DNA of 64,000 nucleotides from Shinella kummerowiae (GTDB lineage: Bacteria; Pseudomonadota; Alphaproteobacteria; Rhizobiales; Rhizobiaceae). The translations under genes were made by a program, and so were the position numbers. Positions 1-64,000 of the stretch are shown here, piece after piece (position 1 is the stretch's first letter; every line of letters begins with the position of its first letter). The stretch covers positions 124,001 to 188,000 of the forward strand of contig NZ_WUMK01000003.1 in NCBI RefSeq assembly GCF_009827055.1, written 5' to 3'. The notes below the pieces were generated by a model that saw nothing but the letters and a program-made list of their open reading frames with translations, was not told the origin of the DNA and searched no databases.

Positions 1-330
1 GCCGATCAGCCATACGACCATGGGCAGGAAGAAGTAGTCGAGCAGCACCGCCCAGCCGACGAGGAAACCCGCAGCCGGGTTCAAGGATCGTCGCGCGTAG
101 CTATAGGCGGATCCGGCGACCGGATAGACTTTCGCCATGATGCCATAGCTGGCCGCCGTCAGGAAAATCGCCAGTGCTGCGATGAAATAAGCCATCGCCG
201 TGGTTCCCTGGCTCGCCGATGCCAGAGCGCCGAACGTGCCGAACACGATCATCGGCGTCATATAGGCAAGGCCGAACAGCACCACGGACCATAAGCCAAG
301 GGCCCTGTCGAGTTTGATCGTCTGCGTCAT
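1..330 (-). CDS. APC-family amino acid/polyamine permease, N-terminal part (runs off window)
   Basis: The first 110 codons of an integral-membrane permease; the rest lies beyond position 1. The protein begins MTQTIKLDRALGLWSVVLFG, and its first helix contains the broken GLAYMTPMIVFG-type segment typical of the APC superfamily, followed by two further hydrophobic segments and a VAGSAYSYARR loop that matches APC substrate-site regions of putrescine and amino acid importers (PuuP-like). A strong GGAGGAGGGGAG Shine-Dalgarno sequence directly precedes the ATG. It is divergent from the molybdenum hydroxylase operon with a 212-bp gap. The substrate cannot be told from this fragment. Confidence 0.85.
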   Translation of the reverse strand, partial: MTQTIKLDRALGLWSVVLFGLAYMTPMIVFGTFGALASASQGTTAMAYFIAALAIFLTAASYGIMAKVYPVAGSAYSYARRSLNPAAGFLVGWAVLLDYFFLPMVVWLIG

Positions 331-542
331 GCTCCCCTCCTCCAAATAGCAATGCGAAAGGTCAAGGAAGATTGCGGTGAAGCCAATAACCCCAGGGTAC
401 TATAGGTGTCACAGGCATTTGACTTGCTCCGCCGGCAACGAGCCGCCTTAATTCTCTCTTTCACACATCCCTTTTCATACTCGATTGAAGCCATATATCT
501 CTGCCCATAAGCCCGCCGCACTTGGCTCCTTTGGAAGGAAGC

Positions 543-1007
543 ATGGACATGGTGACTTTCACGCTCAATGGAAAAGAACGCAGTTTCGACGGGGATCCCG
601 ACACGCCGCTTTTGTGGGTTATCCGGGATTTCGAGAAGCTGACAGGCACGAAATACGGCTGCGGCGTCGCGCAGTGCGGGGCTTGCACCGTGCATCTGGA
701 TGGCATGCCGCGGCGCTCGTGCATCACGCCGATTGCGACGATCGATGGCTCGGACGTGGTGACGATCGAAGGCATTTCGGGCAAGGAGGCGCAAGCCGTC
801 CAGACCGCATGGACGGGGCTCGACGTGCCGCAATGCGGCTACTGTCAATCCGGCCAGATCATGTCGGCGGTGGCTCTGCTGCAGATGGTGCCCAAGCCGA
901 CCGACGACGAGATCGACGGTGCCATGACCGGAAATCTCTGTCGATGCGCCACCTATCATCGCATTCGCGCGGCAATCCACAATGCCGCCAATTCGATGGA
1001 GGGTTGA
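543..1007 (+). CDS. Xanthine-oxidase-family (2Fe-2S) subunit, isoquinoline 1-oxidoreductase alpha type
   Basis: Small iron-sulfur subunit (154 aa) of a molybdenum hydroxylase; it passes electrons between the molybdenum cofactor subunit and an external carrier. The plant-type ferredoxin cluster is seen as Cys40, Cys45, Cys48 and Cys60 and the second cluster as Cys98, Cys101, Cys133 and Cys135, in the normal order and spacing. The start at 543 (or the next Met at 549) is preferred over an upstream in-frame ATG at 522 because AAGGAA lies just before it. It is followed after 3 nt by the large subunit. No FAD subunit is present, which is characteristic of the IorAB/aldehyde-dehydrogenase type with a cytochrome partner. 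The true substrate (N-heterocycle or aldehyde) is not known. Confidence 0.9.
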
Positions 1008-1010
1008 GCG

Positions 1011-3164
1011 ATGACGATCCATGATATCACAACCAGCCGCCGCGGTTTCCTTGCCGGCGCCGGGCTTGTCATCGGCGTGGCGATCGCGCCGAAATTCCTT
1101 TCGGCTGCGCCAACGGGCGTTCCAGCCGGCGGCGCGGCTGAGCTCAAGCCGATGAATGCCTTCGTCAAGATCGGCACGGACGACACCGTCACCGTGCTGT
1201 CAAAGCACATCGAGTTCGGTCAGGGGCCTTTCACGGGGCTCGCGACGCTCGTCGCGGAAGAGCTTGATGCCGACTGGAGCCAGATGCGCGCGGTCCATTC
1301 GCCGACCGACAACAAGATCTACGCCAATCTCGCCTTCGGCCTGCAGGGCACCGGCGGGTCGAGCTCGATTGCCAACGCCTATGAGCAGATGCGCAAGGCC
1401 GGCGCGACCGCACGCGCCATGCTCATTGCCGCCGCCGCGGAGGAATGGAGTGTTCCGGCAGCAGAAATCACCGTCGAGAAGGGCCGCTTGAAACATGCGG
1501 GATCGTCCAGGGAAAGCGGCTTCGGCGCCTTCGCGGACAAGGCGGCGACGCAAACGGTGCCCCAGGACCCGAAACTGAAGGATCCCAAGGACTTCGTTCT
1601 GATCGGAACGGACCTGCCGAAACTCGACACCGTCGGCAAGACCAACGGCACGGCGATCTTCACGCTCGACATCACGCCCGAGGGGCTGCTCACGGCCATC
1701 GTTGCCCACCCCAAGCATTTCGGGGCGACGGTGAAATCCTTCGACGACAGCGAAGCCCGCAAGGTCCGCGGTGTGGTCGACGTCAAGCAAATCCCGCAGG
1801 GCATAGCGGTCTATGCGGACAATACCTTCTCGGCGTTGAAGGGGCGTGACGCGCTCAAGGTCGAGTGGGATCTCGCCAAGGCGGAGACACGGTCCTCGGC
1901 GGAACTGGCTGCCGAATATGTGCGTCACTTCAACGAGCCGGGCCTCGAGGCCGCGAACACCGGCAATGTCGACGAGGCGTTCCGGCAGGATGGGCTCCAG
2001 ACGGTGGAGGCGGAGATCGTCTTTCCCTTCCTCGCCCATGCGCCGATGGAGCCGCTCGACGCGGTGTTCATCAAGGCGACGGACGGTTCCGTCGACATCT
2101 ACAACGGCGCGCAGTTCCCCGGCTTCGACCAGCAGGTGGCGGCAGAAATCCTCAAGCTGGACGAAGCGAAGGTTCGCGTGAACACGCAACTCGCCGGCGG
2201 CAGTTTCGGGCGCAAGGCGCAGTTCGGCTCACCCTACATGCAGGAAGCCGCGATGGTGTACGCGGCGGTCGGTGGCGACCGTCCGCTCAAGCACATGTGG
2301 ACGCGCGAGGATGACATCCAGGGCGGCTTCTACCGTCCAATGTATGCCCACAAGATGCGCGGCGCAATCGATGCCGAAGGGCGGATCACCGCCTGGGAGC
2401 AGGTCATCGTCGGCCAGTCGATCATGGCCAAGGCCGATCTCGATTCCACATCGGTGGAGGGCGCGTCGAACCTGCCCTACCGCATCCCCAACCTGAAGGT
2501 CACCTCGCACAATGTGACACTTCCGATCCCGCCGCTCTGGTGGCGCTCCGTCGGTCATACTCATACCGGCTTCGCCGTCGAGACCTTCGTCGACGAATTG
2601 CTGGCGCGCGTGGGCCGCGATCCGGTGGAAGGAAGGCTTGCGCTTCTCGATAAAGAGTCGCGCCATGCCGGGGTCCTGCGCAAAGCGGCCGAGATGGCGG
2701 ACTGGGGGTCGACCCCGCCGGAAGGGCGTGCCCGCGGCGTGGCAGTCGTCGAAAGCTTCGGTTCGTTCGTCGCGCAGGTGGCGGAGGTTTCCGTCGGCGC
2801 CGATGGCGCGCCGCGCGTCCACAAGGTGTGGTGCGCGGTGGATTGCGGCGTCGCGGTCAACCCCAACATCATCAAGGCGCAGATGGAGGGCGGCATCGGC
2901 TACGGGCTGGGCGCCGTGCTCTTCGACGCCATCACCCTTGGCAAGGGCGGGCGGATCATGCAGTCGAATTTCCACGACTACCGCTCGATCCGCATCAACG
3001 AAATGCCTGATGTCGCGGTGGAGATCATCAAATCTGTCGAAAGTCCGACCGGTGTCGGCGAACCCGGCGTGCCTCCTGTGGGGCCGGCGGTCGCCAATGC
3101 CTGGCGAAAGCTGACAAACGCTCCGGTGCGTCAGCTTCCCATCGTCAGTCTCATTTCCGCGTGA
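1011..3164 (+). CDS. Molybdopterin-binding xanthine-dehydrogenase-family large subunit (IorB-like), Tat-exported
   Basis: Catalytic molybdenum cofactor subunit (717 aa) that hydroxylates an N-heterocycle or aldehyde. The N-terminus has a twin-arginine signal (S-R-R-G-F-L-A-G at about residues 9-16 and a hydrophobic stretch), so the folded enzyme should be exported to the periplasm together with the iron-sulfur subunit, which has no signal of its own. Motifs LQGTGGSSS, GGSFGRKAQ and GVGEPGVPPVGPA are cofactor-contact regions typical of the isoquinoline oxidoreductase beta branch, and the length fits that family. It sits 3 nt behind the iron-sulfur subunit and overlaps the leader of the following cytochrome c gene, indicating one operon. 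Confidence 0.92.
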   Translation: MTIHDITTSRRGFLAGAGLVIGVAIAPKFLSAAPTGVPAGGAAELKPMNAFVKIGTDDTVTVLSKHIEFGQGPFTGLATLVAEELDADWSQMRAVHSPTDNKIYANLAFGLQGTGGSSSIANAYEQMRKAGATARAMLIAAAAEEWSVPAAEITVEKGRLKHAGSSRESGFGAFADKAATQTVPQDPKLKDPKDFVLIGTDLPKLDTVGKTNGTAIFTLDITPEGLLTAIVAHPKHFGATVKSFDDSEARKVRGVVDVKQIPQGIAVYADNTFSALKGRDALKVEWDLAKAETRSSAELAAEYVRHFNEPGLEAANTGNVDEAFRQDGLQTVEAEIVFPFLAHAPMEPLDAVFIKATDGSVDIYNGAQFPGFDQQVAAEILKLDEAKVRVNTQLAGGSFGRKAQFGSPYMQEAAMVYAAVGGDRPLKHMWTREDDIQGGFYRPMYAHKMRGAIDAEGRITAWEQVIVGQSIMAKADLDSTSVEGASNLPYRIPNLKVTSHNVTLPIPPLWWRSVGHTHTGFAVETFVDELLARVGRDPVEGRLALLDKESRHAGVLRKAAEMADWGSTPPEGRARGVAVVESFGSFVAQVAEVSVGADGAPRVHKVWCAVDCGVAVNPNIIKAQMEGGIGYGLGAVLFDAITLGKGGRIMQSNFHDYRSIRINEMPDVAVEIIKSVESPTGVGEPGVPPVGPAVANAWRKLTNAPVRQLPIVSLISA

Positions 3165-3178
3165 GGGGATACCGTCAG

Positions 3179-3820
3179 ATGAAAATCAAGCTTCTCTTTT
3201 CGGGCGTTGCCGCACACTGTCTTATCGTCGGCGCGGGCATCCTGCTCGCTCCGGCGGTCGTGGCGCAAAACACCAATTCGCTGCGTTCTGCAGAATCCTT
3301 CCAGTCGATTGCCGACGAACGGGCGCGCTCGCTCGCTCTCTTCGAGGAGGCCGGCAAGGTCATCCAGCACCCGCGCTGCGTCAATTGCCATCCGGCAACG
3401 GAACGCCCGCTGCAAGGCATGTCGATGCATCCGCACCAGCCGCCGGTCTTCCGGGGCGATGGCGGCATGGGTCTCGTGGGCATGCAGTGCAACACCTGCC
3501 ACAGCGAACAGAACACGCCAGTGGTCGGCCAGGCGGATACCTTGAAGAGCATACCCGGCAATCCCGCGTGGCATCTCGCCCCCATCGAAATGGCCTGGGA
3601 GGGCAAGACGCTTGGCCAAATCTGCGTGCAGTTGAAGGACCCCAAGCGCAACGGCGACAAGACCATGGACGAAATCGTCGAACATATGGCGAAGGACGAC
3701 CTGGTCGGCTGGGGATGGCAGCCCGGCGATGGCCGCGAGCCGGTTCCCGGCACGCAGGAAGAGTTCGGCAAGATCATCCGGGCTTGGGTCGATACCGGGG
3801 CCGTGTGTCCGTCTGGATGA
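3179..3820 (+). CDS. Periplasmic di-heme cytochrome c of the molybdenum hydroxylase operon
   Basis: A 213-aa exported cytochrome with a signal peptide ending near VVAQ (residue 30) and two heme c motifs, CVNCH at about 67-71 and CNTCH at about 104-108. Its position immediately downstream of the Tat-exported hydroxylase implies it takes electrons from that enzyme to the respiratory chain. A GTG at 3161 extends the frame, but the ATG at 3179 is preferred because GAGGGGAT precedes it and the signal peptide then starts normally (MKIKLLF). The heme ligands beyond the two histidines are not resolved. Conserved neighbours suggest a dedicated cytochrome partner rather than a general one. Confidence 0.88.
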
Positions 3821-3834
3821 AGCCGGATGGCGGC

Positions 3835-3858
3835 CTCACCGCGAGATCACGCGGTGAG
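3835..3858. terminator. Hairpin between convergent genes
   Basis: A perfect 9-bp inverted repeat (CTCACCGCG / CGCGGTGAG, 6-nt loop) lies just after the cytochrome stop codon and overlaps the stop codon of the MYG1-family gene. There is no T-run on either side, so it is a candidate bidirectional terminator or transcript end protector, not a textbook intrinsic terminator. Confidence 0.5.
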
Positions 3859-4803
3859 TGTCGCTGGCGGCTGTGATGCCAAGGCCTGCGCGACCGCGAT
3901 CCTTGCCATTTCGAGGGCCGCTTCGCGCGTTTTGGCAGCGGCGATGAAGCGGCCGTTGTGGCAGAATGTTGCGCCGGCCACACCGCAGGCCGCTTCCAGA
4001 TCCTGACCGGTCAAGCCAGCCCATGCCGCCGGCAGATCGGCGCGCAGTTCGAACCCTTCGCTCGACCGGCGAACGCCGGTGAGGCACCAGTCGGTGTCCC
4101 GTGGATGGACGACGAAGAGGATATGGTCGGCGCCGGCCTTTACGATCGCCGGCCGGAAAGGCATTCCCATGGGAAGCTCCAGCACCTGACCATCACCGGT
4201 CGCCTCTATCGCCTGGCGCACGATCGATTGCGCCCGAAGCTTCGCCGCACTCTGCCTAATGCTCGCCTCGACGAAACTGCGCGCAATCGAAAGCGCATCG
4301 TGGAAGGCCCGGTTGTCAGCGTCCGGCTCCGTTTCGTCGAAAACGGGCTTCAGCGTTTCCAGAAGCACGGGCAGCGTCAGCTTGGCCATTGCCCCGGCGG
4401 ATGATGGGCTCACCGCACCATTGTCCATGAGATCGACCGGCAAGACGAAGTCCGCATCGAAGCCTGCGTGAACAGTCTCGATATCCTCGGCCGGAACGCC
4501 GAACGCGATAAGATAGTCCCGCCCGAACTGGCGCCAGATCAGGCCGAACGAACTGAACGGCTGACCGTCGTCACGCAGCGGAGCCCCGCGCTGATGGTGA
4601 TCGAAAATCCCGGCCGCCGGATCGTAGGCTCCGCCGACATCGTAGATGATGCGATCGGTGGCCGGCGTAATCCATTCAGGCGCACGGCTGCGGACCACGC
4701 GGGCCGTAGGAAACAGGCGCGTCAGGACGACACTCGACAGAAGCTCGTCCGCGTGGAAGCCCCCGGAATGGGTGACAAGAAATTCTGGGGCCATGCCGAT
4801 CAA
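3847..4803 (-). CDS. MYG1-family protein (DHH-like metal-dependent phosphoesterase)
   Basis: A 318-aa soluble protein. It shows the family signature THSGGFHADELLS near residue 12, then YDVGG and FDHHQRG, which are the metal-binding DHH-type motifs, and FVLPVDLMDNGA further on. Eukaryotic MYG1 is a 3'-5' RNA exonuclease; bacterial members are poorly studied, so the role here is by family only. An alternative start is Met4. It stands alone between the cytochrome operon (convergent) and the diguanylate cyclase (same strand, 113-bp gap). Confidence 0.85.
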   Translation of the reverse strand: MIGMAPEFLVTHSGGFHADELLSSVVLTRLFPTARVVRSRAPEWITPATDRIIYDVGGAYDPAAGIFDHHQRGAPLRDDGQPFSSFGLIWRQFGRDYLIAFGVPAEDIETVHAGFDADFVLPVDLMDNGAVSPSSAGAMAKLTLPVLLETLKPVFDETEPDADNRAFHDALSIARSFVEASIRQSAAKLRAQSIVRQAIEATGDGQVLELPMGMPFRPAIVKAGADHILFVVHPRDTDWCLTGVRRSSEGFELRADLPAAWAGLTGQDLEAACGVAGATFCHNGRFIAAAKTREAALEMARIAVAQALASQPPATLTA

Positions 4804-4916
4804 ACTTTCGCGAATTTTGCGGATGCTTTCATATGCGTTCGATATCGGCTGGATGGCCGCAGATCAAGAAGCCTGTCATCGCGCGCGGTGTTGTTTATGC
4901 GATCGATGTCCGGGCA

Positions 4917-6389
4917 TCAGGTGGCGCGTCGCGCTCGTCGCTTCTCGGCAACGCCGCCGGCACCATTGGCTTCGTAATATGCCCGCTTGTGCTCGTACAT
5001 CAGAACATCCGCGCGCCGGATTACGCTTTCGATCGTCTCCCCGTCCTCGCTGGTGGCGCTGCCAAACGACATGCGCAACGGCGCGCTCGAATAGAACTGG
5101 TTGTTGATCTTGAGCAGTTCGCTGATGGTTTCGGCCATGGTCGCCGCCGCCTTCGCATCCGCGCCGGGCATGAGAACGGCAAACTCGTCGCCGCCGATCC
5201 GGCAGGCATGATTGGGTTGCGCGACCGCGCCGTTCAGAATTTCCCCGAAGCGGCGTAGCAAGGCGTCTCCGGCGTCGTGGCCAAGCTGGTCGTTGGCTTC
5301 CTTCAGGCCGTTGAGGTCGAAGATGATTGCCGAAACCGGACGCAGCGACTTTCGTTCCAGCCGGTTGATTTCGTCCGCGTAGAAGGCCCGGTTATACAGC
5401 TTGGTCAGCACATCGTGCTTGCCGAGATATTCAAGATAGGCCTCCGCCTTCTTGCGCGCGGTGATGTCGGTGAGGGCGACCTGCACACGAGACCAGTCGA
5501 GTTCGTGTCCCGGAAAGACGGAAAAATGCAGCAGGATGTGGCGGACCGTGCCATCGAGCGCGTAGTTCACGACCTCGCGGTGGTGAAAGAGGTTTCCGTT
5601 CCACAATTCCATGAGCTGTTCGCGGAACGGCTTTTCCATGTCGTCGCGGAAAATATCGCTCAGGCGATGCAGCAGCTGGTCGCGCTCGGCCGCGCAAAAC
5701 AGGTCGAGTGTCGCGCGGTTGACGTCGATGACGCGAATTTCGCTCATGCATTGGCGGACGAATTCAGGGTGCACGTCCATGAATGTGCGGAAGTCGGTGA
5801 TGCCACGCTCGCGGATGTCTTCGATCAAGAGCTTGATCCGGCTGAAATCCTCGATCCATAACGAGACGGGCGAATACTCGAAAATGCCTTCCGCATGACG
5901 CCGCTGCACCGCCTCCGCCCGTCGTGCATCCTCACGGGCCGTAATGTCTTCCGTCGTCAGCAGCAACTTGCCGAGCGACGCCTCATAGCCGGGCATGACC
6001 GTTCCGCGAAGCTGGATGTCGAGGCGACGGCCGGAAATCGTGTAGTTCGACGTCGTACTCTCGAAGCCGAGCTCGCCATCAAACAGCTTAGCCAGCTCGA
6101 TCACATGCGTCTCGAGCATGTCGCCGCGAAAGATGGTCGAGAGGTTTGCGCGCAGATGATCGATGTCATCGGCCTCGAACAGTTCCAGCGTCTTCCTGTT
6201 GACCGCGAGCACTTCGATACGCCGGGAACATTGCGCGACGCGGTCCTTGTCTTCCTTCAGAAACGCCCGGATATCCGTCACGCCCTGCGCACGCCACGCA
6301 TCGAACAGCGCTTTGACGGCGCTGAAATCCTCGATCCACATCGCTGTGGGGGCAAGGTTGAAGATATCGGAATCGAAGGTGTCGGACAT
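4917..6389 (-). CDS. Diguanylate cyclase with two tandem PAS sensor domains
   Basis: A 490-aa soluble signalling protein making cyclic di-GMP. Two homologous PAS modules occupy about residues 1-155 and 165-320; both start with a nearly identical SP/PTxxWIEDFS motif and contain a repeated VNRxTLxLF segment, so the sensor arose by internal duplication. The GGDEF domain follows, with an intact GGDEF active site near residue 400. The RxxD product-inhibition site expected just upstream of GGDEF is absent (QPNH there). No membrane segment is visible, so the input is likely cytoplasmic. The start is MSDTFDSD. No linked phosphodiesterase or effector is in the window. Confidence 0.9.
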   Translation of the reverse strand: MSDTFDSDIFNLAPTAMWIEDFSAVKALFDAWRAQGVTDIRAFLKEDKDRVAQCSRRIEVLAVNRKTLELFEADDIDHLRANLSTIFRGDMLETHVIELAKLFDGELGFESTTSNYTISGRRLDIQLRGTVMPGYEASLGKLLLTTEDITAREDARRAEAVQRRHAEGIFEYSPVSLWIEDFSRIKLLIEDIRERGITDFRTFMDVHPEFVRQCMSEIRVIDVNRATLDLFCAAERDQLLHRLSDIFRDDMEKPFREQLMELWNGNLFHHREVVNYALDGTVRHILLHFSVFPGHELDWSRVQVALTDITARKKAEAYLEYLGKHDVLTKLYNRAFYADEINRLERKSLRPVSAIIFDLNGLKEANDQLGHDAGDALLRRFGEILNGAVAQPNHACRIGGDEFAVLMPGADAKAAATMAETISELLKINNQFYSSAPLRMSFGSATSEDGETIESVIRRADVLMYEHKRAYYEANGAGGVAEKRRARRAT

Positions 6390-6554
6390 GAGTCACCGGG
6401 CGTTGGGACGTGCACCGCCATGCGAGGCGAAGGTCCCTTTTACCGGCAATAGGTAAACCGAGGTTGAAGTGTCGGAGACTATTGCCGGCCAGCCCAGGCC
6501 ACTTTTCCCAGGTGCACGAGCAACGGCGGCACAGAACTCCGTGCTCGGGCGATG

Positions 6555-6601
6555 ATCCTTCGAAGGATTTTCCACAAGCACGCCTTCCTATAACATATAA
6601 T
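6555..6601. promoter_or_regulatory. 14-bp palindrome plus TATAAT box upstream of sfnB-like gene
   Basis: ATCCTTCGAAGGAT (6555-6568) is a perfect palindrome, followed 27 bp later by a consensus TATAAT (6596-6601) in an AT-rich stretch before the flavoprotein start at 6661. No good -35 hexamer is visible at the usual spacing, which fits an activator-dependent promoter with the palindrome as operator. The regulator is unknown. Confidence 0.4.
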
Positions 6602-6660
6602 ATCTATGGATTTAATATTTAAATTGCCAATCTCGCCCGACCACACAGGAGAGCATTGCC

Positions 6661-7929
6661 ATGGGGATTATCGAAAAGCAGCCTATCGACTATACGCAGC
6701 ATCCGCGCGTGAATTCGGATGATCCGATTCCGCCGCGGCCGCGGCCACAGGTGCCTGCCCATGTCATCAGGAGCGATGAGGAGGCGATCGTGGTCGCTCG
6801 ACGCCTTGCCGCCGACTTCGCGCCGGGTGCCGCCCTTCGCGATAGGGAAGGCCTGCTTCCGATCGCCGAGATCGATGCCTATTCGCAGAGCGGCCTGTGG
6901 GGCATCAACATTCCGAAAGCCTATGGCGGCCCGGGCGTATCCTACAGGACGCTCGCGCGTGTGATTGCAATCCTCGCCGCCGCCGATCCGTCGATCGCCC
7001 AGATCACGCAGAACCACCTTGCCATCAACGGCCATATCGACCTCGACGGCACGGAGGAACAGAAGAAAGAGTTCTTCGGCTGGGTTCTCTCCGGCCTGCG
7101 TTTCGGCAATGCCTTTTCCGAACTGAACAGTAAAAACGTCGCCGCCTTCGAGACACGCATCAGCTTTGATGGCGACGAGGCGGTGGTGAACGGCGAAAAA
7201 TTCTATACGACGGGCGCCCTTCTCTCGCACGTCATTCCGATCGTCGCGGTCGATGCACAGGAACAGGGCTATCTCGTCTTCGCCGAACGGGACACGCCCG
7301 GCATCACGGTGACGAACAACTGGTCGAGCTTCGGCCAGCGCACCACCGCCTCGGGCTCGGTGAGGATCGACAATGTGCGCGTGCCGAAGAGCCGCCTGCT
7401 GCCGGTCGCGGCGTTCGACCGGCCGACCATCGCCGGCCCCGTCTCTCAGATCATCCAGGCCGCGATAGACGCGGGCATTGCCCGCGGGGCAATCGAGGAT
7501 GCGATCGCCTTCATCAAGACGCAGAGCCGACCGTGGATCGACAGCGGCAAGGAGACCGCCGGCGAGGACCCCTTCACCATTGCGGCCATCGGCGACCTGA
7601 AGATCAAGCTGCATGCGGCCGAGGCCCTGCTTGGCATCGCGGGCGAGGCCATCGATGTCGGCCTCGAAAACCCGACGGAAGAAACGATTGCCGACGCGAC
7701 CGTCAAAACCGCCGAGGCCAAGGTTCTGACGACGGAAATTGCCATTCTCGCCACCAACAAACTGTTCGAGCTGGCCGGCACGCGCTCCACGCTCGCCAAG
7801 CACAATCTCGACCGCCACTGGCGCAATGCGCGGGCGCATACGCTGCACGATCCCGTGCGCTGGAAATTCTTCCACGTCGGCAACTTCTATCTCAACGGCA
7901 TCAACCCGCCGCGCCATCCCTGGAGCTGA
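6661..7929 (+). CDS. sfnB: SfnB-type acyl-CoA-dehydrogenase-fold flavoprotein (sulfur acquisition oxidoreductase)
   Basis: A 422-aa member of the acyl-CoA dehydrogenase/flavin monooxygenase fold, close to SfnB and DszC-like enzymes. Seen are the N-terminal helical domain, the GLWGINIPKAYGG motif, the central FGNAFSELN flavin region and the C-terminal ARAHTLHDPVRWKFFHVGNFYLNG segment characteristic of this branch. SfnB proteins are linked to use of dimethylsulfone and other organosulfur compounds under sulfate limitation. GGAGAG precedes the ATG. The RidA gene follows 58 nt downstream; no reductase or sulfonate transporter is beside it, so the substrate is uncertain. Confidence 0.85.
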   Translation: MGIIEKQPIDYTQHPRVNSDDPIPPRPRPQVPAHVIRSDEEAIVVARRLAADFAPGAALRDREGLLPIAEIDAYSQSGLWGINIPKAYGGPGVSYRTLARVIAILAAADPSIAQITQNHLAINGHIDLDGTEEQKKEFFGWVLSGLRFGNAFSELNSKNVAAFETRISFDGDEAVVNGEKFYTTGALLSHVIPIVAVDAQEQGYLVFAERDTPGITVTNNWSSFGQRTTASGSVRIDNVRVPKSRLLPVAAFDRPTIAGPVSQIIQAAIDAGIARGAIEDAIAFIKTQSRPWIDSGKETAGEDPFTIAAIGDLKIKLHAAEALLGIAGEAIDVGLENPTEETIADATVKTAEAKVLTTEIAILATNKLFELAGTRSTLAKHNLDRHWRNARAHTLHDPVRWKFFHVGNFYLNGINPPRHPWS

Positions 7930-7987
7930 CAGAGGATCGGGTGCCGGCCGCCGTGCCGGCACTCGCTCTTCGAACCGGATATCGCCC

Positions 7988-8392
7988 ATGCCGACCCTGC
8001 GTCGCCACTTCGTCACCGCTGCCGCACCGCCGCCAAAAACCGCCCGCTATGCCCACGCCGTAGAAGCCGGCGGCTTGCTGCATGTGACAGGCCAGTTGCC
8101 GATCGATCCCGAAGATCCGCAGGCGCCCCTCCCCGCGACGATCGAAGCCCAAACCGAGCGCGTCTTCCAAAATCTCCAACGGATCCTCGATGCCGCCGGA
8201 TACCGTCTGGGCGACACCGTCTTCGCCCGCATCTATCTTGCCAATTTCGCCCGCGACTATGCCGGCCTCAACGCCGTCTATCACCAGCATTTCCGCGAGG
8301 ATCGCCACCTGCCCGCCCGCACGACCGTCGGCGTCGCTGCCCTCGGGCGCGACGCGCTGGTGGAGATCGACCTCGTCGTGGCGAAAGCCTGA
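7988..8392 (+). CDS. RidA family protein (YjgF/YER057c/UK114)
   Basis: A 134-aa RidA-fold protein. Canonical RidA deaminates reactive enamine/imine intermediates of amino acid metabolism. The conserved arginine occurs in the PARTTVGVAALG motif close to the C-terminal third, and the family segments HVTGQLPID and VEIDLVVAKA are present. It probably shares the transcript of the SfnB-like gene and may remove or hydrolyse imine by-products of that oxidase; this is inferred from position only. The start at 7988 removes a long upstream extension that is only an overlap with sfnB in another frame. Confidence 0.88.
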   Translation: MPTLRRHFVTAAAPPPKTARYAHAVEAGGLLHVTGQLPIDPEDPQAPLPATIEAQTERVFQNLQRILDAAGYRLGDTVFARIYLANFARDYAGLNAVYHQHFREDRHLPARTTVGVAALGRDALVEIDLVVAKA

Positions 8393-8525
8393 GGACGGCA
8401 GACGGACGGCAGTTCCATCCAGAAGGCTATAGGGCGTCCGGAGGGACGCATTATCCGAACCAAAACCGCGCGCAGCAGCGTCACGGTAATCACCACAACA
8501 TGCGACAAAATCGCGCAGCTCTCGC

Positions 8526-8553
8526 TTGACTTCTGAGGTCACGGGTTCATATT
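8526..8553 (+). promoter_or_regulatory. Probable sigma-70 promoter for the small-protein/permease operon
   Basis: TTGACT (8526-8531), a 16-bp spacer and CATATT (8548-8553) match a housekeeping promoter and lie 55 bp before the first membrane gene. A small GCGTCC/GGACGC hairpin at 8434-8449 lies upstream and may end the RidA transcript. Confidence 0.45.
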
Positions 8554-8608
8554 CCTCCGGCGAAATTAAATTGCCTGAAAGGCAAAATTCGCCTCGGGAG
8601 GAGAATGG

Positions 8609-8941
8609 ATGGTATCGCATAGCGGAGGTGCTGACGTGCACTTCGCGCGGCGCATCGACCAGATGCACGCGCGCGACCGGGCAAGCCTCATAATATTCGT
8701 CGTCGTGCTGTGGTGCACGATGCTCTTTGCGCTTTTCGTCGTATGGCCGTTTATTTCCGTGCCGGCCATTCGCATCATTCTTGCGGTCTTCTGCGCGCTG
8801 GTCCTGCTCTTCAACACGGCAGCGATCGTTGCCATGCTGCGGCACTACGTCGAAGACAAAGAGTTCATTTACGGCCTTGATCTCAAGCATCTCGACGAGA
8901 TGCAAGCCCGCCGGCGCGGAGGGGACCATCATGGCGTATAA
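8609..8941 (+). CDS. Small two-helix membrane protein, first gene of permease operon
   Basis: A 110-aa protein with a charged N-terminus, two hydrophobic segments (about residues 27-48 and 53-75) and a hydrophilic tail containing HYVEDKEFIYGLDLKHLDE. GGGAGGAG lies before the ATG. It overlaps the next gene by 11 nt. I do not recognise a family. Its place at the head of a tight operon ending in an APC permease suggests an accessory subunit or assembly factor for that transporter. Confidence 0.7.
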   Translation: MVSHSGGADVHFARRIDQMHARDRASLIIFVVVLWCTMLFALFVVWPFISVPAIRIILAVFCALVLLFNTAAIVAMLRHYVEDKEFIYGLDLKHLDEMQARRRGGDHHGV

Positions 8942-9314
8942 GCCCCCGAAACAAAGCCTTGGCGGACAGATCTTCGACGTGCTGACACTTCTGGTGCTGA
9001 CCGTGGGGGCGCTTTACATTCCGCTCTATCTCGGCCTCGCCGGCGCGGCCAAGACGCCGGCGCCGATCGAGAACCCGACCTGGGAAGCGCTCGGCCAGAA
9101 CGCCAACGAGCAGGCCCAGTGGGCTGCACTCGGCTATACCGATCCTGCCGCCGTCAACGACATGATCACGGCCCGCTTCGATTACTCCTTCAGCTGGTCC
9201 GCTCTCATCATCATGGCCGTCCTCGTCATCGGCTACTTCATCCTCGTGGTGAGGCTCTCCGACAAGGAGTACCGCGACGTGATCGAAGAGCGCTTCGGCC
9301 CCAAAGAGGAATAG
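8931..9314 (+). CDS. Small two-helix membrane protein with extracytoplasmic loop, second gene of permease operon
   Basis: A 127-aa protein: one hydrophobic helix near residues 14-36, a loop of about 50 residues rich in Asn, Gln and Ala (APIENPTWEALGQNANEQ), then a second helix near 88-108 and an acidic cytoplasmic tail ending RFGPKEE. The loop is long enough to form a small periplasmic domain. Start chosen at the ATG 8931 preceded by GGAGGGGA. Function unknown; the operon context ties it to the APC permease. Confidence 0.7.
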   Translation: MAYKPPKQSLGGQIFDVLTLLVLTVGALYIPLYLGLAGAAKTPAPIENPTWEALGQNANEQAQWAALGYTDPAAVNDMITARFDYSFSWSALIIMAVLVIGYFILVVRLSDKEYRDVIEERFGPKEE

Positions 9315-9322
9315 GCGACGAC

Positions 9323-9490
9323 ATGGATACCTGGAACATCCTGGAATACGCCGCGTGGGCGCTCTCGGCACTCTTCGCCATCCTGATGCTCTCCGACATG
9401 GCGCGCATCGACACCACCTATGACAACGACCTGCTGACCTCATCGCGTGAAGGCGAGATCGAGGCCGAGGCCGAGCGACACGTGATCTGA
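9323..9490 (+). CDS. 55-aa single-helix membrane protein, third gene of permease operon
   Basis: A very short protein (MDTWNILEYAAWALSALFAI...) with one hydrophobic helix at about residues 7-25 and an acidic, charged C-terminus (SREGEIEAEAERHVI). It starts 8 nt after the previous stop and ends 13 nt before the permease, so translation is likely coupled. No known family recognised. Together with the two preceding genes it makes three membrane mini-proteins in front of one transporter. Confidence 0.65.
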   Translation: MDTWNILEYAAWALSALFAILMLSDMARIDTTYDNDLLTSSREGEIEAEAERHVI

Positions 9491-9503
9491 GGGGGCCGCG
9501 GCA

Positions 9504-10901
9504 ATGTCGAACACCAATGCGAATGCCGGGCAGCCGGCAAGATTACAGCTTTTGCGCGTCCTCGGCCCTGCCCACATCTGGGCGCTTGGCGTGGGCATCG
9601 TCCTCGTCGGCGAATATATGGGCTGGAATTTCTCGGTGGGCAAAGGCGGCATGATCGCCGGCCTCGTCGCGTGCTGGGTTGCCGGTCTGCTCTACACCTG
9701 CGTCGCCATGATCGACTCGGAGGTAACGTCGACGGTTGCGGCCGCCGGCGGGCAATATGCCCAGGCCAAACACATCGTCGGCCCGCTTATGGCCTTCAAT
9801 GTCGGCCTCTTTCTGGTCATGGCCTATACGATGCTCGAGGCCGGCAACGCGATCACGATCGGCTTCCTCCTGGACACCGTCGCGGGTTTGCAGGGGCACA
9901 GCGGCCTCAACCAGCAACCCTTCATCGTGCTGGCGATCATGTTCCTTGCCTGGCTGAACTATCGCGGCGTCCTTGCGACGCTGACGTTCAACCTTGTCAT
10001 CACGGCCATCGCATTTCTCGCCATCATCACGCTGTTTCTGGTCGTGCAGATGGGCGGCTCCGCCGTGCCGCTCGACTTCTCCGCCGTGACGACCGATCCG
10101 ATGCCCTACGGCTGGGTCGGGATCATCGCGGCGCTGCATTTCGGTCTCTGGTTCTATCTGGGGATCGAAGGCACCTGCCAGGCGGCCGAGGAAGTGCGCT
10201 CACCGGCCCGTTCGCTGCCTTACGGCACGATGGCGGGCATCATGACGCTGCTGATTGCCGCAACGATGACCTGGTATGTATGCTCTGGCCTCATTCCCTG
10301 GGAATATCTCGGCCAGGCCGGGACGCCGCTGTTCGACGCTGCCCGGGTGACGGGCAACAGCAGCCTCATGGTGCTGCTCTTCGTCGGCACGATGTTCTCG
10401 ACCCTCGCCTCGGCAAACGGCTGCATCAACGATGCGTCCCGCGCGTGGTTCTCCATGGGTCGCGACCGCTACCTGCCGATCTGGTTCGGCGCGGTTCATC
10501 CGGTCTACCGCACGCCCTATCGCTCCATCGTCTTTCTCGTGCCGATCGCGCTGATCTTCGCACTCGGGGCGCCGCTCGACCAGGTTGTGACCTTCTCGAT
10601 CCTGTCGGGTTTGCTCGGCTATACGTTCATGACCTTCAACATGGTGATGTTCCGCAACAAATGGCCGCTGGGGAGCATCAAGCGCGGATATGTCCACCCC
10701 TTCCATCCGCTGCCGACCATCGTACTGCTGCTGCTTTGCGGCACGGCCTATTTCGCGGTGTTCCTGGGCTACGGCACGCAGCTCATCGCCATGACGGGCT
10801 TCTACATCGTCGCGTCGCTGTGGTTCCACTTCCGTCGCTACCGCTATGTGCGGCGCGGCGACCAGTTCACCATGCCGTGGCCGCGGCCTGAAGGCTACTG
10901 A
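9504..10901 (+). CDS. APC-family permease, ethanolamine/amino-acid permease type
   Basis: A 465-aa polytopic transporter with about 12 hydrophobic helices. The N-terminal motif GPAHIWALGVGIVLVGEYMG resembles the ethanolamine permease branch of the APC superfamily, where GEYFGWN is typical, and the substrate-site helix FYLGIEGTCQAAEEVR is intact. GGGGGC precedes the ATG, 13 nt after the third small membrane gene. No ethanolamine ammonia-lyase or amine oxidase lies nearby, so the substrate is undefined. It should be a proton- or cation-coupled importer in the inner membrane. Confidence 0.88.
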   Translation: MSNTNANAGQPARLQLLRVLGPAHIWALGVGIVLVGEYMGWNFSVGKGGMIAGLVACWVAGLLYTCVAMIDSEVTSTVAAAGGQYAQAKHIVGPLMAFNVGLFLVMAYTMLEAGNAITIGFLLDTVAGLQGHSGLNQQPFIVLAIMFLAWLNYRGVLATLTFNLVITAIAFLAIITLFLVVQMGGSAVPLDFSAVTTDPMPYGWVGIIAALHFGLWFYLGIEGTCQAAEEVRSPARSLPYGTMAGIMTLLIAATMTWYVCSGLIPWEYLGQAGTPLFDAARVTGNSSLMVLLFVGTMFSTLASANGCINDASRAWFSMGRDRYLPIWFGAVHPVYRTPYRSIVFLVPIALIFALGAPLDQVVTFSILSGLLGYTFMTFNMVMFRNKWPLGSIKRGYVHPFHPLPTIVLLLLCGTAYFAVFLGYGTQLIAMTGFYIVASLWFHFRRYRYVRRGDQFTMPWPRPEGY

Positions 10902-10907
10902 CAAGAC

Positions 10908-10933
10908 CGTTGGCGGCTTTGTGGTCGCCAACG
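10908..10933 (+). terminator. Hairpin after the APC permease
   Basis: CGTTGGCG and CGCCAACG form an 8-bp stem with a 10-nt loop, starting 6 nt past the permease stop codon. No T-run follows, so this may be a weak or Rho-assisted end. Confidence 0.45.
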
Positions 10934-10959
10934 CCTGCCACTTCCTGCTGTAGGGCGAC

Positions 10960-11658
10960 ATGATCCTTTCCCAGGGCCTCATCCTGATCCTCTCGCTAGC
11001 CCCATGCGCACTCATCGCTGTGCTCGCGACCAGAGAGCATCGCAAGACGATGACGCGGCGGCATCGGCTGCTGGACGAAGCGGGCGCGGTCCTGAAGACG
11101 CCCCGTTTCGGGCTTTCCGCCGATCACCATCCGGTGGTGAGTGGGGTCCTGGAGGACGGCACCCAGGTCACGCTCGATGTCGTCACCGATACGATGGTGA
11201 CGCGCCGGCTGCCGCAGCTTTGGCTGCGGGTCACGCTGCAAGACGGCGTTCCCCAAGTTTGGCCGGCAATCGGCGTTCTCGCGCGGCCAACAGGGTCTGA
11301 ATACTATTCGACCGTGCATGGCCTGAACGAATGGCTGACGCCGCCGACGACGCAGGTTCCCATGCTCATGCGCGGCAGCGCTGACGCCAGGAATGATCAA
11401 TGGCAGCCTTTGCGGCAGGGCCTTGCTGGCCTGGTCGCTGACCCACGGTTGAAGGAGGCTGTCGTGACACCGCGCATGATCCGCGTGGTGATGCAGGCCG
11501 CGGAAGGCGAACGATCGGCCCATCTCCTGCTGCGGCAAGCGCGCTTCGCCGTCGACACCGTGCCGCAGCCCACGATACGGCAGGCACTTGCTCTCGCCAT
11601 GGAACTCCGGTCGCTCGCGGGGAGCGCTGCACGGCGCGCAGTGGTCGGCGTCAGTTAA
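10960..11658 (+). CDS. Membrane-anchored protein of unknown function
   Basis: A 232-aa protein with one N-terminal hydrophobic helix (about residues 3-22) followed by a charged stretch (REHRKTMTRRHRLL) and a soluble, probably cytoplasmic or membrane-associated domain. No catalytic motif is recognised. It is followed 10 nt later by another small membrane protein, so the two probably share a transcript. The region is bounded by hairpins on both sides, making a small two-gene unit of unknown role. Confidence 0.65.
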   Translation: MILSQGLILILSLAPCALIAVLATREHRKTMTRRHRLLDEAGAVLKTPRFGLSADHHPVVSGVLEDGTQVTLDVVTDTMVTRRLPQLWLRVTLQDGVPQVWPAIGVLARPTGSEYYSTVHGLNEWLTPPTTQVPMLMRGSADARNDQWQPLRQGLAGLVADPRLKEAVVTPRMIRVVMQAAEGERSAHLLLRQARFAVDTVPQPTIRQALALAMELRSLAGSAARRAVVGVS

Positions 11659-11668
11659 GGACTGTGCA

Positions 11669-11923
11669 ATGGGAAAAGAACCCAATCCCTATCTCGTTCT
11701 CGCCCTTGCCGTCGCCTTGCCGGGTGCGGGTCACGTAGCGATTGGAGAGCCACGACGCGGGCTCACCTTCGCCCTCTTCGTCATGCTCTTCGCGATCCTC
11801 ACCTTCATGACGACGACACCGGATCAATCGTTCATCGGCCGGCACGCCGGTGGCCTTTTCATCTGGGCCCTGTCCATTCCGGATGCCTATCGACGGGCAA
11901 GGCTGGCGCGCCTTAGGCCCTAG
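11669..11923 (+). CDS. Small membrane protein of unknown function
   Basis: An 84-aa protein with two or three hydrophobic segments: LALAVALPGAGHVAIG, then FALFVMLFAILTFM, and a weaker GGLFIWALSIPDAYRRARL. The motif PGAGHVAIGEPRRG followed by a hydrophobic helix resembles the small TM2-like proteins in which a glycine-rich turn joins two helices, but that resemblance is weak. It lies 10 nt behind the preceding unknown gene and before a strong hairpin. Confidence 0.6.
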   Translation: MGKEPNPYLVLALAVALPGAGHVAIGEPRRGLTFALFVMLFAILTFMTTTPDQSFIGRHAGGLFIWALSIPDAYRRARLARLRP

Positions 11924-11963
11924 GCCTCAATACTGAGAGACATCGGGCAAGCCGCATAGCATG

Positions 11964-11998
11964 ACGCGCGCCGAACCTATCCGGAGTTCGGCGCGTGT
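11964..11998. terminator. Strong hairpin between convergent genes
   Basis: A 13-bp stem with one G-T pair (ACGCGCGCCGAAC / GTTCGGCGCGTGT) and a 9-nt loop sits between the small membrane protein and the convergent chemoreceptor. No T-tract, but its stability and place suggest a shared transcription end. Confidence 0.55.
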
Positions 11999-12064
11999 CG
12001 TATGAGTGGCCATGCGGCCTATCCACGCCTGGCCTTCTCGTCTCGGAAGGCGCCATTGATGGAT

Positions 12065-14308
12065 TTAGAACTCTTCCCAGGAATCCTTTTCGATCGCGAC
12101 CGCGGCCGAACCCCTGGCGGTGAAGGCGCTGGCGATGCGGTTGACCATGCTACGGGCGGGAGAGTTCGAAGGGGCAGCATGCCCGGCGGCCGCAGCAGGT
12201 ACGGCCCGGCGTGCAGTGGCCCCCGTGGATGTGCCACTTCCCAGCTGGAACCGCGCGACCACATCGCGCAGCCGCGCAGCCTCGTTCGCCAGGGTCGCGC
12301 CGGCGGCATTGGCTTCTTCCACCATGGCCGCGTTTTGCTGGGTAACCTGGTCCATCTGGTTGACGGCCGTGTTTACCTCCGTCAGCCCGATCGACTGCTC
12401 GCGGGATGAGGTCGTGATCGCGTCCATATGCTGGTTGATGGCGACGATGTAGCTTTCGATCGTCTTGAGAGCCGCGCCCGTCTGGCTGACGAGATGAACG
12501 CCGCTTTCGACCTCGACAGAGGAATTGTTGATCAGGCCCTTGATTTCCTTCGCAGCCATCGCCGAACGCTGCGCAAGTTCGCGGACTTCCTGTGCGACGA
12601 CGGCAAAACCCTTGCCGGCTTCGCCCGCACGCGCCGCTTCCACGCCTGCATTGAGCGCCAGAAGGTTGGTCTGGAAGGCGATATCGTCGATGACGCCGAT
12701 GATGCTGGAGATCTGGTTGGAAGACTGCTCTATCTTGCCCATCGCATCGACGGCTTTCGCAACCACCTCGCCCGACTGGCTGGCACTCTGGTTCGCCTGA
12801 ATGGCGACCGTGCGGGCCTCCTCGACGCGCTTGGAAGAGTTCGCGACATTGGTCGTGATCTGGTCGAGGGCGGCGGCGGTTTCTTCCAGTGATGCGGCCT
12901 GTTGCTCGGTACGCTTGGAAAGGTCGTCGGCGCTCTGGCTGATTTCGCGAGAGCCGCTGTCGATGGACCCCGTTGCGTCCGCGACGGCGGCCATCGTGTC
13001 GCGCAGTTGCTGCACGGCGCGATTGAAGTCGTCGCGCAGGCTTTCGAATTCCTCGGAGAACGGTTGGTTCAATTGAATGGCGAGATTGCCGGACGCGAGT
13101 TGCTGCAGCCCGCCAGCAAGCCCGCTGGTCGCATGCCCCATCGCTTCCGCGCGCACACGCTCCTGTTCGACGGTGATGCGTCGCTGCTGCTCGGACTGAT
13201 CGCGCAGGGCTTCGGCCTGCTGTTCGAGTTCGCGCGCCTTGAGGCCATTGTCCTTGAAAACCTTGACCGCGCGTGCCATCGCGCCGACCTCGTCGGGGCG
13301 CGCATCACCTTCGACGGTTGCCGTGAGGTCTCCCCCGGCCAGCCGCGTCATCGTGCCGGTGAGGCGGGCGAGGGTGCCGGCCAGCGCGCGGGCGAAGAGG
13401 AAGAAGCCGAGCAGGGACAACAGCGAGACCACGACGGTGCCGGCGACCGTCATCCACAGGGCGGTCTTTCCGTCGTTGACGACCGCGCTGACGTCTGACG
13501 CGATCTCCATGATGCCGATCTTGGTACCGGAATAGTTGTTGAACGGCACGGCCTTGACGACGAACGTAGCGTCACCTGCACTTACGCGCCTCTGAATGGT
13601 CTCCCCGGCAAAGGCGGCCGCAAGGTCGTCTTCCGAAAGCAGTGCGGCATCCGTCGTCGAGGCCTGTTTCACCAGCTTGCCGTCGGCAACAATATGGACC
13701 GCGACATCGCCACCGATGCGCGCTGCAAGGGGTTCGAAATAGGCGTTTGTCAAGCTGGTCCCGACGTCAACGACGCCAACCGTCTCACCGCCGCTGACAA
13801 CGGGTGCGGAAGCGAACATGCTGACCGCCGTGCGGCCCGGCTCGATGCCCGCCACGAGCTTTCCGGTCGACAAAGCCTCAACGACGGTCTTGCGGCGGCC
13901 TTTCATATCGTCGCCGAATTTGTCCGGCGTGTGGATGCGGGCGACGGCCTCGCCCTTGGCATTGATGAAGGTGATCAACTGCAGACCGCCGTCGCTGACG
14001 ACAGCCGGCAGGGCAGCAGCGTGTCGGGCAACGATCGCCTCTCGCGCATTGCTGGTGATCAGGCCGGCAACCTCGGGCTCGGCGGCAAGCGTCAGCGCCA
14101 GAGCGGAAGCTGCCTTGCGCTGCGCCGCCATGTCGGTCTCGATCAGCGCAAGATCACTTGCGACCTCGCGCTGCAAGGCGTCGCTGGTCGCAATGGACTG
14201 CCGGTACCAGGCGGTACCGCCGATCGCAATGCTGGAGAACAGGACGGCCGCAAATCCGCAGGCGGTTATCGTTATCCACAAAGGACGCCGAATATCGATT
14301 TCAGACAT
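12065..14308 (-). CDS. Methyl-accepting chemotaxis protein with Cache-type periplasmic sensor
   Basis: A 747-aa transmembrane chemoreceptor. Order: TM helix (about residues 8-30), periplasmic ligand domain of about 250 residues with Cache-type features ([31 protein letters not shown]), second TM ([13 protein letters not shown]), HAMP, and a signalling domain with the methyl-accepting hairpin tip [21 protein letters not shown]. The C-terminus is SWEEF, a CheR/CheB-binding pentapeptide, so it is a high-abundance-type receptor that can assist its own methylation. The start is set at 14308 because AAGGTGATG lies before it; the frame extends upstream without a ribosome site. Its ligand is unknown, but it lies just downstream of the sugar-acid island on the same strand. 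Confidence 0.92.
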
Positions 14309-14318
14309 ATCATCACCT

Positions 14319-14340
14319 TGATGCAACTTGAGTTGCATCA
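14319..14340 (-). promoter_or_regulatory. 10-bp inverted repeat in the chemoreceptor leader
   Basis: TGATGCAACT, a 2-nt centre (TG) and AGTTGCATCA form a near-perfect palindrome 10 bp upstream of the chemoreceptor start codon, just outside the ribosome site. It could be a repressor operator or an mRNA hairpin. An AT-rich promoter-like stretch follows upstream (14342-14370). Confidence 0.45.
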
Positions 14341-14497
14341 GAGATGGTTGATTAAACTCAATTTTACGTAAATCTGCCGCCTCGAAAAATACATCGTCAT
14401 TTCTTGTAGTCACGGTCGCTTCAGGCGGCCGTCCACAATTCACAGAGGCCTGCGCAGTCTCTTCGAAAACTGGCACCCACGGGGTGAAGAACAATCG

Positions 14498-15379
14498 TCA
14501 AAGCAGCCCGTATTGGCGCAGAATATTGGCAATGCGGGCGTCCTGTTCTTCGTTCGGCAGCAAAGCCGGTTGGCGGCTGGCGCCGACGGAGGCGTCCTGC
14601 AGATAGAGCGCGCGCTTGACCATGGCAGGGGCAAAACCGAGCGCGTAGAGATCCGTGCGGAAGGCGGCGAAGATTGCCTGCTGCCTTTCCGCCTCGGCAA
14701 CATCTCCGGCGTTGACGCCCTTGAGGATGCCGGCAAGCACATGCGGCATGGCGTTGCCCAGACCGGAAATGCACCCGGCAGCGCCGTTCTGCAAGGCCCA
14801 GAGCACCAGATGGTCGGGACCGGAATAGACCTCGAAGCCATCGACCTCCTTCGCCACCTGAAGATAGGCCTCCAGTGTCTCCTTCGCGCCTCCCGAATCC
14901 TTGATGCCGGCGATGTTGCCATGGCCGGAAAGTGTGCGCGCGGTTTCCGCTTCGATGTGGTTCTGCGTGCGGGCCGGGATGTCGTAGAGGTAAACCGGCG
15001 TTATCACCGCATCCGCCACGGTCGAGAAATGACGGATGAGGCCATCCTGTGTGCAGGCAATGAAGAAGGGCGTGATGACCGCGATGCCATCGACGCCGAT
15101 GCGATCGAATTCGCGGGCCAGTTTTATCGTTTCGAAGGTCGCCGGCATGCCGGCATTGACGATCACCCTGACGCGGCCGCCGACCTCATCGACCACCTCT
15201 TCCGTCAGGCGCACCTTCTCCTCAAAGGTCAGCGCCGTGAAGTCACCGTTGGTGCCGGCACACATGATGTTGTTGCCGACCTCGACCTGCCGGCGAACCT
15301 GGGCGCGCGTCGCCTCATAGTTGATCGTTTCGTCCTCGTTGAAGCAGGTCACGAGGGCCACGAAGGCTTGTTTGGTCAT
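14498..15379 (-). CDS. DapA/NanA-superfamily aldolase (dihydrodipicolinate synthase family)
   Basis: A 293-aa class I aldolase of the DHDPS/N-acetylneuraminate lyase family, which joins or releases pyruvate. The Schiff-base lysine is present in GIKDSGG, the catalytic tyrosine in YLYDIPARTQ, and the glycine loop is GTNGD instead of GTTGE. It is unlikely to be the housekeeping DapA because it is the last gene of an Opp-type ABC operon and next to acid-sugar catabolic genes; cleavage of a 2-keto-3-deoxy acid to pyruvate plus an aldehyde is the more likely direction. The start is set at 15379 with GGAAG before it, removing an upstream extension that overlaps the ATPase gene in another frame. Confidence 0.88.
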   Translation of the reverse strand: MTKQAFVALVTCFNEDETINYEATRAQVRRQVEVGNNIMCAGTNGDFTALTFEEKVRLTEEVVDEVGGRVRVIVNAGMPATFETIKLAREFDRIGVDGIAVITPFFIACTQDGLIRHFSTVADAVITPVYLYDIPARTQNHIEAETARTLSGHGNIAGIKDSGGAKETLEAYLQVAKEVDGFEVYSGPDHLVLWALQNGAAGCISGLGNAMPHVLAGILKGVNAGDVAEAERQQAIFAAFRTDLYALGFAPAMVKRALYLQDASVGASRQPALLPNEEQDARIANILRQYGLL

Positions 15380-15408
15380 GGGTGTCTTCCTTTTCGTGGG
15401 GCAGCGCC

Positions 15409-17028
15409 TTACGAGGCGCTCTGAAGGCGGGCGGCGCGGTGGGCGGCCTGGATGTCGGGATCGGGGTTGAGCCCCGCGGTGAGAAGGGCACGGGTGTAGT
15501 TTTCCCGCGGTGCGTCGAACACCTCGCGCACCGTGCCGAGTTCGACGATATTGCCCTTCTGCATGACCATGACGTGGTCGGCAAAATCGCGTACGACGGG
15601 CAGGTCGTGGGCAATGAAGATGAAGGCGATGCCCATCTCGCGGCGAAGCTTGTCGAGCAGCGCGATGACCTGCGCCTGCACGGAGACGTCGAGGGCCGAG
15701 ACCGCTTCGTCGCAAATGATGAGTTGCGGTTCAAGCGCGAGCGCCCGGGCAATCGCGATGCGCTGCCGCTGGCCGCCGGAGAACTGGTGCGGATAACGCC
15801 CCATATGCTCCGGTCCGAGGCCGACCTGCACGAGGAGTTCAGCCACGCGTTCGCGCCATTTTGCCCGGGGAAGAATGTCGGGATGGATGACCCAAGCCTC
15901 GGAGATGAGCTGGTAGACGGTCATGCGCGGATTGAGCGACTGGGTCGGGTCCTGAAACACCATCTGCAAGTCACGGCGCAGCTTGTAGAGTTCGGCCGGG
16001 GACATGGTGAAAAGATCGCGGCCCTTCCACAAGGCGCTGCCGGCGTCCGGCTCGTCGAGACGCAGCAAAATGCGGGCAAGAGTCGACTTGCCGGAGCCGC
16101 TCTCCCCGACGACTGCCATCGTCTCGCCTGCCATGAGATCGAAGGACACGCCCTTCAGCGCTTCGAACGAACCGTAACGCTTGCGCACGTCGCGCACTGA
16201 AAGCACTGGCTCGGCGCGGGCGGCGGGGGCGTGCATCTCGCCCTTTCCAGGCGCTGCCGCAATCAGCTTCCTGGTATAGGGATGCTGCGGGTGCCTGTAG
16301 ACCTCGCGCACCGTGCCAGTCTCGACCAGCACGCCCTTCTCCATCACGACGACGCGGTCGGCGATCTCGGCGACGACGCCAAGGTCATGCGTGATGATGA
16401 GCACGGCCATGCCGGTCTCCTGCTGCAATTCCTCCAGCAGGGCGAGCACCTCGGCCTGCACGGTCACGTCGAGCGCCGTCGTCGGTTCATCGGCAATGAG
16501 AAGGTCGGGGCGCAGCGCAAGCGCCATGGCGATCATCACGCGCTGACGCTGGCCACCCGAAAACTCGTGAGGATACTTGTCAAGCGACTGCTCGGGGTTT
16601 GGAATGCCGACGCGCGTCAGGAGGTGCAGCGCCTCGGCCCTCGCCTGCACCGATGCCGTGCCATGCGTCGTCAGTGCCTCGCGGATCTGCCAGCCGACGG
16701 TGTAGACCGGGTTGAGATGGCTCAGCGGATCCTGAAAAATCATGGCGATGCGGCGGCCGTTCACCTCGCGCCGCTGCTGCGCCGGCATTTTCAGGAGGTC
16801 TACGCCGTCGAGCAGGATTTCGCCCGAACTGATGCGGCCCGGAGGCATGTCGATCAGGTTCATGATCGCCGAGGAGGAGACCGACTTGCCCGAACCGCTC
16901 TCGCCGAGGATGGCCAGCGTCTCGCCGCGATCGAGATGGTAGGAGATGTTGCGCACCGCCTTTACCACGCCGACCGCCGTGTGGAACTCGACCGACAGGT
17001 TGCGGACTTCGAGAAGATGCTCAGCCAT
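15409..17028 (-). CDS. Dual ATPase of Opp/Dpp-type ABC transporter
   Basis: A 539-aa protein with two complete ABC domains fused (DppD-DppF or GsiA layout). Walker A GESGSGKS occurs twice (about residues 43 and 312), with signature motifs SGGQRQRV and SGGQRQRI and Walker B segments LLIADEPT and LIICDEAVS. It powers uptake through the two permeases encoded upstream. It overlaps the end of the DppC-like gene by 8 nt and precedes the aldolase by 29 nt, so the aldolase is in the transport operon. Confidence 0.93.
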
Positions 17029-17944
17029 TCGTGCGGCCCTTCATTTCAAGGCGCCAGCGCTGCACGGGGTCGAGCGCGATGCGCAGCCAGTTCGACAGCA
17101 GGTTCAGCGACATGGTGGTGAGGATGATGGCAAGGCCGGGCCAGAAGGATAGCCACCAGGCATTGGTGAGATATTGCCGGCCCTGCGAGATCATCAGGCC
17201 CCAGGTGATTTCCGGCGGCTGGATGCCGATGCCGAGGAAGGAGAGTGCACTTTCGGCCAGCATCACATAGGCGAAGTCGAGTGTCGCAAGCGTCGTCAGC
17301 GTCGGCAGGACAACGGGCAGGATATGGCGAAAGAGAATGCGCTTGCCGGACGCGCCCATGACGCGGGCGGCCTGCACGAACATGCGCTCGCGGATTTCCA
17401 GCACTTCCGCCCGCGTGGTGCGCAGATAGACCGGAATGCGGGTGATCGCCAGCACCAGCATCAGATTGAGGATCGACGACCCGAGAATGTAGAGCACGAT
17501 CACCGCGATCAGCAGCGACGGGAAGGACATGATGACGTCGGCAAGCCGCATGATCACCTGGTTGACACGCGCCGACGAGAAGCCGGCGATGAGCCCGAGA
17601 ACCGTGCCGATGACCGCCGAGAGTGCGACCGCGCCGGCGGCGACCATCAGCGTGTTCTGCGTGGCGACGACGATGCGGGCAAGCAGCGGGCGGCCGAGCG
17701 CATCCGCACCCATCCACCACACCCAGCCGCGCTGCCAGTCGAAGGGTGCTGCATTGCGGCCGCGCAGGTTCTGCTTGGTCGCGAGATCACCCAGCCAGCT
17801 CGGCCCGATAATCGCGAGGATCAGGATGACGATAAGGAAAATCGCCGCGCAGAGCGCGAACTTGTCGGCCAGCAGCATGCGGAACATACGCCGAGCAAAC
17901 GGCAGTTCCTCGGTGATGGTGGTGTCGGTGGTCTGGAGGGTCAT
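17021..17944 (-). CDS. ABC transporter permease, DppC/OppC type
   Basis: A 307-aa inner-membrane permease with about six helices, an N-terminal OppC_N segment (FRMLLADKFALCAAIFLIVI) and the EAA-type coupling loop around VMGASGKRILFRHILP. It pairs with the DppB-like permease. The start at 17944 (MTLQTTDTT) avoids a long upstream extension overlapping the previous gene. Confidence 0.92.
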   Translation of the reverse strand: MTLQTTDTTITEELPFARRMFRMLLADKFALCAAIFLIVILILAIIGPSWLGDLATKQNLRGRNAAPFDWQRGWVWWMGADALGRPLLARIVVATQNTLMVAAGAVALSAVIGTVLGLIAGFSSARVNQVIMRLADVIMSFPSLLIAVIVLYILGSSILNLMLVLAITRIPVYLRTTRAEVLEIRERMFVQAARVMGASGKRILFRHILPVVLPTLTTLATLDFAYVMLAESALSFLGIGIQPPEITWGLMISQGRQYLTNAWWLSFWPGLAIILTTMSLNLLSNWLRIALDPVQRWRLEMKGRTNG

Positions 17945-17955
17945 GGCCCTGCTCC

Positions 17956-18870
17956 TCAGTGGCGGATCCGCGGATCGAGCAATGCATAGGCAAGGTCGAT
18001 CAGCAGGTTCATGAGGAAGATTGCCAGCGCCGTGACGAGGATCGCGGCGAGAACCACGTTGAAGTCGCGCTGCAGGATGGAATCGATCATCAGCTTGCCG
18101 ACACCGGGAAAGCCGAAAATGGTCTCGACGATAACCGCACCGTTGAGCAGACTTGCCGCCTGGTCGCCAATGACGGTGATGACCGGCAGCATGGCGTTGC
18201 GCAGCGCGTGCACAAAGATGATCGGCCCGGATTTGACGCCCTTGGCGCGCGCTGTCTTGACATAGGCGGAGGACAGCGCACCGATCATCGAGCCGCGCAC
18301 CACCTGCACGATGATGCCGAACGGGCGGATGAAGAGTACACAGATCGGCAGGATCCAGTGCAGCAGCGAGCCGGTGCCGGACGTCGGCAGCCAGGCGAGA
18401 TTGACCGAAAAGACGACGATCGCGACGATGGCGATCCAGAAATCGGGCACCGAGGCGCCGACAAGGGAGATGACCGAGGAAAGGCGATCGAAGAATCCGC
18501 CGGCGCGGAAAGCGGCGAGCGAGCCGACGACGATGGCAGCACCGGTGACGAGCGTCATGGTGATGAGTGCAAGCCAGAGGGTCCACACGAAGGCTTCGAG
18601 CACGACATCAAGCGCCGGGCGCGCCTTGCGCAGGGATTCGCCGAAATCACCGGTAATGACATCGCCGACATAACGACCGAACTGCACCAGCAGAGGATCG
18701 TTCAAGCCATGCAGTTCGCGGAACTGCTGCTTCATCTCCGCGGACGCCTCGACCGGCAGGAACAAGGCGGCCGGGTCCCCCGTCAAGCGCGAGAGAAAGA
18801 AGACCATGACGATCAGTCCGACGAGCGAGATCAGACTGGCCACGGCGCGTTTTCGAACGAATTTCAGCAT
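17956..18870 (-). CDS. ABC transporter permease, DppB/OppB type
   Basis: A 304-aa inner-membrane permease with the typical DppB beginning MLKFVRKRAVASLISLVG, a large periplasmic loop after helix 1 and the EAA loop TARAKGVKSGPIIFVHALRN. An in-frame ATG at 18903 also has a purine-rich upstream region, but the 18870 start gives the normal family N-terminus. It is 11 nt ahead of the DppC-like gene. Confidence 0.9.
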   Translation of the reverse strand: MLKFVRKRAVASLISLVGLIVMVFFLSRLTGDPAALFLPVEASAEMKQQFRELHGLNDPLLVQFGRYVGDVITGDFGESLRKARPALDVVLEAFVWTLWLALITMTLVTGAAIVVGSLAAFRAGGFFDRLSSVISLVGASVPDFWIAIVAIVVFSVNLAWLPTSGTGSLLHWILPICVLFIRPFGIIVQVVRGSMIGALSSAYVKTARAKGVKSGPIIFVHALRNAMLPVITVIGDQAASLLNGAVIVETIFGFPGVGKLMIDSILQRDFNVVLAAILVTALAIFLMNLLIDLAYALLDPRIRH

Positions 18871-18957
18871 GGCGCCCTCGGGGGAATCGGGCGGCGGGAT
18901 CATCCCGCCGCCTTGATTGCTGTTGTGACCGGCAAACAGAGCGTTCGCCAGGACAGA

Positions 18958-20457
18958 TTACTTGATCTTGATTTCCGAAAGCTGGAGCGTTCCGTTGGTC
19001 GCCATCGTCGGCTTGAAGTCCAGACGTTCGGAGACGCGCGAGAAGCCGACCATGTGGAACAGCAGCACGTCGGCGACGACCTCGTCATGCACGTAGGCAA
19101 TCACTTCCGACCAGAGCTTGGCGCGTTCCTCACCGACGGCGGCCGAGGCGCGCTTGATCAGGTCGTCGACCTTCGGGTCGGAGAAGCCGGACTGCGTGCC
19201 CTCGGTCGCATATTTGAAGAACATCGAGAACGACGGATCGCCTTTCGAGTTGTCATGCATGGCGGCGACGATCTGCGGACCGCGGCCTTCCTTGAATGGC
19301 TTCGAATAGTACTGTTCGTGCTCGGCGACCTCGACGAACTTCAGCTCGACCGTGAAACCGACCTCCTGGAGCTGTGCCTGGATGGCCTCCATGATCTCGG
19401 TGACGTTCGGGAAGTTTGCCGAGCGCGCAATGATGGTGATCGGCGTGTCGACCTTGACGCCGTCGGCCTTGGCTTCCTCGAGCAGCTTCTTCGCACCGTC
19501 TGGATCATACGGGAAGACCTTTACGTCGGGGTTCCAGCCTAGCGTCGGTGGCGGTACGATGGCGGTTGCGAGCAATGCGCTATCCGGCACGAGTGTACCG
19601 AGGAAGGCCTGGCGGTCGATCGCGATGTTGAGCGCGCGGCGGACGCGCACGTCATTCAGCGGCTCGATATTATGGTCGATGCGCAGATAGACGGTTTCGC
19701 TGTCGAGATAGGAGAAGTCCGTTGCCGGGTTGGTGGCGTCGAGCTGCGAGATCGAGGGCGACAGGTCCGCTTCGCCGGCCTGCACCATGGCGGCACGAAC
19801 CGAAGGATCGGCGCGGAACAGGTAGGTCGCTTCCGTTACTTCTGGCTTGGCACCCCAGTAGTCGTCTCGGCCGGTCAGCACGATCTGCTGGCCCGGTGTC
19901 CAGTTGGTCAGCTTGTAGGGGCCGGTGCCGACGGGTTCGCGCACGAATTCCAGCGGCGTCTCTTCCGGCACGATGGTGACGAGCGACAGCAACAGCGGCA
20001 GGATCGGCTGGACCGGATCGGCCTTAAAGTCGATCGTGTAGTCGTCAACGACGCTCGGCGTCACCGTCATACCGCCGAAGTAACGGCGTGACTCGCAGGC
20101 GTTCTTGTCGCTCATGATGCGCTCGAAGCTGTGTTTGACGTCCTTCGCGTCAAACGCCGTGCCGTCGGAGAATTTCACGCCCTGACGCAGGTGGAACCGC
20201 CAGCTGCCATCGGCATTCTGCTCCCACTTTTCAGCAAGGCGTGGCATCACGCCCTTGTCGCCGCGAACGTCGAGTTCGGTCAGCGTCTCACTGACATTCT
20301 GCAGGATGACGCGGCCGATATTGGAGCGGGTCGCCATGCACGGCTCGAGCAGGTCGGCCTCCTCGGCGAGCACGATCTTGATCGGTCCCGAGCCGGCAAA
20401 GGCAGGGGACAAGGCGGAGCCCAGCATGAGAGCCCCCAGAACAAGCATTTTCTTCAC
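18958..20457 (-). CDS. Family 5 extracellular solute-binding protein (Opp/Dpp type)
   Basis: A 499-aa periplasmic binding protein with a Sec signal peptide (cleavage near SPAFA, residue 21). Family 5 features are visible: LAEKWEQNADGSWRFHLRQGVKFSDG and the EPVGTGPYKL segment. Family members bind peptides, nickel, opines or oligosaccharides; the neighbouring sialidase-like and acid-sugar genes favour a sugar-acid glycoside here, as an inference. It is the first gene of the ABC part of the operon and is preceded by the EamA gene 27 nt upstream. Confidence 0.92.
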   Translation of the reverse strand: MKKMLVLGALMLGSALSPAFAGSGPIKIVLAEEADLLEPCMATRSNIGRVILQNVSETLTELDVRGDKGVMPRLAEKWEQNADGSWRFHLRQGVKFSDGTAFDAKDVKHSFERIMSDKNACESRRYFGGMTVTPSVVDDYTIDFKADPVQPILPLLLSLVTIVPEETPLEFVREPVGTGPYKLTNWTPGQQIVLTGRDDYWGAKPEVTEATYLFRADPSVRAAMVQAGEADLSPSISQLDATNPATDFSYLDSETVYLRIDHNIEPLNDVRVRRALNIAIDRQAFLGTLVPDSALLATAIVPPPTLGWNPDVKVFPYDPDGAKKLLEEAKADGVKVDTPITIIARSANFPNVTEIMEAIQAQLQEVGFTVELKFVEVAEHEQYYSKPFKEGRGPQIVAAMHDNSKGDPSFSMFFKYATEGTQSGFSDPKVDDLIKRASAAVGEERAKLWSEVIAYVHDEVVADVLLFHMVGFSRVSERLDFKPTMATNGTLQLSEIKIK

Positions 20458-20484
20458 GGCGTTTCCTCCCTAGTGAAATCGTGT

Positions 20485-21357
20485 TCAGGCTGATGTTGTT
20501 TTTCCGGATCGCGCGGCGACCAGCGCCGCACAGCAGATGAGCCCGCCACCGAAAAGCGTGGTGAGGGCAATATGTTCGCCAAACAGCGCAAAGCCTCCCA
20601 AGGCCACGAGCGGCAGACGCAGGAAATCGACGGGCGCGACGATGGTGGCGGGCGCCAGCGAAAAGGCATGGGTCATCATGGCCATGCAAGCGGCGCCGAC
20701 CACACCCTGCAACGCAAGCAGTCCCATCTCCCGCGGTCCCGGCGTGGTCCAGAACGGCAGGGCGAAAAGAAACGCAATCGGTACGGTCAGCAGAAGGTTC
20801 CAGACGACAAGTGTCGCTGTCCGGTCCCCCTTCGACATGGATTTCAGGATCAACTGGATGGCTGACTGGAGCACGGCGCCGGTAAGCGCCAGCGCAATGG
20901 CAAGACTGATACCCTTCCCCGACGGACCGATAACCACCAGCGCGCCGACGAAGCCGATCGTGACCGCAGCGATCATCGCCGCCCCCGGCCGCTCACCAAG
21001 CGTCAGCGCGGCGCCAAGCACCAAGAAGATCGGCGATGTGAAGGCGATCGCCGTCACATCGGCGAGCGGCCCCCAGCTGAAGGCAGCGAAGAAGGCGACC
21101 ATGGCCAGCAGCTTGAAACCGGCGCGAACGGCATGCTGGCGGAGCGGATACGTCGAGCGCAGCACGGTCGGACGAACAAGAATGAAGGGCAGGAGAACGG
21201 CAGCGCCGAAAAAAGCACGGAAGAAGCCTATCACGAAGGGATGCACGGCACCCTGCAGGGCGCGCACGATCACGGCGTCGGCTGCCGCGAGCATCGCTGC
21301 ACCGGCTGCAAAGAGCACGGCCACCGTCGCCTTCTGTGAATTGCCGGCTTCCGGCAT
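20485..21357 (-). CDS. EamA/DMT-family transporter
   Basis: A 290-aa ten-helix transporter of the drug/metabolite family with two EamA repeats. The ATG at 21357 is preferred over an upstream one at 21438 because GGAGGAGGATT precedes it. It is the first gene of the minus-strand operon and could import a sugar acid or export an unmetabolised product. The divergent sialidase-like gene begins 233 bp away across a shared AT-rich control region. Confidence 0.88.
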   Translation of the reverse strand: MPEAGNSQKATVAVLFAAGAAMLAAADAVIVRALQGAVHPFVIGFFRAFFGAAVLLPFILVRPTVLRSTYPLRQHAVRAGFKLLAMVAFFAAFSWGPLADVTAIAFTSPIFLVLGAALTLGERPGAAMIAAVTIGFVGALVVIGPSGKGISLAIALALTGAVLQSAIQLILKSMSKGDRTATLVVWNLLLTVPIAFLFALPFWTTPGPREMGLLALQGVVGAACMAMMTHAFSLAPATIVAPVDFLRLPLVALGGFALFGEHIALTTLFGGGLICCAALVAARSGKTTSA

Positions 21358-21419
21358 GAAAATCCTCCTCCCGGCATCCTCTCGCCAGGTTGCCCAGACC
21401 ATCCACTTTTCGCTGAAGT

Positions 21420-21578
21420 TTGTCAAATTATTTTGCAATGTAAATTTATATCGAAGCTCAACTGTAATATTTTCTATTTAAATTCAATTATTTAATTTAG
21501 ATTTATTGCGGCCGTGCCAAATTTGATAACATTCTCAAACTTGACAACTATGTAATTTCGGTGATTTTCAGATCCACA
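21420..21578. promoter_or_regulatory. AT-rich divergent control region of the sugar-acid island
   Basis: This gap is far more AT-rich than its surroundings. A TTGACA-type -35 box is present in each direction: read leftward at 21421-21426 and rightward at 21541-21546. A GATAACA element occurs at 21526-21532 (TTTGATAACATT) and recurs in the kinase upstream region (26660-26675 region, reverse strand), which makes it a candidate site for the island's GntR regulator. Clear -10 boxes are not visible. Confidence 0.4.
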
Positions 21579-21590
21579 CAGGAGGAGCCA

Positions 21591-22787
21591 ATGGACCCCG
21601 CGGAAATCGCCCGCCACATGAATGGCCGACTTCAAGGCACATCGCCCGGACGTGATGAAGCGCTGTTGCCGTCGCCCATGATCCAGAACCATGCCGCGTT
21701 CCTGCATCTGCTTGCCGATGGCGCGCTCGCCTGCGCCTGGTTTGGCGGCACGCTGGAAGGCAAATCAGACATCTCGATCTTCGCCTCCGTGCTGCCGAAG
21801 GGGGCATCAAGCTGGGGGCCGCCGCAGCGCCTGAGCTTCGACCCAGCGCATTCCGAGCAGAATCCGGTATTCTTCACCGCACCTGATGGCAGGCTCTGGC
21901 TGTTCCACACCTCGCAACCCTCCGGCAACCAGGACGAATGCCGCATCCGCATAGCCGAAATCCGGCGCGACGCTTCGGTTCCGCTGGCGCTGACGGCGGA
22001 GGCCGGGCGTTATCTCGACCTGCCTCGCGGCTGTTTCGTCCGCGCACCGCTCACGGTGCGCTCTGATGGCGCGTGGCTGTTGCCGATCTTCCGCTGCATC
22101 CAGCGTCCCGGCCAGAAATGGAATGGCAGTCATGATACCGCCGCCGTTGGCGTCTCGCACGACGGCGGAAAGACCTGGCAACTCAAAGACCTCACCCAGT
22201 CCATCGGCTGCGTGCACATGTCGCCGGCTTCACTGCAAGGCGACCATCTCGCCGCCTTCTTCCGGCGGCGCCAGGCAGACTTCGTCTACAGGACGGAAAG
22301 CCGTGACGGCGGGCACTCCTGGTCCACGCCGCAGGCGACCGACGTGCCGAACAACAATTCCTCCATCGCCGCAATCCGCCTTGACGACGGCCGCGTCGCG
22401 ATGATCTGCAATCCGGTGAACGCAACCCAGTCCACCGACCGCCGCGCTTCGCTCTATGACGAACTCGGCGAAAATGACGACCGCCCCGATGCCGATCCTG
22501 CCGGCGGTTGCTCTCCGGTCTGGGGCGTGCCGCGCGCTCCGGTCGCGCTCTGCCTGTCTGAAGACGGCGGCAACACCTTTCCGGTCCGGCTTCTGATCGA
22601 GGACGGTCCCGGCACCTGCCTTTCCAACGATTCGACCGACGGTCGAAACAAGGAAATGTCCTATCCCTGGCTACTGTCGGAAGCCGACGGCACCCTGCAC
22701 CTCGCCTACACCTATCACCGGCGCGCGATCAAATATGTCCGCCTGGCACCCGGCTGGGAGAGCGCCGATACACGGAGACTTTCATGA
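21591..22787 (+). CDS. Sialidase-like Asp-box (BNR) protein, probable glycoside hydrolase
   Basis: A 398-aa beta-propeller protein with three clear Asp-box repeats ([24 protein letters not shown]), as in sialidases (GH33 and relatives). The region [12 protein letters not shown] with arginines and the final [10 protein letters not shown] are typical of bacterial exo-sialidase-like proteins. There is no signal peptide, so it should act in the cytoplasm on an imported glycoside. Enzymes of this fold remove 2-keto-3-deoxy sugar acids such as sialic acid or KDO, which fits the aldolase in the divergent operon. A GGAGGAG site precedes the ATG. It overlaps pdxA2 by 4 nt (ATGA). Confidence 0.85.
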
Positions 22788-23740
22788 GCAACATCATCGG
22801 CATCACCATGGGCGACCCATGCGGCGTCGGCCCCGAGATTTCGGTGCGGGCGCTGGCCGGCATGACGCCGCAAGAGCGCGCGACGATCCGCATCTACGGC
22901 AATCTCAAGACACTGGAGGCTGCGCGCGAAGCCCTCGACATCACGGTCGACCTGGCGCCGCATGTGGTGGACCTTCCCATCGAGGGCGCACCGCTCGCCT
23001 GGGGGCAGCTCAGTCCGGTCGCCGGCGATGCAGCCTTCCGCTTCATCGAAAAGGCGGTGCGGGATGCAGAGGCCGGAACTATCGGCTGCATCGTCACCGC
23101 GCCGATCAACAAGGAAGCGCTGAACCTCGCCGGCCACCACTATGACGGCCATACCGGCATGCTGCGCAGCCTGACGGGCTCCAAGGCCGCTTACATGTTG
23201 CTCGCCTCCGAGCGCCTGAAGGTCATCCACGTCTCGACCCATGTCTCCCTGCAGGAAGCTATCCGCCGCTCGACGACGGAGCGGGTACTCGCGACCATCC
23301 GCGCCGGCGATGCCCATCTGAAACGCACCGGCTATGCCGCACCGAGGATCGCGGTTGCCGGCATTAACCCCCATTGCGGCGAGAATGGGCTCTTCGGCAC
23401 GGAAGACGACGAGCAGATCGCACCGGCCGTCCAGGCCGCGCGTGCGGAAGGCATCGACGCCTACGGCCCGATCTCCGCCGACACACTGTTCTACCGCGCC
23501 TATGCCGGCGCCTTCGATCTCGTCGTCGCTCAGTATCACGACCAGGGGCACATCCCGGTCAAGCTCGTCGCCTTCGACACCGCCGTGAACGTCTCCGTGG
23601 ACCTGCCGATCGATCGCACCTCGGTCGATCACGGCACGGCCTTCGACATTGCCGGCAAGGGTATCGCCGACCACGGCAACATGAATTCCGCCATTGCCTA
23701 CGCCCGCAAGCTGGTGTCGGGCGCCGCCAAGCGAGGATGA
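22784..23740 (+). CDS. pdxA2: PdxA2-type 4-phospho-acid-sugar dehydrogenase (decarboxylating)
   Basis: A 318-aa PdxA-family enzyme. Family motifs are intact: [13 protein letters not shown], the metal-site histidines in [20 protein letters not shown] and [13 protein letters not shown], and NPHCGENG. True PdxA acts in pyridoxal phosphate synthesis; PdxA2 paralogues oxidise and decarboxylate 4-phospho-D-threonate or 4-phospho-D-erythronate to dihydroxyacetone phosphate. The linkage to a DUF1537 kinase gene in the same island supports the PdxA2 role. Translation is coupled to the sialidase-like gene by a 4-nt overlap and the dehydrogenase follows after 4 nt. Confidence 0.88.
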
Positions 23741-23744
23741 CACC

Positions 23745-24863
23745 ATGAGCATCGCCCCCATCACGCTCCACCAACCCCGCCGGCTCGCCGTCGGCGCCGG
23801 CACGATCGGCGAGGTCGGCGCCTGGGCCTCCGACGCCGGCTCAATACTGGTGATCGCAACGCCGATCACCGCCGGCTTCATCGACCGCCTGAAGCTTGCC
23901 GGCCGTGTCACCGTGTTCGACGCGATCCCGGGCGAGCCGGATATCATGACACTGGATGCGGCCATCGAGGCCGCACGCCGGAGCCGGCCGGATCTCATCG
24001 TCGGCCTCGGCGGCGGCTCGGTTCTCGACGTCGCGAAGCTGGTTGCAGCCCTGTGGGATGGCGAGCAGACGCTCGCCGACGTCGCCGGCCCGAACCGGGT
24101 CAACGCGCGCCGCACGCGCCTCGTCCAGGTCGCTACTACCGCCGGCACTGGCTCCGAGGCCGGCATCCGTTCGCTCATCACCGATCCCGTCAAGGGCAGC
24201 AAGATCGCGGTCGAAAGCCCGCATTTGATCGCCGACTTCGCCGTACTCGATCCGGAACTGACCTATTCCGTGCCATCGGCAGTGACGGCTGCGACCGGCG
24301 TCGACGCCATGGCGCATTGCGTCGAGGCCTTCACCAATCGCCGCGCCCACCCGATGATCGACGGTTTTGCCCGCATGGGCTTCCGTCTCGTCGGCAAATA
24401 CCTTGCCCGCGCGGTGCGCGACGGCACGGACACCGAAGCCCGCGAGGGCTTGATGCTGGCGTCGTACTACGGCGGCATCTGCCTCGGCCCGGTCAACACC
24501 GCCGCCGGCCACGCCATTGCCTATCCGCTCGGCACGCGGCTGCGCCTGCCGCATGGCCTGGCGAACGCCATCATTTTCCCGCACGTCCTGGCCTTCAACC
24601 AGAAGGTCGCAGCAGGAAAGACGTCGGAAGTCGCCGAAGCCCTCGGCCTCGGCGAAAATCTTGCCGCGGAAGATCTGCTCACCGCCGCCCACGGCTTCTG
24701 CCGCGATCTCGGCATAGAAATGTCGCTGTCCGCCCATGGTGCCTCGGCGGACGACCTGCCCCTCTATGCGGGTGAAGCGCACGCCAACCGCCGCCTGATG
24801 GACAACAATCCGATCGACATGAGCGTCGATGACGTGCTCGGCATCTACCGGGCAGCGTTCTAG
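23745..24863 (+). CDS. Iron-type (group III) alcohol dehydrogenase
   Basis: A 372-aa NAD(P)-dependent dehydrogenase of the iron-containing family (maleylacetate reductase/lactaldehyde reductase relatives). The nucleotide motif GLGGGSVLDVAK, the TTAGTGSEAG loop and metal ligands in TGVDAMAHCVEAF, GHAIAYPLG and LPHGLANA are seen. In this island it is a good candidate to interconvert an aldehyde acid and a hydroxy acid, for example a tetruronate to threonate, by inference. The start at 23745 follows GAGGATGACACC. Confidence 0.9.
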   Translation: MSIAPITLHQPRRLAVGAGTIGEVGAWASDAGSILVIATPITAGFIDRLKLAGRVTVFDAIPGEPDIMTLDAAIEAARRSRPDLIVGLGGGSVLDVAKLVAALWDGEQTLADVAGPNRVNARRTRLVQVATTAGTGSEAGIRSLITDPVKGSKIAVESPHLIADFAVLDPELTYSVPSAVTAATGVDAMAHCVEAFTNRRAHPMIDGFARMGFRLVGKYLARAVRDGTDTEAREGLMLASYYGGICLGPVNTAAGHAIAYPLGTRLRLPHGLANAIIFPHVLAFNQKVAAGKTSEVAEALGLGENLAAEDLLTAAHGFCRDLGIEMSLSAHGASADDLPLYAGEAHANRRLMDNNPIDMSVDDVLGIYRAAF

Positions 24864-24882
24864 GAAGCTCAGCTTCCAACAT

Positions 24883-24909
24883 CAAAACCCCCGCTTTGCC
24901 GGGGTTTTG
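24883..24909. terminator. Bidirectional intrinsic terminator
   Basis: A 9-bp stem CAAAACCCC/GGGGTTTTG with a 9-nt loop separates the convergent dehydrogenase and GntR genes. The A-tract and T-tract on the two arms make it work as a terminator in both directions. A short GGAAGCT/AGCTTCC repeat precedes it. Confidence 0.75.
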
Positions 24910-24913
24910 CGCT

Positions 24914-25615
24914 CTACTTGGATGCCTGGAAAAGCCGCTCGCGCGAGCCGGTGAGGTGCTGGTGCATAAGTTCCCGCGCCCGTGCGCCATCACGGGCCGA
25001 AATTGCTTCCGCAATCGCCTCGTGTTCGCCAAAGACCCTGGTGAGGCCAGTGGTCTCTCGCTTTACCGAAGCGCCGTGGAACCGCATCCCGACAGCGATG
25101 TGGTCCTTCAGCGCTTCCATGGCGGTGAAGAAATAGCTGTTCTGCGCGGCGCGGGCGATGGCGAGGTGGAACTGGAAGTCCGCATCCTCCCGGTGGGACT
25201 GCCGGTTGGTAGCATCCCGCATCAATTCCAGGGCCTGGCGGATGGCGGCAAGCGTCGCCGCATCGTGGCGCTCGGCGGCGGCGGCCGCAGCCGCCGGCTC
25301 GACGGTCAGGCGGAACTCGTAGCAATTGAGAAGGTCGGCGACGTTTTCTAGCTGCCCGAAACCCAACGGCTCACGCATGCCGACGGCCCGCACGAAGCTG
25401 CCGGCGCCGCGCCGCGAATAGATGAAGCCCTGCTCGCGCAGCCGCCGCAGCGCCTCCCGGATGATCGGCCGCGAAACCTCGAATTCGATCGCCAGGTCAT
25501 GCTCGGTCGGCAGGCGCTCGTCCGGCTTGTAAGCGCCGGATTTGATGGCGCGATGCATGCGCTCGAAGACGAGATCGCCAAGGCTTCTGCGTGCTGTTCC
25601 GTTCTCCAGTCCCAT
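24914..25615 (-). CDS. GntR-family regulator, FCD (FadR-like) subfamily
   Basis: A 233-aa regulator: winged helix-turn-helix at residues 10-75 (PTEHDLAIEFEVSRPIIREAL), then an all-helical FCD ligand domain with metal-binding positions in DFQFHLAIARAA and HEAIAEAI. FCD regulators commonly respond to sugar acids. It begins 3 nt after the DUF1537 kinase stop, so it is co-transcribed with the kinase and probably controls the whole island as a repressor released by a pathway intermediate. Confidence 0.92.
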   Translation of the reverse strand: MGLENGTARRSLGDLVFERMHRAIKSGAYKPDERLPTEHDLAIEFEVSRPIIREALRRLREQGFIYSRRGAGSFVRAVGMREPLGFGQLENVADLLNCYEFRLTVEPAAAAAAAERHDAATLAAIRQALELMRDATNRQSHREDADFQFHLAIARAAQNSYFFTAMEALKDHIAVGMRFHGASVKRETTGLTRVFGEHEAIAEAISARDGARARELMHQHLTGSRERLFQASK

Positions 25616-25618
25616 CGT

Positions 25619-26647
25619 TCATCCCGTCTTGCGGCACAGCCGGTCCGCGATTTTCCGCAATGTATCCGGCCCGCCAAATCCTCCCGATTTGGCGATAATG
25701 CAATGTCCTCGGGCATGCGCCAAGCCCAACCCGGGCAGACATTCGCCACGCAGCCGGAACCTCCCGATCCCCATTTTCCTGAGCACGGCCTCCGCCGTAG
25801 CGCCGCCGGAAAGCAGCAGCGTCGATGCCCCGCCCACAAGATCGGGGCAGACGCTTTCCGCCAGGGCGTGCGAAACCGCCTCCGAAGCCACGACATCCCC
25901 GCCCGGCACCGCCTGCACAAGCGTCAGAGGGCTGTCATCGGCCCGCGCGCCGTCAAGGCGACCATTCGGTGCCGGCAAGTAGCGCAGTTCACCACGAGCA
26001 AGCAGCGCCTCGATCTGCACAAGTGTAATTGGGTCGCGTGAGCCGATGACGAAAAGGCCAGGGCCCGCTGGTATTTCAGCGGCACGTGCAGGGGCTTGCC
26101 CGCCCATCTTATCGGCAAGCGCTTCCGCAAGGCCACGTGCGCCGACGAGAAGGTCGATGCCCGCCTCGTCCGCCCGTTCCAGCCAAAGGCGCATCTCGTC
26201 TTGGCTGGCAATGTCAGGGATCGTCGCACGGACCGCGTGCGACCCGAGCTTGTCCGCAATGGAAATAGGCGTATCCACCCCGAAACCCATCACGCAACCG
26301 TCCTTGACGATACGACCGAAGGCAGGGATCGCCGGCGCCACCAGCGCCGCGTGGTAGACAATGGCATCGAGTTCGACCGCGACATGCCCCTTGAGACGCG
26401 AATCGACCTTCTTGAAGAGACGCACCTCCGCCGGCAGGGTTGCGAGCGCCCGCTTTGCCTCCTCCCGCGCAGCATCCGCACCGATTTCACGCGACGCGAG
26501 ATTGATCGACAGAACCTGCGGCACCTCTTGCAAGGCCTCCCCGACGGCGCCAGACGAAAGAGCCACTTCGACATGCATATCCCGCGCTGCGAACGGTGCG
26601 GCAGTATCCAGCGCACCCGTTAGATCATCGGCGAGAATGACCAGCAT
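25619..26647 (-). CDS. Four-carbon acid sugar kinase (DUF1537 family)
   Basis: A 342-aa member of the DUF1537 (OtnK/DtnK) kinases, which phosphorylate the 4-hydroxyl of threonate, erythronate or 3-oxo-tetronate. The N-terminal ADDLTGALDTA motif, KKVDSRLKGH substrate motif, LLLSGGATAEAVL and the C-terminal KSGGFGGPDTL nucleotide motif are all present. It is shorter than the roughly 420 aa of many family members, with the core motifs kept. Together with pdxA2 it constitutes the known two-step route from an acid sugar to dihydroxyacetone phosphate. A GAGG site precedes the start, and a TTGACT box lies upstream (26696-26701 on the reverse strand). Confidence 0.88.
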   Translation of the reverse strand: MLVILADDLTGALDTAAPFAARDMHVEVALSSGAVGEALQEVPQVLSINLASREIGADAAREEAKRALATLPAEVRLFKKVDSRLKGHVAVELDAIVYHAALVAPAIPAFGRIVKDGCVMGFGVDTPISIADKLGSHAVRATIPDIASQDEMRLWLERADEAGIDLLVGARGLAEALADKMGGQAPARAAEIPAGPGLFVIGSRDPITLVQIEALLARGELRYLPAPNGRLDGARADDSPLTLVQAVPGGDVVASEAVSHALAESVCPDLVGGASTLLLSGGATAEAVLRKMGIGRFRLRGECLPGLGLAHARGHCIIAKSGGFGGPDTLRKIADRLCRKTG

Positions 26648-26866
26648 CGAAACCTCGGATTGTTGTTATCTTTAAATTGCCTCTTCATATTGAAAAGTCA
26701 ACGATATTTCTTAGGTAGTTACAAACTTTCTGGAGACAGGGGCGTAACGAGCGGCTCCGCTCGAGCAGGTCAGAGACATCGACAAAGAAACCCCATTCTC
26801 CTGCCGTCCGAATCCACGCTGGCGGAGAGCAGTCGCGCCCGTCAGCGGCCTTCCGGTACACCGCGC

Positions 26867-27544
26867 CTACGTGCCCAGCTCCATCGCCATCAACTGGGCG
26901 ATGCCCCCCAGGGTGAAGTTCGCCAGCCTGTCTGCCAGCGCCTCGTTACTGAGGCGTGCGCGGTCGAGCGGGGTCAGCACCTCGGTAACGCGTTTCTCGG
27001 CGATCAGCAGCATGAAACAGGGCGCCATGATAGAAAGGGCGACCTGGGCGACGAGTGGATGATCCGGCGCTACGCCCATGATCTGGGAAATGACGCTGAA
27101 AACCAGCGCCCTCTTCGGCTCCAGTTCCTCACGGCGAAGCTTTTCGAAATGGGGCGTTGGCGCGATCAGTTCGCGCACGACGACCTTGGCCGGCCATGAC
27201 GTGCTGCTTTCTGAACGCACCACGCCGACCAGAAGGCCGATCAGCCGTCGCAGCCGGTCCTTCGGATCCTGGTCGGCGGAGACCGCCCGGGCGAGAACCT
27301 GATAGTTGACGAGCCGACGGTGCGCTTCGGCCAGCACGTCCGCGTAGAGCGGTTCGATGCCGCCGAAATGGTAGTTGATGGCCGCGGCATTCGCGCCGGC
27401 GCGATGAGCGATCTCTTTCGCCGTCGCCCGATCAAAGCCGGATTCCGCAAAAACCGCGCCCGCCGCTTCGAGCAGGCCTGTCCGCGTCGCGGCCCCATCG
27501 GGCCGTCCACCAGCGGTCGGCGACCGCCTTGAACCTCTCGCCAT
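26867..27544 (-). CDS. TetR-family regulator, CecR (YbiH)-like
   Basis: A 225-aa repressor with an N-terminal helix-turn-helix (AKEIAHRAGANAAAINYHFGG) and a C-terminal domain of the CecR type. In E. coli CecR regulates ybhGFSR, and the same set of genes is divergent here, so control of that efflux system is expected. The ATG at 27544 has GAGGAAG upstream; a further upstream ATG at 27571 is less likely. The 218-bp gap downstream to the kinase gene contains no feature I can support beyond the kinase promoter. Confidence 0.88.
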   Translation of the reverse strand: MARGSRRSPTAGGRPDGAATRTGLLEAAGAVFAESGFDRATAKEIAHRAGANAAAINYHFGGIEPLYADVLAEAHRRLVNYQVLARAVSADQDPKDRLRRLIGLLVGVVRSESSTSWPAKVVVRELIAPTPHFEKLRREELEPKRALVFSVISQIMGVAPDHPLVAQVALSIMAPCFMLLIAEKRVTEVLTPLDRARLSNEALADRLANFTLGGIAQLMAMELGT

Positions 27545-27569
27545 GTCCGCTTCCTCATTGACTGAATTC

Positions 27570-27598
27570 AAATCTAGATTTAAAATTGGAATTTGACA
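27570..27598. promoter_or_regulatory. Likely TetR operator overlapping a -35 box
   Basis: AAATCTAGATTT (27570-27581) is a perfect 12-bp palindrome, flanked by TCAAAT and ATTTGA half-sites, and TTGACA (27593-27598) follows. It lies between the divergent TetR and HlyD genes, the place expected for an autoregulatory operator. Confidence 0.5.
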
Positions 27599-27656
27599 AC
27601 CCTCTCGACTGGCCCGAAGCCGGATTTACGGGCGCAATTTTGGGGATCGGAATCGA

Positions 27657-28658
27657 ATGAAACGCATCATCGTCATCGCTCTCCTTCTGGCGATCGCCGC
27701 AGCAAGCGCCTGGTGGTATCGGCAACATGCGCAAGCGCCGGCCGAGCTTGCGCTCTATGGAAACATAGACTTCCGGCAGGTTACCCTCGCCTTCAACGGC
27801 AATGGGCCGGTGGCCGAGGTGCTTGTCGAAGAGGGTGAACAGATCAAACAGGGCCAGGTTATCGCCCGGCTGGACACCAGCCGCATCCTGCCGCAGATCG
27901 ACCAGGCGATGGCCCAGGTGGATGCCCAGCAGGCGAGCCTGGCGCGTCTGAAAAACGGCAGCCGACCGGAGGAAATCGCCCAGGCGCGCGCCAATCTCGT
28001 GGCCGCTGAGGCAGAAGCCGCCAATGCGCGCCTGCAATTCGAGCGACAGAGCGCGCTCGTTCCCCGCGCCGCCGCCAGCCAGCAGACGCTCGACAATGCC
28101 CGGTCGGCCGCGGCCGTGGCGGATGCCAAGGTCGTTGCCACCCGCAAGGCGCTGGACCTTCTCGTTGCCGGGACACGGATCGAGGAAATCCGGGAGGCCG
28201 ATGCTCAATTGCGTGCAGCCGAGGCACAGGCTGCCCTTCTGCGCGCACAGCTTGCCGATGCCGACCTCCGGGCGCCGGTCGATGCCGTCGTCCGTTCCCG
28301 GCTGATCGAGCCCGGCGAGATGGCGTCGCCGACACGCGCTGCCTTTTCTCTTGTGACCATCAGCCCGAAGTGGGTGCGCGCCTATATTTCCGAAGCACAG
28401 CTCGGACACATCCGTCCGGGGATGAAGGCGGAGGTTCGCGTCGACTCCCTACCCGGCCGGGCGATCCCGGGCTGGATCGGCTTCATCTCGTCGGTCGCCG
28501 AATTCACCCCGAAGACGGTGCAGACCGAGGAATTGCGCACCAGCCTCGTGTTCGAAGTCCGCGTCTTTGTTGACGATCCTGACAATGTGCTGCGCCTCGG
28601 CATGCCGGCGACCGTGCGGCCGCATCTCGATGACGCGCCGCAGAAAGCGGGTGGGTGA
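27657..28658 (+). CDS. HlyD/YbhG-family membrane fusion protein
   Basis: A 333-aa periplasmic adaptor anchored by an N-terminal signal helix (residues 4-22). It has a lipoyl half-motif (GPVAEVLVEEGEQIKQGQVIARLD), a long alpha-hairpin of coiled coil (about residues 75-190) and the second lipoyl half (LRAPVDAVV). It links the inner-membrane ABC exporter to an outer-membrane channel. The ATPase gene begins 4 nt downstream. Confidence 0.92.
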   Translation: MKRIIVIALLLAIAAASAWWYRQHAQAPAELALYGNIDFRQVTLAFNGNGPVAEVLVEEGEQIKQGQVIARLDTSRILPQIDQAMAQVDAQQASLARLKNGSRPEEIAQARANLVAAEAEAANARLQFERQSALVPRAAASQQTLDNARSAAAVADAKVVATRKALDLLVAGTRIEEIREADAQLRAAEAQAALLRAQLADADLRAPVDAVVRSRLIEPGEMASPTRAAFSLVTISPKWVRAYISEAQLGHIRPGMKAEVRVDSLPGRAIPGWIGFISSVAEFTPKTVQTEELRTSLVFEVRVFVDDPDNVLRLGMPATVRPHLDDAPQKAGG

Positions 28659-28662
28659 GACC

Positions 28663-30426
28663 ATGGAGGACCGCCCGCTCACCCTCGTCGCGCGGGACCT
28701 GCGCAAGACCTTCCGCCGCGATACCGGAGAGGCCGTCGAGGCGCTGGCCGGCATTTCGCTGGAAGTGCGCAAAGGTGCGCTGACGGCCCTTGTCGGCCCG
28801 GACGGCGCCGGCAAAACCACCCTTCTCCGTCTGGCGAGCGGACTGGTCGCCCCGGATTCCGGCAGCCTGGAGGTCGTCGGGCTCGATGTCAGCGCCGAGC
28901 CGCAGGCCGTTCAGGACCGGATCGGCTACATGCCGCAGCGCTTCGGCCTCTATGAGGACCTGAGCGTGCAGGAAAATCTCGATCTCTATGCCGATCTGCA
29001 CGGCGTCACCGGGGCGCGGCGCGCGGAAATCTACCCGCGCCTGTTTGAGATGACACAGCTTGGGCGCTTCAAGCAGCGGCCCGCCGGGAAACTCTCGGGT
29101 GGCATGAAGCAAAAACTCGGCCTCGCCTGTACGCTGGTGCGCGCGCCCGAATTGCTGCTGCTCGATGAGCCGACGGTCGGCGTCGACCCGCTGTCACGGC
29201 GCGAATTGTGGGAGATCGTCTTCAAGCTGATCCGCGAGGATGGGCTGTCGGTGCTCGTCGCCACCTCCTATCTCGATGAGGCGGAACGCTGCGCTCATGC
29301 GGTGCTGATGCATGCGGGCAAGATTCTCGCCGAAGGGCCGCCGGCAGAAATCACCGCAAAGGCGGAGGGTTGCTGCTTCCTCGTCAAGGGCCCGCAAGGC
29401 CTGCCCGCCCGCTCCCTACAGGCCCGCCTGTTCGCTTTGCCCGGCATCGTCGATGCCGTGCCGGAGGCCGGACGGGTGCGGGTGGTGCGCCAGCCCGGTC
29501 AACTGGACACCGCCCTGGAGATAGCGGGGCTTTCGCTCGACACGGAACCGGTGGAGCCTCGCTTCGAGGACGCGTTCATGATGCTGTTCGACAGCGTCGC
29601 GGAGGAGAGAGCGCGCGTCAGTCACGGGACGATTGTGGCGGGTGGAAGCGGTCCGCATGGCGAGACCGTCGTCGAGGTGCATGATCTTGTGCGCATGTTC
29701 GGCGATTTCACCGCCGTCGACCATGTCAGCTTCAGTGTCCGCCGCGGCGAGGTCTACGGACTTCTCGGACCCAATGGCGCCGGCAAAAGCACGACCTTCC
29801 GCATGCTCTGCGGCCTGCTGCCGGCGACTGGCGGTACGCTGAAAGTCGCGGGTGCCGACCTTCTGCGGGCGGGCGCGAAGGCCCGCGCACGCCTCGGCTA
29901 TGTCGCGCAGAAATTCTCGCTCTACGGCCAACTGACGGTCGACGAGAACCTGGAATTCTTCGCCAGCGCCTATGGCCTGCGCGGCAGCGGCAAGAAAGAC
30001 AGGATCCGCGCGCTGAAGAACGACTTCGCGCTGGAAAACCTCTCCGATCTGCCGAGCGGCCAGCTCCCGGGCGGCTTCAAGCAGCGGCTCGCCCTTGCCG
30101 CAGCCCTTCTGCATGAACCGGATATCCTTTTCCTCGACGAGGCGACGAGCGGCGCCGACCCGATCGCCCGGCGACAGTTCTGGGGCCGGATCACCGCACT
30201 TTCGGAACAGGGCGTCACTGTCATCGTGACCACCCATTTCATGGACGAGGCGGAATATTGCGACCGGATCATCATCCTCGATGCCGGCAAAAACCTTGCG
30301 GAGGGAACGCCTCTCGAAATCCGCCAGCAGGCTGCGATGTCGGACGAAACCGCCCCGTCCATGGAGGAGGCCTTCATCGCAATCGTCGAGCGGGAGCGGC
30401 TAAAGCGAACGGAGAAGGCCGCGTGA
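28663..30426 (+). CDS. Tandem ABC ATPase, YbhF-like
   Basis: A 587-aa protein with two ABC nucleotide-binding domains: Walker A GPDGAGKTT and GPNGAGKST, signature LSGGMKQKL in the first and a degenerate LPGGFKQRL in the second, and Walker B LLLLDEPTVG and LFLDEATSG. It drives the two ABC-2 permeases encoded next. Start at 28663 places it just after the adaptor stop; an in-frame ATG at 28630 would overlap that gene. The following permease starts with a GTG overlapping its stop codon. Confidence 0.9.
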   Translation: MEDRPLTLVARDLRKTFRRDTGEAVEALAGISLEVRKGALTALVGPDGAGKTTLLRLASGLVAPDSGSLEVVGLDVSAEPQAVQDRIGYMPQRFGLYEDLSVQENLDLYADLHGVTGARRAEIYPRLFEMTQLGRFKQRPAGKLSGGMKQKLGLACTLVRAPELLLLDEPTVGVDPLSRRELWEIVFKLIREDGLSVLVATSYLDEAERCAHAVLMHAGKILAEGPPAEITAKAEGCCFLVKGPQGLPARSLQARLFALPGIVDAVPEAGRVRVVRQPGQLDTALEIAGLSLDTEPVEPRFEDAFMMLFDSVAEERARVSHGTIVAGGSGPHGETVVEVHDLVRMFGDFTAVDHVSFSVRRGEVYGLLGPNGAGKSTTFRMLCGLLPATGGTLKVAGADLLRAGAKARARLGYVAQKFSLYGQLTVDENLEFFASAYGLRGSGKKDRIRALKNDFALENLSDLPSGQLPGGFKQRLALAAALLHEPDILFLDEATSGADPIARRQFWGRITALSEQGVTVIVTTHFMDEAEYCDRIIILDAGKNLAEGTPLEIRQQAAMSDETAPSMEEAFIAIVERERLKRTEKAA

Positions 30427-31571
30427 CCGAAAGGGCCGACCAGACCGGCGGCCTTGCCGCATCGCTGCGCCGGGTCCGTGCCCTGATCCGCAAGGAAACG
30501 CGGCAACTCCTGCGCGACATCAGCAGCATCACGATCGGCATCGTCATGCCTGTCACGCTGCTCATCCTGTTCGGCTACGGCATCAATCTGGACGTCAAGA
30601 ATGTGCCCGTCGCGGTCCTGATGGAGGACAATTCCGCCGAGGCGCGCGGCGTCGCCGCCGCCTTCGACCTCTCGCCTTATTTTTCCACGCGTGCCGTCCA
30701 CACGATGAACGAGGCCGAAAGGATGCTGATGGCCGCGGACGTGCGTGCCATCGTGCGCATCCCCACCGATTTCGCCCGCAGCATCGATCTCGGCGCGGCG
30801 GAGGTGCAGTTGATCATCAACGGCGCCGATGCCAACACCGCACGCATCTCCCTCGGCTATGCGCAGGGGGCTGTCGGCACCTGGGCGGCAAAGGAGGCGG
30901 CGCGCACCGGCAACGCGGCGAACTGCGGCATCGTCATCGAGCCCCGGCTCTGGTTCAACGAAGCCAATGACAGCAGCTACTTTCTCGTGCCGGGGCTGAT
31001 CGTTCTGGTAATGACCCTGATCGGTGCCCTCCTGACGGCCCTGGTTATGGCGCGGGAATGGGAGCGCGGCACGTTCGAGGCGCTGTTCGTGACGCCGGTC
31101 CGCTCGAGCGAAATCCTTCTCGGCAAAACCGTACCCTATTTCCTGCTCGGCCTTGTCGGCCTTGCGCTCTGCGTTGTCGGCAGCAAGCTTTTGTTCGGTG
31201 TGCCGCTGCGCGGGTCGCTCGTCATCCTGACCGTCGTGTCGATGCTCTACCTGCTCGTCGCCCTCGGCCTTGGCCTGGTGATCTCGTCGGCGACCAAGAG
31301 CCAGTTCGTCGCGAGCCAGATGACGGTTCTGCTCACCTTCCTGCCGGCGATGATGCTCTCCGGTTTCATGTACGATCCGCGCAGCATGCCCTTTGCCGTC
31401 CAGGTGATCACCTATGTGTTTCCGGCGCGCTACTTCGTGACGCTGCTGCAGACGCTCTTTCTTTCGGGCAACAACTGGAGCGTCATCCTGCCCAATGCCG
31501 CCGTTCTCGCCGGCATGGCGATCGCGCTCCTGACGCTTGCCGCACGCCTCACCCGCAAGAGGATCGCCTAG
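30423..31571 (+). CDS. ABC-2 type permease, YbhS-like
   Basis: A 382-aa inner-membrane exporter subunit: one N-terminal helix (IGIVMPVTLLILFGYGI), a periplasmic domain, then five helices with the ABC-2 signature REWERGTFEALFVTPVRSSEIL. The GTG start at 30423 overlaps the ATPase stop (GTGA), so translation is coupled. Pairs with the next permease to form a heterodimer in drug/cation efflux of the YbhGFSR kind. Confidence 0.9.
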   Translation: MTERADQTGGLAASLRRVRALIRKETRQLLRDISSITIGIVMPVTLLILFGYGINLDVKNVPVAVLMEDNSAEARGVAAAFDLSPYFSTRAVHTMNEAERMLMAADVRAIVRIPTDFARSIDLGAAEVQLIINGADANTARISLGYAQGAVGTWAAKEAARTGNAANCGIVIEPRLWFNEANDSSYFLVPGLIVLVMTLIGALLTALVMAREWERGTFEALFVTPVRSSEILLGKTVPYFLLGLVGLALCVVGSKLLFGVPLRGSLVILTVVSMLYLLVALGLGLVISSATKSQFVASQMTVLLTFLPAMMLSGFMYDPRSMPFAVQVITYVFPARYFVTLLQTLFLSGNNWSVILPNAAVLAGMAIALLTLAARLTRKRIA

Positions 31572-32690
31572 ATGCTGGCCTCCCTTCTTCGTATCCTCAC
31601 GCTCATCCGCAAGGAGCTTCTCGTCATCCTGAAGGATCCGAAAAGCCGGGCCAGCCTCGTCGTGCCGCCGATCCTGCAATGCCTGATCTTCGGCTATGCG
31701 GCCACTTACGACCTCAACAGTGTGCCCTATGTGCTGGTGGATCAGGACCGCAGCACCGCGTCGATCGCCCTCGTCGCCAAGCTCGAAGGCTCCGGCCTTT
31801 TCCAGCGGCAGGGCACATTCACGCAGACGGAACAGGCCGCACCGCTTCTCGATGCCGGCCGCGTCATGGTGATCGTGGTGATTGGACCGCGCTTCGAACG
31901 TGACCTTCAAGCCGGGGCGCCTGCCCCTGTTCAGGTGATTGCCGATGGCCGGAACTCCAACACCAGTGGCATTGCCCAGGGTTATGCCAGCTCGATCATC
32001 AGCGATTTCGCTGCCGCACGACAAGCGGAAACCGGCGCCAAGGGCGCGGCCGTCAAGGTTTCGACACGCGCCTGGTTCAACCCGCAACTCGAAACCCGCT
32101 GGAGCATGGTCCCGTCGCTCATCGGCACCATCACCATGATGATGACGATGATGCTGACCGCGATGTCCGTGGCGCGCGAACGGGAGGAAGGCACGTTCGA
32201 CCAGCTTCTGGTCGCCCCCTTCACGCCGACGGAAATCATGATCGGCAAGGCCGTGCCCTCGATGATCGTCGGCATCACCCAGGCCTCGGCGATCCTGCTG
32301 GTGGCGCTCTTCTGGTTCCGGATTCCCTTCGCCGGATCCGTTTTGACACTCTATGCCGGCCTGGCCCTCTTCCTCGCCGCCGCCATCGGTTTCGGTCTGT
32401 TCCTCTCTTCGCTTGCGGGAAACATGCAGCAGGCAATGATCCTGTGTTTCGTCTTCCTCATGCCGTTCATGCTGCTTTCGGGCCTTGTGTCGCCAACCGA
32501 CAACATGCCCACCGCCCTGCAATACCTGACGATGATCAATCCGCTCACCTATGCCATCCGCATCACCCGCACGGTCTATCTCGAAGGGGGCCAGTTCGCC
32601 GAACTCCTGCCCGACATGCTGGCGCTCGTCGTCATCGCGGCGGTGACGATGCCGATCGCCGCCTGGATGTTCAAGCACCGGCTGAACTAG
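31572..32690 (+). CDS. ABC-2 type permease, YbhR-like
   Basis: A 372-aa partner permease of the same topology, with REREEGTFDQLLVAPFTPTEI as the ABC-2 signature. The ATG directly abuts the previous stop codon (no gap). The E. coli YbhFSR complex exports tetracycline-type drugs and cations; the natural substrate here is unknown. Confidence 0.92.
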   Translation: MLASLLRILTLIRKELLVILKDPKSRASLVVPPILQCLIFGYAATYDLNSVPYVLVDQDRSTASIALVAKLEGSGLFQRQGTFTQTEQAAPLLDAGRVMVIVVIGPRFERDLQAGAPAPVQVIADGRNSNTSGIAQGYASSIISDFAAARQAETGAKGAAVKVSTRAWFNPQLETRWSMVPSLIGTITMMMTMMLTAMSVAREREEGTFDQLLVAPFTPTEIMIGKAVPSMIVGITQASAILLVALFWFRIPFAGSVLTLYAGLALFLAAAIGFGLFLSSLAGNMQQAMILCFVFLMPFMLLSGLVSPTDNMPTALQYLTMINPLTYAIRITRTVYLEGGQFAELLPDMLALVVIAAVTMPIAAWMFKHRLN

Positions 32691-32711
32691 CCAGCCCCGC
32701 TCAAATACAAT

Positions 32712-32736
32712 CGGGGACTGCCGCCGGCAGTCCCCG
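32712..32736. terminator. Strong hairpin after the efflux operon
   Basis: An 11-bp perfect stem (CGGGGACTGCC / GGCAGTCCCCG, loop GCC) lies between the convergent permease and VOC genes. T-run is minimal, but the stem and location support a shared terminator. Confidence 0.65.
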
Positions 32737-32767
32737 TTCGAAAGGCAAAATCGCAAATTTCCGTGAA

Positions 32768-33214
32768 TCAGCCCTGCGACGGCTTCCAGTCGGCCGAGGG
32801 GATGCTGTTGATCATCCATGGCACGCCGAATTTGTCGACGAGCGAGCCGAAACCCGGGGACCAGAATGTTTCCGCGAATGGCATGATCTGCTTGCCGCCT
32901 TCGGAGAGCTGGTCGAACCAGCGTTTGCCTTCGTCCTTGTCGGTCGTATGCAGGGTCACGTCGAAACCGTTCTTGGGCTTGTCGACATTCGGCGCCCAGG
33001 CGACATCCATGTCGGCGCCCATCAGCGCCTGATCGCCGACGTCCAGCCAGCAATGCATCAGCCAGTCCTTGTATTTCGCATCGCTGATCGGCATGTCCGG
33101 CGGCGCATCGCCATAGGGCATCGCGGCGGTGATCTTGCCGCCAAGCACCTTGGCGTAGAATTCGAATGCCTCACGGCACTGGCCTTGGAAACTCAGACTC
33201 GTCACGATCTTCAT
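32768..33214 (-). CDS. VOC-superfamily protein, PhnB/3-demethylubiquinone-like
   Basis: A 148-aa glyoxalase/VOC-fold protein starting MKIVTSLSFQGQCREAFEFYAKVLGG, the typical PhnB opening, with GMP-like internal motif LVDKFGVPWMINS. These small proteins are common in proteobacteria and have no firm enzymatic assignment. A TTGATATCAA palindrome (33266-33275) lies upstream and may be its operator. Confidence 0.88.
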   Translation of the reverse strand: MKIVTSLSFQGQCREAFEFYAKVLGGKITAAMPYGDAPPDMPISDAKYKDWLMHCWLDVGDQALMGADMDVAWAPNVDKPKNGFDVTLHTTDKDEGKRWFDQLSEGGKQIMPFAETFWSPGFGSLVDKFGVPWMINSIPSADWKPSQG

Positions 33215-33265
33215 GGTCGGCTCCTCGTTGTTGTTCTCCCTCGCTGGCCGATGACCGCGAATGAA

Positions 33266-33275
33266 TTGATATCAA
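33266..33275. promoter_or_regulatory. TTGATATCAA palindrome upstream of the VOC gene
   Basis: A perfect 10-bp palindrome 52 bp before the VOC start, in the divergent gap with kup. Candidate operator of an ArsR-type repressor, which often controls such genes; no such repressor is encoded here. Confidence 0.3.
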
Positions 33276-33469
33276 CGTAAATAGCTCTCCGAGTCAACCT
33301 GTGGACGGCCGAACCTTCGCCAACGCTGCCGTTCGCTTCAGGCGCGATCGCAGTGGAAACGCTTGCGGCATCAGCCCCTTCTGCATTAGGGATTCCCTCT
33401 CATTGCCAGCAGTCGTGCTTCCGCACCCCATTGCCGCTCCAAGTGCAGATGCGAGGACAACGCACCCGA

Positions 33470-35365
33470 ATGACAACGTTGCACGCCGACGGCGAATTCC
33501 ATTCGCGCAAATTCCTCGTCCTGCTTCTCGGCTCTATCGGCGTTGTCTATGGCGACATCGGCACGAGCCCGCTCTATGCCTTTCGCGAAGCCTTGCGGCC
33601 GTTCGTCGCCGATGGCGTGGTTCGCGAGGATGTCGTCATCGGCCTCATCTCCCTGATGGTCTGGACGCTGACCATCATCGTGACCTTCAAATACGTGCTC
33701 TTCCTGCTGCGGGCCGACAATGACGGCGAAGGCGGAACGTTGTCGCTGCTGGCGCTGCTGATGAAAAAATCCGGCAGCTACCTGCCGGTGCTCTTTTTTG
33801 CCGGCGTCATCGGCGCCGCACTCTTCATCGGCGATGCGATGATCACGCCCGCGCTCTCGGTCATGTCGGCGCTGGAGGGGCTGAAGCTCGTGACACCGGC
33901 CTTTGCCGATTATGTGTTGCCCATGTCGGCGGCGATCATGGTTGGGCTCTTCCTCGTGCAATCCAAGGGCACGGCCGCGGTTTCCAATTTCTTCGGGCCG
34001 GTCACCGTCGTCTGGTTCCTCGCCATGGCCTGGGGCGGTCTCATCCATATCGGCGACAACCTGACGATCCTTCAGGCGCTCAATCCGCTGAATGCGCTGT
34101 GGTTCATCACCCATGCCGGCGCCGTCGGCCTGATCGTGCTCGGCGCCGTCTTCCTCACCGTGACCGGCGCCGAGGCGCTTTATGCCGACCTCGGCCATTT
34201 CGGCCGGCGGCCGATCCAGTGGGCCTGGTTCATCCTGGTCTTCCCGGCGCTCACGCTCAACTATCTCGGACAGGGCGCGCTCGTCCTCACCCATCCCGAG
34301 GCCGTCGAAAACCCGTTCTACCTGCTCTATCCCGACTGGGCGCTGCTGCCCATCGTCATCCTCGCCACGATGGCGACCATCATCGCCAGCCAGGCCGTCA
34401 TTACCGGCGCCTTCTCGCTGGCACGCCAGGCCGTGCATCTGGGCTTCCTGCCGCGCCTGATGATCAAGTTCACATCGGAAACCAATACCGGCCAGATATA
34501 CGTGCCGGCGGTCAACGGCGTGCTGTTCATCGGGGTGATCGTGCTCATCTTCTCCTTCGGCGACTCGGAATCGCTGGCGACCGCCTACGGCATTTCGGTG
34601 ACCGGCGCGATGGTGGTGACGACCCTGATGGCGCACCAGTTCCTGCGCCAGGTCTGGGGCTATTCCACCCTCACCGCCACGCTCCTCCTCCTGCCGCTTC
34701 TCCTCGTCGAAGCCGTCTTCCTCGCGGCAAACCTGCTGAAGATCCATGACGGCGGCTGGGTGCCGGTGGCCTTGGCAATCGCCATCATGCTGGTCATGTG
34801 GACGTGGACGCGCGGCACGAAGTATCTCAAGAGCAAGATAGCGCAGAGCGACATTCCCCTGACGGATTTCATCGCGGCGCTGGAAAAGAAATCCAAACAC
34901 GCGCCGGCCATCGTGCCGGGCACCGCCGTGTTTCTGACCAGCGTGCCGGACCGCACGCCGGCGGTCCTGCTGCACAACATCAAGCACAATCACGTGCTAC
35001 ACGAGCGGAACGTCATCCTCACCGTATGGACGCAGGACAAGCCTTATGTTCCGGAAGCAGAGCGCATCGAGATGCAGAAACTCAGCGACCGTTTCCTGCG
35101 TATCGACCTGACCTTCGGCTTCATGGAGGAGCCGAACGTCACCAAGGCCCTCAGCATCTGCCGCAAGAAGGGTTTCAAATTCGAGATCATGCAGACCTCG
35201 TTCTATCTCGGCCGGCGCGTGCTTGTGCGCTCACCGAACGTCGGCCTGCCGGCGTGGCAGGAGCGGCTCTATATCGCGCTCGCCAATTTCGGCATCGACC
35301 CGTCCGATTATTTCAAGCTGCCCGCCAACCGGGTGGTGGAACTCGGCGAGCAGGTCGCGATCTGA
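33470..35365 (+). CDS. kup: Low-affinity potassium transporter Kup
   Basis: A 631-aa KUP/HAK-type potassium-proton symporter with 12 helices and a cytoplasmic C-terminal domain of about 170 residues. The family signature [15 protein letters not shown] near residue 25 and [11 protein letters not shown] are intact. The start at 33470 gives the normal family length; the frame is open further upstream without a good ribosome site. It is the first of three potassium loci in this part of the window. Confidence 0.94.
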
Positions 35366-35386
35366 TTTTTCCGGGTGTCCTCAGCC

Positions 35387-35632
35387 TCATTGCGTGAGGC
35401 GGAACTCGACGGCCGCGCCACGCCGCTTGCAGCGGACTGCTTTGCGGTCCCGGTTGCTCTCCTCGAGGGCATAATGCATGGCGGCGTCCTCATTGGCGAA
35501 GATGCCGCCGACGCGGCCGAGACGGTCCTCGACCACCCACCAGCCGTGGTGGTCGCGCCCGACCGTGAAACGCGGCGGTTCGATTTGCGCCACGAGGCGG
35601 CGCGGGCGACGGTGTCGGGCAGGAATACGCAT
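35387..35632 (-). CDS. Small conserved protein of unknown function, last gene of KdpE-linked operon
   Basis: An 81-aa soluble basic protein with a compact module RFTVGRDHHGWWVVEDRLGRVGGIF followed by ANEDAAMHYALEES, resembling small domains with a beta-hairpin plus helix (DUF2188-like), and a basic C-terminus. Only a weak AAAGAAA ribosome site is visible. It lies 36 nt behind the 50-aa membrane protein and ends 22 bp from the convergent kup stop. Confidence 0.65.
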   Translation of the reverse strand: MRIPARHRRPRRLVAQIEPPRFTVGRDHHGWWVVEDRLGRVGGIFANEDAAMHYALEESNRDRKAVRCKRRGAAVEFRLTQ

Positions 35633-35668
35633 GGATGTTTCTTTCGGGAGGAATGGCGCGGTCGGCGC

Positions 35669-35821
35669 TCAAAGTTGCGGGAGGAAATGCTGGACGGCGG
35701 CAGCGGCGGCCAGGATCAGGCCGACGCGCAGCAGGAGCGCCGGTATCGGCAACGGCGGCTGTGGCTGTGGCATTGCGGCGACAACCGCCACCGTCTTCTG
35801 GGCCTTCTTCTTGCGTGCCAT
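35669..35821 (-). CDS. 50-aa single-helix membrane protein in KdpE-linked operon
   Basis: A tiny protein: basic N-terminus (MARKKKAQKTV), proline-rich linker (MPQPQPPLPIP) and one C-terminal hydrophobic helix (ALLLRVGLILAAAAAVQHFL). GAGGAC stands 8 nt before the ATG. It begins 11 nt after the DapA-like stop codon. Longer readings upstream in the same frame lack a ribosome site. Function unknown. Confidence 0.55.
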   Translation of the reverse strand: MARKKKAQKTVAVVAAMPQPQPPLPIPALLLRVGLILAAAAAVQHFLPQL

Positions 35822-35832
35822 GTCGTTTGTCC

Positions 35833-36753
35833 TCAGCTTGCCTTGGCAAATTGCGCGGCGCTTTCCGGCAGACCGGCAAGCGCACGACGCACGGTCGCAC
35901 TGACGCCGGGCGTGGTCGGCACAAGCGGCAGCCGTACCGTCTCGCACAGGCCGAGCACGGGCGTGAGACCATGTTTGACGGCAGCGGGGTCCGGCGTATC
36001 ACCGAGCGCCATGAAGAGCGGCGCCAGACGATCCTTCAGGTCGAGGGCGAGATCGACATTGCGCGTGCGCAGCGCCTGGTGCATCGCGCTCGTCAGGCGC
36101 GGCGCGAGATTTGCCGCTGCCGAAAACGTTCCGCTTCCGCCCAGCACGTTGAAGGCGAAGGCCGTCGTGTCATGTGCGGAATAGAGTACCAGCCGCTCGC
36201 GTAGCCGGCGGTCGATCACGGCAAGGCGTGCCATGTCACCCGATGCGTCGATGAAGCCATGGATGCCCGGAGCATCGCTGAGCGCCCAGAGGGTTTCGGC
36301 CGTGACATCCGAGCGGGTCGTTGCCGGGTCGACCAGGACGTGGATCGGCAGCGTGGTCGCCTCCGCCACGGCGCGCATATGGGCGATGATGCCCTTCTGC
36401 GTCGGCTTGCTGTAATAGGGCGTCGTGACGACCAGCGCGTCCGCCCCCTCCTCTTCCGCATCGAGAGCAAGCGCGATCGTCGCTTCGGTCGAATAGGTGC
36501 CGACGCAAGCAAGAACCGGCACGGTGAGACGGGCGGCCATAACCACGGTGGCGAGCACGGCACGGCGCTCTTCGCGGCTCAGCGAAGACGCTTCACCAAG
36601 CCTGCCGCAGGCGGCAAGGCCGGACACGCCGCTGGCGGCCTGCCAATTGACGAGGGATGCAAGCCCCTCATGGTCCACCTCATCGCCGCGGAAGGGCGTG
36701 ACGAGGTCTGTGATGAGGCCCTGTACGGGATTACGGCGTCGAAAGTCTGGCAT
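35833..36753 (-). CDS. DapA-fold protein lacking the catalytic lysine and tyrosine
   Basis: A 306-aa member of the dihydrodipicolinate synthase fold by overall pattern (GLITDLVTPF opening, ADALVVTTPYYSKPTQ, HGFIDASGD). The Schiff-base lysine position of GIKxS/E is isoleucine here (GFIDASGD), the catalytic tyrosine segment is VLVDPATTR, and the glycine loop is GRLGEASSLS. It therefore cannot work as a normal class I aldolase. The other DapA-family gene of this window (14498-15379) keeps both residues. It sits in a five-gene operon beside kdp; a regulatory or binding role is possible. Start at 36753 avoids an upstream frame overlap. Confidence 0.85.
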   Translation of the reverse strand: MPDFRRRNPVQGLITDLVTPFRGDEVDHEGLASLVNWQAASGVSGLAACGRLGEASSLSREERRAVLATVVMAARLTVPVLACVGTYSTEATIALALDAEEEGADALVVTTPYYSKPTQKGIIAHMRAVAEATTLPIHVLVDPATTRSDVTAETLWALSDAPGIHGFIDASGDMARLAVIDRRLRERLVLYSAHDTTAFAFNVLGGSGTFSAAANLAPRLTSAMHQALRTRNVDLALDLKDRLAPLFMALGDTPDPAAVKHGLTPVLGLCETVRLPLVPTTPGVSATVRRALAGLPESAAQFAKAS

Positions 36754-36767
36754 GATATCTGTTCCTT

Positions 36768-37187
36768 TCAATGTTTGACCGGACAGGCGCGATCGAGCGC
36801 CACCAGTGCAGCCATGACGGCAGCCACCCGGTCGATGTGAACCGCAACGGCGCGGGGAACGGCGCCGTCCGAGCAGATGCGCGCGATCCAGGTGCCCTCG
36901 AGGCACACCAATTGCTCGAGGTGGCAGGTCGGGCGCGCGGCGTCGACCAACAGCCGGCTTGCGGCCACGAGGTCGTCGCGCTCCATCAGCGTGCGGAAGC
37001 GATGCCGGAAACCGGCGTCGTCGCGCGCCTCGGCCAGGGAAGGCAGGGCGCGGAGGATTTCCCACAGGTGATGCTCGCGCAGGCGGCGGGCGGCGGCGAT
37101 ACGCTCGGCAAGCACTTCGGCAGCCGGCAGATCCGCCTCCACATCATGGTGGCGCGTCACCGTTTCGGACGATGCGACCCTAGGCAT
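36768..37187 (-). CDS. Protein of unknown function in KdpE-linked operon
   Basis: A 139-aa soluble protein, helical and arginine-rich in the first half (VLAERIAAARRLREHHLWEIL), with three cysteines in the second half. No domain recognised. It overlaps the preceding membrane gene by 8 nt and is 14 nt before the DapA-like gene, so it belongs to the same transcript. Confidence 0.65.
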   Translation of the reverse strand: MPRVASSETVTRHHDVEADLPAAEVLAERIAAARRLREHHLWEILRALPSLAEARDDAGFRHRFRTLMERDDLVAASRLLVDAARPTCHLEQLVCLEGTWIARICSDGAVPRAVAVHIDRVAAVMAALVALDRACPVKH

Positions 37188-37374
37188 GGAGAACCCCCAG
37201 CAGAACCGCGGTAACAAGAAGCATCGTTGCAAGAACGGCCCCCGCGGCGAGCGGCATGGGTTCGTCCCGCCCTTTCGCATGGATCGCCTGATCGTGCAGG
37301 CGTACACGATGATGAAGGAAGATCATCCGCGTCGAAAGCGGTGGAAGATGACCGTCCGAAAAATCTCTCCGCAT
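37180..37374 (-). CDS. 64-aa membrane protein, first gene of KdpE-linked operon
   Basis: A short protein with a basic, histidine-containing N-terminal part (FLHHRVRLHDQ) and one hydrophobic C-terminal helix (GAVLATMLLVTAVLLGVL). AGAGG precedes the ATG at 37374. It is the first open frame after a promoter with a KdpE-like site and a leader hairpin. Function unknown; its size and topology recall small regulators of membrane transporters. Confidence 0.6.
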   Translation of the reverse strand: MRRDFSDGHLPPLSTRMIFLHHRVRLHDQAIHAKGRDEPMPLAAGAVLATMLLVTAVLLGVLHA

Positions 37375-37393
37375 GATGGCACCTCTGCTGATG

Positions 37394-37436
37394 GATCGCC
37401 GTGACATCACCCGGAGGGGCATCGGTCACGGCGATC
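37394..37436 (-). promoter_or_regulatory. 12-bp leader hairpin of the KdpE-linked operon
   Basis: GATCGCCGTGAC and GTCACGGCGATC form a perfect 12-bp stem with a 19-nt loop in the predicted 5' leader, 20 nt before the first start codon. No T-run follows, so it looks like a translational or RNA-stability element, or an operator, more than a terminator. Confidence 0.55.
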
Positions 37437-37452
37437 TGAAGCTAGGCGTCGG

Positions 37453-37500
37453 CAGATATTTTCTCGATTGGAGGGCGGGGACGGAAAAATAGGAATTGCA
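37453..37500 (-). promoter_or_regulatory. KdpE-like site and promoter of the accessory operon
   Basis: Read on the minus strand: AATTCCTATTTTTCCG, then CCCCGCCC, then TATCTG at 37458-37453. The distance from TATTTTT to TATC is 33 nt, identical to the arrangement upstream of kdp. T-rich followed by C-rich is also how I recall the E. coli KdpE target. Transcription would start near 37446. Confidence 0.6.
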
Positions 37501-37526
37501 TAAACGGCGCCCTGTCGCCGTCATGG

Positions 37527-37967
37527 CTATGTGAGAAGCACGAAGATTTCATCAGCAGTGTGCGCGGCGCGAATGGCGGCGACGGTGTGATCATGCCGCA
37601 ATTGCCGCGCGATGCAGGAGAGAATGTTGAGGTTCTGCCCATGCCCCGCGGCAGGAGAGAGAAGCAGCACGACAATGTCGACTGGAATATCGTCGACCGC
37701 CTCGAAATCGATCGGCCGGGCAAGCCGGGCGACGATGGCAAGGCTCTTCGGCAACCCTTCGATGAGCGCATGCGGGATGGCGATCCCTCGCCCGATCCCG
37801 GTCGAGCCGAGATTTTCGCGGGCGAGCAACGCCTTGGCGATGACGCCAGCCTCGATGCCGGTCTGCTGCGCGGACATGTCGGCGAGCTGCCGCAGAAGCT
37901 TGTGCTTCGAAACGGGCGGCAGGTCGACGGCAATGTTTTCCAGCGCCAGGTGGTCGCTGAGCTGCAT
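37527..37967 (-). CDS. PTS IIA(Ntr)-like protein at the end of the kdp operon
   Basis: A 146-aa PtsN-type IIA domain. The phosphorylatable histidine is present in GRGIAIPHALIEG, about residue 65. In E. coli, unphosphorylated PtsN stimulates KdpD and inhibits Trk, so a dedicated paralogue after kdpE probably tunes this sensor. Start at 37967 (MQLSDHLAL) is preferred over 37979 because GGAG lies just upstream. It follows kdpE by 23 nt. The housekeeping ptsN next to rpoN would be elsewhere in the genome. Confidence 0.85.
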   Translation of the reverse strand: MQLSDHLALENIAVDLPPVSKHKLLRQLADMSAQQTGIEAGVIAKALLARENLGSTGIGRGIAIPHALIEGLPKSLAIVARLARPIDFEAVDDIPVDIVVLLLSPAAGHGQNLNILSCIARQLRHDHTVAAIRAAHTADEIFVLLT

Positions 37968-37990
37968 GATGAACTCCATGAATGCGGTGA

Positions 37991-38683
37991 TCAGCTCGCG
38001 TCGACGAGTCTGTAGCCCACACCGGTCTCGGTGAGAATGTATTGTGGCTGGTCCGGCGTGCGCTCGATCTTCTGCCGGAGCTGGCGGACATAGACGCGCA
38101 GATATTGCACGTCGGTCAGACCGTCCCAGACATGTTCAAGCAGGAAACGATGGGTCAGCACCTTGCCGGCATGCTGCACGAGGATGCGCAGGATATCATA
38201 TTCCTTCGGCGAGAGTTTCACCTCCTCGCCTGCCACCCGGACGATGCGCTTGACGAGATCCACCGAAAGCTCCCCCGTCTGGAAGATGGGTTTCTCTCCC
38301 TGCGTTTGCAGCCGGTGGCGCAGCGCCACGCGGATGCGCGCGACCAGTTCGTTCATGCCGAAGGGTTTTGTGATATAGTCATCGGCGCCGAGTTCCAGCG
38401 CTTTGACGATGCCGGCTTCGTCGGTGCGGCTCGACAGAATGACAACAGGAAGGTCGAGCCCCTCGGCCCGCCATCGGGCGAGCAGGTCATGCCCCGGCAT
38501 GTCCGGCAGGCCGAGGTCGAGCACGATCAGATCCGGCTTTTCTGATTTGACAAGCTCCATGGCCACCTTGGCATTCATCGCCTCGATGATGGCATAATCC
38601 TGCGTGGAGAGCCCGACGCGCAACAGCTTGCGGATCGGCGGCTCGTCATCGACGATCAGGATGCGGACGGCGGTGTTGGTCAT
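37991..38683 (-). CDS. kdpE: Response regulator KdpE
   Basis: A 230-aa OmpR/PhoB-type activator: receiver domain with phospho-acceptor aspartate in LIVLDLGLPDMPG (about residue 52-54) and a winged-helix domain (TDVQYLRVYVRQLRQKIE). Its start overlaps the kdpD stop by 4 nt (ATGA). It should activate kdp, and possibly the accessory operon, under potassium limitation. Confidence 0.95.
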   Translation of the reverse strand: MTNTAVRILIVDDEPPIRKLLRVGLSTQDYAIIEAMNAKVAMELVKSEKPDLIVLDLGLPDMPGHDLLARWRAEGLDLPVVILSSRTDEAGIVKALELGADDYITKPFGMNELVARIRVALRHRLQTQGEKPIFQTGELSVDLVKRIVRVAGEEVKLSPKEYDILRILVQHAGKVLTHRFLLEHVWDGLTDVQYLRVYVRQLRQKIERTPDQPQYILTETGVGYRLVDAS

Positions 38684-41391
38684 TCATTTCCTCCCAGAAC
38701 GGGCATTTCAGCCGGCACCGGCATGCGGATGGTAAAGACGGCGCCGGAGCGACCCGTGCGGTTGGCGGCCATGATCGTACCGCCCATGGCTTCGACGAAA
38801 CCACGGCAGATCGAGAGCCCGAGCCCCGTGCCGGCGCGCACATGGTCGCCTTTGCGCACCCGGTAGAAGCTGTCGAAAATGCGCTCGATATCATCCGGCG
38901 GAATGCCCGGCCCCTCATCGACAACGGAAAGCACAAGGGCATCGCCGTCCTGCCGGCCGCGGATTTCGATCAGCGTGTCTTCCGGCGCGTATTTGGCGGC
39001 ATTGTCGACGAGGTTGAAGAGCGCCTGCTCGAACAGCACGGGATCGACCCGCAGCATCGGCAGGGTTTCCGGAATGTGCACCTCCACCTTGTGATGGGAC
39101 ACGATCTTGCCGGCGCGCGAAAGCGCCGTGCCGACGATGTCGCCGGCAAAATGCCAGGCATAATTCGGTTCCAGGGCGCCGGCGCCGAGGCGGGTCATGT
39201 CGAGCAGGTTGGCAATGAAGCGGTTGAGCCGTTCGGATTCGTCGATCACCGTCGAGAGCAGCTCGCGCCGCGCTTCCTCGTCCAGTTGCGCGCCAAGCCC
39301 CTTCAGCGTGTCCGCCGACCCCATGATGGCGGCGAGCGGCGTCTTGAGGTCGTGCGAGATGGAGGTCAACAAGGCGGAACGCAGCCGGTCCGTCTCAACG
39401 GCGAGCTTGGCCTTGTCCACATCGGAGACGAGCTGCACGCGCTCGATCGCCAATGCGGCCTGATCCGACAGGGCATCGAACAGGCGCTGCTGCTCGGGTG
39501 TCAGGATCGGCCCCTGCCTGTCATTGTCGAGGCCGATGACGCCGACCGCCTCGCGGCCGGTGCGCAACGGAAGATAAAGCCGTCTGGCGCCCGGCAGCGT
39601 ATCGGCGCCCCGGCCGGCTGGGCGATTGTGTTGCCAGGCCCATTTCGCCGCGGCGATATCGGCATCGACCAATGTGTCGTCTGGCGGATAGCCGGCCTTG
39701 ACCGCCACCAAATTGCCTTCCGGCAACAGGATGACGACCCTCACCTTAAGCATCGAGGCGATCTGGAAGGCGGTCGCCCAGAGCACGTCGTCGAGCGTGC
39801 CGGTACCCGCGAGTTTCTTGGAGAAGAGATAGAGGTCTTCCGTCGTGCGCGCCCTCTGCCGCGCGGCGGCGGCCTGGCGCTGCACCGCGGCCGTCAGGTT
39901 CGAGGCGACAACCGCGACGCCGAGATAGAAGAACAGCGCGACGATGCTTTCCGGGTCGCGGACCGTAAAATTGTATCGCGGCTCAAGGAAGAAGAAGTTG
40001 AAGGAGAGCGCACCCAGCAGCGAGGCGAAGAGACCGGCCCCAAGCCCACCCTGCACGGAGGCCGCGAGCACCGCCATGAGGAAGACGAGCGCGAGGTTCT
40101 GCACGTCGAGCGTCTGATCAAGCGCGATGCCGGCAAGGATGGCGAACAGGATGAAAACGACGCTCAGCAGATAGGGTTTGATGCGAAAGGGTTTTGGCGC
40201 CGGAGCGGTCTTCACGCCGCGCGTCGGCTGCCCTTCCTTGTCATCGCCGGAAATGACGTGCACGCTGATATGGCCGGCATGGCGGATCAGATCCTGGGTG
40301 ACCGAGCCCTGCCAGAGCTGCCGCCAATGCGAACCGCTGGGGCGGCCAACGACGATATGCGTGAAGTTGTTGGCATTGGCATAGGCGATGATGTCGCGCG
40401 AAGGCGAGAGCGCCGGCAACGTCACCGTTTCGGCGCCGAGCTGCTCGGCAAGCCGCATATTGGCGGCAAGCCGGTCCTTGTCCTCCTCAGGCAGGCTGGC
40501 CGCCTGTGGCGTATCGAGATGCAGCACCGCCCAGGGCGCGCGCAGCCGGTCGGCCTGGCGGCGGGCATACCGCACAAGGCTTGCGCCGTTGCGGCCGTGG
40601 CCGAGGCAGACCAGCAGGCGTTCGCCGGCAGCCCACGGTCCCGAAATGGCGTGCGCCTGCATGTGGTTGAGCAGCTGCTCGTCGACGCGCTGGGCGGTGC
40701 GGCGCAACGCCAGTTCGCGCAGCGCCGTGAGGTTGCCGGGCGAAAAATAGTTCTCGACCGCCCGCTTGGCCGTCTTCGGCACATAGACCTTGCCATCGGC
40801 CAGCCGCTTGATCAGGTCGTCCGGCGTAATATCGATGATCTCGATGTCATCGGCCCGGTCGACGATGGAATCGGGAACGGTTTCGCGCACGCGTATGCGG
40901 GTGATCTGCGCCACCACGTCGTTGAGGCTCTCGACATGCTGGATGTTGAGCGTCGAATAGACGTCGATGCCGTGCGACAGGAGCTCCTGCACATCGAGAT
41001 AGCGCTTGGGATGCCGACTGCCGACGGCATTGGTATGGGCGAGTTCGTCGACGAGGACGAGCGCCGGCCGACGGTCGAGGATCGCATCAAGATCCATTTC
41101 CTCAAGCGTCTGGCCACGATAGTCGATCGTCCGGCGGGCGATGACCTCGAAGCCCTCGACCAGCGCCTGCGTCTCCTTGCGGCCGTGCGTCTCGACAACG
41201 CCGATGACGACATCCGCGCCATCGGCCTGCCGGGCCCGGCCGGACATCAGCATCTCATAGGTCTTGCCGACGCCCGGTGCGGCGCCGAGGAAGATTTTCA
41301 GGCGCCCGCGCGTTTCGCGCTGCGCATGCTCCAGCAGAGCATCCGGCGACGGCCTGTTCTCAATCTCGCGACGGTCGTCCGGCATGAACAT
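38680..41391 (-). CDS. kdpD: Potassium sensor histidine kinase KdpD
   Basis: A 903-aa sensor: N-terminal KdpD domain with Walker A GAAPGVGKT (about residue 36-44), a universal-stress-like domain, four clustered membrane helices (about 400-490), a GAF domain, HisKA with SISHDLKTPLAAIMGS and a HATPase domain with DEGPGIPPDD. All catalytic motifs are intact. A strong hairpin separates it from kdpC. An alternative start is Met3. Confidence 0.95.
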   Translation of the reverse strand: MFMPDDRREIENRPSPDALLEHAQRETRGRLKIFLGAAPGVGKTYEMLMSGRARQADGADVVIGVVETHGRKETQALVEGFEVIARRTIDYRGQTLEEMDLDAILDRRPALVLVDELAHTNAVGSRHPKRYLDVQELLSHGIDVYSTLNIQHVESLNDVVAQITRIRVRETVPDSIVDRADDIEIIDITPDDLIKRLADGKVYVPKTAKRAVENYFSPGNLTALRELALRRTAQRVDEQLLNHMQAHAISGPWAAGERLLVCLGHGRNGASLVRYARRQADRLRAPWAVLHLDTPQAASLPEEDKDRLAANMRLAEQLGAETVTLPALSPSRDIIAYANANNFTHIVVGRPSGSHWRQLWQGSVTQDLIRHAGHISVHVISGDDKEGQPTRGVKTAPAPKPFRIKPYLLSVVFILFAILAGIALDQTLDVQNLALVFLMAVLAASVQGGLGAGLFASLLGALSFNFFFLEPRYNFTVRDPESIVALFFYLGVAVVASNLTAAVQRQAAAARQRARTTEDLYLFSKKLAGTGTLDDVLWATAFQIASMLKVRVVILLPEGNLVAVKAGYPPDDTLVDADIAAAKWAWQHNRPAGRGADTLPGARRLYLPLRTGREAVGVIGLDNDRQGPILTPEQQRLFDALSDQAALAIERVQLVSDVDKAKLAVETDRLRSALLTSISHDLKTPLAAIMGSADTLKGLGAQLDEEARRELLSTVIDESERLNRFIANLLDMTRLGAGALEPNYAWHFAGDIVGTALSRAGKIVSHHKVEVHIPETLPMLRVDPVLFEQALFNLVDNAAKYAPEDTLIEIRGRQDGDALVLSVVDEGPGIPPDDIERIFDSFYRVRKGDHVRAGTGLGLSICRGFVEAMGGTIMAANRTGRSGAVFTIRMPVPAEMPVLGGNE

Positions 41392-41402
41392 CCACCCAGT
41401 TC

Positions 41403-41430
41403 CTCCGACCGGCCGGAAGGCCGGTCGGAG
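41403..41430 (-). promoter_or_regulatory. 12-bp hairpin between kdpC and kdpD
   Basis: CTCCGACCGGCC and GGCCGGTCGGAG with a 4-nt loop form a perfect stem in the 53-bp gap, directly upstream of the kdpD start. With no T-run it could be a partial terminator or mRNA processing/stability site that lowers KdpDE relative to the pump. Confidence 0.55.
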
Positions 41431-41444
41431 ACGCCCATTTCAGT

Positions 41445-42011
41445 TTACGAACGGGCCTCGTCAAGCGCCATGTTGAGGCGCAGCACATTCACCACAGGTT
41501 CGCCGAGAAAACCGATCTGGCGACTTTCGATCTGCCGGTCGACAAGGGCACGCACCGCAGCCTCGTCCATTGCCCGCGCCTTAGCCACGCGCGGCACCTG
41601 GAAATAGGCGGCATCCGGCGAGATATGCGGGTCGAGACCACTGCCCGAGGCCGTCACGAGGTCGATCGGCACCTTGGCGCCCGGATTCGCCGCCTTCGCC
41701 GCCTCGTAGTCCGTCTTCACCCGGTCGATCAGCTTCTGTCTGGTCGGGCCGAGGTTGGAACCGGACGAGCCGGCGGCGTTGTAGCCGTCGCCCGCCGCCG
41801 AGGGGCGGCCATGGAAAAGTTGCTCACCGGCGAAGGCCTGGCCGATGAGGGCCGAACCGACGACCTGGCCATCCTTCTCGATCAGGCTGCCATTCGCCTG
41901 GGCGGGGAAGACGGCCTGCGCGATGCCGGTCATCGCGGCGGGATAGAGAAGGCCGGTGATGGCCGTGGTGGCCACGATCATGACGATGGCCGGACGGAGT
42001 TGCTTGAACAT
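41445..42011 (-). CDS. kdpC: Potassium-transporting ATPase subunit KdpC
   Basis: A 188-aa subunit with one N-terminal helix ([24 protein letters not shown]) and a periplasmic domain carrying the family sequence [10 protein letters not shown] and [15 protein letters not shown]. It starts 11 nt after kdpB. Confidence 0.95.
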
Positions 42012-42022
42012 GGTTTTGCTCC

Positions 42023-44071
42023 TTAGACGAGACCGAGGGCCGTGATGGCCACATCGATCGCCTTGATGCCGATGAAGGGCACGACGATGCCGCCGAGGCC
42101 GTAGATCAGGAGGTTGCGGGAGAGCAGCGCACCGGCGCCGACGGCGCGGTACTTGACGCCCTTCAGCGACAGCGGGATCAGCGCAATGATGATCAGCGCG
42201 TTGAAGATGATCGCCGACAGGATGGCGGACTGCGGGTTCGTGAGGCCCATGATGTTCAGCACGCCGAGCTGCGGATAGAAGGCGAGGAACATGGCCGGGA
42301 TGATCGCGAAATATTTCGCGATGTCGTTGGCAATCGAGAAGGTCGTCAGCGCGCCACGGGTCATCAGAAGCTGCTTGCCGATCTCGACGATCTCGATGAG
42401 CTTGGTCGGATCGCTGTCGAGATCGACCATGTTGCCGGCCTCGCGGGCGGCGACCGTGCCGGTGTTCATGGCGACGCCGACATCTGCCTGGGCAAGGGCC
42501 GGTGCATCATTGGTGCCGTCGCCGCACATGGCGACCAGCTTGCCCTTGGCCTGTTCCTCGCGAATGAGCTGGAGCTTGTTTTCTGGTGTCGCCTGGGCGA
42601 GGAAATCGTCGACGCCCGCCTCCGCGGCGATTGCCGCCGCCGTCATCGGGTTGTCGCCGGTGATCATCACGGTGCGGATACCCATGCGGCGCAGTTCCGC
42701 GAAGCGTTCGCGAATGCCACCCTTGACGATATCCTTCAGCTGGATGACGCCGAGCAGCTTGCCGTCGCGCGCAACCGCGAGCGGCGTACCGCCAGCCTTG
42801 GCGATCTCGTCGGCAGAAGCCTGGAGTTCGCGCACCACATCCGACTGTGCAACGCCGGCAGCGGAGGCGAGCACCGCATCGACCGCGCCCTTGCGGATCT
42901 GCGAGCCTTCGAGATCGACGCCGCTCATGCGGGTCTGTGCGGTGAAAGGCACGAAGGACGTCTTGAGGCTCGCCATGTCACGGCCACGGATGTCGTACTT
43001 CTCCTTGGCGAGCACGACGATCGAGCGGCCTTCCGGCGTCTCGTCGGCAAGCGAGGCGAGCTGGGCGGCATCGGCAAGTTCCTGCTCGGTCACACCGCGC
43101 ACCGGCTTGAAGGCCGTCGCCTGACGGTTGCCGAGCGTGATGGTGCCGGTTTTGTCGAGCAGCAGCGTATCGACGTCGCCGGCGGCTTCCACCGCACGGC
43201 CGGACATGGCGAGCACGTTGAAGCGCACGAGGCGATCCATGCCGGCGATGCCGATCGCCGAAAGCAGCGCGCCGATGGTCGTCGGGATCAGCGTTACGAA
43301 GAGCGCGACGAGAACGATGACCGGGATCGAGCCGCCGGCATAGGCAGCAAAGCTCGGAATGGTGGCGGTCGCGAGCACGAAGATCAGCGTCATGCCGGCA
43401 AGCAGGATGTTGAGCGCGATCTCGTTCGGCGTCTTCTGGCGTTCCGCGCCTTCGACAAGCGAGATCATGCGGTCAAGGAAGGTGGAACCGGCAGCAGCCG
43501 TGATGCGCACCCGGACCCAGTCGGACAGGACCTGCGTGCCGCCGGTGACGGCCGAGCGGTCACCGCCGGATTCACGAATGACGGGGGCGGATTCACCGGT
43601 GATCGCCGCCTCGTTGACCGAGGCTACGCCTTCGATGACCTCGCCGTCGGACGGGATGATGTCGCCCGCCTCGACGAGCACGACGTCGCCGACCTTGAGG
43701 CTGGTGCCCGGCACCATCCTGTAATCGGTGGTGCTGCCATTGGTGAGCAGCTTGGCCTGGGTTTCGCTGCGCGCCTTGCGCAGTGAATCGGCCTGTGCCT
43801 TGCCACGGCCTTCGGCAACGCCTTCGGCGAAGTTGGCGAAGAGCACGGTGAACCAGAGCCAGAGGTTGATCTGGAAGGAGAAACCGAGATTACCGCCACC
43901 GGTAACAACATCGCGCAGGAAGAGGACGGTGGTGAGGACCGAGACGGTCGCCACGACGAACATGACCGGATTGCGGGCAAGCGTGCGCGGATTGAGCTTG
44001 GTGAACGCAGCGCCGATCGCCGGGATGAGAATGCGAGAATCCAGGACGCTCGCGGATTTTGCCTGGCTCAT
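42023..44071 (-). CDS. kdpB: Potassium-transporting P-type ATPase KdpB
   Basis: A 682-aa catalytic subunit with the phosphorylation motif DKTGTIT, the TGES actuator motif (TGESAPV) and the hinge motif [16 protein letters not shown]. Full length. It is separated from kdpA by a 199-bp stretch containing a 47-codon membrane-protein gene and a hairpin. Confidence 0.96.
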
Positions 44072-44114
44072 AAGAGACTCCAGCTTTGAAACAAAAGGCG
44101 GAACCGGAAACCGG

Positions 44115-44258
44115 TCAACCGCGAAGGAATTCGATGATGCAGACGATGGCGAAGAGGACGCCCAACATCACCAGGATAGCGTTGGACGCACACCATCGGC
44201 TGCTTTCTCCACCCCGGCGAACCGGGGTGGAGGCGGAAGGTCTTGTCACGCGAGACAT
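44115..44258 (-). CDS. 47-aa membrane protein between kdpA and kdpB
   Basis: A short frame ([17 protein letters not shown]...) with a basic N-terminus and one hydrophobic helix near the C-terminus ([19 protein letters not shown]). GAGGAG stands about 8 nt before the ATG, and the frame starts 12 nt after the kdpA stop, so it is very likely translated. No such gene is in the classical kdpFABC operon. It may be an extra subunit or a regulator of the pump. The coding region includes the strong hairpin at 44209-44230. Confidence 0.6.
44209..44230 (-). promoter_or_regulatory. UUCG-loop hairpin between kdpA and kdpB
   Basis: CCACCCCGG and CCGGGGTGG enclose a TTCG loop on the transcribed sense strand, a 9-bp very stable stem inside the small membrane-protein frame. 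It could set the ratio of KdpA to downstream subunits by processing or attenuation. Confidence 0.5.
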
Positions 44259-44270
44259 CGTGGCCGCTCC

Positions 44271-45974
44271 TCAGAAGGTCTGCCCGGCCAGCATGGCCAG
44301 GTGTTCGACGACCGGGCCGAGCGCGAGCGCCGGGAAGAAGGTGAGACCGCCTACGATAAGGATCGTGCCGACGAGCAGGCCGACGAAGAGCGGACCGTCC
44401 GTCGGGAAGGTGCCGGCCGAGGCGGGAACCGTCTTCTTGGCGATCAGCGAACCGGCAATCGCCAACGCCGGCAGGATCACCAGGAAACGCCCCATCAGCA
44501 TGCCGAGGCCGAGGGTGACATTGTACCAGGGCGTGTTGCCGGTCAGGCCGCCGAAGGCCGAGCCATTGTTGGCGGCAGCCGACGTATAGGCGTAGAGGAT
44601 CTCGGAGAAGCCGTGCGGGCCAGCCGTACCGATCGAGGCGACCGCCGAGGGCATGACGCTCGAGATGGCCGTGAAGACCAGCATGGCGAGCGGCAGGCAC
44701 AGGATGGCAAGCACGGCCATCTTCATCTCCTTCGCCTCGATCTTCTTGCCGAGATATTCCGGCGTGCGGCCGACCATCAGGCCTGCCACGAAGACGGCGA
44801 CGATGATGAAGAGCACGATGCCGTAGAAGCCCGCGCCGACGCCGCCGACGATGACCTCGCCGAGCTGCATATTGATCAGCGGGATGAGGCCACCGAGCGC
44901 CGTGAAGCTACCATGCATGGCATTGACCGCACCGCACGAGGCGGCCGTCGTGATCACCGCGAAGAGCGACGACAGGACGATGCCGAAGCGGACTTCCTTG
45001 CCCTCCATATTGCCGCCTTCGAGGCCGAAGGCATGCATCAGCGGGTTTCCGGAGGCTTCCGCCCAGTAGGTGACGGCGACACCCGCGACGAACAGCACGC
45101 CCATGGCGGCGAGGATCGCCCAGCCCTGGCGCTGATTGCCGACCATGCGGCCGAAGACATTGGTGAAGGCCGCACCGATCGCGAAGATCGAGACCATCTG
45201 GAGCATGTTCGAGATAGCACCGGGGTTTTCGAACGGATGCGCCGAGTTGGCATTGAAGAAGCCGCCGCCGTTGGTGCCGAGCATCTTGATGGCGAGCTGC
45301 GAGGCGACCGGACCGAGCGCGATGGTCTGCTGCGCCCCTTCCAGTGTCGTTGCCGTCACATAGGGGCCAAAGGTCTGCGGCACGCCGAGCGCGACATAGG
45401 CGAGGGTCAGAACGATGCAGATCGGCAGCAATATGTAGAGCGTGGCGCGGGTCATATCGACCCAGAAATTGCCGAGCGCCTTGCCAGACGCGCGCGAGAA
45501 GGCGCGGATCAGGGCAACGGCGATCGCCATGCCGGTGGCGGCGGACACGAAGTTCTGCACGCTCAGCCCCGCCATCTGGGTGAGATACGACATGGTGCTT
45601 TCACCACCGTAGTTCTGCCAGTTGGTATTGGTGACGAAGCTGACGGCGGTGTTGAAGGACAGTTCCGGCGCGACCGCGGCCATGCCGGCAGGGTTGAGTG
45701 GCAGCATGCCCTGCATGCGCTGCAATCCATAAAGCAGCAGCAGGCCGGCAAGGTTGAACGCGAGCATGGCGAAGGCGTAGCTCGTCCAGCGCTGCTCTTC
45801 GCGCTCACTGGTGCCGGCCAGAGCATAAAGCCCGCGTTCGATCGGAACGAGGACGGGAGAAAGAAATGTACGTTCCCCGGCAAAGACGCGCGTCATATAG
45901 GCGCCAAGCGGTTTGACGAGGGCAAGGACGATCCCGCAGAAGAGCAGGATCTGTAGCCATCCGTTGAGGGTCAT
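44271..45974 (-). CDS. kdpA: Potassium-binding and translocating subunit KdpA
   Basis: A 567-aa potassium-channel-like subunit with four selectivity-filter repeats (for example [13 protein letters not shown] and [20 protein letters not shown]). About ten helices; normal family length. Follows kdpF by 31 nt. Confidence 0.96.
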
Positions 45975-46005
45975 GGGAGGAAACTTTCAATATCCGGCAG
46001 CGTCG

Positions 46006-46095
46006 TCAGAAGCGTTCTGGCCGAATGAGAGCGTAGGTCAGGTAAATGGTGAGAAAGACGGTGACGGCACCGCTAAAGACATAGTCGAACAACAT
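46006..46095 (-). CDS. kdpF: KdpF, 29-aa potassium ATPase subunit
   Basis: A single-helix peptide, MLFDYVFSGAVTVFLTIYLT at the start and ending ALIRPERF. The C-terminal RPERF is the hallmark of KdpF, which stabilises the KdpABC complex. Too short for usual gene calling. GGAGAGCAG precedes the ATG. Confidence 0.92.
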   Translation of the reverse strand: MLFDYVFSGAVTVFLTIYLTYALIRPERF

Positions 46096-46107
46096 CGTCT
46101 GCTCTCC

Positions 46108-46194
46108 TCACAGCCCGTCGCAGGCTTGCGTGTAGGCAAAGCAGAGGGCGAAGAAGACGACCGCTGTGCCGATAAGAATGACGTCGATCATCAT
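46108..46194 (-). CDS. 28-aa membrane peptide upstream of kdpF
   Basis: MMIDVILIGTAVVFFALCFA, then YTQACDGL: one hydrophobic helix ending in a short polar tail. AAGGAG precedes the start (46194; the second Met at 46191 is equally possible). It stands 12 nt before kdpF and is the first gene of the transcript. I recall similar peptides with a Y-x-x-x-C-(D/E)-x-L ending upstream of kdpF in other proteobacteria, but no function is established. Confidence 0.65.
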   Translation of the reverse strand: MMIDVILIGTAVVFFALCFAYTQACDGL

Positions 46195-46319
46195 TCGGAC
46201 TCCTTTGGTTTGGGCGGAGCAAGACAAGCCAAAGGGCGCCACCCGGGAGAGCGGCACCGAAAGACTTTCTGGCGTGGAGAGCATCCTTCGATCTCTCACG
46301 CTCCGATATGGAGCCAAAC

Positions 46320-46378
46320 CGGATAGGCATTCGAGAGCAGCCGGGCGGCGAAAAAATAGGAATCCTATAGGAATTTCG
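46320..46378 (-). promoter_or_regulatory. KdpE-like operator and promoter of the kdp operon
   Basis: On the minus strand: direct repeat ATTCCTAT twice with an 11-bp period, the second running into TATTTTTTCGCCGCCCG, then TATCCG at 46325-46320 exactly 33 nt after the TATTTTTT start. Same layout as the accessory operon promoter near 37453-37500. About 120 nt of leader then precede the first peptide gene. Confidence 0.6.
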
Positions 46379-46416
46379 GCGAACGCCGGTCAGATGCAAG
46401 CCGGCCGGCTGGCGGC

Positions 46417-47316
46417 CTATTGCAGCGTCGACATCAGCGCGGGGACATGCTGCTCGAAATATTTCGAGAAGGCGGCGATGCGCGGCGGAAGGGCCTGATA
46501 GGGTGGATAATAAAGCGTGAGCCACAGATCTGGCGGCGACCAGCGTGGCAGGACATGCGCCAGCCGGCCGGCACGCAGGTGCCCCGCGACATGAAAACGC
46601 GGCAGCAGCGCGACACCGGCACCTTCGGCCGCCATATCGGCAAGCACGTCGCCATTGTTGGCGCTGAAGGCACGGCCGGCGGAAATCTCCACGCTCGCGC
46701 TGCCGTCCGAGAGCATCCACGTTTCGCGCCGGCTCTCGCCGTTATAGGCAAGGCATTCTTCCGGCGTCAGTTCGCCGGGATGCTCCATCGCCGGAAACCG
46801 GCTGTCGGGCGCGGCGACAAGCACACGCGGGATCACGCAGACCTTCCGCCAGATCGTGAACTTGTCGGACGGTGCGGTGGAGATGCGGATGGCGAGGTCG
46901 AAATCCTGATCGAGGATGTTGACGAAACCGTCCGCCAGCGAGATTTCAAAATTGATCTTCGGATAGAGGTTTCGGAAGCCGGACAGGATCGGCGGCAGCA
47001 CGGCCTTGCCGAACCAGGTCGGCGCGCTGATGCGAAGCCGCCCCTGATCGGCCTTATGCGCATCCATCATATCCTTGCGCGCCGTATCCAGTGCCTGGAT
47101 CGCCGGCTGAATCTGCGCGGCAAAGATCGCGCCGTCGGTTGTCAACGACACCTGCCGCGTCGTGCGCACGAAGAGCTGCACGCCAAGCTCGCCTTCCAGC
47201 GCGGCAATGGCCCGGGTAATGGCGGCGGGCGCCATGTTGAGCTCGCGCGCCACCTGGGCAAAGTTTCGTTTCTCCGCAGCAAGCAGGAAAATGCGCAGGG
47301 CCTTGTAGTCGTTCAT
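46417..47316 (-). CDS. LysR-family regulator
   Basis: A 299-aa regulator with N-terminal helix-turn-helix (FAQVARELNMAPAAITRAIAALE) and a two-lobed effector domain. It is divergent from the isochorismatase-fold hydrolase with a 164-bp gap carrying an inverted repeat, so it probably controls that gene. Effector unknown. Confidence 0.9.
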   Translation of the reverse strand: MNDYKALRIFLLAAEKRNFAQVARELNMAPAAITRAIAALEGELGVQLFVRTTRQVSLTTDGAIFAAQIQPAIQALDTARKDMMDAHKADQGRLRISAPTWFGKAVLPPILSGFRNLYPKINFEISLADGFVNILDQDFDLAIRISTAPSDKFTIWRKVCVIPRVLVAAPDSRFPAMEHPGELTPEECLAYNGESRRETWMLSDGSASVEISAGRAFSANNGDVLADMAAEGAGVALLPRFHVAGHLRAGRLAHVLPRWSPPDLWLTLYYPPYQALPPRIAAFSKYFEQHVPALMSTLQ

Positions 47317-47337
47317 CTCGATTATTTCTCTAATCGC

Positions 47338-47352
47338 AATTCAATCGGAATT
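47338..47352. promoter_or_regulatory. AATTC-N5-GAATT repeat in LysR/hydrolase gap
   Basis: Inverted repeat 22 bp from the LysR start, with another ATTA-N6-TAAT repeat next to it; both are of the kind used as LysR sites. Confidence 0.35.
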
Positions 47353-47480
47353 ATTATTACAATTCTTCGACGCAATCAACACCGCTACACCTATCTCCAT
47401 CGACACGAGCTTACCGCAGAAACCGGCGAAGACGAGGGCAACCCCCTCCTTCCCACCAGCCCAGAGAGAGGAGACAAGCC

Positions 47481-48173
47481 ATGTCCAACAAGAAACTCGA
47501 AGTCCTGACCCCGGAAAACAGCCAGATCATCTTCATCGACCAGCAGCCGCAGATGGCCTTCGGCGTACAGTCGATCGACCGCCAGACGCTGAAGAACAAC
47601 GTCGTGGGCCTCGCCAAAGCCGCCAAGATCTTCAACATTCCCGCGACGATCACCACCGTCGAAACCAGCTCCTTCTCCGGCCACACCTATCCCGAACTGC
47701 TCGCCGTCTTCCCGGAAAACGATATTCTCGAGCGCACCTCGATGAACTCCTGGGACGACCAAAATGTCCGCGACGCACTGGCCAAGAATGCCGCGAACGG
47801 TCGCAAGAAGATTGTCGTTTCCGGCCTCTGGACGGAGGTCTGCAACACGACCTTCGCGCTCTCGGCTATGCATGACACCGACTACGAAATCTACATGGTC
47901 GCCGATGCCTCCGGCGGCACCTCCGTCGACGCACACAAATATGCCATGGATCGCATGGTGCAGGCCGGCGTCGTGCCGGTGACCTGGCAGCAGGTACTGC
48001 TCGAATGGCAGCGCGACTGGGCCCGCAAGGAAACCTATGATGCCGTGACTGCCCTTGTGAAGGAACATTCCGGCGCCTACGGCATGGGCATCGACTACGC
48101 CGTCACCATGGTCCACAACGGCGAGGAACGCGTCCACCACGGCAAGCGGATCGGCCCCAACCCGGCAAAGTGA
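47481..48173 (+). CDS. Isochorismatase-fold cysteine hydrolase, YcaC-like
   Basis: A 230-aa hydrolase with catalytic aspartate in IIFIDQQPQM, and cysteine in GLWTEVCNTTFAL (about residue 119). The C-terminal extension of about 40 residues past the core (AYGMGIDYAVTMVHNGEERVH) is common in YcaC relatives. Substrates of this group are amides or nitriles; not determined. GAGAGAGGAG precedes the ATG; an intrinsic terminator follows. Confidence 0.88.
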   Translation: MSNKKLEVLTPENSQIIFIDQQPQMAFGVQSIDRQTLKNNVVGLAKAAKIFNIPATITTVETSSFSGHTYPELLAVFPENDILERTSMNSWDDQNVRDALAKNAANGRKKIVVSGLWTEVCNTTFALSAMHDTDYEIYMVADASGGTSVDAHKYAMDRMVQAGVVPVTWQQVLLEWQRDWARKETYDAVTALVKEHSGAYGMGIDYAVTMVHNGEERVHHGKRIGPNPAK

Positions 48174-48197
48174 CCCCTCCCCTTTCCCGACAACATG

Positions 48198-48223
48198 CCG
48201 GCTCCGAAAGGGGCCGGTTTTTT
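48198..48223 (+). terminator. Intrinsic terminator after the YcaC-like gene
   Basis: Stem CCGGCTCC/GGGGCCGG with a GAAA tetraloop and six T residues: textbook Rho-independent terminator. The T-run touches the stop codon of the convergent cyclase gene. Confidence 0.85.
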
Positions 48224-49958
48224 ATGAGAGGGGCTCGCTCTCGTCATCAAGACTGCGGGACAAATCGTGCATGTCGTCGAACGCTACGACATTCAAGGCC
48301 ACGGAGCGCCCGCGCACGTCAATCCTGCGCTTGCCCTTTGCCGACAGATCGAGACCTGCCCGCAAGGCAGTCCGTTCAGAGGCGACCAGATAGGCGTCGA
48401 GCTCCTTCGCCACGCCCTCCAACCTGCTGGCAATGTTGACTGTATCGCCGATCGCCGTGATGCCGATTGCCGATCCGTAGCCGATGGCCCCCACGACCGC
48501 AGGGCCGACATGAATGCCGATTGCCAATCGGAGCGGCGCCCTCAATTCGTCGGCAAGCTCTTGATTGAGCTCACGGATACCTTCGCCGATCGCAACGGCT
48601 GCGGCAAACGCACCGCGACACGGATCAAGCGCACTGGGCGTGACGCCAAACAATGCCATGACCCCATCGCCGACGAACTTGTCCAGCGTGCCGCCTTCCG
48701 CCTCCACGGCGCGCCCAACCACGGCAAAATAGCGGTTGAGCAGAAAGACGACGTCAAAGGGTAACCGGGCCTCGACCAGTTTGGTAAAGCCGCGGATGTC
48801 GCAGAACAGGACCACGACCTCCTGCTCCCTGCCCGGCGCGACACTCAAGCGTGGCACCACCTCCGCGGCAGTGACAGCGGTCGACAACAGCGGAATGACG
48901 GTGAGATCGTTCATCGCGCGCAATTGGCAGGCCAACCTGACATTCTTGCCGGCGTTGATCCTGGCCAGCGTCTTCCGCTCGGTCTCCGTTGGCGGCGGCA
49001 GGCGATCCAACCCCTCGATGACGCGGACACGGCACGTCGAACAGCGCCCCTTGCCGCCACATGTGGAATTATGGGGGATGCCGTAGCGGCGGCTCGCTTC
49101 GAGGACGCTGAAGCCGCGTGGCACCCGGACTGTCTGTCCCGCACCATAGCGGATTTCTACCATGTTCCGGCGCAGGCGCAGATAGCGAAGGAAACGAAGA
49201 ACAAAAAGGCCGCCGACCAATGTCGCGAATATCGAATAGGCGGCCGTGCGCACCGTATCGATCAGCGCTGTGCCATCGCCGTCGGCCGGCATTGCCGTCA
49301 CGGAAGCATCCAGGCCGCCCTTCTCGGCAAGCCGTGCGATCGTCTGGCCCGCATCGATGAACCCCAGCAAGGCCAGAGAAGGAAGCAGCACGGCCGCGGC
49401 AAGAAAAACGGGCTGGTATCGCGCGAACCACGACCTCTGCCGCAGCCAGAAATACAGCCCGAGGCAGCCGTGCGACCAGGCGATGACAAGCACGAGGGCC
49501 TGCTTCACGCCGCCGACGGGAGAGACGACCCACAGATTGTAGATCACGCGGGCGTAGCTATCCCTGATGCCCGCGACTTCGTGGAGCACCCTGGTGCCCA
49601 GAACATGGTCGATCAGCAGGAACGGCAGCAGCAAACCGAAGGCGAGCTGGGCAAACTCACCCACCGGCATGCGCCACGCGCGGCGCGAATAGATGGCGCG
49701 CAGCGCCAGCGCAAAGTGAACAACGAAAGCGCCATAGAGGGCAAAGGTGCCCGGCATGCTTCGCCAGATCGTGAGAAAGACACCACGGCCGGCCTCCATG
49801 GCGCCGAGGGAAACCAGCCCAAGCGCGTGGTTCGCAAGATGGGTCGCAACGAACGAGAAGAGCACGAGCCCCGACGCCAACCGAACCTGTCGCGTCGAAA
49901 AGGAAGAACTGATGATGTTCGGCCTCCTGCAGTCGCGCCTCTCATCGCGCGGCCCCAT
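48222..49958 (-). CDS. cyaC: Membrane redox-sensing class III adenylate cyclase (CyaC-like: cytochrome b anchor, 2Fe-2S, cyclase)
   Basis: A 578-aa fusion. Residues about 20-265 form six hydrophobic helices with membrane histidines (HLANH, VVHFAL, LIDHVLG, AWSHGC), like a succinate-dehydrogenase di-heme b anchor. A 2Fe-2S ferredoxin domain follows with CGGKGRCSTC and LACQ supplying four cysteines. The C-terminal class III cyclase has metal aspartates in LFCDIRGFT and FVGDGVMALFG and the ITAIGDTVNIASRLE motif. S. meliloti CyaC is a quinone-responsive enzyme with such an anchor; the redox state would gate cAMP synthesis. The start lacks a strong ribosome site. Confidence 0.9.
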   Translation of the reverse strand: MGPRDERRDCRRPNIISSSFSTRQVRLASGLVLFSFVATHLANHALGLVSLGAMEAGRGVFLTIWRSMPGTFALYGAFVVHFALALRAIYSRRAWRMPVGEFAQLAFGLLLPFLLIDHVLGTRVLHEVAGIRDSYARVIYNLWVVSPVGGVKQALVLVIAWSHGCLGLYFWLRQRSWFARYQPVFLAAAVLLPSLALLGFIDAGQTIARLAEKGGLDASVTAMPADGDGTALIDTVRTAAYSIFATLVGGLFVLRFLRYLRLRRNMVEIRYGAGQTVRVPRGFSVLEASRRYGIPHNSTCGGKGRCSTCRVRVIEGLDRLPPPTETERKTLARINAGKNVRLACQLRAMNDLTVIPLLSTAVTAAEVVPRLSVAPGREQEVVVLFCDIRGFTKLVEARLPFDVVFLLNRYFAVVGRAVEAEGGTLDKFVGDGVMALFGVTPSALDPCRGAFAAAVAIGEGIRELNQELADELRAPLRLAIGIHVGPAVVGAIGYGSAIGITAIGDTVNIASRLEGVAKELDAYLVASERTALRAGLDLSAKGKRRIDVRGRSVALNVVAFDDMHDLSRSLDDESEPLS

Positions 49959-50053
49959 CTTGCGGGATCGGAATCGCGGTACGCTACCGGATAAACATGA
50001 TTTGACCGGGCAGCGTCAATCCATGGCGGCTTGTAGAGCGATCGACCCACGAC

Positions 50054-50096
50054 GTCGTGAACCGGTCAGGGTCGATAGCCCCGACCGGTTCATGAC
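50054..50096 (-). terminator. Hairpin after the short-chain dehydrogenase gene
   Basis: A 13-bp stem with one G-T pair centred on TGAACCGGTC/GACCGGTTCA and a 15-nt loop, 65 bp downstream of the dehydrogenase stop. Likely transcription end; no T-run. The rest of the 202-bp gap to the cyclase start shows nothing else. Confidence 0.5.
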
Positions 50097-50160
50097 ACAG
50101 GTTAAGCCTATGCAACCTCGGCGGCTGCGGCCAAGGGACCGGCCACCTCACTTCTCCGGC

Positions 50161-50934
50161 TTATTTGGTGGTGTAGCCGCCATTGACCAGGATGGTCTGC
50201 CCGGTCATCCACCAACCGTCCGAAACGAGGAAGCGGATATAGGGCACGATGTCCTCGATGTCGGTCAGGCCGGTCTTGGAGAAGCCGGACAATGCGGCCG
50301 CCGTCTTGTGGTAGGCGACCGCGTCGGCCCCTTCGGCCGGATAGAAGAAGGGCGTATCCATAGGGCCGGGGCCAATCGCCGTCACCGAGATGCCGCGCTC
50401 GCCGAACTCCTTGGATGCCGCGCGCGTAAAATGTTCGACCGGCGCCTTGGTTCCGGCATAGCTGGAGTAGAACGGCGTATAGGCGCCAAGCAGCGATGTG
50501 ACGAGCGTGCAGATCTTGCCGTTGTCGTTCAGCGTCTTGCCGGCCTCCTTGAGGAAGAAGAAGGCCGTCTTCGCGTTGACCGCGCTCATCGCGTCATATT
50601 CGGCCTCGGAAATCTCGACGATCGGTTTCTTCAGCACCCTGCCGAGGGTGTTGATGGCGATGTCAGGACGCCCAAGGGTGGCCACGACATCGGCGAAAAG
50701 TTTTTCGACGGCACCGGCCGTCGTCAGATCAGCCTGGAAAGCGACCGCTTCGGCACCCGCCGCTTTGACCGCTGCAACCGTCGCATCGGCATCCGCCTTC
50801 GTGGCGGCGCTGTTGTAGTGGATGGCGACGGCCTTGGCGCCGTGAGCGGCGAAGTCGCGGGCGATCAAGCCGCCGAGGTTTTTTGCGCCGCCGGCAATGA
50901 TGACGGTCTTACCCTTGATGGTATGGTCAGTCAT
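50161..50934 (-). CDS. Short-chain dehydrogenase/reductase
   Basis: A 257-aa NAD(P)-dependent enzyme. Cofactor loop GGAKNLGG (variant of TGxxxGxG), NTLGRV in place of NNAG, catalytic Ser near TSLLGAY, and Tyr/Lys as YAGTK, so the active site is complete. Start at 50934 with AAGGAGA before it. Divergent LysR gene 109 bp away likely controls it. Substrate unknown. Confidence 0.9.
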   Translation of the reverse strand: MTDHTIKGKTVIIAGGAKNLGGLIARDFAAHGAKAVAIHYNSAATKADADATVAAVKAAGAEAVAFQADLTTAGAVEKLFADVVATLGRPDIAINTLGRVLKKPIVEISEAEYDAMSAVNAKTAFFFLKEAGKTLNDNGKICTLVTSLLGAYTPFYSSYAGTKAPVEHFTRAASKEFGERGISVTAIGPGPMDTPFFYPAEGADAVAYHKTAAALSGFSKTGLTDIEDIVPYIRFLVSDGWWMTGQTILVNGGYTTK

Positions 50935-51032
50935 GGTGTGGGTCTCCTTGAGCAATACTTCGGCCGGGCATGGTGCCCGCCTGACGCCAGAGCAAACTTA
51001 TCGGCTGCAATGTTGCAATAAAGCCGGACAGT

Positions 51033-51049
51033 CTGACATCATATGTCAG
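51033..51049. promoter_or_regulatory. Palindrome overlapping the LysR start codon
   Basis: CTGACAT-CAT-ATGTCAG is a perfect 7-bp inverted repeat whose right arm contains the ATG of the LysR gene. A second repeat GCAA-TG-TTGC lies 20 bp upstream. Likely autoregulatory operator. Confidence 0.45.
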
Positions 51050-51996
51050 GATCAACGAACAATGGCGGGGACCGCTTGGACCGCATTGACCTCTTCCGCA
51101 TCTTCACCCGCGTCGTCGAAAGCGCGAGCTTCACCCGGGCGGCGGATACGCTCGGCCTTCCCCGTTCGTCGGTCTCGGCGGCGATAGCAACCCTGGAAGG
51201 TCGGCTTGGCGCCCGCCTGCTGCATCGCACGACCCGGCGGGTGTCCCCCACCCAGGATGGTGTGGCCTTCTATCAGCGCTGCCTGCACCTGATCGCCGCC
51301 GTCGAGGAGGCGGAAGGCCTGTTCGGCGACAACAGCGCCGCCCCCGCCGGCCGGCTGCGCATCGACGTGCCGGGACGGATCGGCCGGCTCATCATCGCGC
51401 CCGCACTGCCGGATTTCCTCGACCGCTTCCCGGCGATCGACATCGATCTCGGCGTGACGGACCGGGCGGTCAATCTGGTGGAGGACAGCGTCGATTGTGT
51501 GCTGCGCGTCGGCCCGCTGACCGATTCCGGGCTGATTGCCCGTTCGATCGGGCATCTGCCGCTGATCAATGTCGCCAGCGCGGGCTACATCGCTCGGCAC
51601 GGCGCGCCGCAAACACCGGACGATCTTGGCGCGCATTGGGCGGTCAACTACGCCTCGCCGTCCACCGGCCGGGTTGAGCCTTGGGAATGGCTGGAGGACG
51701 GCGTGCTGCGCACCCTACCGATGCGCGGACGCGTCACGGCCAACAGCGCCGAAGCCTATATTGCCTGCTGCCTCGCCGGTCTCGGCCTGATCCAGATCCC
51801 CGCCTATGACGTCCGCCAGCATCTCGATGCGGGCGACCTCGTCGAGGTCATGCCGCAGCACCGCGCCGAACCGCTGCCGATGACGCTGCTCTACCCGCAC
51901 CGCCAGCATCTTTCCCGCCGCCTGCAGGTCTTCGCCGATTGGCTGGAACGCCTGCTCAAACAAGTCGTTCTGCCCCAACAGTCGGCTGTCGGATGA
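51043..51996 (+). CDS. LysR-family regulator
   Basis: A 317-aa LysR protein: helix-turn-helix FTRAADTLGLPRSSVSAAIATLE near residues 28-50 and effector domain of the DmlR/PgrR branch (RLRIDVPGRIGRLIIAPALP). Divergent from the short-chain dehydrogenase gene, which is the expected target. Confidence 0.9.
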   Translation: MSGSTNNGGDRLDRIDLFRIFTRVVESASFTRAADTLGLPRSSVSAAIATLEGRLGARLLHRTTRRVSPTQDGVAFYQRCLHLIAAVEEAEGLFGDNSAAPAGRLRIDVPGRIGRLIIAPALPDFLDRFPAIDIDLGVTDRAVNLVEDSVDCVLRVGPLTDSGLIARSIGHLPLINVASAGYIARHGAPQTPDDLGAHWAVNYASPSTGRVEPWEWLEDGVLRTLPMRGRVTANSAEAYIACCLAGLGLIQIPAYDVRQHLDAGDLVEVMPQHRAEPLPMTLLYPHRQHLSRRLQVFADWLERLLKQVVLPQQSAVG

Positions 51997-52097
51997 TGGG
52001 TCGCATTCTTCTTCGCCAGCCGAAAACGCCTTCGTTTCCTCGTGGTCTGCCTCTATCGTCTCGAAAACCACCCATCGACTGAAGGACTGATTCGAAA

Positions 52098-52679
52098 ATG
52101 GACGTCGTCTTCTCTCCAGAGCTCTCGGTTTGCGGGATCGAGGAACTGCCGGGCCAGCAGGCCCGCAACGTGACCCATGTGCTGTCGATTATCGACCCGG
52201 AATACCCGGAGCTGGACGTGTTCCAGACCTATGGCCAGCACCATCGGACCACGCTGCGCTTTCACGATATCATTGCCGCAGCACCGGATCGGACCATGCC
52301 GCATCCCGACCATGTGGAAGCGATCTTGAAGTTCGGCTCGGACTTCCACGGGCGGCAGGAGGCGAGCCATCTACTCGTGCATTGCCATATGGGCATTTCG
52401 CGCTCGACAGCCGCCACGCTGACCTTGATGGCGCAGGCCAATCCGGACGAACCGGGCGAGGCCTTATTCACCCGTCTTGCCGCCATTCGTCCGCAGGCCT
52501 GGCCGAACTCGCAGATGGTCGGCTTCGCCGACGAGCAACTTGGCCGCAAGGGTGATCTCACGGCGGCACTCGGCCGCCACTACGGCCGCCAGATCAGGAA
52601 CCGTCCTCAGTTCACCGAATGGATGACGACCCTGGGCCGCAAGGCCGAACTCGATATGGCGATTTTCGAGAGCGCCTAG
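52098..52679 (+). CDS. Cysteine-based protein tyrosine phosphatase-like protein
   Basis: A 193-aa cytosolic protein with the CX5R phosphatase loop HCHMGISRST at about residue 97-106 and a preceding LRFHDI segment that could supply the general acid aspartate, as in dual-specificity phosphatases. Bacterial homologues are usually annotated as tyrosine phosphatase without known target. Its TAG stop shares the palindrome CTAG with the stop of the convergent CHAT gene. Confidence 0.82.
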   Translation: MDVVFSPELSVCGIEELPGQQARNVTHVLSIIDPEYPELDVFQTYGQHHRTTLRFHDIIAAAPDRTMPHPDHVEAILKFGSDFHGRQEASHLLVHCHMGISRSTAATLTLMAQANPDEPGEALFTRLAAIRPQAWPNSQMVGFADEQLGRKGDLTAALGRHYGRQIRNRPQFTEWMTTLGRKAELDMAIFESA

Positions 52680-55600
52680 TTCTCGAACAGCACGAACGCG
52701 GCCCAGACCAGCGGATCCCTTGCCGTCGGGATCCGCCCCTCGATGGCATCGCGCCGTGTGCTGCGCAATGCGGCAGCATAGGTCTGGCCGGCCTTCAGGT
52801 GCTCGTAGAAACGCACCATGAAATCCGCTGTCCCGTCGTCGGCGACAGGCCAGAGCGTCAGGAGGGAGCGCTTTGCACCGGCAAGACCCGCGGCGGTCGG
52901 CAGGCCCCGCACGCCGCCGACGAAGGCCTCGTCGCCACGGCCCGTCTCACAGGCGGACAACACCAGCAGGTCGAGGCCGGAAAGATCCCAGCCCATCAAT
53001 TCAAAGGCATAGAGCCGCCCGTCCTTCTCGTCGCGGCGCATGGCGCGACTGTCACCGGACTGTGCCAGGATGACCTCGCTCTGCCAGAGCGTATCGACAT
53101 TGCTGGCCCCGCCGTTCTTCGGGCTGCCATAGGCCCCGTGCGTGGCGAGATGCGCAATGGCAGCACCTGTCATGCGCTCGTGCAGTGTCGTTTCGCCGAC
53201 ATCCGCACCCGTGAGGGTTTCGATTTTCATACCGGGACGGGACAGGACCTTGCCGATGGCTTCCACCTCGCGCAGCGTGCCCGGCAGGGGCATGGCACCG
53301 CTCTCCTCTCCCCTCGCATAGTCGATGCCACCCGCCAGCACGACCCGGCCCTCTGCGGGCAGCGCGCCATCGGCGACGGCCCGGTAGAGCGCCTCCGGTT
53401 CGGTCAGGAGCCGCAGGGTGAAGCGCTCTTCGAGCAATGTGCCGCCAGCATCCTCCAGCAGCGAAAAGGGCAAGGCGAACAATCTCCCATCCGGCACGAT
53501 AAACAGCGTCTTCGCGTTTGAGATTTCCCGTTCGAGCGGCGCGACCAACCGGTCATGCAGGCGGGTGAAGGCGCGTTTGCTCGCGTCTATGCGCAATCCT
53601 CTGCTGTCATCTCCACTGAGGCCCCGCGTCTGAAGGGCCGCGACAATCTCCTCGTCGTTCGACAGCAGTTCCCGTGGATCGCCGAGCGCTTTCAAAACCG
53701 GTGCAACACCTTTTCGCCAGACGATGGCATAGAGCCTGGTATCCGCTATCGGATCGGCGCTTTCCCTGTCCGCCCGCCACTTGCGCGTCGTGAAGTACTG
53801 AACAAGCGCCTGGTCTTGTCCGAGCAGATCCGCCGGCGTCGGCAGCGGCTGGTTCAGCACCGTTTCGCGATCGAGGTGGTAGCGCGCGACGATCCGGTCG
53901 TTGAGCTGCTGCTCAAGCGTCTTGGTTTCCGCCAGATATTCATAGGCGAGGTCCTGCTCGACATCGGCCGCGAACGTCTCGCGGGCAATGCGCGACAGGC
54001 GCGAGATGCGGTCGAGCAGGCGGGCGGTCTCGCGATCCGACGGATCGATCTTGCGGGCGAGCTTCAGGACGTTGTCGGCATCGGCGGTCGCCAGCGACGG
54101 CCAGCGCCGCGTCGCATCGGCGAAGGCTGGAACAGCCGTAGGGTTGCGTTCGGCAAAGCGCGCATAGTCGTAGAGCATGCCATCGGCCATGGCGCGTATC
54201 GCTTCACCGACCTCCCGCCCGCCGGCGACCGATACCTGGAGATGGACCCAGCCGAGCATGTCGCGGTCGATGCCGGCAAATTCCTGCGCGGCGGTCGCTT
54301 TGTCCGTTGTGGCTTTGGCATTCGCAATGGCAATGCGCCCGGCAAAGGCGAGCGGATGGGCCATGCCCATCTCACCACCGGCAATGCTGTAGGCCTGCTG
54401 CAAGTGCTTGATTTGCTGTGCCGTATTGCCTTCCTTCGCAAAATGACTGGCAAGCAGATCGGCCGCCTTCATGCTCAATATGGCGGGGTAGTTGGAATCA
54501 GTGATGAGCGCATCCATGCGGCTGACGGCGGCCGCATCCATCGGAGCGGCACCCGACAGGAGGTCGGTATAGGCGAGCCAAGCCTCCATGCCGGCAATCG
54601 TCACCGGATCGCCGAGCGCCCTGGAAATATCGAGGCAAAGCGCGAAATAGCGGCGTGCTTCATCATAGTCGCCGAGATCGAGATAGTTCTGCGCGGTGTT
54701 GTTGGCGCTCACCAGCGTGTTGAAGTGGTTCTGCCCGTAATGGCGGGTCCGGTTCTCCAGCACCTTGAGATCATAGTCGAGTGCGCGCGATGGCGACCCG
54801 AGGCCGCGCAGCATGTCGGCCAGATTGTTGGCGATGCGCCAGGTAACGGTATCGTCGTCACCGAGCGACTTCTGGGCGATCTCGTAATTGCGCCATTCAA
54901 GATCGATCGCGGTGCCGTATTGCCCGACATCGGACAGGGCCGTCGCCAGCTTGTCCGTGGCATGGATCAGTTCTGGCGACTCGTGGCCGTAGAAGCGGGC
55001 ATAGAGATTGGTCGCCATCGAATAGAGCGGCACGAAATGTTGCTGGGCATCCGGCACCGCGGAGCGGAACTCCGCATAGGCGAGGTAAAAATCGGCCAGC
55101 TCCTTCGCATCGGCCCGGATCGCCCGTGTCTGCTCGGCCTCGTGGAAGAACGCGGCTGCCTCGTCGTTGAGGACGCTGGCGTGAAGGCTGCGGGCGATCT
55201 GCGTGTAGTGCCGCAGTGTCACGCCGTGCAGTTCGGTCTTCTGCGAGGCGGCGAGCGCCACCCGGATCTTCTTCAGGCCATCCTCAAGCCGGCCGTTTTC
55301 GAGCAGGCTGTAGGCGGTGCGGACGCGGCCGTCGATGTCCTGCTCGCTGTTCCTGCCATGCGCCTTACGGATCCGCTCCTCATAGAGCTCGCCAAGTGCA
55401 TCCTGCCGGTCCTTGTCGCCAAGTTTGCCCTTGGCATCCATCAGCAGTTCGAGCAGCAGGTTGGCCCGCGTCTCCTCGACCGGTTCCAGCGTTGCCAGCA
55501 GCTCCTGCATTCGGGGATAGTATTCCTTGTCGACGCCAGCAGCATCGCCCGCACGCATGGCGTAGTCGGCGGCCGAAACCGCATAGCTCGCGGCAAGCCA

Positions 55601-55819
55601 AGCCTCGCCTTGTGCCTTGAACCGCGCGCTTGCCTCCTCCGCTTTGCGGCGGGCGCCCTCCGTATCCCCCTGCTTTGCGAGTGCCTTCATCTCCGCCGAA
55701 ATCACATCCGATTGCCGGATAGCCTCCTGCGTCGGCGCCTGGGCAAAACCGGGTGCGGTCAGGAAAACGAAAAGAATCGAGAAAGCAGCGAGGCGATGAA
55801 AGAGAGAAAACAAAGGCAT
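52676..55819 (-). CDS. Exported TPR-CHAT protein (caspase-like peptidase fold)
   Basis: A 1047-aa protein with a Sec signal peptide (AAFSILFVFLTAPGFAQA, cleavage near residue 27), a long helical repeat region of tetratricopeptide type (about 40-600) and a C-terminal CHAT domain. The catalytic pair is present: histidine in HLATHGAYG and cysteine in LLVLSACETGRGDE. CHAT proteases act in cell death, type III-E CRISPR and surface-protein processing; a periplasmic one is likely a peptidase or scaffold in the envelope. Stands alone, convergent with the phosphatase-like gene (overlap 4 nt). Confidence 0.88.
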   Translation of the reverse strand: MPLFSLFHRLAAFSILFVFLTAPGFAQAPTQEAIRQSDVISAEMKALAKQGDTEGARRKAEEASARFKAQGEAWLAASYAVSAADYAMRAGDAAGVDKEYYPRMQELLATLEPVEETRANLLLELLMDAKGKLGDKDRQDALGELYEERIRKAHGRNSEQDIDGRVRTAYSLLENGRLEDGLKKIRVALAASQKTELHGVTLRHYTQIARSLHASVLNDEAAAFFHEAEQTRAIRADAKELADFYLAYAEFRSAVPDAQQHFVPLYSMATNLYARFYGHESPELIHATDKLATALSDVGQYGTAIDLEWRNYEIAQKSLGDDDTVTWRIANNLADMLRGLGSPSRALDYDLKVLENRTRHYGQNHFNTLVSANNTAQNYLDLGDYDEARRYFALCLDISRALGDPVTIAGMEAWLAYTDLLSGAAPMDAAAVSRMDALITDSNYPAILSMKAADLLASHFAKEGNTAQQIKHLQQAYSIAGGEMGMAHPLAFAGRIAIANAKATTDKATAAQEFAGIDRDMLGWVHLQVSVAGGREVGEAIRAMADGMLYDYARFAERNPTAVPAFADATRRWPSLATADADNVLKLARKIDPSDRETARLLDRISRLSRIARETFAADVEQDLAYEYLAETKTLEQQLNDRIVARYHLDRETVLNQPLPTPADLLGQDQALVQYFTTRKWRADRESADPIADTRLYAIVWRKGVAPVLKALGDPRELLSNDEEIVAALQTRGLSGDDSRGLRIDASKRAFTRLHDRLVAPLEREISNAKTLFIVPDGRLFALPFSLLEDAGGTLLEERFTLRLLTEPEALYRAVADGALPAEGRVVLAGGIDYARGEESGAMPLPGTLREVEAIGKVLSRPGMKIETLTGADVGETTLHERMTGAAIAHLATHGAYGSPKNGGASNVDTLWQSEVILAQSGDSRAMRRDEKDGRLYAFELMGWDLSGLDLLVLSACETGRGDEAFVGGVRGLPTAAGLAGAKRSLLTLWPVADDGTADFMVRFYEHLKAGQTYAAALRSTRRDAIEGRIPTARDPLVWAAFVLFEN

Positions 55820-55938
55820 GAAGACACTTCTTGAGACGTTGAAATAGCCAGCCGGCATGCCCGGACGGAAGCATGCCGCACTAGCTTCGACGGTCAACAT
55901 AAGACGCTTATTCAAAAATCAAGGTCGGCGGTGCCGGC

Positions 55939-56859
55939 TTAACGACCGTCGTGACGAGGCACGGGTTGGTCAGTTTCCGTTTCCGCGGCCTGCTGACCCA
56001 ACCAGGACCAGACGTCCCGCACGTCACCATCATCGAGTCGGTCGGCGCTGGAAAGCGCATACCAGGACCGGCCGGAATCGACAGCGGCGTCAAAGGGCCG
56101 GACCAGGGTACCGGCGGCAAGAGCATCTCCAGCCAGAAACAGGCTTGCAAGCACGACGCCCTGGCTGAGTTCCGCCGCGGCAAGGGCCATGTCGCTATCG
56201 CTGAAATTCGTGCCCTTCCACACTTTGCCCGCCTCGATGCCGGCATGGGCCAGCCAGTCGGCCCAACCGATCGGGCTTTCCTCATGGATCAAGGGCGCAA
56301 GCAGGAGATCGGACGGCTGTCGCAGTGTTGCTGCAAGAGCCGGTTCTGCAACGGGCGAAAGCCGGTCGCGGGCGATGAGAAGACTTTCGCAGCCGGGCGG
56401 TGGCTCAGGAGCGTGGATGAGGGCGATATCCACTTCCATCGTCTCGAAATCGACCGTCGCCCCGCCGGTGTCCAGCCAGGGATCACAGGCCGGGGCTGCG
56501 ACCTTCAGCGCCGGCAGACGCGGCAGGAGCCAACGCCGGGCGAAATCCTGCGGCGCATAGATGACGACGCTGCCGGGCTTGCGATAGGGCTCAAGGCGCC
56601 GGTAGCCCTCCTCCATCATGTCGAGGCAGCGCCGCACCGTGCGGTGATAGTCGCGCCCGGCATCCGTCAGCCGCACCTCCCGGCCAACGCGCAGGAACAG
56701 CGGCTGCCCGATCTGGCCTTCGAGCAGCCGCATCTGGTGGCTGATGGCCGACTGGGTGAGGCCCACTTCCTCTGCAGCACGGCTGAAGCTTTCAAGGCGG
56801 GCAGCGGCCTCGAACCCCTTCAGGAACTGGGTCGGTGGGATGTGGCGGAACGTAACCAT
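55939..56859 (-). CDS. LysR-family regulator, GcvA type
   Basis: A 306-aa regulator with MVTFRHIPPTQFLKGFEAAAR start and helix-turn-helix FSRAAEEVGLTQSAISHQMRLLE, the GcvA/AmpR branch. Divergent from the agmatine deiminase operon with a 96-bp gap containing ATTCAT repeats; likely regulates it. Confidence 0.9.
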   Translation of the reverse strand: MVTFRHIPPTQFLKGFEAAARLESFSRAAEEVGLTQSAISHQMRLLEGQIGQPLFLRVGREVRLTDAGRDYHRTVRRCLDMMEEGYRRLEPYRKPGSVVIYAPQDFARRWLLPRLPALKVAAPACDPWLDTGGATVDFETMEVDIALIHAPEPPPGCESLLIARDRLSPVAEPALAATLRQPSDLLLAPLIHEESPIGWADWLAHAGIEAGKVWKGTNFSDSDMALAAAELSQGVVLASLFLAGDALAAGTLVRPFDAAVDSGRSWYALSSADRLDDGDVRDVWSWLGQQAAETETDQPVPRHDGR

Positions 56860-56876
56860 TCATGAATTCCATTCAT
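56858..56876. promoter_or_regulatory. ATTCAT repeats at the LysR/agmatine deiminase gap
   Basis: ATTCATGAAT palindrome (56858-56867) touching the LysR start codon plus a second ATTCAT 13 bp on. Candidate LysR operator. Confidence 0.35.
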
Positions 56877-56955
56877 TTCAAGCAGGAATGCTTCTCGTTT
56901 GTGCAGCACTTCCATTCGTCCAACAATGAGCTCAGCAAATGGACAGGAGTCAAGA

Positions 56956-57978
56956 ATGGATACGAGAGTATCGCCGCAACCACAGGTGAAGCTGCGCCGG
57001 CCGGGTGAATTCGAACCGCATGCCAAGACGTGGATGGCCTGGCCGCACCGCAAGGACCTTTATGGCGACCGCCTGCCTGCCATGCAGCGAGCCTATGCCG
57101 ATGTCGCGCATGCGATCGCTGGCTTCGAGCCGGTCAACATGGTGGCGCATCCCCAACACGCCGCAGATGCCCGCGCCTATCTTGGTGAAGGGATCGAGGT
57201 GGTCGAGATACCGATCGACGATTGCTGGATCCGTGATTCCGGCCCCACCTTCCTGAAACGAGCAGACGGCGGTCTTGCCGGCGTTTCGTGGCGGTTCAAC
57301 GCCTGGGGCGGCAAACACACGCCTTTCGACGCCGACGATGCACTGGCCGGCCGTGTGCTGGCGCACGAAGGCGCGGAGATCGCTAAGTCGTTCATTCATT
57401 GCGAAGGCGGCTCGCTGGCCTGCGACGGCGATGGCACGCTCATCGCCACTGAGACGAGCCTGCTGCATCCCAACCGCAATCCGGGCCTCTCGAAAGCCTG
57501 GGTCGAACAGGAACTCCTGCGCATGCTCGGCCTTGAAAAGGTCGTCTGGCTGCCGGGCGATCCGCTGGATCTGGAAACGGACGGCCATGTCGACGGCATG
57601 TGCTGCTTCGTGCGCCCGGGCGTCGTGATGTTCGAATACAATCCCGATCCGACCGACCTGCACGGCCGCATCCTCGCCGACAACCTTGCCGCGCTGCGCA
57701 GCCAGACGGATGCGCGCGGCCGCAGCTTTGAGGTGATCCCCATCCCGGAAGCCTACGATGTCGAGGCGACCAGCGAGATCTTTGCCCGCTCCTACATCAA
57801 CTTCGCGCTGACCAATGGCGGCGTGGTGATGCCGACCTTCGGGCGCGCTTCGAGCGAGGAAGCAAAGGCGGCTGTTGCCATCGCCTTCCCGGACCGCCGG
57901 ATCGTCACCGTGGATGTCGGCGCCGTCGTGCCCGCCGGTGGCGCGATCCACTGCATTACGCAGGAACAGCCCCTGTGA
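56956..57978 (+). CDS. aguA: Agmatine deiminase, cytosolic
   Basis: A 340-aa enzyme of the guanidino-group-modifying family that turns agmatine into N-carbamoylputrescine and ammonia. Motifs TWMAWPHRKDL, IDDCWIRDSGP, HCEGGSLACDGDG, DGHVDGMCCF and the C-terminal catalytic cysteine in GGAIHCITQEQP are intact. No signal peptide. ACAGGAG precedes the ATG. It overlaps the second, exported deiminase by 4 nt. Confidence 0.92.
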   Translation: MDTRVSPQPQVKLRRPGEFEPHAKTWMAWPHRKDLYGDRLPAMQRAYADVAHAIAGFEPVNMVAHPQHAADARAYLGEGIEVVEIPIDDCWIRDSGPTFLKRADGGLAGVSWRFNAWGGKHTPFDADDALAGRVLAHEGAEIAKSFIHCEGGSLACDGDGTLIATETSLLHPNRNPGLSKAWVEQELLRMLGLEKVVWLPGDPLDLETDGHVDGMCCFVRPGVVMFEYNPDPTDLHGRILADNLAALRSQTDARGRSFEVIPIPEAYDVEATSEIFARSYINFALTNGGVVMPTFGRASSEEAKAAVAIAFPDRRIVTVDVGAVVPAGGAIHCITQEQPL

Positions 57979-59081
57979 GCGGGCAATACGCTACCCTGTC
58001 GCGCCGTCGCTTTGTTCTGGCAACCGCAGGCCTGGCATTGATGCCGGCTGCCCGCAGCCGTGCCGAAGAGGAGAATATCGGGATGATATCCGTTCCCGCC
58101 GAAGCCGAACCGCACGAGAGAACATGGATGGCCTGGCCATCAACGCCTCGCTTCTATGGTGGTCCCGGCGCCTATTTCGAAAGCGTTCAGGAAACGCTCG
58201 GCCGGCTTGCCGCGGCGATCGCGGAAAACGAGCCCGTTTCCATGGCTGCTCCGGCAGACCAGCACGATCTGGCTGCCCGTCTCTGCGGGCCAAAGGTCCA
58301 GCTAGTCGCTATCCCGACCGACGACATGTGGGCGCGCGACAGCGGCCCGGTCTTCGTCCGCAAGACAGACGGCGGCGTCGCCGCCGTCGATTTCGGATTC
58401 AACGGCTGGGGCAACAAGCAGGCGCATGCGCGCGACAGCAGGCTTGCCGGAGAGATCGCGGCGTTGGCGGGCGTCGACCTTCATGATGCCGAACTCTGCG
58501 GCGAAGGCGGCGGCATCGAATATGACGGCGACGGCACGCTTCTCCTCACCGAAAGCTGCTGGGTGAACGACAATCGCAATCCCGGCATGACGCGTGCCGA
58601 TATCGAGCAGCGCCTGAAGGCTGTCCTCGGCGTCGAAACCGTCATCTGGGTGCCGGGCGTGCGCGGGCTCGATATCACGGACGGGCATATCGACGGTTCG
58701 CTACGCTTCGTGGCGCCGGGCCTCATTGTGGCCAGCAGCTATCCCGGCGACACGTCGGAATGGGCGCACGCCCATGACGAGGCGCTGGCCATCCTCGCGA
58801 AGGCGCGTGACGCCCGCTGCCGGAGTTTCGAGATCGTTTCCGTTCCCTCAGCGACCGAGGGTCGTTCGACGAGCGAGGACTTTTTGAGCAGCTACGCGAA
58901 CTATTATGTCGGCAACGGCGCGCTCTACACGCCGCAATTCGGGGACAGGAAAGCGGATGCGCTGGCGAAGGATGTTCTCGGCCGGCTGCATCCCGGCCGC
59001 CGCATCGTCCAGATCGACGTCGACCGCATCTACGAAAACGGCGGCGGTATCCACTGTGTCACACAACAGCAACCCCGATAA
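57975..59081 (+). CDS. Agmatine deiminase homologue with Tat signal (periplasmic)
   Basis: A 368-aa paralogue starting with GTG that overlaps the previous stop (GTGA). The N-terminus carries a twin-arginine motif (LSRRRFVLATAG) with a hydrophobic region and a likely cleavage near ARSRA. Catalytic features are kept: TDDMWARDSGP, CGEGGGIEYDGDG, DGHIDGSLRF and catalytic Cys in GGIHCVTQQQP. It should deiminate agmatine or a related guanidine in the periplasm. Next to it is a polyamine-type binding protein, consistent with extracellular scavenging. Confidence 0.9.
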   Translation: MSGQYATLSRRRFVLATAGLALMPAARSRAEEENIGMISVPAEAEPHERTWMAWPSTPRFYGGPGAYFESVQETLGRLAAAIAENEPVSMAAPADQHDLAARLCGPKVQLVAIPTDDMWARDSGPVFVRKTDGGVAAVDFGFNGWGNKQAHARDSRLAGEIAALAGVDLHDAELCGEGGGIEYDGDGTLLLTESCWVNDNRNPGMTRADIEQRLKAVLGVETVIWVPGVRGLDITDGHIDGSLRFVAPGLIVASSYPGDTSEWAHAHDEALAILAKARDARCRSFEIVSVPSATEGRSTSEDFLSSYANYYVGNGALYTPQFGDRKADALAKDVLGRLHPGRRIVQIDVDRIYENGGGIHCVTQQQPR

Positions 59082-59107
59082 CCTGTCATCAGAAACGGAG
59101 AACGACG

Positions 59108-60193
59108 ATGAAACGCTGGCTCGCGCTTGCGACGGCATGCCTTTTCGCCACCTCGGCACCGGCTGAGGAAAAGGTTCTCTACCTCTATTCCTGGGAGTCC
59201 TATTTCAGCGCCCAATCGATTGCCGAATTCGAGAAGGAGACGGGCATCAAGGTTTCCTACGACCTGTTCGATTCCAACGACATGGTCGAGACCAAGATGC
59301 TGACGGGCAAATCCGGCTATGACCTGGTGACCGTCAATCTCTCCCCTCACCTCTTGCGCCAGCTCCCGGTCGGCGTCTGGGCGCCGCTCGACCGCAGTCG
59401 CCTTGCCAACCTCGGCAATCTCGATCCGGCCGTGCTGGCGCGCGGCGAGAGCGTCGATGCCGGCAATGCCCACAATGTGCCCTGGATGTGGGGCACGACC
59501 GGCGTCGGCTACAATGTCGAGAAGGTCGCAGAAATCATGCCGGACGCGCCGGTCGATTCGCTGCGCATGGTCTTCGATCCGCAAATCGTCGAGAAATTCG
59601 CCTCCTGCGGCGTTGGCATGCTTGATGACGCGGAACAGGTGCTGGGCCTCGCGCTGATCTATCTGGGGCTCAACCCCGATACGACCGACAAGGCGGAGCT
59701 TGAAAAGGCGGTGGACGTCGTCACCAAGGTCCGCCCCTATGTGCGCAAGTTTCACAGCTCCAGCTATGTCAATGATCTCGCCGACGGCGGCCTGTGCCTT
59801 GCTATCGGCTTTTCCGGTGACATGCTGATCGCCAGCAGCCGCGCCAAGGAAGCCGGCAAGCCGTTCACCGTCACCTATCGCCTGTCGAAGGAGGGCAACC
59901 TCGTCTGGACCGACGTGCTCGCCATCCCGGCCGATGCATCCCACCCGGAAGCCGCCCACGCCTTCATCGACTTCTTCATGCGCCCGGAGATCGCGGCCGC
60001 CGCCGCGCAGGAGACCGGCTTCTCGACCGCGAACAAGGCAGCACTTGCCCTTCTCGACGAAAAGCTCAGGGCAAATCCCAACCTCTACCCCTCCGAGGAG
60101 GCACAGAAGCGCCTGCACCTTCCGAAAGCACTCAGTCAGAAAGCCCTGAAAATGTGGTCGCAGGCGTGGGACCGCGCAAAGGGGTTGCGGTAG
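59108..60193 (+). CDS. Periplasmic polyamine-type solute-binding protein (PotD/PotF family)
   Basis: A 361-aa exported binding protein with signal peptide (cleavage near SAPA, residue 18). VLYLYSWESYFSAQSIAEFEKETG is typical of spermidine/putrescine receptors, and MWGTTGVGYN is conserved. It follows the exported deiminase by 26 nt. No permease or ATPase gene is next to it; it may share a Pot transporter encoded elsewhere or serve N-carbamoylputrescine or agmatine. Confidence 0.9.
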   Translation: MKRWLALATACLFATSAPAEEKVLYLYSWESYFSAQSIAEFEKETGIKVSYDLFDSNDMVETKMLTGKSGYDLVTVNLSPHLLRQLPVGVWAPLDRSRLANLGNLDPAVLARGESVDAGNAHNVPWMWGTTGVGYNVEKVAEIMPDAPVDSLRMVFDPQIVEKFASCGVGMLDDAEQVLGLALIYLGLNPDTTDKAELEKAVDVVTKVRPYVRKFHSSSYVNDLADGGLCLAIGFSGDMLIASSRAKEAGKPFTVTYRLSKEGNLVWTDVLAIPADASHPEAAHAFIDFFMRPEIAAAAAQETGFSTANKAALALLDEKLRANPNLYPSEEAQKRLHLPKALSQKALKMWSQAWDRAKGLR

Positions 60194-60245
60194 CGCTCAG
60201 GCCATCGCTCTCGCTCCGCCTCACATTTGAGCCAATCGCGTAAAA

Positions 60246-60280
60246 AGCCGCCTTCTGTCTGACAATGTCGGGAGGCGGCT
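60246..60280. terminator. Hairpin downstream of the polyamine operon
   Basis: AGCCGCCT/AGGCGGCT, 8 bp with a long loop; a T-run follows seven bases later on the plus strand and directly on the minus strand. Weak evidence for termination in either direction. The rest of the 235-bp gap to the next gene is featureless. Confidence 0.4.
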
Positions 60281-60428
60281 GTCGCAGTTTTTCAAAACCA
60301 TCCCTATCTGAAGGATGCCCTGCGCATATGGGCACGATAGAACTGTGCAGAGATGCAGCGCATCGTCTTGTGCCGGGTGACGCTGTCCTCGCAAATTGGC
60401 TATGCTCCTTCAGAACGAGGATATTTGC

Positions 60429-61340
60429 ATGACTGAGAAATCCCCCGCCGATAATTTTCCCGCCGGTTATGAACCGCCGAAGGTCTGGACATGGGAAAAG
60501 GGCAATGGCGGCGCCTTCGCCAATATCAACCGCCCCATTGCCGGGCCGACCCATGACAAGGCCTTGCCGGTCGGAAAACATCCTCTGCAGCTTTATTCGC
60601 TTGCCACACCGAACGGCGTGAAGGTGACGATCCTGCTGGAGGAGCTTCTGGCAGCAGGTCACACGGGCGCCGAATACGACGCCTGGCCAATCCGCATCGG
60701 GGACGGCGACCAGTTCGGCTCCGGCTTCGTCGATGTCAACCCGAACTCCAAGATCCCAGCACTGTTCGATCACGCGCCGAAGGGCGGCGGGGCACCGGTC
60801 CGCGTCTTCGAATCCGCCTCCATCCTGCTCTACCTCGCCGAAAAATTCGGTGCCTTCTTGCCGGACGACCTGCGCGCCCGGACCGAAACCTTCAACTGGC
60901 TGTTCTGGCAGATGGGCTCGGCACCGTTCCTCGGCGGCGGCTTCGGCCATTTCTATGCCTATGCGCCGATCCACATCCAATACGCCATCGACCGCTACGC
61001 GATGGAAGTGAAGCGCCAGCTCGACGTGCTCGACCGACATCTGGCCGAAAACCAGTTCATGGCGGGCACTGCCTATACCATCGCCGACATGGCGATCTGG
61101 CCCTGGTACGGTGGCCTTGCGCAGCACAAGCAATATGGCGACGCCGGCACCTTTCTCGATGTCGACAGCTACAAGAACGTCCAGCGCTGGACCGCCGAAA
61201 TCGCCGTCCGCCCGGCGGTCAAGCGCGGCCGCATGGTCAATCGGCTGAACGGCGATCCGTCCGAGCAGCTGCATGAGCGGCACGATGCCTCCGACTTCGA
61301 GACGAAGACGCAAGACAAGATCGGCCAGGCCACCGCATAG
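60429..61340 (+). CDS. yghU: Glutathione transferase, YghU-type disulfide-bond reductase
   Basis: A 303-aa GST of the nu class. N-terminal thioredoxin fold (QLYSLATPNGVKVTILLEELL) with the extended loop, VNPNSKIPAL, ESASILLYLAEKFG and the helical domain (ENQFMAGTAYTIADMAIWPW). YghU works as glutathione-dependent disulfide oxidoreductase and binds two glutathiones. GAGG lies before the ATG at 60429; an in-frame upstream ATG lacks it. Next gene is 9 nt downstream. Confidence 0.9.
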   Translation: MTEKSPADNFPAGYEPPKVWTWEKGNGGAFANINRPIAGPTHDKALPVGKHPLQLYSLATPNGVKVTILLEELLAAGHTGAEYDAWPIRIGDGDQFGSGFVDVNPNSKIPALFDHAPKGGGAPVRVFESASILLYLAEKFGAFLPDDLRARTETFNWLFWQMGSAPFLGGGFGHFYAYAPIHIQYAIDRYAMEVKRQLDVLDRHLAENQFMAGTAYTIADMAIWPWYGGLAQHKQYGDAGTFLDVDSYKNVQRWTAEIAVRPAVKRGRMVNRLNGDPSEQLHERHDASDFETKTQDKIGQATA

Positions 61341-61349
61341 GAGCATCCC

Positions 61350-61727
61350 ATGGCAACCCTGCCCGACATGATCAAGCACCGCGGTTTTCCATCCGGCATG
61401 CCGGGCACGGGTGTGCAGTTCACCATCCGCCGCGCCAATCCACGCGGGGTGACGCCGGTCAAGGCGCTGCCCCGCCGCGGCCGCCCCGGCACTGCGGAAC
61501 ACCGCATCGACGCCGCCTTCCTGCATGCTCTCTGGCACCATTTCGGTGCGGAACCGTTCGAACGCGGCAATCTCGACGCCGCCCGCCTCAGCCTGCTTTT
61601 CGGGCGTGAAGTCGTGGCGGTGGAGAAGGATTTCGACCCGCTGTCCTATGAGGCGATGCTGGCCATCGACGAGCAGGTCGCCCGCAAGAGCTTCCCTGAA
61701 TCGTTCGAGGACGTGTTCGAAGTGTAG
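61350..61727 (+). CDS. Protein of unknown function downstream of yghU
   Basis: A 125-aa soluble protein. A basic first half (RRANPRGVTPVKALPRRGRPG) leads into a helical second half with HALWHHFGAEPFERGNL. No catalytic signature. Tight spacing to yghU (GAGCATCCC before the ATG) indicates co-transcription. The family is not recognised. Confidence 0.6.
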   Translation: MATLPDMIKHRGFPSGMPGTGVQFTIRRANPRGVTPVKALPRRGRPGTAEHRIDAAFLHALWHHFGAEPFERGNLDAARLSLLFGREVVAVEKDFDPLSYEAMLAIDEQVARKSFPESFEDVFEV

Positions 61728-61770
61728 GCAGATGCAGGCGGTGCGCGGCTGAGACGCGCACCGCCTGTGA

Positions 61771-62778
61771 TCAAAGCAGGCCGGCGGCGGTCATCAGTTC
61801 CACGACCTTCTTGTTGTCGAGTGTGGAGGCCTCCACCTTCGGCGCATCGAGATCTTTGAGCGGAACGAGCTTGGGATTGGCGTCACCCGCGATCGCATAT
61901 TCGAACGAATCGCCATCGCGCAGGATGGATTGGCCGGACGTGCCAGTAATCCACTTCAGGAACGCCTGCGCCTCCTTCTGGTGTTTGCTGGTCTTCAGGA
62001 CGCCGCCACCGGAGATGCTGACGAAGGCGCCCGGATCCTGGTTCTTGAAGTAGTGCAGCGCCACGTTGTTGCTGTTTTCACCGGTCTTTGCCTGATCCCC
62101 GAACCAATAGTAGTGGTAGATCACCGCCCCTTCGATTTCCCCGGCATTGACCGCCTTCATCGCAACGCTGTTGCCCCTGTAGGGTGTCGCGTTTTCCTTC
62201 ATCGCCGTCAGCCAGGAAGATGTTACCTCCTCGCCCTTGAGCTGCAGGAGCGCGCCAACGATCGCTTGAAAATCCGCACCGGCCGGCGATGCCCCCCAAC
62301 GGCCCTTCCAGGCCGGATCGGCGAGATCGAGCATCGACTTCGGTAGCGTTTCTTCGGTGAGCTTCGTCTTGTCATAGGCAAACACCGTCGATCGCGCTGC
62401 GATCCCGGTCCACATGCCGTCTGCCGGGCGATACGCCGGCGGCACCTGATCGAGCGTTTCCTTGTCGACTGGCGCAAAGCGTCCCGCCGTGTCGAGCAGC
62501 GCCATGGCCGGCGAGTTTTCCGTCAGGAACACATCGGCCGGCGTCAGGTCACCCTCCTGGAGGATCAGGTTGGCGAACTCCATGTCGCTGCCCTTGCGGA
62601 CCACCACCTTGATGCCCGTCTCCTTCGTGAAGGCATCGATCCAGGCCTTTCCGAGCCCTTCATGCTGGGCATTGTAGATGACGAGTTCGCCCGCGTCCTG
62701 CGCGCGAGCGCCGGACGTCAGCGACGCCGCTGCAAAGAGCGACAACGCCGCCACCGTCATTCGGATCGACATGTTCAT
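61771..62778 (-). CDS. Iron(III) ABC transporter periplasmic binding protein
   Basis: A 335-aa FbpA/FutA-type binding protein with signal peptide (cleavage near ARA, residue 26) and the opening ELVIYNAQHEGLGKAWIDAF. The iron-ligand tyrosines are expected in the YHYYWFG segment (about residue 218-224), which matches the twin-tyrosine site of the family. Divergent from the permease gene; a 202-bp gap lies between them without a clear iron box. Confidence 0.88.
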   Translation of the reverse strand: MNMSIRMTVAALSLFAAASLTSGARAQDAGELVIYNAQHEGLGKAWIDAFTKETGIKVVVRKGSDMEFANLILQEGDLTPADVFLTENSPAMALLDTAGRFAPVDKETLDQVPPAYRPADGMWTGIAARSTVFAYDKTKLTEETLPKSMLDLADPAWKGRWGASPAGADFQAIVGALLQLKGEEVTSSWLTAMKENATPYRGNSVAMKAVNAGEIEGAVIYHYYWFGDQAKTGENSNNVALHYFKNQDPGAFVSISGGGVLKTSKHQKEAQAFLKWITGTSGQSILRDGDSFEYAIAGDANPKLVPLKDLDAPKVEASTLDNKKVVELMTAAGLL

Positions 62779-62980
62779 GGTGTTCTCCTGCTCGAAATCC
62801 CGGGTGCCGGCGCAAAACTGGCCAACAAAACTCTACTTATAACGGGATTGCGGTCGATGCCAGAAGCGATGTGTCGCGCCGACCGCCACACGACAAACCA
62901 TTGCCTTTTACTCAAGAAATCCTTACGGCAAGGCCGGATGGCCGCTGAATGTTGCAACGGCCTCCCCTTGTTCGCGTGAC

Positions 62981-64000
62981 ATGAAGGCATGGGCCGTGTT
63001 GCAGGATAGCACAGCAGAAGCATTCACCGAGGCATGGCCAGCGCGCAGGCGCATGGGCGCGTCCCGTCCGCATGTTCCGGTGATCGTGTTTGCCGCGTTG
63101 GTGGCCATGTTCAGTCTCGTGCCGCTCGGCTTCATCGGCTGGGTGACCTATGATGTCGGCTGGGAAACGGTAAAGACGCTGGTCTTTCGCCCGCGCGTCG
63201 GCGAACTCATCCTCGGCACCCTCTACCTCGAACTGCTGACCATTCCGCTGTCGATCGCGGTCGCTGTTGGCCTTGCCTGGCTGACGGAACGCACCGACAT
63301 TCCCGGCGCGCGCCTCTGGGCGTGGCTGGCGATAACGCCGCTCGCCGTGCCGGCTTTCGTGCACAGCTACGCCTGGGTCAGCCTCGTTCCGGGCATACGG
63401 GGCCTCGCCGGTGGCGTGTTCGTCGCGGTTCTCGCCTATTTTCCGTTTCTTTATCTGCCGGTGGCCGCGGCTCTCCGCCGGCTGGATCCTGCGGTGGAGG
63501 ACGCTGCCGCCTCGCTCGGCCTTGCGCCCGTCGCCGTGTTCTTCCGCGTGGTCCTGCCACAACTGCGCCTTGCCATCTGCGGCGGCTCGCTGCTGATCGG
63601 CCTGCATCTCCTGTCTGAATACGGGCTGTTCGCGATGATCCGTTTCGACACGCTGGCCACGGCCATCGTCGACCAGTTCCAGTCCTCCTACAACAGCCCG
63701 GCCGCCAGCATGATCGGCGGCGTCCTGGTTACCTGCTGCCTATTCCTGCTCGGCCTCGAAGTGCTGCTGCGCGGCAACGAGCGGTATGCACGCATCGGTG
63801 CCGGCGCGGCGCGGCCAGCCAATCTGCAACGACTGGGGCGCTTCGCTCTGCCCGTCCTGCTTCTGCCGGCAACGCTCGCGATGCTGACGCTCGGCGTACC
63901 GCTGCTGACGCTCGGCCGCTGGCTCTGGCTTGGCGGTGCCGCCATCTGGGACAATGAGGTCACCGGTGCGGTGGGGCAGACCATCGTGCTGGCCCTGGCC
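62981..64000 (+). CDS. Iron ABC transporter permease (FbpB type), runs off the window
   Basis: At least 340 codons of a membrane protein with many hydrophobic helices; open to the end. Repeated permease domain with the EAA loop ([21 protein letters not shown]) and [19 protein letters not shown] resembles FbpB/ThiP fusions of two permease halves. The start is uncertain: 62981 (MKAWAVLQ) or Met25 at 63053; neither has a strong ribosome site. Together with the divergent binding protein it makes an iron uptake system whose ATPase would be beyond the window. Confidence 0.85.

Follow-up and report, generated by a model that had tools for sequence, protein, structure and literature searches.

D-threonate is reportedly catabolized via DtnK together with PdxA2, and sialic acid nan operons combine a NanA aldolase with NanQ/YhcH and NanT carriers. 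Dha (3-deoxy-D-lyxo-heptulosarate) is found in the pectin RG-II of plant cell walls; in the open-licence literature searched, we found only its release by GH143 and no route for its breakdown. GH143, the Dha hydrolase of Bacteroides thetaiotaomicron, is described as a five-bladed propeller with a Tyr–Glu pair (PMC6811678). The gene families treated below are already on record in GR6 (nagE..glnS) of E. coli BEN2908, at the same E. coli place as our locus L203, and in the S. meliloti 1021 cluster named with it (PMC12928451). The relevant passages of that article read GR6 as sugar/B6 metabolism and give neither a substrate nor a route from an aldolase to D-threonate (PMC12928451). An earlier, sequence-only reading of this DNA had known of no described pathway with this enzyme set; this needs correcting for the gene set, which is in print, whereas the function was not found in the open-licence literature searched.

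The window, a 64,000-nucleotide stretch of Shinella kummerowiae DNA, holds an island that we read, at a probability of roughly 0.48, as serving the catabolism of a small 3-deoxy-2-ulosaric acid, for which the free or minimally substituted Dha of RG-II is the likeliest candidate. Its features are:

14498..15379, minus strand: DapA/NanA-fold class I pyruvate aldolase, lineage I, ~293 aa from ATG (PF00701, 1.5e-54)
15409..17028, minus strand: ATPase of an Opp/Dpp-type ABC transporter, a 539-aa fusion of two ATPase domains (PF00005, two ABC_tran stretches)
17021..17944, minus strand: ABC permease, OppC/DppC type (PF00528 (BPD_transp_1), PF12911)
17956..18903, minus strand: probable ABC permease, OppB/DppB type, assigned by position and conservation only (ORF, same place in relatives)
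18958..20457, minus strand: periplasmic solute-binding protein, family 5 (PF00496 (SBP_bac_5), 1.7e-83)
20485..21438, minus strand: EamA/DMT permease, optional member (PF00892)
21540..21548, no strand: CTTGACAAC element 5' of the BNR gene, a candidate -35 box and/or operator, located in the sequence
21591..22787, plus strand: BNR protein of sialidase fold, seemingly cytoplasmic, with an apparently altered active site (BNR_2, 8.5e-62)
22784..23740, plus strand: PdxA2-like 4-phospho-acid-sugar dehydrogenase/decarboxylase (PdxA, 1.6e-98; TIGR00557, 346 bits)
23745..24863, plus strand: iron-type alcohol dehydrogenase (Fe-ADH), proposed tetruronate reductase (PF25137, PF00465)
24883..24909, no strand: inverted repeat where the Fe-ADH and GntR genes converge, probably a terminator for both (sequence and palindrome scan)
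24914..25615, minus strand: FCD-type GntR regulator (PF07729, PF00392)
25619..26647, minus strand: four-carbon acid sugar kinase of the DUF1537 family, a short form of 342 aa (SBD_N and NBD_C)

The ORF list and family profiles recovered every gene of the sequence-only reading as an intact ORF, at the place and, apart from the OppB/DppB-type permease, in the family it had given. The EamA/DMT permease was missing from that gene list, and it occurs in four of 11 window-like loci (L026, L029, L031, L032).

Compared with D-threonate catabolism by DtnK and PdxA2, the island adds an aldolase, Fe-ADH, BNR and a carrier, and its kinase, at only 342 aa a shortened one, scores under the DtnK cut-off. It resembles the nan operon in its DapA/NanA-fold aldolase and sialidase-fold protein, in the YhcH homologue of the E. 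coli and Pantoea versions, and in the GntR-type control seen in the window; it differs in that the aldolase lies under the NanA cut-offs and the partners are D-threonate-type enzymes. No ManNAc kinase or epimerase was found among the island genes. The likeness to GH143 lies in the sialidase-like propeller of BNR and in the proposed substrate, Dha, which is also that of GH143.

Starting from gene content, co-conservation, folds, the catalytic Lys and Tyr, the kinase motifs and the curated D-threonate enzymes of the E. coli version, all of them observed directly, we infer every substrate and every step of the Dha route. Uptake would proceed via the Opp-type ABC system (via SLC13, SSS or TTT carriers in relatives), and cytoplasmic BNR would turn the imported form into the free acid in its open-chain form, whether through hydrolysis, through opening of a lactone or through a change of anomer or isomer. 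The DapA-fold aldolase would cleave this acid to pyruvate and D-threuronate, the dihydroxy analogue of succinic semialdehyde, which Fe-ADH would convert to D-threonate; the DUF1537 kinase would then form D-threonate 4-phosphate, and oxidation and decarboxylation by PdxA2 would yield DHAP, with GntR as the putative regulator of the island genes. Redrawn Fischer projections, a derivation on paper that agrees with the earlier one, lead from Dha to D-threonate after cleavage and reduction. A BNR step would be needless for free open-chain Dha, which we count against the route.

That these genes serve a single pathway ending in the DUF1537/PdxA2 route, as had been proposed, is supported by the co-conservation of five families and by curated D-threonate kinase and PdxA in E. 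coli and in a second genome (L182). The BNR-anchored set comprises the best 80 of 572 matches, the nearest relatives, of which 67 have full flanks and 13, with cut flanks, were left out. All five families (aldolase, BNR, PdxA, Fe-ADH and kinase) occur in 64 of the 67 full-flank loci from this best 80 of 572, the co-occurrence that the sequence-only reading had suggested looking for. Anchoring on the kinase recovered all five in 11 of the 13 strongest matches besides the window's own genome; among the weaker kinase matches, seven of eight were examined. Every one of the 67 full-flank loci (best 80 of 572) has a DHDPS-family gene, compared with about 2% of random 21-kb stretches, a chance figure based on seven DHDPS-family genes in this 6.34 Mb genome; the linkage to an aldolase is therefore beyond chance.

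Islands regularly lacking the aldolase or BNR, which had been named as evidence against a shared pathway, do not occur among the close relatives, but three of 20 wider loci have no nearby aldolase, and in one of the 20 BNR stands alone. This wider set covers 20 of the 30 matched genomes besides the window's own; three more belong to the kinase-anchored set and seven lie outside both. A more distant BNR group of five loci (L194–L198) retains BNR and the kinase, with PdxA absent within ~10 kb and Fe-ADH present only at the edge of one locus. Roseomonas L085 is without PdxA and kinase, Pantoea L084 is without the kinase, and Pantoea piersonii L205 has BNR without any of the four partners. Presence does not equate to an intact gene in L028 (aldolase), L027 (kinase), L086 (PdxA), L137 and L142, because genes in these records are split over two frames. 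Loci L026–L028 and L080–L087 were chosen for variety, and the Klebsiella plasmid record L204, which has almost no gene table, was left out. The set is spread over bacteria of soils and plants and reaches some bacteria of the gut. Among 5426 complete E. coli genomes, 1043 carry the island; of laboratory strains, A. fabrum C58 has the gene set and so, reportedly, does S. meliloti 1021 (PMC12928451).

The window kinase belongs to the DUF1537 superfamily by its fold and its motifs DDLTGA, KKxDSxLxG, GG and KxGxFG. It is a short form, its SBD_N match spanning model positions 1–126 of 230, and it scores 99 bits against the DtnK cut-off of 450 (NF047819), a point against the Dha route. This cut-off is passed by the kinases of the E. 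coli island L203 (532.5) and of L182 (613.5), and not by those of L083, L082, L054, L050, L190 and L195. A second point against is that the window PdxA scores 305 bits against the cut-off of 583 for D-threonate 4-P dehydrogenase (NF002891), which is passed in E. coli L203 (681.2) and in L182 (681.4), and not in L083 (292) or L082 (336.3). In L203 and L182, the curated D-threonate kinase and PdxA stand beside Fe-ADH, the aldolase and BNR. At 346 bits against 290.35, the window PdxA does clear the cut-off for PdxA in general (TIGR00557), which would also suit a salvage of 4-hydroxy-L-threonine into vitamin B6 by the kinase/PdxA pair, with neighbours that belong elsewhere. One article reads the E. 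coli island pair in this way, citing Thiaville 2016 (PMC12928451), and another places the PdxA reaction within reach of PdxA2 while describing PdxA2 as also serving organic acid catabolism (PMC9997740). We consider B6 salvage highly improbable: it explains neither why aldolase, Fe-ADH, BNR and carriers are so tightly linked to the pair nor the D-threonate-specific equivalogs of the E. coli island.

The window aldolase is a member of the class I pyruvate aldolase superfamily (PF00701) with a YDIPART motif, and alignment bears out the intact Schiff-base Lys and Tyr noted earlier; both residues are kept in 14 of 14 aligned island aldolases, across both lineages. Its scores lie under the NanA/DapA equivalog cut-offs (NF003164, 115.5 against 281; TIGR00683, 93.3 against 382; TIGR00674, 191.3 against 206.15 bits). 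Two lineages with 21–26% identity fill the same role, in 47 and 20 loci and never together, among the 67 full-flank loci (best 80 of 572), where lineage follows profile score rather than a tree and low-scoring extra DHDPS matches (86–93 bits) in L094, L095, L109 and L144 were not counted. In DHDPS, the Arg after YxIP[AS] binds the carboxylate of aspartate semialdehyde. This Arg is present in eight of nine aligned lineage I aldolases, which counts for the Dha route, and absent at that position from the five aligned lineage II aldolases, the Caballeronia one having Lys, which counts against it.

BNR has a sialidase propeller with Asp boxes, its model can be aligned with sialidases along the full length, and its N-terminus, judged by eye, is not signal-like, as had been noted before. 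Numbered on the 408-aa ORF from GTG 21561 (ATG 21591 is preceded by a good ribosome site), its site residues are H44, E66, H219, R235, R325 and Y368, with H44, H219, R235, R325 and Y368 invariant in the family. Y368 is a Tyr in all 24 sequences compared and lines up with Y370, the nucleophile of M. viridifaciens sialidase; R235 and R325 fit sialidase Arg2 and Arg3. In the place of the Tyr-assisting Glu, HMMER puts H219 (His in 24 of 24 sequences, Gln in Bacteroidota relatives) on a NanC Glu, presumably the catalytic one, which precedes by 16 residues the Arg matched to R235; E260 and R276 of M. viridifaciens sialidase have the same spacing. E66 falls on a NanB Asp in a weak HMMER alignment (2.3 bits) with which MAFFT disagreed, and the FRIP Arg1 place appears to correspond to H44 by spacing and motif, by eye, automatic alignments putting that region elsewhere. 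MAFFT of the family to one sialidase matched only Arg3 and the Tyr, with other catalytic positions elsewhere; because MAFFT add and hhalign lost blade register over most of the protein, these were rejected and HMMER alignments to NanC and NanB, with spacing, were used. Judged from alignment, the active site seems to be missing two sialidase residues, the Glu that assists the Tyr and the Asp that acts as acid/base, and probably a third, Arg1.

The Tyr–Glu pair of GH143 is likewise incomplete in BNR, with His for Glu. A 41-residue BNR stretch, picked after the fact, resembles PDB 5mqr (E 0.0047), which we take to be a GH142/GH143 protein; 5mqr is absent among the 50 matches listed for BNR. The 27 records behind this apparent kinship comprise two Bacteroidota and 25 from Agrobacterium, Rhizobium, Paracoccus and Pleomorphomonas; among the 20 of them listed, 16 of 18 non-Bacteroidota records are labelled exo-alpha-sialidase. 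A special kinship with GH143 was rejected and is not relied on, because the whole BNR profile gives two presumed GH143 proteins ~16 bits and an ordinary sialidase 18.

The sequence-only reading had envisaged glycoside import followed by sialidase-type hydrolysis. Recast, an imported Dha- or Kdo-containing di- or oligosaccharide would be cut by BNR as a cytoplasmic glycosidase, and the freed ulosonic acid would then pass through the aldolase and the D-threonate steps as above. Oligosaccharides or peptides, too, would be fitting cargo for an Opp-type importer, which counts against free Dha. However, this account is weakened by the sialidase Glu place held by H219 and the Asp and Arg1 places probably held by E66 and H44, by the Gln of Bacteroidota relatives, and by the relatives' carriers (SLC13 with weak DASS and CitMHS matches, SSS (SSF), TTT binding proteins), those of the E. 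coli, Pantoea, Comamonadaceae and Methylobacterium versions being typical of small acids or solutes. The known Dha hydrolase, GH143, keeps its Tyr–Glu pair (PMC6811678), and we hold the glycosidase account to be unlikely.

In every one of the 47 lineage I islands (best 80 of 572), footprinting finds CTTGACAA, on either strand, 5' of BNR; the footprinted TTGACAA overlaps a -35-like box, and for that reason no operator is claimed. In E. coli and Pantoea, a YhcH gene adjoins BNR (91.5 bits against the sialic acid anomerase cut-off of 160), consistent with a cyclic 2-ulosonic acid. DapA-type aldolases often follow a dehydratase step, and no dehydratase gene was found among the scanned island genes; BNR could instead be a lyase or dehydratase that, within the same pathway logic, acts on a different uronate or aldarate to give the 2-keto-3-deoxy acid. 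Uronate lyases have a His/Tyr/Arg set similar to the invariant H44, H219, Y368, R235 and R325. Yet the E. coli YhcH gene fits a ready-made ulosonic acid, and we know of no natural C7 precursor that could be named for such a reaction, so that a lyase role seems distinctly unlikely.

If the Dha reading is true, it would supply the missing route of Dha breakdown, explain an island shared by those 1043 E. coli genomes and many rhizobia, correct the labels 'exo-alpha-sialidase', 'dapA' and 'pdxA' on its genes, and add an enzyme in which the sialidase fold carries an unusual active site. More tentatively, and as a possibility that we would not call probable, the island may represent a widespread undescribed pathway for Dha or a close 3-deoxy-ulosarate, in which a His/His/Glu-altered sialidase fold would perform a new ulosonic-acid step, and E. 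coli, with the island in roughly one in five of its complete genomes, could feed on Dha freed by gut Bacteroides from RG-II.

The island is intact in the window, and its base composition is ordinary relative to the rest of that stretch. Open reading frames and a family scan place its genes as follows:

minus strand: DapA/NanA-fold (DHDPS-family) aldolase, fused ABC ATPase, two permeases, binding protein, DMT permease
plus strand: BNR sialidase-fold protein (BNR), PdxA, iron-type alcohol dehydrogenase (Fe-ADH)
minus strand, after the plus-strand trio: GntR regulator, short DUF1537 kinase

Directly beyond the aldolase lies a gene (12065-14494, minus strand) that by eye resembles a methyl-accepting chemotaxis protein. 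A second DHDPS-family gene (35881-36723, minus strand) stands outside the island.

The sequence-only reading had proposed a search for co-occurrence of the five enzyme families (BNR, aldolase, PdxA, Fe-ADH and kinase), and the outcome supports a single pathway. When named genomes were scanned with the BNR family, the best 80 of 572 loci were taken, 67 of them with full 10-kb flanks; these 67 are all alphaproteobacterial by record title, and so not independent. Profile searches recovered all five families in 64 of the 67, counting genes split over two frames (L137, L142) as present, and the aldolase in every one; L129 lacks the kinase, L156 lacks PdxA and L159 lacks both. By chance, a DHDPS gene would be expected in about 2% of 21-kb stretches (7 DHDPS genes in the window's own 6.34-Mb genome). 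Gene order is identical, the DMT permease excepted, in 10 of 11 window-like loci (L026-L036); the DMT permease gene is present in 4 of the 11, and in L035 the contig stops within the ATPase gene. Splits over two frames (kinase in L027, aldolase in L028, PdxA in L086, PdxA and kinase in L137, Fe-ADH in L142) reflect either record errors or decay.

Anchoring the search on the kinase, with the window's own genome excluded, recovered all five families in 11 of the 13 strongest relatives; of the two exceptions, G023 runs into a contig end, and Fe-ADH is missing from G147. Among seven weaker relatives examined, PdxA is the sole partner in six, and one has all five. The short kinase therefore goes with the island, and DUF1537-PdxA pairs can also be found elsewhere, apart from it.

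The best argument that the island is more than an accident of neighbourhood is replacement of the aldolase. In 47 of the 67 full-flank loci (from the best 80 of 572), a high-scoring, window-type aldolase occurs alone, mostly at the end of the ABC operon; in the other 20 a low-scoring aldolase occurs alone, always between PdxA and Fe-ADH. No locus of the 67 carries both lineages, as assigned by profile score. Aligned sequences of the two are 21-26% identical, and Lys and Tyr are kept in all 14 aligned aldolases, from both lineages. If a pathway has its aldolase role refilled from another branch of the family, it needs the aldolase reaction.

Among named islands further out, both layout and carrier vary.

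Carriers of island relatives
Rhizobium N1314 and R. leguminosarum CB782: peptide-type ABC
Azospirillum: another ABC
Caballeronia: SSS; kinase-PdxA fusion
Pantoea: SSS, plus YhcH
Comamonadaceae: TTT binding protein
Methylobacterium nodulans: SSS

All five families occur in 9 of 11 named loci hand-picked for variety (L084, Pantoea, lacks the kinase; L085, Roseomonas, lacks PdxA and kinase), and also in L203, L206 and L207; Pantoea piersonii L205 has BNR and none of the other four. Across 20 loci from order and phylum samples, all five are present in 10 (L185 has BNR only; L192 has no aldolase). Regular absence of the aldolase from homologous islands, which the sequence-only reading had named as counting against its pathway, is contradicted by the close relatives (67 of 67 with aldolase) and borne out in part further out (17 of 20). 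A short SDR oxidoreductase gene (about 226-244 aa) sits close to the BNR gene, often following it immediately or almost so, in the non-rhizobial islands L082, L083, L084, L085, L206 and L207.

In a distant group (L194-L198), whose BNR proteins are about 36-38% identical, BNR and a full-length DUF1537 kinase occur in 5 of 5 loci and the aldolase in 4 of 5, two of these at the edge (L195, L197); PdxA was found in 0 of 5. Both loci scanned (L195, L198) have a PrpR-like sigma-54 activator as well as a binding protein of family 5, and L195 also has an FCD GntR. This gene content suggests that the core may be BNR, kinase and aldolase, with PdxA and Fe-ADH replaceable.

By blastn, 1043 complete E. 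coli genomes out of 5426 contain a related stretch, and the number in which 80% or more of the 9-kb island is present is likewise 1043 of 5426. In strain TUM14771, glnS and nagE flank it:

L203:7582-16561: DeoR, D-threonate 4-phosphate dehydrogenase, dtnK, Fe-ADH, DHDPS family, TerC, sialidase family, YhcH, SLC13 permease

The E. coli counterpart of the window BNR retains every one of the 13 residues that were compared. The E. coli kinase (532.5 versus 450) and PdxA (681.2 versus 583) exceed the curated D-threonate cut-offs, and the pair of locus L182 scores 613.5 and 681.4 on these models. Kinases of six other islands, PdxAs of two others and the window's own pair all fall below; the D-threonate assignment is therefore transferred to the window by gene context. 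YhcH scores 91.5 on the sialic acid anomerase model, whose cut-off is 160; the permease falls below the DASS cut-off (56.7 versus 198.6) and above that of Pfam CitMHS (87 versus 31.9).

The proposed chemistry takes D-threonate, as kinase entry compound, for its premise. Fe-ADH would make D-threonate from a four-carbon uronic semialdehyde, which the aldolase would yield, with pyruvate, from a C7 3-deoxy-2-ulosarate. For 3-deoxy-D-lyxo-heptulosarate (Dha, of pectin RG-II), the earlier drawing had arrived at D-threonate after cleavage and reduction, and Fischer redrawing gives the same result: C4 and C5 lie left and C6 right, becoming, after cleavage and turning, C2 left and C3 right. Of the four stereoisomers one fits, so the match is a mild coincidence favoring Dha, not proof. 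An SLC13-type carrier also agrees with Dha, since Dha is a dicarboxylate.

Two further BNR proteins deserve mention. In Bacteroides finegoldii, a 1288-aa protein (L209:29391-33257) combines a domain labelled GH78 with a BNR domain of related pattern at its C-terminus, and GH140 adjoins it; the GH142-GH143 protein suggests, by analogy, a possible role as a Kdo-side-chain enzyme. A Croceibacterium BNR protein has, by eye, a signal-like N-terminus; its neighborhood (L199:5866-12780), which includes a DUF1537 kinase, a RuBisCO-like protein and a protein with a beta-L-arabinofuranosidase domain, calls to mind isoapionate-type pathways.

The claim that no pathway with this enzyme set had been described holds in part. 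The gene set is already in print for E. coli BEN2908, compared there with S. meliloti and interpreted as sugar or B6 metabolism (PMC12928451). Dha release is accounted for by GH143, according to PMC6811678; no Dha breakdown route was found in the literature searched. Judging from sequence, these would be familiar enzyme families in an undescribed pathway, with one apparently unusual active site.
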